From Caldivirga sp. (GTDB taxonomy: Archaea; Thermoproteota; Thermoprotei; Thermoproteales; Thermocladiaceae): 28,174 bases of DNA. The stretch lies in assembly GCA_028275645.1 (NCBI GenBank), contig JAPWUH010000003.1, positions 1 through 28,174 of the forward strand, given 5' to 3'. The translations under genes and the position numbers were made by a program. The notes under the pieces were generated by a model, which saw only the letters and a list, made by a program, of their open reading frames with translations, was not told where the DNA came from and searched no databases. This document shows positions 1-28,174 of this stretch, piece by piece. Every line of letters begins with the position of its first letter. Position 1 is the first letter of the stretch.

Positions 1-861
1 TCAATATCAGTATCAGCCATAATGGCCACCAAGAGGGCTTGGGAGTACATACCACTTCTGCACCCAATACCCATAACCAACGTTGACGTTAAGCTAACCC
101 ACGGTGAGGATTACGTGGGCCTGAGGCTAAGGGCCAGGACAGTGGCCCAGACTGGGGTTGAGATGGACGCCCTCTTCGGGGCCTTGGTTGGCCTGGTGAC
201 GGCTTGGAACGTGATTAAGGCTAAGCACTGCGTCTGTGGGCCTAATGGGGATTGCAGGGTTGTTGAGGAGGGTGAGGAGACTGGGGGCTTATCACTCAGT
301 GGGATTGGGGAGATTAAGGGCATTGAGGGGGTTAGGGTGATTAGGAAGGTTAAGGGGGCTGAGGCCAATTTAGACTCAAGCGACCCTGCAGTTGCCAATG
401 TCATCAAGGCCCCACCTGTGGTTACGCTCTTCGACGCCTCAAATGAACCAATGTACATTGGTGAGGCCGTGGCCAGTGGCTTCATTAAGCTCAAGCAAAG
501 CACCGTTGAGTTGATTAGGAGTGGGGGGTTGGAGAAGGGTGACGTGTTAACGACAGCCCAACTAGCCGCCTTAACAATGGCTAAGAGGGCCTGGGAACTG
601 CTACCCCTAATCCACCAGAATTACATAACGCACGTGGCCGTCGGCATTGAGGTTAAGGATAATGGAGTCTACGTCAGGGTTAACACCAGGAACATTTCAA
701 GGACCGGCTCAGCCATGGAAGCTTTGATGGCCGTTGGTGCAGCGCTACTGACGGTTTGGGACATGGTTAAGAAGTATGAGAAGGATGCTGAGGGCCAGTA
801 CCCGGACACGGAGATAAGCTTCATTAGGCTTGAGAAGGCTGTTAAAACACCTATGCAGTAG
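1..861 (+). CDS. moaC: Tandem MoaC (cyclic pyranopterin monophosphate synthase), 5' end missing
   Basis: MoaC makes cyclic pyranopterin monophosphate from 3',8-cH2GTP in molybdenum/tungsten cofactor synthesis. The frame is open from base 1, so the gene starts upstream; the first ATG at 22 is inside the first domain. Two MoaC-like copies are fused. Copy 1 shows AKRAW-like helix, LLHPIP, TGVEMDAL and WNVIKA. Copy 2 (from about base 500) shows GDVLTTAQLA, AKRAWELLPLIHQ, TGSAMEAL and WDMVKK. Between them is a long insert with a small Cys cluster (CVCGPNGDC). The family is normally about 150-160 residues with one domain. Catalytic residues are split: copy 1 keeps the HP histidine and the EM glutamate but has N in place of D in the D-M-x-K motif; copy 2 keeps D and K but has HQ and lost the first glutamate. 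I infer a pseudo-dimer with complementary half-sites. Confidence 0.85.
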   Translation, partial: SISVSAIMATKRAWEYIPLLHPIPITNVDVKLTHGEDYVGLRLRARTVAQTGVEMDALFGALVGLVTAWNVIKAKHCVCGPNGDCRVVEEGEETGGLSLSGIGEIKGIEGVRVIRKVKGAEANLDSSDPAVANVIKAPPVVTLFDASNEPMYIGEAVASGFIKLKQSTVELIRSGGLEKGDVLTTAQLAALTMAKRAWELLPLIHQNYITHVAVGIEVKDNGVYVRVNTRNISRTGSAMEALMAVGAALLTVWDMVKKYEKDAEGQYPDTEISFIRLEKAVKTPMQ

Positions 862-903
862 GTTTAAACATAACAAAGGGGCGCCAATTCAATAGTAGTA
901 ACA

Positions 904-1401
904 CTATATTGTGTAGTACGGCTGCTGCGTGGGGGATGGCTTGGCTTGCTGAACCCCCTGCTGCCTAACCCCCTCCACGGCATCCTTAATCTTTGCGTAG
1001 TCCTTACCTACTATGATTACCCTAACCCCCTCATCAGTGACCCTCAACTCGTCGCCAACCTGAACCGTGTACTCGCGGCTCAGCAGCACGCCCTCATAGA
1101 CGTTGATAATAATCATCTGTCCCACGACCCTGAGTGAATCATACTCGTACTGCGTCATGATAGGTGGGTGTTCCTCAGCCCCGTCATTGGAGCTGCCCAG
1201 GTAGAGGGCTTCAATAACCTTAACCCTACCGCCGCTCATGGGTACTTGACCAATGACTTGGGTTATTGGCTTATCGCTGACGTAGTCGACATTAACGTTA
1301 ACCCCCCTCTTAACGTACCTAGTAACCTCACTGGTAACTATGCTTCTAATGTTCTCCATAGACTCAATCCTCTTGGCGAACAAAGACATACCGCCAAGCA
1401 T
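904..1401 (-). CDS. Hypothetical protein, 165 aa
   Basis: I do not recognise this protein. It is soluble (no membrane segment), with a mixed alpha/beta look: an N-terminal helix (FAKRIESMENIRSIV), a beta-rich middle with hydrophobic stretches such as VGQMIIINVYEGVLL, and VRVIIVG near the end, followed by a Gln/Pro-rich tail. There are no cysteines or obvious catalytic motifs. The ATG at 1401 is chosen because a TATA box (ATTTTTAAAC on the minus strand, 1430-1421) lies about 25 nt upstream, giving a leaderless transcript. It converges on the MoaC gene and stands next to the tnpB element. A lineage-specific Thermoproteales protein is the most that can be said. Confidence 0.6.
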   Translation of the reverse strand: MLGGMSLFAKRIESMENIRSIVTSEVTRYVKRGVNVNVDYVSDKPITQVIGQVPMSGGRVKVIEALYLGSSNDGAEEHPPIMTQYEYDSLRVVGQMIIINVYEGVLLSREYTVQVGDELRVTDEGVRVIIVGKDYAKIKDAVEGVRQQGVQQAKPSPTQQPYYTI

Positions 1402-1420
1402 ACCTAGAACACTGAACCTG

Positions 1421-1430
1421 GTTTAAAAAT
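1421..1430 (-). promoter_or_regulatory. TATA box for the 904-1401 gene
   Basis: ATTTTTAAAC on the minus strand, centred about 25 nt before the ATG at 1401. This spacing predicts a leaderless mRNA. Confidence 0.55.
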
Positions 1431-1474
1431 ACTGGGTTAGGGATAAACCGTAAGTTAATTAAGGTACTCCAGAT

Positions 1475-1488
1475 CCACGTCGACGTGG
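1475..1488. repeat. Perfect 14-bp palindrome
   Basis: CCACGTCGACGTGG reads the same on both strands. It lies between the tnpB stop and the promoter of the 904-1401 gene. It could be the subterminal hairpin of the right end of the IS element, or an operator for the neighbouring gene. Confidence 0.5.
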
Positions 1489-1500
1489 CCAGTAGTGCGG

Positions 1501-1590
1501 TTAAGTTATGACCCCCTTCCCGCCTTGGGGAGGCGGGGTTTTCACTGTGGGGGTCTCGACAGTTACCCCCTCTTTGGGGGTTAATGGTTT
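1501..1590 (-). ncRNA. Candidate omega-RNA / right-end structure of the tnpB element
   Basis: On the minus strand the tnpB 3' end folds into successive stems: ACCCCC/GGGGGT with loop AAAGA near 1570-1585, then an outer GACCCCC/GGGGGTC stem enclosing a 7-bp hairpin CCCGCCT-CCCCA-AGGCGGG (about 1516-1534). In characterised TnpB systems the guide-carrying omega-RNA spans the 3' end of tnpB and the right end of the element, with the guide just outside it. Here the structure and location are seen; the role is inferred. Confidence 0.45.
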
Positions 1591-2859
1591 CACACCGTTA
1601 GTAGTAATGATGTAGCTCAGTATCTTCCTCGGTATTGGGGTGTTGTAACCGATTCTTTTTGCTATGTTCCTTGCTGCGTTTAGGTCGGCGTTAATCTTTA
1701 TGCCCGTTACTGGGCATATGTAAAGTCCCCTCTTCACTCTACCATTCTCGTGCTTCATATCGCAGATGGAGCATTGCCTACTAGTACCGTACTCATTAAC
1801 AACGTTGAGCCTTATGCCGTACTCCTGCAGTACGTCATTGAGCCAATTAACGATTTTATTAAACCACCAGATGTTTGTGTTGTACTCATTGCTGTTGTTT
1901 TGGCTAACCATGTATGGGTAACCAACGAAGACTTCATCAACACCCATTTCATGCATTGCCCTCGCAAGGAACCTAATTGCAGTGCGGTAATAGTGCCTAA
2001 GCCTTTCGTGTTGCTTATACTTGGCATGTAGGTAGTATGCGTGATATTTGTGCCATGTCTTGAAGCCACGATTCCTTAGCCAGTCTCTTATTGCCTGGTA
2101 AGTGCCTACTTCCCTCTTCCAGTAATAGTACTCAGCCTTAATCGTCGAGCCCTTGATTAGGATTGCCGTATCGGTGTGGTTGAAGACAACGGCAAACAAG
2201 TTGTTTAAGCCAATATCAATAAACGCCTTATTACCACCCTTGGGTTTTTCAATTTGGATCTTCTCATAGATGCCCTTCACGTAACCCCTCGGGTTACTCC
2301 TAGCAGGCTTCTCACCAACGGTGATTGGCACGTATGCGAACCACCTATTGTCCTCAAGCTTAATCACTAACGTGCCCTGTTTACCACTCCACTTTATCCT
2401 ACCAGCGTACTTTATTTTCAAACCCCAATCCTTGAGGATTACGTATCCTTCACCACCGTTGATCGGCTCAAGGTAGTATCTGTCATTCCTAACCAGAATC
2501 CTCAACAACCTCCTCCCAAACACCTTATCCCTCCAGAAGCCTGGAGGTGAAGGCTTATTCATAAACTTCGGTAACTTGCCCTGCCTGTACAGCTTGAGTA
2601 GCTTGAAGTATGATTTCCACGCATTGTTGTTTAGATTAATCACCTGCCCGGCATTCACACCTAGCATCACATTGTACCTGTGGTAGAACTCGTGCTCCGT
2701 ACCCTTGAAATCCACCTCAACCACTCTCCTTAAACTGCATAAGCCTAGTGTAATTCAACTCATTCCAAAGCCTAGCTGTTGTGTCGGCGATTCTTCTTAG
2801 CCTTCTCTCCTGAGAGCCACTAGGCAACAGCCTAAGCCTAACGGTGCGTACGTTCCCAT
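1501..2859 (-). pseudogene. tnpB: TnpB-like RNA-guided nuclease (IS200/IS605 OrfB), frameshifted
   Basis: TnpB is the RNA-guided nuclease ancestral to Cas12. The body (frame 2724 to 1501, GTG start, 407 codons) has the usual N-terminal helix region (GVNAGQVINLNNNAW, SPPGFW), a RuvC-I motif FIDIGLNN (catalytic Asp about residue 170), a zinc-ribbon start (CSIC, then YICP) and the RuvC-III motif NADLNAARNI (Asp about 347). The first 45 or so residues (VRTVRLRLLPSG to LNYTRLMQF) are in another frame that ends at a TGA at 2719-2717, overlapping the second frame, so a one-base shift separates them. A second shift is likely at the start: the ATG at 2859-2857 is out of frame with VRTVRL but would give M-G-N-V-R-T if one base were added. 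The RuvC-II region reads DEVFVGYP, with Gly where most TnpBs have the catalytic Glu, and the last zinc ligand pair is incomplete. It is probably inactive; programmed frameshifting is a less likely alternative. Confidence 0.8.
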
Positions 2860-2912
2860 CTTGTTTGCGCCTACCCCTATTGCTTGGTTTAGGAGTGAGG
2901 GAAGAAGAGGAT

Positions 2913-3001
2913 GTGCCTAGGGTGGTGGAAACAGTGGGTGATCGACCCACCGGCTCATCCGAAGAGATTGAACCCCCTCTCGGGGGCACCACCCTAGGCA
3001 C
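2913..3001 (-). ncRNA. Structured RNA or leader at the 5' side of tnpB
   Basis: Read on the minus strand, a perfect 15-bp stem (GTGCCTAGGGTGGTG with CACCACCCTAGGCAC) closes a multi-branch fold: a 5-bp CCCCC/GGGGG hairpin with a GAGA (GNRA-type) tetraloop, a short C(UUCG)G hairpin, and a TGGGT/ACCCA hairpin. A TATA-like TTTTAATT (3034-3027) sits about 28 nt before the first stem base, so a transcript would begin at or very near the stem. The region overlaps the upstream in-frame extension of the tnpB N-terminus, but nothing in that extension looks like TnpB. It may be a separate ncRNA, a structured 5' leader of tnpB, or the left-end DNA hairpin of the element. Confidence 0.5.
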
Positions 3002-3026
3002 CGAGAAAACACAAGGCAAAGGAGGA

Positions 3027-3034
3027 ATTAAAAG
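3027..3034 (-). promoter_or_regulatory. TATA box for the tnpB-side transcript
   Basis: TTTTAATT on the minus strand, about 28 nt upstream of the 15-bp stem at 3001. The spacing matches archaeal promoters elsewhere in the window. Confidence 0.4.
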
Positions 3035-3105
3035 GTAACCAGAAACAAAAAACCAACCAAAAGACCAAAACTTTAAGTTAACTAAAACAACCTCACCATA
3101 AACCA

Positions 3106-3119
3106 CACCCTAAAGGGTG
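3106..3119. repeat. Hairpin-forming palindrome between tnpB element and permease start
   Basis: CACCCT-AA-AGGGTG, two 6-bp arms with a 2-base centre. It directly precedes the permease start codon and contains the GGGTGAGG ribosome-binding sequence in its right arm. It may be the terminal hairpin of the IS left end. Confidence 0.4.
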
Positions 3120-3612
3120 AGGCTTGTCATGTGGGGTCAGTTGGGTTGACGTACGTTGGCTCCATAGCGGCGGGCGCATTCTCGACGGGAGTTGAGGTTG
3201 TCCACTTCTTCACCTACTTCGGTTCACTTGGCTTGTTCAGCGTAGTAATTGCCGCCGTATTGTTCACACTCTTCCCGATTATCGGGCTGGAGTACGCCCG
3301 GTTAACGGGCTTCTATGACTACGGTAGGTTGGTTAAATCACTAATAGGTGAAGTCCCATACGTTCTCTTTGAACTGGTCTACGTGGCGCTCGTAGTCCTC
3401 TTCATAAGTGCCGTCATGGCTGCTGGTAGCCAACTTTTAACATCAATACTGGGCTTTAACCCATACTACGGCTTGGCCTTAATGTACCTGGTATCGCTAC
3501 TCATAGTTATCCTTGGGAGGAGGGTTGTGCTTAGCTCCGAGACCTCATTAACCACGGTTAAGGTGTCCATAATAACGCTGGCCACCTTAACCATAATATA
3601 CCTGTCCTGGGG

Positions 3613-3680
3613 TTATCTGGGCTGTTTCGGTTTTCATAATCATTTGTAGTGCTTATTCTGTTAATGGTTAGTCCCAGATA
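3613..3680. repeat. 9-bp inverted repeat before the RNA gene
   Basis: TTATCTGGG (3613-3621) and CCCAGATAA (3672-3680) are perfect inverted copies flanking an AT-rich spacer. The right arm abuts the TATA box of the RNA at 3713. It may mark the edge of the insertion in the permease gene or act as a transcription punctuation signal. Confidence 0.35.
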
Positions 3681-3682
3681 AG

Positions 3683-3690
3683 TTTATAAA
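3683..3690 (+). promoter_or_regulatory. TATA box of the 3713-3862 RNA
   Basis: TTTATAAA centred 26-27 nt before the first base of the closing stem at 3713. This is the same spacing as for the leaderless genes here. Confidence 0.55.
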
Positions 3691-3712
3691 TCTTACTTAA
3701 ACACTCTTAATT

Positions 3713-3862
3713 GGTTACCCTGGGTTTCCGAGACCCGCAGAGGCTGGGAACCCCCGGCGACGGGTGGGGAGCCGCTGCGGTGAGGGGGCCCAGGGAGACC
3801 GTCGAGAAGGAGACGGTGGGGATTTCATGAACCACCGCCTCCGGAGAGACGGTAGGGTAACC
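3713..3862 (+). ncRNA. Unidentified GC-rich structured RNA, about 150 nt
   Basis: The ends pair perfectly (GGTTACCCT at 3713-3721 with AGGGTAACC at 3854-3862). Inside are: a GGGT/ACCC hairpin (3722-3736); a long arm made of GCAG/CTGC, GGCT/AGCC and CCCCCG/CGGG-T-GG capped by the tetraloop GCGA (3737-3778); and ACCGTC/GACGGT (3798-3817). The 3' side offers an alternative partner GACGGT at 3848-3853 and a GGTGG/CCACC option, so two conformers are possible. The segment is much richer in G+C than its surroundings, as is typical for stable RNAs of hyperthermophiles, and has a TATA box at the right distance. I looked for RNase P (GAGGAAAGTCC-type core), SRP (GGAAGGnAGCA loop), 5S, tRNA and C/D box signatures and saw none. 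It sits inside a broken permease gene, so it may be mobile. Confidence 0.55.
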
Positions 3863-4463
3863 TACTCGATGAATCATGTGTTCGACCCCTCAGGTTGGCT
3901 TCATAATCCACTGGGCTTCATTGAGTCACCGATTCTTTACGTAAGTTACAACCTAGTGGGCATCCCGGCAATGGCCAGTGTGGCCCAGGACTTGAGTAGT
4001 AGGAGGGATGTTGTTGAGGCATCGCTGATAGGCGGCTTAACATTAAGCCTAATGATTACGCTGGAGTACTTGGCTACACTGGGTTACTACAACTATGCCA
4101 CGAACCCAAGTTACCCCTTTGCCAACCTACCCATCTACTACGCCCTAGTGTACTCAAGGGCCCCCTATATCCTTGTGGTTCTTTACGTAGTGTTCCTCTA
4201 CATAGCCCTCCTAACAGCCCTCGTGGGTAACATAAACTCAATCACCTACAGGGTTGAAGTTGCCTTGAAGGGTAGGCGTGGTGTTAGACCTGTGGTAACA
4301 ATCGCCGTGTTAACCGTAGCCACCTTCATAGCTACAAGCGGCCTATACAACATAGTCTCGGTTGGGTACACGTACCTCTCGTACGCCTTCCTAGCCCTGT
4401 TCACAATACCCCTAGCCACCATAGGTGCCTACAGGGTTTTCAACAGGAATCGTTAAAAGAGAC

Positions 4464-6320
4464 CTACGACCCCTTCCCCCCTTTCCTGGTTTCACCACTG
4501 TTAAGCATGCTTCTTAGGGCCTTGGCTAACTCATCCCCAAGCTGCCTGGAGTTGGACTTCATTGATGCATATATCTTAGCGGCCTCCTCCTCAAGCCTCC
4601 TCCTGACGGATTCAGGCGCCTCCCTGCCTGAGCCTATTAGGGAGAGCATGGACTCCATCCTACTCCTGAAGTTTGGGTCTATTAGCGTTGGTGCGTACTT
4701 GGATAGCGATGCTATGAGCGCTTTGCCCAGCGGCGTCGGTATGCACTGCCCCTTAACAATCTTAATGTACCTCCTCTTGACGTTGGTGTGTATGTGGTCC
4801 TGCATTGTTGCATCCGTGCCTATACCGTACTTCCTCATCAGCCTAAGGAGCTCGGACTCACTTAGGTATGGTGGAGGGGTTGTCTTCCTCTTAACAACCT
4901 TAACATCCTTAACCAGGACCTGTTGGTCAACCCTTAAGCCACTCACCGGCAGTGGATTAGCCTTGGGCCTTTCGAATGGGTATATTGAGAGGTAGCCCTC
5001 CTCAATAACCCTAAGCCCATTGGCCTCGAAGAGTACGCCACCGGCCTCAACGGCAATCCTCTGCTCCTCCACGAGGGCTGGGGGGCTTAGGGTTGCTAGG
5101 AAGTGCCTAACCACGAAGTCGTATATGACCCAGTACTTTAAGTTCCTGAACCTAGCCATGACCTCTGCCTTATCGGCTGCCTTAACCGGGTGTATGGGTG
5201 GGTGGGCGTTGTCGCTGCTCCTACCAGCTGTTGGCCTTATGCCTAAGGCCAGTAGCCGCCTTGAGTACTGCCCATAGGTTGACGTGGAGGCCAGGGCTTT
5301 AACAATCCCCCTGAGGTCTAGGGTTGGGGGGTAGATGTCGGTCTCGGTCCTCGGGTACGATATGTAGCCCTGCCTGTAGAGCTCCTCGGCAATATCCAGG
5401 GTTTGCTTACTCCTAATGTTTAGGAACCTGCTGACCCTCCTCTCAAGCTCAACGGTGTCGAGGGGCTTGGGTGGCTTCACGTGAACCTCCTTGGCCTCGG
5501 CAACCTTAACAATGGCCCTGCCAGCCTCCTTAACCCTCCTGAAGGCCTCCTGAACCTCCTTAGCGTCCTTGAACTTGGCCGCGGACTCCAGGGTCAATTC
5601 CTTGCCATTGACCTCGATGGTTAGCTTAATCTTGTAATAAGTCTCAGGCTTGAAGTTCTCCCTCTCCAGGGCCCTTTGAACAACAAGGTTAAGTACAGGT
5701 GTTTGGCATGGACCGTAGCTCAGGAACTCACCCCTACCTAAGGGGGCCTTATTTGACCTGGCGCTTAGCGTCAATAGCCTAGTGAAGGTTGCCCCATACT
5801 TAAGGTCGAGCATCATCCTTGTGAACACCTTCCTGGCCCAATTAACGTTGAGGGTTGTTAGCCTACTGAAGGCCCTCCTAATGTCATCCCTCGTTACTGC
5901 TGAGAAAAGCGCCCTCCTGAACCTTAGCCTCGGGTTCCTCAACCTGGTCACAATCATGACTTCGTAGGCTATGGCCTCACCTTCAACGTCTGAGTCTAAG
6001 GCCAGTATAAGCTCCCTGGCCTCCTTGGCCAGTTCAACCAGGGTCATTACGTATGGCCTGTCCTGCTGCCTAATGACCATCACAGGCTCAAGCTCAATCA
6101 GCTTACCCGGCTCCACACTACTCCAGTTATTGTAGGTGTCCTCGAAGTCAAAGTCCAGTATATGCCCCTTAAGGCCCATTGAAGCCCAATACTCCCCATT
6201 AACCTTGAAGAAGTAGACCGGGACATTGTTGATCTTCCTTGTTGAGTAGCCACCGTCAGCTAGGTACTGGGCTATTGCCTTAGCCACACTGTTCTTCTCA
6301 GCAACAACCAGCTTATCCAC
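4464..6320 (-). CDS. topA: DNA topoisomerase IA
   Basis: This 618-residue enzyme relaxes negative supercoils or decatenates DNA by passing strands through a single-strand break. The N-terminal Toprim domain shows LVVAEKNSVAKAIA (Glu about 8) and ALDSDVEGEAIAYE with the metal-binding acidic residues near 109, 111 and 113. FLSYGPCQTPVL (about 199-210) is the conserved strand-passage region, and GYISYPRTETDIYP holds the active-site tyrosine (about 322). YGIGTDATMQDHI is a further family motif. There is no C-terminal zinc-finger array, as in many archaeal topoisomerase III-like enzymes. The start is GTG at 6320; a TATA box at 6350-6341 lies 25 nt upstream. It is divergent from the membrane protein gene at 6378 and converges on the permease remnant, 8 nt apart. 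Confidence 0.95.
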   Translation of the reverse strand: MDKLVVAEKNSVAKAIAQYLADGGYSTRKINNVPVYFFKVNGEYWASMGLKGHILDFDFEDTYNNWSSVEPGKLIELEPVMVIRQQDRPYVMTLVELAKEARELILALDSDVEGEAIAYEVMIVTRLRNPRLRFRRALFSAVTRDDIRRAFSRLTTLNVNWARKVFTRMMLDLKYGATFTRLLTLSARSNKAPLGRGEFLSYGPCQTPVLNLVVQRALERENFKPETYYKIKLTIEVNGKELTLESAAKFKDAKEVQEAFRRVKEAGRAIVKVAEAKEVHVKPPKPLDTVELERRVSRFLNIRSKQTLDIAEELYRQGYISYPRTETDIYPPTLDLRGIVKALASTSTYGQYSRRLLALGIRPTAGRSSDNAHPPIHPVKAADKAEVMARFRNLKYWVIYDFVVRHFLATLSPPALVEEQRIAVEAGGVLFEANGLRVIEEGYLSIYPFERPKANPLPVSGLRVDQQVLVKDVKVVKRKTTPPPYLSESELLRLMRKYGIGTDATMQDHIHTNVKRRYIKIVKGQCIPTPLGKALIASLSKYAPTLIDPNFRSRMESMLSLIGSGREAPESVRRRLEEEAAKIYASMKSNSRQLGDELAKALRSMLNSGETRKGGKGS

Positions 6321-6340
6321 TGAGGTTAGCTAGCCGAAAC

Positions 6341-6350
6341 GTTTAATAAA
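6341..6350. promoter_or_regulatory. Shared divergent TATA element (topA / 6378 gene)
   Basis: GTTTAATAAA reads as a TATA box in both directions. It lies 25 nt from the GTG of topA on the minus strand and about 32 nt from the ATG at 6378 on the plus strand, the only candidate box between the two starts. Confidence 0.5.
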
Positions 6351-6377
6351 TCCTTCAGTGAATTTGGGGTGATTTAA

Positions 6378-7190
6378 ATGTCAAGTGAGAGGAAGCCGGA
6401 TGAGAAGAGGCAGCAACTACCGCAAATACCTCCACCGCCACCGTTAACGCCGCAGCAGGCCCAGGCAACCACCCCACAGGGGCAGCAGAGGCAGGGTGAG
6501 CAGGTCAACCCAATAATACCCCCACCCCCGGTGGTTCAGCAGTCTCCTCAGCAGCCTCAATACCAGCAGTTACCCATGCAGCCGCCCATGCAGCAAAGGC
6601 CAGTTATGCCGCCCACGCAACCCATGCCATACCCCCCACCTCCACCTTACCAGCCTAGGCTACCCCAGCCTCAGCCACCCATGCAGTACCCCCCATACCC
6701 AGCGCCCATGCCCCCCATGGCCCAGCAACCCATTATTCAGCCACTGCCCATGGTTAGGCCTGAGGAGCAGTTATCAGTCAGTGGTGATGTTCATAGGGCC
6801 TTCAGGTACGCCATGATAGTTGGTGTGCCCTTGGCCATTGGTGGGGTTGTCGTTGCCCTACTGGCGTCCCTGGCGTTGAGCATACCTGCCTACGTATACC
6901 TGGTGATGGGTGTGTCGATAGTGTTACTGTCGCTTGCACTGATAATTACAAGTTACTCGTGGTTCAGGTCACTTAGGGTTATTGAGAATGAGATGAATAG
7001 GCTTAATCAACGCGTAGTGGCCCTACAGCAGGTTAGGCCACCAGTTCAAACACAGCCTAGGATACCTTCACCCTTGCCAACGCAGCAGAGGTACGTAACG
7101 CCGCCACCAATGCCACCCTACATGCCGCCACCTCAGCAGCAAGGTAGTTCAAGCGATACCGCCGGTGACGATAAGGATTACACCCAGTGA
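6378..7190 (+). CDS. Pro/Gln-rich membrane protein, 270 aa
   Basis: The first about 135 residues are low-complexity, dominated by Pro and Gln with repeated PPP, QQP and PMP-type runs. Two adjacent membrane segments follow (roughly 144-170 and 172-193), then a short charged helix (RVIENEMNRLNQRVVALQQV) that could form a coiled coil, and another Pro/Gln-rich tail. No enzymatic motif is visible. The arrangement suggests both disordered ends on the same side of the membrane. The ATG at 6378 has GGGGTG just upstream and is divergent from topA. I do not recognise a family; a scaffold or envelope-associated role is only a guess. Confidence 0.7.
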   Translation: MSSERKPDEKRQQLPQIPPPPPLTPQQAQATTPQGQQRQGEQVNPIIPPPPVVQQSPQQPQYQQLPMQPPMQQRPVMPPTQPMPYPPPPPYQPRLPQPQPPMQYPPYPAPMPPMAQQPIIQPLPMVRPEEQLSVSGDVHRAFRYAMIVGVPLAIGGVVVALLASLALSIPAYVYLVMGVSIVLLSLALIITSYSWFRSLRVIENEMNRLNQRVVALQQVRPPVQTQPRIPSPLPTQQRYVTPPPMPPYMPPPQQQGSSSDTAGDDKDYTQ

Positions 7191-7248
7191 TAGTACTTTC
7201 AAAACCATACCTAATGCGGCTAATATTAGCTGTGTTGGTCTCCGGCGA

Positions 7249-7263
7249 GGGGTTTTTAACCCC
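7249..7263. promoter_or_regulatory. Palindromic TATA region, candidate operator
   Basis: GGGGTT-TTT-AACCCC, 6-bp arms around the TATA-like core, about 30 nt upstream of the regulator gene start at 7287. Nearly the same sequence on the other strand occurs at 20858-20871. Its position over the TATA box suggests autoregulation of the HTH protein. Confidence 0.5.
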
Positions 7264-7286
7264 CTCTTAGGGTTTAGTAAATTGAA

Positions 7287-8000
7287 GTGGTGGGTGTGCA
7301 TAAAGCCGCGGCTGACGACGGGGATAATGAGTTGATAAGCACGTTGTTACTGTTACCTACTAGGGCGTTTGAATCGCTGGTTTCCTACCCAGTTAGGTTA
7401 AGCATCATGAATTCGCTCATAAACGGCCCATTAACGGTCACTGACATAGCATCCAGGTTAAAGTTAGCTAAGGGTGTTGTACATAGGCACCTGAAGATCC
7501 TTGAGAAGATGGGTTGGGTAACCGTGGCCAGTGATGAGATAATGAGGATACTTGACTTATCGAGGGAGGCCAATAGGGTCTACTACATGCTGTCATCATT
7601 AATATACTTCGGTTACGATGTAAACTTTGACGGCTGCGAAATCCAACTTAAGGTTAATGGCAAGTACGTTGCCTTCGCCGACTCCAGGAAGGGTGTGTTA
7701 ATTGTTAAGACCCCAACGGCAACCTATGGGTGTGTTAAGTCCTGTGGGAATGGCGTTGAGTGCATTAACTGGGCCCTTAAGGTTTCTAAGAAGTTCAGGA
7801 TACAGGTTAACGTACCCAACGTTAATATTAGGGTTGATGATGCGTTGACTCAGTTGTTCCATGGGATACTGGTTAAAAGTTTTTCATCACCCAAGGCTAA
7901 GCTGCCGTTGATTAGGATAGTTGACCTGAAGATTGACAATGTGTATAGGCAGTGGCTGGGGAACCCAATAAGGGTTAATAGTAATGGTAGGCAGCATTAA
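7287..8000 (+). CDS. ArsR-like winged-helix transcriptional regulator
   Basis: The protein has 237 residues. Residues about 25-90 form a winged HTH: YPVRLSIMNSLINGPLTVTDIASRLKLAKGVVHRHLKILEKMGWV matches the ArsR/HTH_5 pattern of helix, turn, recognition helix and wing. The C-terminal part (about 110-230) is beta-rich and contains a Cys cluster (YGCVKSCGNGVEC) that might bind a metal or sense redox; the effector is unknown. The start is GTG at 7287, with further GTGs at 7290 and 7296; the TATA box within the palindrome at 7249-7263 favours 7287. It ends only 3 nt from the convergent aMBF1 gene. The palindrome over its own promoter suggests autoregulation. Confidence 0.8.
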   Translation: MVGVHKAAADDGDNELISTLLLLPTRAFESLVSYPVRLSIMNSLINGPLTVTDIASRLKLAKGVVHRHLKILEKMGWVTVASDEIMRILDLSREANRVYYMLSSLIYFGYDVNFDGCEIQLKVNGKYVAFADSRKGVLIVKTPTATYGCVKSCGNGVECINWALKVSKKFRIQVNVPNVNIRVDDALTQLFHGILVKSFSSPKAKLPLIRIVDLKIDNVYRQWLGNPIRVNSNGRQH

Positions 8001-8003
8001 CAC

Positions 8004-8555
8004 TTACTTAGCCTCCCTACCCTTGCCCCTCCTCACCTCAACAACGTCACCAAGCGTTAACTCCCCACCCACTGATTCACCAAACTCAGTCTCTGTTTCC
8101 TCACTCTCAACCAGTAGCCTAACACCAAGCACCTTCTCAATCCTCCTGGCTAGGTTAAGGTCCGGGATTAACTTACCATCCTCAATGTTTCTGAGTGTAC
8201 TCTCCTTTATACCTAACATGCTCGCCAGGACATCCCTACTCATGCCAAGCCTACTTCTCGCATCCCTAATAACCTCACCGTAGTTTTCAATAACCTCAAA
8301 CCTCTCCGCCTGTGAAACATTAACCTCATTACGTCTCTTAACGGGTTTAATAGGCGTCACCGCCCTTTGCCTAGGCTTAACCGTGGTTTGCCCACCCTGA
8401 ACTTGCTGAATAAACCCGGATAGAACCTTAACACCCTTAACGTTAGCGTAACGCTGCGCACAGCGTTGGCATAGGTTTAGGACTGCGCCATCTATCTCCA
8501 CGACTATTGGTTCACCGTTGATTTCCCTCCCACATATATCGCAGGTTAACGCCAT
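8004..8555 (-). CDS. Archaeal multiprotein bridging factor 1 (aMBF1)
   Basis: aMBF1 is a conserved archaeal protein with an N-terminal zinc ribbon and a C-terminal Cro/C1-type HTH; it associates with the small ribosomal subunit and has been linked to translation. The zinc ribbon is CDICG ... LCQRCAQ (residues 5-35). A basic linker (KPRQRAVTPIKPVKRRN) follows. The HTH spans about 90-150: YGEVIRDARSRLGMSRDVLASMLGIKE, then TLRNIEDGKLIPD. The 183-residue length is slightly longer than usual, with an acidic then basic tail. The ATG at 8555 lies 27 nt after a minus-strand TATA (GGTTTAATA, 8587-8579), so the transcript is leaderless. It is convergent with the regulator at 7287. Confidence 0.92.
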   Translation of the reverse strand: MALTCDICGREINGEPIVVEIDGAVLNLCQRCAQRYANVKGVKVLSGFIQQVQGGQTTVKPRQRAVTPIKPVKRRNEVNVSQAERFEVIENYGEVIRDARSRLGMSRDVLASMLGIKESTLRNIEDGKLIPDLNLARRIEKVLGVRLLVESEETETEFGESVGGELTLGDVVEVRRGKGREAK

Positions 8556-8672
8556 GATTACTTAGGCGCATTACAGTGTATTAAACCTTTTGTTTTACGG
8601 GAGTATCGGCTGCATGAGTATCATAGCCTTTGTGCTAAAACTTAAATAAATGATAACACTAGCAATGCCTAT

Positions 8673-9911
8673 ATGGCTCAGGCCCAGGGTTTAGGCCAAG
8701 TGCTTAAGTATGTTGATGGACTTAGGGACTTCATCATTGAACTATACAGGGGCTTCATACCCATTAAGGCCCTCGCTCCCGAGAACGGTGGTGATGGGGA
8801 GTGGGATAGGGCTAATTACCTGTTGAATGTGGTGAGGAGGTACTTCAATAGTGTTAGGGTTATCGAGGCCTCTGACCCAAGGGCTAGGAATGGGTCGAGG
8901 CCGAACATAGTGGCCCTAATCAACGGTAGTGATGATTCAAGGACCCTCTGGGTCATAGCCCACATGGACACCGTACCAGAGGGTGATAGATCACTGTGGA
9001 GTGTTGAGCCGTATCAGGCTACGGTTAAGGGGGATTTAATCTACGGTAGGGGTGTTGAGGATAATGGGCATGGTATAGTCGCCGGTGTGGCTGTTGGTAA
9101 GGTTCTACACGACTTAGCGGTTAAGCCACCCATCAACTACGGCCTAATACTGGCAAGTGATGAAGAGGTTGGCAGTAGGTATGGGATTAGGTACATCCTT
9201 GAGAAGGAGAAGGGCTTGATAAAGCCAAGCGACCTGGTTATCGTGCCCGACGCTGGGAATAGGGATGGGTCCATGATTGAAATAGCCGAGAAGGGTATAC
9301 TTTGGTTGAGGATCACCGTAATTGGTAGGCAGGGCCATGCAAGCATGCCATCATCAGCCCTAAACGCCCATAGACTCGGCATGATGCTGGCACTTAAGAT
9401 TGATGAAACCCTGCATAGCGTGTTTAACGCCGAGGACCCCATGTTCACACCCCCATCATCAACCTTCGAACCCACCAGGGTTGATAAGAACATAGACAAC
9501 ATAAACACCATCCCAGGGAGGCACACGGTCTACTTCGACTGCAGGGTACTGCCAAGGTATAGTCTCGATGACGTGTTAGCCACTGTGAACAAGGTTGCCG
9601 AGGAGTTCTGCAGTAAACACTCCTGCGGCTTCAGTATAGAGGTGGTGAACAGGGATGACCCATCACCACCAACAGACCCCAATAGTGAGGTCGTTCAGCG
9701 GTTAAGCAGGGCTATTAAAATGGTTAAGGGTATTGAAGCCAGGTACATGGGTATTGGTGGTGGAACATACGCGAAGTACATTAGGGCCATGGGCATACCA
9801 GCGGCCGTATGGATGACTGCAAGTGACACAGCTCACATGCCAGATGAGCACGTTAACATTAATGACGTGTTAAGTGACGTCAAGGTAATACTAGCGTCGA
9901 TACTAATGTAG
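8673..9911 (+). CDS. M20 family metallopeptidase (ArgE/DapE-like)
   Basis: M20 enzymes are di-zinc amidohydrolases that cleave acylated amino acids or small peptides. The 412-residue protein shows the metal-binding motifs in order: VIAHMDTVPEGD, YGRGVEDNGHG (bridging Asp), ASDEEVGS (catalytic Glu and metal Glu), VPDAG, and near the C-terminus DTAHMPDEH (metal His). The dimerisation-domain histidine is seen in RQGHASMPS. The substrate cannot be told: DapE, ArgE/LysK and carboxypeptidases share these motifs, and the family often carries broad peptidase activity in archaea. The ATG at 8673 follows TATA TTAAATAA (8642-8649) by 28 nt. It is followed by a creatininase-family amidohydrolase with its own promoter. 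Confidence 0.9.
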   Translation: MAQAQGLGQVLKYVDGLRDFIIELYRGFIPIKALAPENGGDGEWDRANYLLNVVRRYFNSVRVIEASDPRARNGSRPNIVALINGSDDSRTLWVIAHMDTVPEGDRSLWSVEPYQATVKGDLIYGRGVEDNGHGIVAGVAVGKVLHDLAVKPPINYGLILASDEEVGSRYGIRYILEKEKGLIKPSDLVIVPDAGNRDGSMIEIAEKGILWLRITVIGRQGHASMPSSALNAHRLGMMLALKIDETLHSVFNAEDPMFTPPSSTFEPTRVDKNIDNINTIPGRHTVYFDCRVLPRYSLDDVLATVNKVAEEFCSKHSCGFSIEVVNRDDPSPPTDPNSEVVQRLSRAIKMVKGIEARYMGIGGGTYAKYIRAMGIPAAVWMTASDTAHMPDEHVNINDVLSDVKVILASILM

Positions 9912-9942
9912 CATCCTAGACGCCTCCATGCATCCCGGGGGA

Positions 9943-9959
9943 ATGCTTTAATTAAGCAT
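9943..9959. promoter_or_regulatory. Palindromic TATA region of the creatininase-family gene
   Basis: ATGCTT-TAATT-AAGCAT, two 6-bp arms enclosing the TATA core, centred about 24 nt upstream of the ATG at 9975. A repressor bound here would block TBP. Confidence 0.45.
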
Positions 9960-9974
9960 CACCCAACCTCACGC

Positions 9975-10712
9975 ATGAATTGGTGGGAGTTGACCTGGCC
10001 TGAGTTTGAAAAGGTTGATAAGACGGTTGCCTTACTGCCCACCGGCATAGTGGAGGCCCACGGCCCCCACCTACCCCTTGGCACCGATGCATTAATGGCA
10101 ACCTACATAGCCGAGGAAGTGGCCAGGAGGACTAACGTCCTGCTGCTACCCACGGTTTGGTATGGGAACACTTACATCCTAGACAAGTTCCCAGGCACAA
10201 TCTCAATCAGTAATGAAACCCTCTACAGGCTTTACCTGGACATATTCAGGGAGGTTGCTAGGAATGGCATCAGGTACCTGGTGGTTGTAAATGGACACGG
10301 TGGTAATGTTGACGCATTAAGCATGGCCGCTAAGGATGCGGCCAGGGAAACTAAATTAACGGTAATCCTAGTTAACTGGTGGATTGACCTAGCCAAGGAG
10401 ACTAGGAGGAGGGTCCTCGAGACCCCTGAGGGTCATGCGGCTGAGGATGAGACTAGCGAGGTTTGGGTAGCCTACCCCCACCTGGTTAAGGCTATCCCAA
10501 GGGATGGCTCCGCTGATGAGTGGGTTGAGGTTAGGTTTAGGGTTTACGGTAGGGATGTGTACGCCATGGAGTACACGAAGGCGGTCCAAGGGTACCCATC
10601 TAAGGCAAGCCAGGAGAAGGGTAGGGCAATACTTGAAGCCGCCATTAATGAACTCACCCAGCTCATAGAAGACTTAAAGAAAGGTAAATTACCGGTTATA
10701 AAAGTTAGATAA
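9975..10712 (+). CDS. Creatininase-family amidohydrolase (ArfB-like)
   Basis: The family uses a di-metal site to open cyclic amides or formamides; in archaea a member (ArfB) deformylates a pyrimidine intermediate of riboflavin and F420 synthesis. The 245-residue protein has the metal-ligand motifs GIVEAHGPHLPLGTDAL (Glu, His, Asp), VVNGHGGN, and EGHAAEDETS with the conserved His and Glu. Length is normal for the family. ArfB is a plausible function because a RibD-type reductase for the same pathway lies at 20220, but creatininase-like enzymes have several roles and the sequence alone does not decide. The ATG at 9975 is 24 nt after a palindromic TATA element, so the transcript is leaderless. 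Confidence 0.88.
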   Translation: MNWWELTWPEFEKVDKTVALLPTGIVEAHGPHLPLGTDALMATYIAEEVARRTNVLLLPTVWYGNTYILDKFPGTISISNETLYRLYLDIFREVARNGIRYLVVVNGHGGNVDALSMAAKDAARETKLTVILVNWWIDLAKETRRRVLETPEGHAAEDETSEVWVAYPHLVKAIPRDGSADEWVEVRFRVYGRDVYAMEYTKAVQGYPSKASQEKGRAILEAAINELTQLIEDLKKGKLPVIKVR

Positions 10713-10813
10713 GGCAACGTATTAACATAGGCCACACGTGGAGTTAAGTTAATTGAGGCTTAATAATTCACTGTAACTAATTGCACCAAGGCATCTTAAG
10801 ACCGCTTTTAAGT

Positions 10814-11002
10814 TTAAGGTGGCACCGCCTTCATAGGCTTCTCGATGACTGCAACCTCGATTCTTTGGGGGGCCTTGGATATTGGGCTTAGGCACCTTGG
10901 GCACCTACCACCCCAGTGTTTGGCCACGTCTTCCGTGCTCTTGAGCCTATCACCACTGTAAAGTACGAAGCCGCACCAGCGGCACACGTACTCGATTGCC
11001 AT
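10814..11002 (-). CDS. Small zinc-ribbon protein, 62 aa
   Basis: Two Cys pairs, YVCRWCG at the N-terminus and GRCPRCLSP about 25 residues later, form a rubredoxin-like or zinc-ribbon knuckle pair. A hydrophilic tail follows. Such mini-proteins are common in Crenarchaeota and usually have no known role. A minus-strand TATA (CTTTTAAGT, 11034-11026) lies 27 nt upstream of the ATG at 11002, and GGTGA precedes the start. It is convergent with the creatininase-family gene. Confidence 0.75.
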   Translation of the reverse strand: MAIEYVCRWCGFVLYSGDRLKSTEDVAKHWGGRCPRCLSPISKAPQRIEVAVIEKPMKAVPP

Positions 11003-11102
11003 ATTTCACCGGCATTTTTAACCAACTTAAAAGCATTACTGTTAAATTAATAATATCCTTATGAATATAGTGCAATGATTCAATTACTAGGAATAGAATA
11101 AA

Positions 11103-11711
11103 TTATTTGCAGTTTAGAAAGAGAACAGGCCTTACATTAATGAATAACACCCTCCAATCACCCCACCAATCATCCTTGAACACAGCCGATACGGAGCCTG
11201 TATCCACGCTAACCCTATAAATGTTACCTAAGTCGGACTTAACAATACCCATTATTAAGGATGCTATGGGTTGGTAGTGGGAAACTATGACTGCGTCCTC
11301 CTTGATGCTGTTTAAAGCCCTCATCATCCTCATCAGCACTGACTCGGCCGATTCACCACCAGGTGGTGGGTGCTTAAGTGGGTTCCTTGAGTAGTCCAGG
11401 AAGGGTTGCCCAATGTCCCTAATCCTCTTAAGCTCCCACTCCCCCATGTCAACCTCCTTAACATCATCGTTAATAATGACCTTGGCGTTGAGTTCCTCAG
11501 CCAAAATACTGGCAGTTTCCCTAGCCCTAAGCAGCGGTGACGATATTACGTATTTAACGCCCCCAGCTATGCTTCTAATGAACCTAGCGGCGCACAGTGC
11601 CTCTAAGCGCCCCCTCTTGGTTAATGGACCAATGTTAACATCCCTGCTTTGCAGTATCCCCTCCCTGGTTAGGGTTGATTCACCATGCCTAACCAAGTAA
11701 ACCACAACCAT
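11103..11711 (-). CDS. Histidine phosphatase (phosphoglycerate mutase superfamily)
   Basis: The protein uses a phospho-histidine intermediate to move or remove phosphate. VYLVRHGEST carries the nucleophilic His; SSPLLRARETA has the second Arg; VDMGEWE contains the acid/base Glu region; and VSHYQPIASL has the second catalytic His. Substrates in this superfamily include phosphoglycerate, sugar phosphates and alpha-ribazole phosphate, so only the family can be assigned. A GTG at 11723 is possible, but I prefer the ATG at 11711 (about 202 aa) because the TATA box (CTTAATAAAG, 11740-11731) is 24 nt from it and only 12 nt from the GTG. It is divergent from the tRNA half at 11789. Confidence 0.88.
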   Translation of the reverse strand: MVVVYLVRHGESTLTREGILQSRDVNIGPLTKRGRLEALCAARFIRSIAGGVKYVISSPLLRARETASILAEELNAKVIINDDVKEVDMGEWELKRIRDIGQPFLDYSRNPLKHPPPGGESAESVLMRMMRALNSIKEDAVIVSHYQPIASLIMGIVKSDLGNIYRVSVDTGSVSAVFKDDWWGDWRVLFINVRPVLFLNCK

Positions 11712-11757
11712 CAAATGAGCCACATTAAGCCTTTATTAAGCGTAACGATGCGAAAGG

Positions 11758-11765
11758 TTATTTAA
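11758..11765 (+). promoter_or_regulatory. TATA box of the tRNA-Glu 5' half
   Basis: TTATTTAA centred 27 nt before the first base of the acceptor strand at 11789. It predicts transcription starting exactly at the mature 5' end. Confidence 0.6.
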
Positions 11766-11788
11766 TCCAACCCTATAGTGGGTATTTA

Positions 11789-11853
11789 GCCCCGGTAGTA
11801 TAGCCCGGTCAAGTATACGGCGCCGACCACCATCCCTAGGGATCCCGGAGCTT
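11789..11853 (+). tRNA. Split tRNA-Glu gene, 5' half with trailing intervening segment
   Basis: Bases 11789-11795 (GCCCCGG) are the 5' acceptor strand of an archaeal tRNA-Glu. TA at 8-9, a D-stem GTAT/ATAC (11798-11801 and 11815-11818) and a D-loop AGCCCGGTCAAGT follow, all in canonical spacing. After position 26 the sequence runs GGCGCC and then departs from a tRNA: there is no anticodon loop for Glu, no T-loop (GTTCRAAT) and no full CCGGGGC strand. Instead there is a GC-rich stretch (GACCACCATCCCTAGGGATCCCGG) and a pyrimidine run CTTCTTCCC that could end transcription. This is the layout of a trans-spliced 5' tRNA half. The exact joining site cannot be set without the partner, which is not in this window. 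Confidence 0.75.
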
Positions 11854-11943
11854 CTTCCCAGTAATGCCTATTGCACCCTTACGCCTGTTCATTAGTGCGG
11901 TTAAGCATTTAAGTTCCCTATCATTAAACTGGGAGGTCACGGG

Positions 11944-13083
11944 ATGCCGACTAACCTACCCGCTGAGGCTAGGGCTAAGTGGCTTAAGGTGCTTGAGGCT
12001 AAGACCCCTGAGGAGAAGTTGATAGCCCTTGAGGAGTTCCTAAGCTCCGTACCTAAGCATAAGGGTACTGAGAACCTTGTTCACTGGGCCAGGAGGAGGA
12101 TGGCGCAACTTAGGAGGGAGATTGAGCTTAAGAGGGAGAAGGAGAGGAGTAGGGGTGGTGGGGGTTTTAGGCTTTACGTGGAGAAGAGCGGTGACGTTCA
12201 ATTGGCAGTAGTGGGCCCACCCATGTCAGGTAAGAGTGCACTACTCAGGTGCCTAACGGACGCTAAAGTTGAACCAGACTTCATACCCTACTCCACGGTT
12301 GAACCAGTACCGGGGATGTTCATCGAGAATAACGTGTACTTTCAACTGGTTAAGGCGCCATCAATCAGCATAGGCAGGGAGAGCGAAATGAACGACATCG
12401 CCATATCCATAGTTAGGAACGCCGATGGCGTACTACTGGTTTTAGACTGCCTCAGTGGTGACGTTAAGTGGCAGTTTAACGCTATAAGTAAGATGATGCT
12501 TGACGATGGCGTGTACCTAGTTAAACCTAGGGGTATTGTTAAGGTTGAGCCTAAGACTGGCATAGGGGTTCAGGTTATCGGTAAGCTCATAGGGGCTACT
12601 CACAGCGATGTCGTTAAACTGCTGACTGGGTATAGGATATATGGGGCGGTTATTTACATAGACGGCGAGGCAACGCTGGATGACATTGAGGATGCTTTAA
12701 TAAGGTCGCCAGTGTATAAGCCAACGATAGTAATACTCAATAACCATGACGCATGCCATGAGGACCTAACTAGCCTAAACGTGCCCATAATACCGGCTAA
12801 GCTAAGTGAATGCGTTATCAACAGGGCCATGCTTGCCGAGACCATACTAAGACACCTTGACTTAATAAGAGTCTACACCAAGGAACCCTGGTCAAGTAAA
12901 CCAACGGATAAGCCATTCATAATGAAGAGGGGGTCTACCGTGGGTGACCTAGCCCAAAGGATACACAGCGACTTATTTAGAAATTTTAAATACGCTAAGG
13001 TTTGGTCAAGCTCCGGGTTCTTCAGGAGGGTTGGGTTAAACTACGTGCTTAACGATGGGGATGTGGTTGAGATCCACGCATGA
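11944..13083 (+). CDS. DRG/OBG-type GTPase with TGS domain
   Basis: The protein has 379 residues: a helical, charged N-terminus (about 1-75), a P-loop GTPase core, and a C-terminal TGS domain (about 310-379; RGSTVGDLAQRIHSDLFRNFKYAKVW ... LNDGDVVEIHA). G1 is GPPMSGKS. The usual G3 DTPG is replaced by VKAPS, and G4 NKxD appears as NNHD, so nucleotide hydrolysis may be slow or changed. VLLVLDC is the strand before the core G4 region. DRG-type GTPases bind ribosomes or tRNA-related factors in archaea and eukaryotes. The ATG at 11944 has a good Shine-Dalgarno (GGGAGGT, 11931-11937) at normal spacing, unusual among the mostly leaderless genes here. Confidence 0.85.
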   Translation: MPTNLPAEARAKWLKVLEAKTPEEKLIALEEFLSSVPKHKGTENLVHWARRRMAQLRREIELKREKERSRGGGGFRLYVEKSGDVQLAVVGPPMSGKSALLRCLTDAKVEPDFIPYSTVEPVPGMFIENNVYFQLVKAPSISIGRESEMNDIAISIVRNADGVLLVLDCLSGDVKWQFNAISKMMLDDGVYLVKPRGIVKVEPKTGIGVQVIGKLIGATHSDVVKLLTGYRIYGAVIYIDGEATLDDIEDALIRSPVYKPTIVILNNHDACHEDLTSLNVPIIPAKLSECVINRAMLAETILRHLDLIRVYTKEPWSSKPTDKPFIMKRGSTVGDLAQRIHSDLFRNFKYAKVWSSSGFFRRVGLNYVLNDGDVVEIHA

Positions 13084-13196
13084 TTAACCGTAATACTAAG
13101 TGTTGATATTTTAACCAGCCACCACAGCATCTCATTCATAGAACTTTAAATAAAGCATATTCTATAGTAGCTTTATTTTAGCTATTTTAGGGAGGG

Positions 13197-13964
13197 TTAG
13201 GTAGGTTTAAGCTTATCTTTAAGCCACTTAACTATGGTGTTGATTACGTTAACCCTGACCTCATAGTCATCAAAGGTGTGGCCGCCCTTATCCAGCAGTA
13301 TCAATGTCTTATCACTATACTTGACCCTGCTGTGAAATTCCACGGACTGCTGATAGGGTACTGCCTTATCATCCACGGAGTGGATTATTAATATTGGCAC
13401 GTTGACTAGCTCAGCCACACCCATGGCGTTTGAATTAGCCAGCTTAATGACGTTATTTAGTTTTAATCTATATGGGCCGAAGTAAACGTAATCACCCCTA
13501 AGCCCCTGCTCCACAACCCTACTTAACCCCGAGAAGTCTATTGCCGGTGAAAGCAGCACTAGGGCCCTGGGCACCGTGCTCATCCTCTCATACGTCCTCA
13601 ACGTTATATACCCACCCATGCTTAAGCCTAGGAACGCTACCCTACTCGGGTCAATAAACTCAAGGCCCAACGCATATTTAACCATGAATGCAGCGTCCTC
13701 GACGGCATTGTCAATGCTAAAGTCCTCGAAAGGGCCTGAACTATCCCCATGATTCCTATAGTCGAACCTAACCGTGGCTAGGCCGCTCTCACAAAGCTCC
13801 CTAGCAATGTCAACATAGAGTCTCCCAGACTCAATATGCGTTCCCGTGAAGCCGTGAAACATAATAACCACCGGATATTTGCCGGGTTCATTCGGCTTAT
13901 CAATAATGTTGAAAATCCACCCATCACCCAGGTTAACTATTGAGGGGGCCTCAATACACTTCAT
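13197..13964 (-). CDS. Alpha/beta hydrolase (serine esterase/peptidase-like)
   Basis: The fold and catalytic triad are clear: oxyanion motif FHGFTGTH, nucleophile elbow GLSMGG, acid in HSVDDKAVP, and histidine in KGGHTFDD. RFDYRNHGDSSG is the typical strand before the cap. The 255-residue size matches small cytosolic esterases and acyl-peptide-hydrolase-like serine hydrolases; no signal peptide is present. Substrate is unknown. A GTG at 13973 is possible, but ATG at 13964 is 25 nt downstream of a minus-strand TATA (GCTTAAAAGA, 13994-13985), so I choose it. It is divergent from the FBP aldolase/phosphatase gene across an AT-rich region. Confidence 0.88.
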   Translation of the reverse strand: MKCIEAPSIVNLGDGWIFNIIDKPNEPGKYPVVIMFHGFTGTHIESGRLYVDIARELCESGLATVRFDYRNHGDSSGPFEDFSIDNAVEDAAFMVKYALGLEFIDPSRVAFLGLSMGGYITLRTYERMSTVPRALVLLSPAIDFSGLSRVVEQGLRGDYVYFGPYRLKLNNVIKLANSNAMGVAELVNVPILIIHSVDDKAVPYQQSVEFHSRVKYSDKTLILLDKGGHTFDDYEVRVNVINTIVKWLKDKLKPT

Positions 13965-13973
13965 GGATACCAC

Positions 13974-14256
13974 CTAGCCCAGGTTCTTTTAAGCATTAAC
14001 CTTTAAAAATAAACTTAGTAGTTTAAATCGAATAGAATACTTTAGATATACAGTTTATATCTAAATATATGTTATATGGTATTGAGCCTAATAATTCCTA
14101 GCTAAATATCAAAGATTTGACTCTATTTTTGTTTACATGTAGCTATGTTTCTCAATATATTTATCATTATCATTGTTTAATTAATTAAGTAAATTTATGT
14201 AGTTCTATAATTTTTTACATACTTTGTAACTATATATTGTGTATTACTGCGTAAAA
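13974..14256. other. AT-rich intergenic region, about 280 bp
   Basis: No convincing coding frame is present. The region is strikingly AT-rich compared with the rest. It contains an inverted repeat TTAGATATA/TATATCTAA (about 14042-14064), AATTAATTAAG and several TATA-like tracts. It separates the divergent hydrolase and FBP aldolase/phosphatase genes and so probably holds their regulatory elements. Confidence 0.5.
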
Positions 14257-14263
14257 TTTATAA
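14257..14263 (+). promoter_or_regulatory. TATA box of the FBP aldolase/phosphatase gene
   Basis: TTTATAA centred 26 nt before the ATG at 14286. It is followed at once by the 16-bp palindrome. Confidence 0.6.
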
Positions 14264-14265
14264 GG

Positions 14266-14281
14266 ATGAGTTGCAACTCAT
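14266..14281. promoter_or_regulatory. Perfect 16-bp palindrome, candidate operator
   Basis: ATGAGTTGCAACTCAT is identical on both strands. It lies between the TATA box and the start codon of the FBP aldolase/phosphatase gene, where a bound dimeric repressor would block RNA polymerase recruitment. Confidence 0.65.
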
Positions 14282-14285
14282 TTTT

Positions 14286-15497
14286 ATGGCGCCTAAAACT
14301 ACAGTATCGGTAATAAAGGCTGACATTGGGGGCATACCTGGGCATGCATGGGTACACCCAAAGATCCTTGAGTATGCTAGTAGTAGACTTAGGGAGGCTG
14401 TTAAGAGCGGTTTAATTATCGATTACTACGTGTTTAACGTTGGGGATGACATGAGCTTATTAATGACTCATAATAAGGGTATTGATAACCCTGAGATACA
14501 TGGGTTAGCCTGGAGCATATTCAAGGAGGCCACTGAGAATTACGCTAAGAAGTTTAAGCTCTATGGGGCAGGGCAGGACTTGCTTAAGGACAGCTTCAGT
14601 GGTAATGTTAGGGGGCTTGGGCCCCAGGTGGCTGAGATGGAGTTTGAAGAAAGGCCTAGCGAACCATTAATAGTCTTCGCAGCCGATAAGACTGAACCCG
14701 GCGCATTTAACCTACCAATGTACAAGATCTTCGCCGACCCATTCAACACAGCCGGCTTGGTAATAGACCCACAGATGCATGGTGGATTCAGGTTTGAGAT
14801 AATAGACGTGTATGAGGGTAAGGTTTACCTGCTCGATGCACCTGAACACATATACTCCATACTAGGCCTAATAGGGACACCGGGCAGGTACATCATTAGG
14901 AGGATCTATAGGAGGAGTGACCTAACACAGGCCGCCGTGGTGAGTGTTGAGAGGCTTAACCTAATTGCAGGTAGGTACGTGGGTAAGGATGACCCAGTGG
15001 CCATAGTCAGGGCCCAGCATGGCTTACCGGCGGTTGGCGAGGTCCTTGAGGCCTTCGCACTGCCTCACCTAGTGGAGGGTTGGATGAGGGGTAGCCACAC
15101 AGGGCCATTAATGCCGGCCAAGTTCGTCAGCATTGATCCAGCTAATAAGATAGCCATGGGGCCCAAGATGACCAGGTTCGATGGGCCACCTAAGGTTGGC
15201 GCCTTAGGCTTCCAGCTACACGACGGCTACCTGGAGGGACCAGTGGACCTGTTTGATGACCCAGCCTTCGACTTTAGCAGGCAGGTTGCAGCCTTCATAA
15301 CCGACTACATCAGGAGGATGGGGCCAATAATGCCGCATAGGCTACCCCCGGAGGAGATGGAGTACACCACACTACCTCAGTTATTATCAGTGCTTAAGCC
15401 AATACCTGTCGAGGAGTATGAGAGAAATAGGATGAAGTACCTCAGCGAGAAGGTCACGGCAACGGTCTCAGTCACCGGAGGGGGTAGTGGCGATTAA
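14286..15497 (+). CDS. fbp: Fructose-1,6-bisphosphate aldolase/phosphatase (class V)
   Basis: This bifunctional archaeal enzyme both joins triose phosphates into fructose bisphosphate and dephosphorylates it, driving gluconeogenesis in one direction. Family motifs are KADIGGIPGHAWVHP (metal-binding Asp and the moving His loop), VGDDMSLLMTH, AADKTEPGAFNLP, HGGFRFEI and FDGPPKVGALGFQ, and LFDDPAFD. The length (403 aa from ATG 14286) matches the family. An upstream TTG at 14271 is in frame, but the ATG is preferred because the TATA box is 26 nt upstream and MAPKTTVSVIKADIGG is the usual beginning. A perfect palindrome in the promoter suggests control by a dimeric repressor. It is a single gene with no operon partner. 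Confidence 0.95.
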   Translation: MAPKTTVSVIKADIGGIPGHAWVHPKILEYASSRLREAVKSGLIIDYYVFNVGDDMSLLMTHNKGIDNPEIHGLAWSIFKEATENYAKKFKLYGAGQDLLKDSFSGNVRGLGPQVAEMEFEERPSEPLIVFAADKTEPGAFNLPMYKIFADPFNTAGLVIDPQMHGGFRFEIIDVYEGKVYLLDAPEHIYSILGLIGTPGRYIIRRIYRRSDLTQAAVVSVERLNLIAGRYVGKDDPVAIVRAQHGLPAVGEVLEAFALPHLVEGWMRGSHTGPLMPAKFVSIDPANKIAMGPKMTRFDGPPKVGALGFQLHDGYLEGPVDLFDDPAFDFSRQVAAFITDYIRRMGPIMPHRLPPEEMEYTTLPQLLSVLKPIPVEEYERNRMKYLSEKVTATVSVTGGGSGD

Positions 15498-15624
15498 GCT
15501 ACACATAGGTCTCTACAACATAAAATAACAATGCTTCTTCATCTAATCAGTGTTCAAGTCCTAGGGTATTGATTAAGTCTTGTAATTAGTTAAAACCCAC
15601 CCTTACCTTGACACTGCATTACAT

Positions 15625-16065
15625 TTAATCACCACCATTGCCTGTTATCAAACTTGTTATATCAATGTTAATCATACCCTTGATAATGTCTTCAAGCTTG
15701 CTAGCACCCTCAACATCGGCAACGCTAAGCACCATTGACGAACCGCCGTTGCATGGTTTAACTGGGATTATTCTCCACGGCTCCCTGGCATACTTAATAG
15801 CCACGTAAGCTTCCCCACCAGCCCTATTGGCGAACTCGATAAGCCTACTAACCTTATCACAACTTATACTTATCGAGGACGGCTTAGCCCTATACTTAAC
15901 CTCAAGTACAATAACCCTGCCCCTAAACATGGCCACCAGGTCTGGGGCAAACCTACGCCTAACACCACCCCCACTGGCTGGGGCTCTAATGACTGCGAAG
16001 CCTAGGCTCCATAGCCAGTTAGCCAACTCCCTCTCATAACTAACCCCCCTACGCCCAAAAGGCAT
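15625..16065 (-). CDS. hjc: Holliday junction resolvase Hjc
   Basis: Hjc cleaves four-way DNA junctions during recombination and fork repair. The archaeal resolvase pattern is clear: YERELANWLWSLGFAVIRAPASGGG (catalytic Glu early, basic Arg and Ser-Gly loop), then APDLVAMFRGRVIVLEVKYRAK with the nuclease Asp, Glu-x-Lys triad. RLIEFANRAGGEAYVAIKY and EPWRIIP complete the conserved core. The tail after about residue 115 is longer than in short Hjc proteins. A TATA (ACTTAAAGG, 16096-16087 on the minus strand) is 26 nt upstream of the start. It is alone in its transcription unit. Confidence 0.92.
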   Translation of the reverse strand: MPFGRRGVSYERELANWLWSLGFAVIRAPASGGGVRRRFAPDLVAMFRGRVIVLEVKYRAKPSSISISCDKVSRLIEFANRAGGEAYVAIKYAREPWRIIPVKPCNGGSSMVLSVADVEGASKLEDIIKGMINIDITSLITGNGGD

Positions 16066-16117
16066 AACGCCTTACTAGCCCAGCACCCTTTAAGTTTAAT
16101 AGGTAACGGGTGGCTAA

Positions 16118-16201
16118 GGTAACCTGAAAGTTACCCTACCTCCCCTATACTTTAAACTCTATATATAACTAGTATCCTGCATTTTGACCTTGTTTGACCT
16201 T
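16118..16201. repeat. Hairpin and 10-bp-spaced direct repeat upstream of hjc
   Basis: GGTAAC-CTGAAA-GTTACC (16118-16135) can form a hairpin. Farther upstream TTTGACCTT occurs twice (16183-16191 and 16193-16201), exactly one helical turn apart. Both lie between two minus-strand genes and could be control sites or the 3' region of the gene at 16207. Confidence 0.35.
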
Positions 16202-16206
16202 ACCTG

Positions 16207-16572
16207 TTAACCAGGTTTAATGAAATCGTTAAGCGGTTTACTGTCCCTTGGTATACTTATTTTAACTAACCCATCGTTGAACAGCACGAGAAACTCACCC
16301 CTAGCTAGCCAATTCCCAACAGCCTTAAGGTGCTCATCAACCTCACTTATTAAGGCAGCCCTATACTGCCTCGCATCAACTTCAATCCAAATTTCAAGTA
16401 TCTTGAAGCTACCGAAGTGGTATAGTATAGGGACAAGCGTATAGTCATGCTCCCCAGGGCCAACGTAATCCATAACCCTAATGGCGTAGTCATCATTAAG
16501 CTTAGCCACTATGGTGTTCTCAAGAACCTCCATCAACCTGGCGAATTCGTCAGCATTAACCTCACTACTCAC
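16207..16572 (-). CDS. Hypothetical protein, 121 aa
   Basis: A small acidic alpha/beta protein that I cannot place in a family. It has an N-terminal helix (ADEFARLMEVLENTIVAKL), a beta region with SFKILEIWIEVDARQYRAALI, and a helix EVDEHLKAVGNWLARG before a final pair of strands. No cysteines or enzymatic motif are seen. The GTG at 16572 is 25 nt after a minus-strand TATA-like AAAATAAA (about 16601-16593), so it is probably leaderless. It is divergent from the importer operon at 16649. Confidence 0.65.
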   Translation of the reverse strand: MSSEVNADEFARLMEVLENTIVAKLNDDYAIRVMDYVGPGEHDYTLVPILYHFGSFKILEIWIEVDARQYRAALISEVDEHLKAVGNWLARGEFLVLFNDGLVKISIPRDSKPLNDFIKPG

Positions 16573-16648
16573 TCTTTGAGGTTGGGTGTGGGTTTATTTT
16601 TACTTATTGGGGTAAAGCTTAAAAATAGGATAATTATCCCACTACCCC

Positions 16649-17818
16649 ATGGACTGGAGGTCAACGGTACTAACCGTGCTGGTGGTTGTGCTGGTAGTTG
16701 CGGTAGGTTACTTAGCCTACAGGGTTAATCAACCGGTGCAGGTTAGGGTAACTGTGACATCACCAGTAACCACAACTGTAACCACCTACATGACGACAAC
16801 CACCACTGCACCAGCCTCAACCAGCACCGTAACCACAACCACATCAATCATAAGTACCGTGACGACGACGATCACTGTAACGACTACCTCGGTTTCAACA
16901 GTAACCTCAGTCACAACAACCACCACTACATCCCCACGGCAGGTTAGGATTGCATCCCTCGACCCAGCGTGCTCCCAGATAATCTTCACCCTCGGCCTTG
17001 GTAACGAGGTGGTTTTACTGGACACGTACTCAAGGCAAATTCTAACTTACTTCAACGTAACCATACCACCCAATGCAACAATACTCACCTCAATATGGCC
17101 AGCCCCATCCATTGAAGCCGTGGTTAATGCCTCACCCACAGTGATTTGCTATGACTTAGGGTGGTATGGCCCATCAACACTAGCCTCCTTCTCAAGCATA
17201 GGCATACCCATAATCATAATAAACGGTACTGCTGACAGGACGTTTCAACAGATTGAGGCAGACACTTACCTGGTGGCTAAGGCCCTTGGGGTTCCTGAGA
17301 GGGGGCTTAAGGTGGCCTCGTGGATGAGCAACGTGATTAACTCCATCACCGGTAGGGTGTTGGGTTTAAGTAAACCCACTGTCTTGTTCATGGGCTGGAG
17401 CAACCCGATATATGCACCGTCAAACCTAACCTTCATTGGGTATGAGATAGGAGTTGCAGGGGGTTTAGATGTGGTTAACACCACGGTGCCGTGGCCAACG
17501 TTGACCCCAAGCCAAGTTCTGGTCTACAACCCAGACTACATAATAGCGAGCGACTTCATGGGCAACTGCTCAGCCACGTTGGCCGCCATAATGCAGATAC
17601 CTGGGATAAATTACACCAAGGCCGTTAGGGAGGGGCATGTTTACGTGTTGGGTAACTTAGCCACAAGCCTGGTTGAGGAGCCAGGCCCATTATCAGTGTA
17701 CGGTGCTGAGATTATTGCGGCTATACTTCACCCGGAGGCATTTGGGTTGGGCAGTGTGCCTCAATGCATAAACAGTGAATGGGTGCTGAGTACGTTCAAA
17801 CCTACGTTACCGGGTTGA
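16649..17818 (+). CDS. ABC importer substrate-binding protein (BtuF/FhuD-like)
   Basis: This captures a metal chelate such as cobalamin, heme or an iron siderophore outside the cell. It begins with a membrane anchor (about residues 5-26, VLTVLVVVLVVAVGYLAY), followed by a Thr/Ser-rich spacer of about 65 residues, a likely glycosylated stalk typical of archaeal binding proteins. The ligand-binding domain starts at VRIASLDPACSQIIFTLGLGNEVVLLD, the usual first strand and helix of the family, and continues through PSIEAVVNASPTVICY and ALGVPERG. TATA at 16618-16629 lies about 25 nt before the ATG. It heads an operon with the permease and ATPase genes. The substrate is not readable from sequence. 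Confidence 0.9.
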   Translation: MDWRSTVLTVLVVVLVVAVGYLAYRVNQPVQVRVTVTSPVTTTVTTYMTTTTTAPASTSTVTTTTSIISTVTTTITVTTTSVSTVTSVTTTTTTSPRQVRIASLDPACSQIIFTLGLGNEVVLLDTYSRQILTYFNVTIPPNATILTSIWPAPSIEAVVNASPTVICYDLGWYGPSTLASFSSIGIPIIIINGTADRTFQQIEADTYLVAKALGVPERGLKVASWMSNVINSITGRVLGLSKPTVLFMGWSNPIYAPSNLTFIGYEIGVAGGLDVVNTTVPWPTLTPSQVLVYNPDYIIASDFMGNCSATLAAIMQIPGINYTKAVREGHVYVLGNLATSLVEEPGPLSVYGAEIIAAILHPEAFGLGSVPQCINSEWVLSTFKPTLPG

Positions 17819-17830
17819 GGGTGTTACACC

Positions 17831-18847
17831 GTGGTTAGTAAAGTCAAAATGAGGGGTATTGGCTTATTCCTAACCCCAATACTCCTGCTGATTGGTTTAA
17901 TATTGAACCTGATACTAGGCGAGGTTAACGTACCATACACATGCCTAGTGGCTTGCAGCCAGGTTAAGTACAGGATTATTATACTTGACATTAGGCTCCC
18001 CTCAACGTTAGCATCACTGGTGGTTGGCTACGTGCTGGGGGTATCGGGGGCCGTGATGCAAGGTGTTTTGAGGAATCCACTAGCTGAGCCCTTCACCACG
18101 GGTATAGCCAGTGCAGCGGTGCTTGGTGGTTTACTGGGTTACCTACTGGTGCTTGTGGGTGGGTTAACTGGCCCATACTCAACCTTAGCCATACCGATGC
18201 TCGCACTTGCCGTTGGGTTATCATCCTCAATTGTAGTAGTTATGCTTGGCTCAAGGCTGGGTGTCATTGGGTTAATATTAATGGGCATACTAATAACGCT
18301 ACTATCCTACGCCGCATCAATGATACTGATGCTGATGATAGAGTCAATAAACCCAACAGTGTCAATACAGCCCCTCTACCTGCTGTACGGCAACCTAAGC
18401 GGCGTGCTTTGGTGGCAAGTGTACGTGATGCTAGCCTCGGCGGTGCCAACAACGTTAATGGTAATCTACCTATCCAGGTACATTGACCTACTGATGCTCG
18501 GCGACGACGTGGCTAAGGCCAGCGGCGTTAACCCGGTGAACGTCAGGAGGATCCTAGTTGCCTTAACCTCAGTACCACTGGCCGTGTCGCTGGCCTTCAC
18601 TGGGATAATAGGCTTCGTGGGGATAATGGCACCCTACGTGGTCAGGCAAATGACCGGTAGGGGGTCTGGTAGCATCGTGGTGCCTTGGTCGGGGTTAGTG
18701 GGCTCCCTGATACTGACCTACTCGTACCTAGTCTCAAGGATAATGATTAAGGGTTACGTGGTGCCGATAACAGCCGTAACCGGCATAGCCGGCATACCGC
18801 TAATCATGTGGATGATAGTCAGGGGTGGTTTCGGTGCATCCACCTGA
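17831..18847 (+). CDS. ABC importer permease (BtuC/FecCD family)
   Basis: The 338-residue protein has about ten membrane helices. Family motifs include DIRLPSTLASLVVGYVLGVSG AVMQGVLRNPLAEP (split here by eye as the characteristic R-LP and QG-L-RNPLA-P segments), ASGVNP for the coupling helix that meets the ATPase, and the terminal GFVGIMAPYVVR. GTG at 17831 is preceded by GAGGGTG and lies 12 nt after the stop of the binding-protein gene, so it is co-transcribed. It forms a homodimeric channel with the ATPase encoded next. Confidence 0.93.
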   Translation: MVSKVKMRGIGLFLTPILLLIGLILNLILGEVNVPYTCLVACSQVKYRIIILDIRLPSTLASLVVGYVLGVSGAVMQGVLRNPLAEPFTTGIASAAVLGGLLGYLLVLVGGLTGPYSTLAIPMLALAVGLSSSIVVVMLGSRLGVIGLILMGILITLLSYAASMILMLMIESINPTVSIQPLYLLYGNLSGVLWWQVYVMLASAVPTTLMVIYLSRYIDLLMLGDDVAKASGVNPVNVRRILVALTSVPLAVSLAFTGIIGFVGIMAPYVVRQMTGRGSGSIVVPWSGLVGSLILTYSYLVSRIMIKGYVVPITAVTGIAGIPLIMWMIVRGGFGAST

Positions 18848-19559
18848 ACCCCTGGTTGAGTTTAAGGACACCTACATAGGCTATGGGTCAAGGGTAGTAG
18901 TTAGGGGGCTTAACCTAACCGTACCCAGGGGAGGTTTAACAGTACTGCTCGGGCCTAATGGAAGCGGCAAAACCACGGTGATGAGGGCCATCTTCGGCTC
19001 CGCTAGGGTCATTAAGGGTGTGTTGAGGGTTAATGGCACGGTCTCGTACTCACCGGCGGAGGTTGATGGTCTAGTTAACTTAACTGTACTGGAGACCGTT
19101 AGGACGGCTAGGAGGGGTTATGCCTGGGTTAACAATGAGGATGCTGTTAAAGCCCTTGGCGAAGTGGGTATGCTTAGCAAGGCTAACGTCAGGCTGAGTG
19201 AGTTAAGCACAGGGGAGAAGAGGCTAACCATGATAGCCAGGGCCATAGCCAGCAACGCCGATTTAATACTCATAGATGAACCAACCGCTAACCTAGACCC
19301 TGGGAATAGGCATAGGGTGCTTAAGGTGATACTAAGCTTAATAACGCAACACACAGTCATGGTTGCAACCCACGACGTGGACCTAGCCCTATTAGCAAAC
19401 CAAGTGGTCATGCTGAGGGATGGCAGCGTGGTTGATGTTGGCCCACCGGTCGAGGTAATAACCGAGGAAAACTTGGCTAAACTATACGGTGTAAGCGCCA
19501 GGATAATGAGGAATGGCAGTGAGGTTCACGTGGTATTCCCAATGCATGAGAAGCCGTAG
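18834..19559 (+). CDS. ABC importer ATPase (BtuD/FecE family)
   Basis: This is the ATP-driving subunit of the importer. Walker A is GPNGSGKTT, the signature motif LSTGEKR, Walker B LILIDEPTANLD, and the H-loop VATHDVD. About 241 residues, normal length. The gene overlaps the 3' end of the permease gene. A GTG at 18825 is in frame, but the GTG at 18834 follows a GGGGTGGT sequence at better spacing and starts just before the conserved PLVEFKD strand, so I prefer it. Overlap and order (binding protein, permease, ATPase) show one operon. Confidence 0.93.
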   Translation: MHPPEPLVEFKDTYIGYGSRVVVRGLNLTVPRGGLTVLLGPNGSGKTTVMRAIFGSARVIKGVLRVNGTVSYSPAEVDGLVNLTVLETVRTARRGYAWVNNEDAVKALGEVGMLSKANVRLSELSTGEKRLTMIARAIASNADLILIDEPTANLDPGNRHRVLKVILSLITQHTVMVATHDVDLALLANQVVMLRDGSVVDVGPPVEVITEENLAKLYGVSARIMRNGSEVHVVFPMHEKP

Positions 19560-19681
19560 AGCATGAACCTAAACCTTAAGACCTGTAATTAACCTAAAAT
19601 AACCTTACGCCATACCCTGCCTTATTTTCACGAACCCTATGAAAAGCTTATTAGGGCCTTGGAGCATGATGCACGTTTAAT

Positions 19682-20299
19682 ATGGCTGATGAGTGCCCCA
19701 GACTAGTTTTGAGAAGTAGGCGTGCCAGGGCTTTAATGGCCATGCCCTTCGCAATATCGATACCTAGGGAGCCTCCGGTTTCAGTATTGATAGCTAGGGA
19801 ATTGTTCAATGACCTTAAGTTAAGGATACTAACCACAGTTGGTGACATCGTAACTAATAACGTTGCATCGCATTGGAGGGACCCAGACTTAAGCATTGTT
19901 GACTTAAAAACCAGGAGAGGTGAGCAGGTTCAGCCACACCTCATCAACGGTACCGTGTATAGGGTTAGGAATGAGAGGGGTACCTTAAGTGATGAAGCCT
20001 TTAACACAGTTAAAAGGGCCTATGGCACTGTGCTTATGGGTGGTAGGGCCACTATAATTGTTGATGGGGAGGAGGATCTACTGGCGATACCAGCGGTCCT
20101 AGAGGCTCCAGGTAACACCGGTGTATTATATGGCCTTTATACAGGTTACTTGGTTCTGATTCCTGTGGTAAATGAATATAAGCTTTTAATGCTTAAACTG
20201 TTAACCCTATTAGACCAGGATGAATGTGAAACCCTACGTAATAGCCATAGCATCAATAACAATGGATGGGAAAATAGCAAACCCATACGTGAGGACTAG
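19682..20299 (+). CDS. GTP-dependent dephospho-CoA kinase (archaeal type)
   Basis: This archaeal enzyme does the last step of CoA synthesis, phosphorylating dephospho-CoA with GTP. The DUF359 signatures are TVGDIVTNN, SIVDLKTRR, ATIIVDGEEDLLAIPAVLEAPGN (bases 20040-20110) and VLYGLYTGYLVLI. The basic N-terminus is as in homologues. The family is usually about 170-180 residues; this one is 205, and the extra 27 (from about base 20218) overlap the start of the next gene by 80 nt in another frame and are Asn/Asp-rich, so a stop codon may have been lost. The companion phosphopantetheine adenylyltransferase is encoded at 25510-25968. Confidence 0.88.
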   Translation: MADECPRLVLRSRRARALMAMPFAISIPREPPVSVLIARELFNDLKLRILTTVGDIVTNNVASHWRDPDLSIVDLKTRRGEQVQPHLINGTVYRVRNERGTLSDEAFNTVKRAYGTVLMGGRATIIVDGEEDLLAIPAVLEAPGNTGVLYGLYTGYLVLIPVVNEYKLLMLKLLTLLDQDECETLRNSHSINNNGWENSKPIRED

Positions 20300-20858
20300 G
20301 TTCACCTGCAGGTATGACCTTGAGAGGTTGTTTAAGGCTAGGGATGAGGTTGACGCAACGATAGTGGGTGCCCAAACCGTGATCGACGTTGATGGCACGT
20401 ATACGCCTAAGTCGGGTAAGCAGATACTCAGGGTGCTTATAGATGGCGCCTTCAGGGTCCCTCTGGAGTCCAAGTTCTTCTCCTCACCAGCACCGGCGTT
20501 AGTGGCTGTGACCGAGAAGGCCCCAAGGACTAAGATTGAGCTTGCCAGGAAGGCAGGCATAGAGGTTATGGAGTTTAACGGCCAGGTTGACGTTGAGGTG
20601 CTGCTGAATAAACTTAGCGAGAGGGGTATTAGGAAGGTCCTGGTTGAGGGGGGTGGTGTGGTGTTTTGGCAATTCTTCACGAGGAACCTGGTGGATGAGG
20701 TTAGGTTAACCGTGGCACCGTTCATGATGGGTAGGGGGACAAGCCTAATTGAGGGTGACCCACTGAGGCTAAATCAATCACCCAGGTTTAAACCAACCAA
20801 GTGGTACCTGTGCGAGTGTGGTAGGGAAATTGTCATACACTATACTAGGGAGGAGTAG
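20220..20858 (+). CDS. RibD C-terminal-type reductase (diaminopyrimidine phosphate reductase)
   Basis: The protein reduces the ribosyl side chain of a pyrimidine intermediate in riboflavin (and hence F420) synthesis, using NAD(P)H. Motifs are AIASITMDGKIA, VGAQTVIDVD, LVEGGGVVFWQFF and VDEVRLTVAPFMMGRG, the standard order for the single-domain archaeal enzyme (212 residues, normal length). Its ATG lies within the 3' part of the dephospho-CoA kinase gene (80 nt overlap), so it is probably translated from the same transcript. The stop codon ends at the start of a GGGGTTAAAAACCC palindrome. Confidence 0.88.
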   Translation: MNVKPYVIAIASITMDGKIANPYVRTRFTCRYDLERLFKARDEVDATIVGAQTVIDVDGTYTPKSGKQILRVLIDGAFRVPLESKFFSSPAPALVAVTEKAPRTKIELARKAGIEVMEFNGQVDVEVLLNKLSERGIRKVLVEGGGVVFWQFFTRNLVDEVRLTVAPFMMGRGTSLIEGDPLRLNQSPRFKPTKWYLCECGREIVIHYTREE

Positions 20859-20881
20859 GGGTTAAAAACCCTATTTAAACC
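20858..20881. promoter_or_regulatory. Palindrome plus TATA box before the CxxCxxCC gene
   Basis: GGGGTTAAAAACCC (20858-20871) is followed by TATA CTATTTAAACC (20871-20881), 26 nt before the ATG at 20902. The palindrome matches the reverse complement of the one at 7249-7263 except for its last base. Confidence 0.5.
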
Positions 20882-20901
20882 ACATTGTAAGACCGTGACC
20901 A

Positions 20902-21588
20902 ATGGTGCCGTTTACGTTTAGATGCATGCCCAACTGTGGCCTATGCTGTAGGTTAAGCCCAGTGACCGTACTACCACACGAGGTCTACCTGATACTGGAC
21001 GAGGCTGAGGAGCTTGGGGTCGATGTTAAGTTTAAGGTCGGCTACACGATAGTTGATCTCAATAATAAGGTGACCCTAGCCCTCTCATACCTAATGCTAC
21101 TCAATGAACGCAACGAGTGCCCATTCCTGAGGAACAACAGGTGCATGGTCCACGATAAGTATAAGCCATTAACATGCCGCGCATACCCATACCTGCCCAG
21201 GATAATAAGGTACTCCCTAGATAGGTTAAGCAGAACCTTAACCTTTGAGGTTAAGTACGCTGCATCAACAATATGCCCAGTGGTTAAGGAGGGGTTAAGT
21301 AATGGATTATTAATTAAACTAAGCACGGACCCCAACCTAGCCAGCCAAATCTTCGTTAACGAGTACCCGGCAGCCATGGAGATGATTGAGGCCAGGAGGG
21401 TATACTCGGATTACTTAACGTACCTGTGGAGGATTGGCGAAGTAGACCTAGTTGAGGATGATGGATCCTACAACTATCCTGTGGTCAACTCCTTCTGGTT
21501 CATAAGGAGGTATTACCCAGACCTAACCATAGACAAGATCATCAGCATGAGCAGGGCTAGGGAAAGTAGGCCTAGCGGTGGCCATTAA
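20902..21588 (+). CDS. CxxCxxCC (YkgJ-type) metal-cluster protein
   Basis: The 228-residue protein carries the YkgJ signature: FRCMPNCGLCCRLSPVTVLPHEV at the N-terminus, then NECPFLRNNRCMVHDKYKPLTCRAYPYLP. These eight or so cysteines bind zinc or an Fe-S cluster; a related eukaryotic/archaeal role is unknown. The remainder is alpha-helical. There is no membrane segment. The ATG at 20902 is 26 nt after a TATA box, and the palindrome just upstream may be a regulatory site shared with the HTH gene at 7287. Confidence 0.85.
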   Translation: MVPFTFRCMPNCGLCCRLSPVTVLPHEVYLILDEAEELGVDVKFKVGYTIVDLNNKVTLALSYLMLLNERNECPFLRNNRCMVHDKYKPLTCRAYPYLPRIIRYSLDRLSRTLTFEVKYAASTICPVVKEGLSNGLLIKLSTDPNLASQIFVNEYPAAMEMIEARRVYSDYLTYLWRIGEVDLVEDDGSYNYPVVNSFWFIRRYYPDLTIDKIISMSRARESRPSGGH

Positions 21589-21596
21589 GATACAGT

Positions 21597-21603
21597 TATA
21601 AAA
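21597..21603 (+). promoter_or_regulatory. TATA box of the prolyl-tRNA synthetase gene
   Basis: TTATAAA predicts a transcript start near 21626, about 7 nt before the proposed ATT start at 21633. It argues against GTG 21774 as the true start. Confidence 0.5.
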
Positions 21604-21632
21604 CCTTAAAGTAAGGGCCTTAGGGGGTTAAT

Positions 21633-23099
21633 ATTGCCACACAAGTCCTTAGGTTAATCAGAGAGCCCCAGGGGAGGCCTAGGAGTAAGTGGGCCTCGTT
21701 CATAGAGTGGTTCAATAAGGTTATCATTGACGCAGAAGTCTACGACTACAGGTACCCGGTTAAGGGTGCCTACGTGTGGAGGCCCTATGGGGTGGCCATT
21801 AGGCGTAACGTGGAGTCGCTAATACGTAGGCTACATGATGAGTCTGGGCACCAGGAGGTGCTGTTCCCCGTCTTCATACCCTACGAATTCTTCTCAAAGG
21901 AGAGCGAGCACATTAGGGGGTTTGAGAGTGAGGTCTTTTGGGTTAGTAAGGGCATGAGCGGTGAGGAGCGCCTAATACTAAGGCCAACGAGCGAAACCGC
22001 CATAATGCCCATGTTTAAGCTTTGGATAAGGGACCACACGGACCTACCTTTCAGGGTGTATCAAATAGTGAGCGTCTTTAGGGCTGAGACGAAGATGACT
22101 CATCCGATGATTAGGGTTAGGGAGATATCCATGTTCAAGGAGGCCCATACTGCACATGCAGATAGGGAGGATGCGGAGAGGCAGGTTAGGGAGGCTGTGG
22201 GCATATATAGGAGGTTATTCGACGAGTTGTGCATACCCTACCTAATAAGCAAGAGGACTGAGTGGGATAAGTTCGCCGGGGCCGTGTATACGATAGCCTT
22301 CGACACGTTAATGCCAGACGGCAGGACGATGCAGATAGGCACAGTCCACTACCTCGGTGAAAACTTCTCAAGGGTCTTCGACGTAAAGTACCTTGGCAAG
22401 GATGGTAAGATGCATTACGTCCACACGACCAGTTATGGAGTATCTGAGAGGGTCATAGCGTCCATGATAGCCATCCACGGTGACGACAGGGGCATGCTGC
22501 TGCCGCCTAAGTATGCCCCAATTCAAGTCGTGGCCATACCCATAATGTACGGTGAAGACCAGAGCGTATTGAACTACGTTAAGGAGGTTAGTGGTGAGTT
22601 GGCTAGGGCTGGGGTGAGGGTTTACGTTGACGATAGGAGGGATAAGACACCCGGCTGGAAGTACTACTACTGGGAGCTTAAGGGGGTTCCAATTAGGCTT
22701 GAGGTTGGTCCAAGCGACATTAAGGACAACGCCGTTACACTAACAAGGAGAGACACCTTCGAGAAATACACAGCGCCAAGGGGCAGTGTGGTTGAAGCCG
22801 TCGAGGAGTTAATGAGACTCATCGAGGATAACATGCGTAAGACAGCCTGGGAATGGTTAAGGAGCCATGTTAAGAGGGGCAGCAGCATTGATGAGGTTAA
22901 GAGACTCCTAAACGAAGGTAACGTAGTGGAGGTTCCGTGGAGTGGTGACGAGGAGTGCGGGAAGAGGATAATGGAGTTGACCGAGGCTGATGCATTGGGG
23001 ACGCCGATGGATAGTGAAGAGACGCCAAGCGACCTAAGGGACCTAGCCTGCAGTGACAGGAAGGCTGAGGTTTGGTTGAGACTAGCCAGGAGGTATTAA
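21633..23099 (+). CDS. proS: Prolyl-tRNA synthetase
   Basis: This attaches proline to tRNA-Pro. Class II motifs are seen: [29 protein letters not shown] (motif 2-like, with Arg) and [17 protein letters not shown]; the anticodon-binding domain covers about [10 protein letters not shown] to RLEVGPSDI. The C-terminal zinc-binding-like tail has EECGKRI and DLACSDRK. The frame is open from 21624, and its N-terminal 47 codons encode the conserved [20 protein letters not shown] and [13 protein letters not shown]. No ATG, GTG or TTG occurs there before GTG 21774, which would delete this core. The best candidate is ATT 21633 (488 aa, the usual length); a TTG at 21634 lies in another frame, so a one-base shift is the alternative. 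Confidence 0.9.
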
Positions 23100-24967
23100 C
23101 CCCCAACACTGGTTTGATTATTGTAGTTAAGCGCATCTATCACGTACATTGATGCTGACCAAACTAGGGGTGATGTTGATGGAAGCGGGTTACCGTAGTT
23201 AGGATCTATGGCCTCGGGTAGTAGTCCGTATTCAGAGTGGTTCACAGTCCAGTTAAGTAGGTTTAAGGCAGCCGTGTTGTTACCGACCTCCTCGTAGTAT
23301 AGGGCTAGGAATAGCGTGGTTATGACCCATGGGGGCTCCTCACCACTGCTATCGTAAAGGTAGGCGGCGTAGTGGTAAACGTCACCACTATACCTAGCTA
23401 ACCCACCAACCCTACTATCCCACAGATTGTTAATCACACAGTCGACGGCATTAATGGCCCTACTGCTTAACGGGTTGATTAAACCGTAGTCTATGGGTAG
23501 TATCACGGATGAATCGTAGGTGGCGCTAACCGGCACCAGTGTGACCTGGGTCTTACCTTTGTAAAACACCTCACTGGGTCTTAAAGCCCTAACGTAGCAG
23601 CCACCTATGTAGAAGTACCTTTGCAGGGTTTCATTAAGCCTATTAATCATATTTAATATCCAAGTGTTGTTAAGGCCTAGTTCACCGTAAAGCCTATAGG
23701 AGGCCAGTAGGCCGTCGAGGTCCATCGCCTGGGTCCAGAAGTTGTACGCGTACAGGTCTTCCCATATGCTGAGGTCCTGGGGTATTAGGCCACTGGACAT
23801 TATCCACCTGTATTCCCAACTCAAGGACCTGTTTAACGCCGGTAGTAGCTGCATTATGAGGGTTTTGTTACGGGTTAGTTGGTAGTATTGGTAGACCCCT
23901 ATTTGAAATAGCCCAATACTATCGTACTCGGGTATGCCATAGCCGTGGTCAGGCTTACCATTGAAGAAGCTGTACCTGGTGAACCACACCCCACTGAAAT
24001 TCTGGACTTTAGCCATCCACAGCCAATACCTGGCGGCGGACTCATAATGCCCAGCATCCTGAAGCGCCATGGCGTCGAAGGATGAGTCCCTAACCCACGT
24101 GTATAGGTATATTGGTTCAGGTGAGGCTGCGAAGCCGCCTATTAACGGGTTTTGGCTATCCTTAATTAGTAGGAGGCTTAGGTAGTACTCATCCAGCAGG
24201 CACCCCTCTAAGTTAGGTTTCCTGGACCTCAATAGCCACGACTTAACCCTCTCACCGTTAATTGCCAAGGCCTGTGTTAGATTAATTGGCTTAGCGTCAA
24301 TGGCCAACTCAAGGTAGCTGAACCCAGTGCTCTTAACCACCACCTGCACAACCTTACCCACCATAGATACCGCGATTGATGAGCTTGGGGAGTAGACCGT
24401 TATGTTGGGCTCGCCGACTATGGCAACGCCACCACTAACGGAGCTGTATGTGTAGTTACCGGAGGCTTCAATCACGTAGGTTAATGGTGCCGTCGAGTTC
24501 TGCACTATGAAAACCAGCCCAGTGTAGGGTGGTACCATGAACTCCAGCCACCCATTAGTCCCATTAACAATCAGCGTATTGTTCAGAGTTAGGTAGGACC
24601 CGTGAACATTGCCTATGTTATCCACATATAGGCTAACGTTAACTAGACCAACCCCATCAACCAGGAGCCACCTTATGGACGTAGGCATGGTTACCAATGC
24701 GCCACTTTTGCTTAACCCAAATATTGGGAAGCCGGTCGACACCAGGATACTCATGTTAACCCAGTTACTGAGAAGCATGTATGATGGGGATGGTGGTACC
24801 CCATAGGGCAACGCTGGGCTGGCAACACTACTAAAGGTGCAGCTGCCACTTAACCTAAGGCTCACCACTGAGGCATGAGGCTTAAAGCGAATTATAATCA
24901 TCATTAAAGCGGTGATCACCAAGGCAATCACAACCACGGTTAAGGCTACCCTACTCCAACTTACCAT
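23096..24967 (-). CDS. Membrane-anchored GH15-like glucoamylase
   Basis: GH15 enzymes release glucose from starch-type glucans. The 623-residue protein has an N-terminal signal anchor (about [21 protein letters not shown]) and a beta-rich N-terminal domain with many N-glycosylation sequons, then an (alpha/alpha)6 barrel: [26 protein letters not shown] segment, [16 protein letters not shown], and [20 protein letters not shown]. The pair of barrel Glu residues for catalysis is probably in SIWED and near the end ([18 protein letters not shown]). An upstream ATG at 25066 is in frame, but the TATA at 24991-25003 is 28 nt before ATG 24967, which also precedes the anchor properly. It overlaps the end of proS by 4 nt, tail to tail. 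Confidence 0.85.
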
Positions 24968-24990
24968 AACACCAACCACCACATACGCCC

Positions 24991-25003
24991 TTAATAAAAA
25001 ATT
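24991..25003 (-). promoter_or_regulatory. TATA box of the glucoamylase gene
   Basis: AATTTTTTATTAA on the minus strand, centred about 28 nt before ATG 24967. It supports the shorter start. Confidence 0.5.
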
Positions 25004-25066
25004 CGTAGCCTTACCAAATTTTACGAAACCCTTACCCCTCAAGGTGGAGTGTATCGGTTTAAACAT

Positions 25067-25509
25067 AATTCCTCCAAGATATGGCTGATAACAGGATTAG
25101 GAGTAGGGGAAGGAATAAGGCGGTGGAGTGGCAATGATGCTAGCAGTGGCTACGTGGGTCCTCGGTCTTGGCTAATACTACATTGAAGACGCAATACTAA
25201 ACATGTAGGCTGTTAGTTTGATGAATCTCAACATTAATATCACTTGTTAGAAACCAGCCTAGCAATGTCTGGGATTAACAGTTTCCCACCCCATATCTTA
25301 TTATGTGTCTTAATCATGCTGATACAGGCGCTAACTAGGATACGGAGTAAGCAAACCACAATAACATTCTACCGCTTCAAAGCTTAATGAAGCCTAGGCA
25401 CAGGCTTTAATACACAGGACTAATTGTAGGTACGCTAAGGCTGATTGCTTACTCAGTGGAGCTTAAACCTTAATTGTGTGATCTTGTGTTAAGTAGGTTT
25501 AACCATTCA
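25067..25509 (+). other. Intergenic region with possible gene relic (25081-25205)
   Basis: ATG at 25081 opens 18 codons (MADNRIRSRGRNKAVEWQ) before a stop. One frame on, from 25135, the sequence reads MMLAVATWVLGLG, a stop, then YYIEDAILNM, a stop. Read as one degraded gene this resembles the start of a transporter with a charged N-terminus and first membrane helix, broken by a frameshift and a stop. The evidence is weak. From 25210 to 25509 I see nothing beyond scattered AT-rich tracts. Confidence 0.3.
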
Positions 25510-25968
25510 TCACTTGATATTTCTCATTCTACTTCTTATTAATGTGCTCGATAGTTTAACGCCGTAACCATCTTTAATTATGGGTATTGATACTATTATT
25601 AATGGGTTTAACCCATTCTTAACCCTAATGTCGTTTATCTCGAATGCCCTTGGTAATGTTTCTGGGCTGACGACAATACCGTCAATGCTTGGGTCGCTTA
25701 TGGCAGGTCCATATGGGTCATTTATCTTCTCAACAATCACGCTGTCCCTATCCGCCTGAAGCTCTCTGGTTAACGTTACTAGCAGTTGGTTAACCCTCTC
25801 CTCAAAGGGCCTAACCTTATATGACTTGTAGGATTGAGCGAACTCATCACTGGTGACGCCAATAAGCAACCTCTCACCGTGTTTAACTGCGGTGTAGAGT
25901 AGCATTATGTGTCCACTGTGAATCGTGTCAAATGTACCACCCAGGGCTACCTTATGTAGCCTAATCAT
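25510..25968 (-). CDS. coaD: Phosphopantetheine adenylyltransferase (archaeal CoaD-like)
   Basis: This adds AMP to 4'-phosphopantetheine to make dephospho-CoA. It shows the nucleotidyltransferase T-x-G-H motif in GGTFDTIHSGH, then LLIGVTSDEFAQ, YKVRPFEERV and the C-terminal IKDGYGVKLSSTLIRSRMR with the second signature S-S-T-x-I-R. Length about 152, normal for the archaeal type. ATG 25968 is preferred to the GTG at 25971. A TATA at 25999-26006 (AAGCTTTAATAT on the minus strand) drives it with a very short leader, and reads in the other direction toward the candidate RNA at 26029. The product is the substrate of the kinase at 19682. Confidence 0.9.
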   Translation of the reverse strand: MIRLHKVALGGTFDTIHSGHIMLLYTAVKHGERLLIGVTSDEFAQSYKSYKVRPFEERVNQLLVTLTRELQADRDSVIVEKINDPYGPAISDPSIDGIVVSPETLPRAFEINDIRVKNGLNPLIIVSIPIIKDGYGVKLSSTLIRSRMRNIK

Positions 25969-25998
25969 CACACCCTTAGATTAACCCTGAGGCGCCGG

Positions 25999-26006
25999 AT
26001 ATTAAA
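25999..26006. promoter_or_regulatory. Shared divergent TATA box (coaD / candidate RNA)
   Basis: ATATTAAA reads as a TATA box in both directions. It is about 26 nt from the GC-rich start at 26029 and about 35 nt from the coaD ATG, giving a short leader. Confidence 0.4.
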
Positions 26007-26028
26007 GCTTACGTACCTAACAGCAGGT

Positions 26029-26110
26029 TTGCGCCATCAGGCGGGGACGGGCATCGACGACTCTGCCATTAATGACAGGGCCCGTAGTTCTGCTGGTAGT
26101 AATTGCAATT
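26029..26110 (+). ncRNA. Candidate small structured RNA upstream of SmAP
   Basis: A GC-rich stretch starts 26 nt after a TATA box. It can form a CGCC/GGCG hairpin (26032-26043), then a stem ACGGGC/GCCCGT enclosing CTGCCATTAATGACAG, a near-palindrome. The 3' part includes GGGCCCGTAG, which looks like a tRNA acceptor start, but the following bases do not form a D-stem. A TTTTT run at about 26155 could end transcription. It might be an H/ACA-like or other sRNA. It shares its promoter region with coaD. An in-frame extension upstream of the Sm protein passes through here by chance. Confidence 0.35.
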
Positions 26111-26256
26111 GGCTGGGTTGGGTGTTAGTTAGGAGACCGTTTATGGGGGTTAAGTTTTTGATTATGAAAGCAAGGTCATGTGAAAAGGGAATTATAACCA
26201 CTAAGATGCAGCAAACCCAAAATGGCCTAATATCACGCACTAAGCTGGGACAAAAA

Positions 26257-26266
26257 TTTATTAAAA
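26257..26266 (+). promoter_or_regulatory. TATA box of the Sm-like protein gene
   Basis: TTTATTAAAA, centred 26 nt before the ATG at 26287. This decides the short start and argues against any upstream extension. Confidence 0.6.
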
Positions 26267-26286
26267 ACCTGAACCGGGGTGGCTTT

Positions 26287-26526
26287 ATGGCGAGTAGGTG
26301 TATGAAGTTTGTCCAAGACGAACTGGGCTCCGTGGTTGGGAGTATAGTGCTGGTTAAGCTTAGGGATGGGACAACCATAAGAGGTGTTTTGAAGAACTAC
26401 GACCAGCACATGAACCTGCTGCTGGATAATGCTGAGGAGATAATAGACCCCAAGATGTCGATTAAGAGGGGTATGGTTGTGATAAGGGGCGATACGGTGC
26501 TCTTTGTCTCACCGATAACATCATAA
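26287..26526 (+). CDS. Sm-like archaeal protein (SmAP/LSm)
   Basis: SmAPs form heptameric rings that bind U-rich RNA. The 79-residue protein has the Sm1 motif (VGSIVLVKLRDGTTIRGVLKNYDQHMNLLLDNAEE) and the Sm2 motif (KRGMVVIRGDTVLFVSP), i.e. beta1-beta3 with the D-x-H-M-N-L signature and the RG-D/N RNA-binding segment. Both match the family well. Longer in-frame translation back to 26029 is possible but has no family support, and the TATA at 26257-26266 fits ATG 26287. It is transcribed toward the GH20-like gene with a separate promoter. Confidence 0.95.
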   Translation: MASRCMKFVQDELGSVVGSIVLVKLRDGTTIRGVLKNYDQHMNLLLDNAEEIIDPKMSIKRGMVVIRGDTVLFVSPITS

Positions 26527-26600
26527 TACCCAGGGTAGGGAGGCTGGGTAGTGAGCTTGGATCTGCACAACTCAGGATAAAGCCTACCCACCATGGCTTA
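26527..26600 (+). other. Inverted repeats in the SmAP 3' region
   Basis: Right after the stop, TACCCAG (26527-26533) pairs perfectly with CTGGGTA (26544-26550), and GGGTAGG within the loop can pair instead with CCTACCC at about 26583-26589. It could be a 3'-UTR hairpin of the SmAP mRNA or a small RNA. No T-run follows immediately. Confidence 0.3.
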
Positions 26601-26636
26601 ACAATAAATAAATAACACCTTACTTCAATGGGCTTA

Positions 26637-26649
26637 AATTTTAATAAGG
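26637..26649 (+). promoter_or_regulatory. TATA box of the GH20-like gene
   Basis: AATTTTAATAAGG centred 26 nt before ATG 26669, predicting a leaderless transcript. Confidence 0.6.
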
Positions 26650-26668
26650 TTAAACCCTGTTGCCGTTC

Positions 26669-28174
26669 ATGGCCGCCGACGAGGAGATTTTAATCGTGCC
26701 CCAACCAAGGCAACTGCAATTCACAGGTAAGTGGTTTAGGTTTGACGGCTTCAGTAACCTACCCGACTACATGTTGTCTGATTTCAATATCCCTAAGGGT
26801 TCTTGGGTGGTTAATTTGAGTGAGGAGGAGGGTGATAGATGCACCATTAACGTTACTGAGGGCTTGATCGAGGCTAAGGGTAATAAGGCTATTTGCTACG
26901 CGACCATGATCCAACTGGCACTTCAAAGGAGGGGCTTCATGCCCAGTGTCGAGGTTTACGAAGAGTTCAACTTCAAGATTAGGGGGTTCCACCTGGACAT
27001 AGCCAGGGGTGGGGTTCCCAAGGTGGATACCTTTAAGGGCATTATTAGGTGGCTGTTCCTGCTCAAATACAACTACTTCTTCATATACCTAGAGGACCTC
27101 TACCCCTGGAGGAGTTACCCTGATATAGGTGTTTCAAGGGGTAGGTTAACGGAGGAGGAGTGGAACGCCATCGTTAACTACGGTGAGTTGTACGGCATAG
27201 AGGTTGTGCCGTCGCTCGAGCTACTCGGCCACATGGAGAACATACTCTCCCTGCCTAAGTACAGTAGGTTTAGGGAGCTTTGGTGGGTTCCGAGGGATGG
27301 CACGTTGGATGCTAGTAGTGAGGAGGCCAGGGCATTCGCCCTGAGACTCCTCCAGGATGTCTTGGAGACCAGTAAGTCGAGGCTCATCCACATTGGTGGT
27401 GATGAGACCTGGTCACTGGGTAGGGGTAGGAGCCTTGATAGGGTTGGGTTCGTGTTTAAGGGGCCTGAACTATACCTAACCCACTACAGGGCGTTGCTCG
27501 ACATGGTTAAGAGGTACGGTAAGGTGCCTGTGGTTTGGGGTGACATGCTAACCGGGGTTTACCTACCCAGCGAGGAGAGGGTAATGTGGAGCAACGTCAT
27601 TAACGACAAGATGTGGGATGAGGTCATTATAGCCAACTGGAACTATGAACCATTGAGCGTAGGGGAGTTTAGGGATATGATAAGCAGGGTCGGGCACTAC
27701 AATAATCAACTGGCCTGCCCAGGCTTATCGAACTGGAACAGGTTCTACCCAAACTTCGAAAGGGCTTTAACCAACATCAGGAACTTCCTGACAGCCGCCA
27801 GGGAGAGTGGGCTTAGGGGCTTCCTGATAACGGCCTGGGGTGATGATGGCGAGGAGTGCCTATTCACATACCTAACACCACTAATACTAGCATCAATGGA
27901 GATAGCCGAGGGTACCGGTGACTGGGAGGCCAAGTGGGTTAGGTTAAGCGGTGAAGGTGAGGATGTACTTAAGGCCCGTAAACTATTCGGCAGCAGCGTG
28001 GTTGCCGACAACATAAAGAACGTGGTGTACCTGGACAGGTTAAGCACATTAAGTGAGGAGGTTAAGGGCACGATTAAGGATGCATGGGGAAAAATCCTCA
28101 ACGAGGTCAGTGGTGTAAAGCTGCCTGAGGACCTGGAGCTGATAAGGAGGATGATGGAGGTTGGGTTAAGGGCC
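26669..28174 (+). CDS. GH20-like glycoside hydrolase, 3' end missing
   Basis: GH20 enzymes remove terminal N-acetylhexosamines using substrate-assisted catalysis. The frame is open from ATG 26669 to the window end (502 codons). The (beta/alpha)8 barrel begins with IRGFHLDIARGG and continues through YNYFFIYLEDLYPW, VVPSLELLGHME and LIHIGGDETWSLG, where the adjacent Asp-Glu is the catalytic pair of GH20, and VVWGDML. GDETW is the strongest single marker. A short beta domain precedes the barrel, as in many GH20s. No signal peptide is present, so it may act inside the cell on imported sugars. Natural substrate is unknown; a role with chitin or glycan fragments is inference. Confidence 0.85.
   Translation, partial: MAADEEILIVPQPRQLQFTGKWFRFDGFSNLPDYMLSDFNIPKGSWVVNLSEEEGDRCTINVTEGLIEAKGNKAICYATMIQLALQRRGFMPSVEVYEEFNFKIRGFHLDIARGGVPKVDTFKGIIRWLFLLKYNYFFIYLEDLYPWRSYPDIGVSRGRLTEEEWNAIVNYGELYGIEVVPSLELLGHMENILSLPKYSRFRELWWVPRDGTLDASSEEARAFALRLLQDVLETSKSRLIHIGGDETWSLGRGRSLDRVGFVFKGPELYLTHYRALLDMVKRYGKVPVVWGDMLTGVYLPSEERVMWSNVINDKMWDEVIIANWNYEPLSVGEFRDMISRVGHYNNQLACPGLSNWNRFYPNFERALTNIRNFLTAARESGLRGFLITAWGDDGEECLFTYLTPLILASMEIAEGTGDWEAKWVRLSGEGEDVLKARKLFGSSVVADNIKNVVYLDRLSTLSEEVKGTIKDAWGKILNEVSGVKLPEDLELIRRMMEVGLRA

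Follow-up and report, generated by a model that had tools for sequence, protein, structure and literature searches.

A tRNA-Glu(UUC) encoded in two separate pieces was reportedly described in Caldivirga maquilingensis by Fujishima et al. in 2009 (PNAS). In the portion of a review available to us this tRNA is one of four two-part split tRNAs of the species (PMC4390854), and its junction is given as 25/26 in the accessible part of a second source (PMC4090602). The split tRNA-Glu(CUC) and tRNA-Glu(UUC) of Nanoarchaeum equitans are likewise trans-spliced from two transcripts (PMC4033280, PMC4390854, in the parts available). As described there, two 5' halves of N. equitans share one 3' half, whereas in Caldivirga a single 5' half goes with a single UUC 3' half.

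Here we analysed a stretch of 28,174 nucleotides (the window), a contig in the assembly of a heat-loving archaeon of the genus Caldivirga; the assembly comprises 1.32 Mb in 209 contigs and is 67.85% complete. Its genome (G000) was compared with four other Caldivirga genomes, namely G001 (one contig of 2,077,567 bases), which we take to be C. maquilingensis, Caldivirga sp. MU80 (G002), Caldivirga sp. UBA161 (G003) and G004. In our reading, to which we assign a probability of about 95%, the segment from 11789 to about 11850 is a working 5'-half gene of tRNA-Glu(UUC) that is split at 25/26, has its own promoter and is joined in trans to a separate 3' half. The half is orthologous to the split tRNA-Glu(UUC) known from C. 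maquilingensis, on the basis of a histidine phosphatase neighbour in 5/5 genomes including G001 and of the 25/26 junction given in the accessible part of PMC4090602. The window's split tRNA-Glu(UUC) is therefore of a kind already known from that species, with the same isoacceptor and the same junction, and G001 has both halves with a complementary trailer and leader. It differs from the C. maquilingensis gene in belonging to another species, in a trailer core that reads CGACCACCA instead of CGATCACCA and in a 3' half that is not in the assembly. The sequence-only reading of the window had pointed to fragmented tRNA genes in C. maquilingensis, Glu among them; for glutamate this holds for the UUC isoacceptor and for no other. 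No survey of split tRNAs in Caldivirga species was found in the open-access literature searched, as judged by title and abstract.

The 5' half and its surroundings

The exon GCCCCGGTAGTATAGCCCGGTCAAGTAT corresponds to tRNA-Glu positions 1-25 (28 nt) and occurs only once in the window (Table 1). The same sequence begins tRNA-Glu genes that are contiguous in sister genera, among them L126 and L148, without a single difference, so that the resemblance of the exon to a tRNA is not due to chance. Directly after it the sequence continues as ACGGCGCCGACCACCATCCC and so on, a GC-rich segment that is not tRNA sequence, and inspection up to the next open reading frame (11944) found neither an anticodon arm nor a T-arm. 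The proposal of a free-standing tRNA-Glu 5' half, made from the letters of the window, was thus borne out. ARAGORN reported no tRNA in the window and nor did Rfam at the gathering threshold, as expected for half a gene; for annotation this means that the 5' half was missed by both finders used on the window.

The promoter-like box ends 23 nt upstream of the tRNA start in the window, and TTATTTAA lies 22-24 nt upstream of the exon in all five Caldivirga 5' halves. Pyrimidine runs (at least 5, a loose criterion) are found in the trailer region of 5/5 Caldivirga genomes. On the side of the 5' half that faces away from the histidine phosphatase gene, a GTPase gene adjoins in the window and in MU80; in the other three Caldivirga genomes, 1.5 kb beside the 5' half were inspected and no such gene was found. 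The GTPase protein of the window shows 93% identity to that of Caldivirga sp. MU80 and 81% to that of Caldivirga sp. UBA161, which places the window in Caldivirga, though in none of the named species encountered in the analysis.

Table 1. Features of the tRNA-Glu(UUC) 5'-half locus, in window positions
Feature	Position	Strand	Remarks
Divergently oriented gene of the histidine phosphatase superfamily; marker of the orthologous locus	11103..11723	-	PF00300; same head-to-head arrangement in 5/5 Caldivirga genomes
Predicted archaeal promoter, BRE-like GCGAAAGG and TATA-like TTATTTAA	11750..11765	+	Box picked by eye; putative function
5' exon (acceptor 5' strand plus D-arm, ending at position 25) of tRNA-Glu(UUC)	11789..11816	+	Identical in 5/5 Caldivirga genomes and to the 5' part of sister-genus contiguous tRNA-Glu
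3' trailer of the half transcript, intron-like arm	11817..11850, complementary core 11818-11832	+	CGGCGCCGACCACCA pairs 15/15 with the MU80 3'-half leader
Pyrimidine-rich tract CTTCTTCCC, possible transcription end	11851..11859	+	Putative terminator

Partner 3' halves and their predicted pairing

A search with window positions 11770-11870 recovered the 5' half in 5/5 Caldivirga genomes, the 28-nt exon and the adjoining ACGGCGCCGA being identical in all of them. MU80 is the nearest relative of the window among the Caldivirga genomes compared, and the two agree at 93% over 97 bases at the 5' half. Each of the four other genomes also has a free-standing tRNA-Glu(UUC) 3' half that starts at position 26 (GTGGGCCTTTCGAGCCCG...CCGGGGC), the G004 copy with an insert. 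The leader of this 3' half is a perfect complement of the 5' trailer of the same genome over 18, 15, 15 and 16 bp in G001, G002, G003 and G004, respectively. Each of these genomes has two exact copies of the 15-mer TGGTGRTCGGCGCCG, one lying upstream of the 3' half and the other being the reverse complement of the 5' trailer; the window's genome has one, at the 5' half. The two arms also change together, with a T-A pair in G001, G003 and G004 versus C-G in MU80, which amounts to one event on the tree; the window's trailer has the C form and pairs 15/15 with the MU80 leader but over only 9 consecutive positions with the other three leaders. The separate UUC 3' halves with complementary leaders, in 4/4 other Caldivirga genomes, support the proposal of the sequence-only reading that the tRNA-Glu is split and trans-spliced. 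That reading had marked a segment, GACCACCATCCC, as the pairing one: a complementary segment exists, but the one that matches the MU80 3' half, CGGCGCCGACCACCA, starts before GACCACCATCCC and omits its last four letters. In 4/4 3' halves the complementary leader is preceded by a TATA-like box (picked by eye, in one of three spellings) whose end lies 20-21 nt upstream, and from this spacing the 3' transcript would begin near the pairing segment.

Cofolding of the window's 5' half with the MU80 3' half gave -72.4 kcal/mol, and energies ranged from -70.6 to -74.5 kcal/mol over this combination and the G001-G003 pairs. The window with G001 gave -66.8 kcal/mol and the G004 pair, with its 3' strand cut at 46 nt, -57.6 kcal/mol. 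In a shuffle control of the 20-nt trailer, 0/200 shuffles reached the observed energy in each of six pairings. In 5/6 cofolds a relaxed bulge-helix-bulge is predicted at the junction: a 3-nt AUA bulge lies past a short AGU/GCU helix, after which the 3' cut AG^G would fall. The central helix of the motif has 3 bp plus a mismatch. The motif is absent from the fold of the G004 pair with its shortened 3' strand. The small central helix is likewise absent from the minimum-energy fold of shortened junction-only constructs in 3/3 pairings tried, and the bulge-helix-bulge is for this reason to be taken as a predicted motif.

Joining the window's 5' exon to the 3' exon of the relatives yields a sequence that ARAGORN calls tRNA-Glu(ttc). 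The joined exons equal the contiguous Glu(UUC) L239 of the sister-genus genome G017, which places the split at 25/26. A reading of all 3'-half matches at E <= 1e-8 in the five Caldivirga genomes, the window's being incomplete, revealed no contiguous tRNA-Glu(UUC); a Glu(UUC) gene with an intron inside the matched part could fail to reach this cut-off. Apart from the four 3' halves, these matches are Glu(CUC), Asp and His genes by their anticodon loops, the Asp and His labels having been read by eye. Glu(CUC) is contiguous in G001, G003 and G004, and MU80 has two copies of it with an intron at 25/26. An intact tRNA-Glu for both anticodons had been named in advance as evidence against a split; in the Caldivirga genomes searched only Glu(CUC) is contiguous. 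In 24 open reading frames chosen from the window's 43, glutamate is encoded by GAA 90 times and by GAG 307 times, so a tRNA for GAA is needed.

The predicted 3' half, ending in CCGGGGC and led by a complementary segment, is found in 4/4 other Caldivirga genomes but not in the window's own 67.85% complete assembly, where pattern, similarity and 15-mer searches did not find it. The flanks of the MU80 3' half were not found there either: with 40 of 60 candidates scored, a 3-kb query around that half gave no matches other than tRNA bodies, although at the 5' half the window and MU80 are as similar as stated above. The assembly thus very probably lacks the region with the 3' half, and little can be concluded from not finding it. 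The own 3' half, a presumed partner, would carry TGGTGGTCGGCGCCG directly upstream. A guessed pattern of the full T-arm gave 0 matches in this genome. A looser one gave 17, of which 8 lie in known tRNA matches and the other 9 have one or two mismatches; none of the 17 recurs in the 3'-half search except two His genes, and none has a complementary leader. No other tRNA-Glu was found in the assembly, the 5' exon search returning the window alone and the 3' search the two His genes. Among its 21 tRNA matches are 9 for which ARAGORN gave no anticodon, and none of these, read by eye, has the Glu 5' exon.

Proposed maturation and alternative explanations

Two half RNAs are very probably joined into one tRNA. 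The 5' half would be transcribed from its own promoter, and its trailer would pair with the leader of the separately transcribed 3' half to form the relaxed bulge-helix-bulge. A heteromeric tRNA splicing endonuclease may then cleave at AU^A in the 5' half and at AG^G in the 3' half, after which the ligase RtcB may join the exons into a mature tRNA-Glu(UUC) that is expected to read GAA codons. The splicing endonuclease (PF01974) has two matches in each of the 5 Caldivirga genomes, the window's included, as expected for a heteromeric enzyme, and the heteromeric endonuclease accepts non-canonical sites according to the available part of PMC4033280. RtcB is present in the window's genome. Its match there (L268, G000:C21:4925-7657) comes in two pieces, profile positions 1-50 and 46-426, about 1.4 kb apart; both lie within an open frame of 960 amino acids and the gene looks as if it contained an intein.

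A tRNA remnant, i.e. a non-functional 5' fragment left by recombination or by integration of a mobile element into a tRNA-Glu gene, would agree with the lack of a partner in the own assembly, and a tRNA fragment does seem to occur in the family, where G019 has a 3' piece of Glu(CUC). A remnant is hard to reconcile, however, with an exon that is unchanged in 5/5 genomes although the trailer and the partner's leader covary, with the conservation of the promoter-like box and of the locus, and with the finding of no contiguous Glu(UUC) in the five Caldivirga genomes, one of them incomplete. The conserved partner in four relatives already largely refutes this explanation and we consider it very improbable. 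An assembly artefact was rejected as the same half is present in five assemblies. The G019 fragment (L250, G019:C12:76900-77030) runs from near the anticodon stem, has unrelated upstream sequence and may represent either a further 3' half or what is left of an attachment site.

It is also conceivable that the 5' half is common to two tRNAs, for instance by serving Glu(CUC) as well. Two tRNA-Ala of C. maquilingensis share one 5' half according to the accessible part of PMC4390854, and some contiguous Glu(CUC) genes, L124 and the copy on MU80 contig C47 among them, begin with the same 28-nt exon. Yet besides the 5' half only one site per genome in four genomes has the exact 15-mer, its half carries the anticodon UUC, and Glu(CUC) is in one piece in these four genomes, with a cis intron in MU80. 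We consider a shared half very improbable and retain a 5' half dedicated to tRNA-Glu(UUC).

Relation of the split to introns at 25/26

Reviews propose in general that split tRNAs derive from introns (PMC4033280 and PMC4390854, in the parts available). We surveyed 20 genomes of the same family outside Caldivirga, with loci chosen from search matches and rows of repeated sequence dropped. Glu(UUC) is uninterrupted at 25/26 in 18/20 of them, the copies of G013 and G014 having an insert near 37/38; no Glu(UUC) gene was found in G012 and G022 (76% and 79% complete), which were counted as misses. Two Glu(CUC) genes of MU80 are interrupted at 25/26 by cis introns, as is its tRNA-Asp. These introns occupy the same position as the split and show in the fold the same 3-nt AUA bulge at the 5' splice site, and those on contigs C82 and C74 end in CUAAG^G as does the split leader; unlike the split halves they are continuous in cis, with inserts of about 20-26 nt. 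Given the uninterrupted sister-genus genes and these cis introns, the Caldivirga split most plausibly goes back to an intron at 25/26. No 25/26 intron within a Glu(UUC) gene itself was seen in Caldivirga and the 20 family genomes, so that we infer the step from intron to split from other tRNAs.

Some of the MU80 copies lie on unusual contigs. The second tRNA-Glu(CUC) with a 25/26 intron (L166/L174) is on a 4221-bp contig (G002:C47) whose surroundings show 75% and 91% identity over 1.3 and 0.5 kb to the sister-genus genome G020, while a stretch of 359 bases recurs both at another place in MU80 and in the window's genome. This may be a mobile element or a foreign contig. Three tRNA-Asp copies (L222, L223 and L253, on G002 contigs C74, C81 and C30), two of them only partly seen, apparently have the same 25/26 intron. 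All three lie close to contig ends and are perhaps one repeat that broke the assembly.

The G004 3' half (L227, G004:C7:10950-11200) has 21 extra nucleotides, ATGGGGTTTAACCCAGAAGTG, at 37/38 and reads like the other 3' halves once these are removed. With this insert the tRNA would need splicing both in trans and in cis. Published examples exist of permuted tRNAs that contain a canonical intron (PMC3218864, in the part available), and no split tRNA with a cis intron was found in the open-access literature searched, as far as the accessible text goes; on thin evidence the G004 arrangement may therefore be novel. We think it somewhat probable that the split Glu(UUC) is fixed throughout Caldivirga and arose on the stem of the genus from a 25/26 intron, the G004 3' half additionally having a 37/38 intron and being both trans- and cis-spliced.

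The uninterrupted 25/26 site of the sister genera (18/20) together with the MU80 cis introns makes this route from intron to split testable. An oddity published for one isolate is conserved across the Caldivirga genomes examined, with pairing arms that change together, which is what one would expect if the trait is functional rather than a relic.
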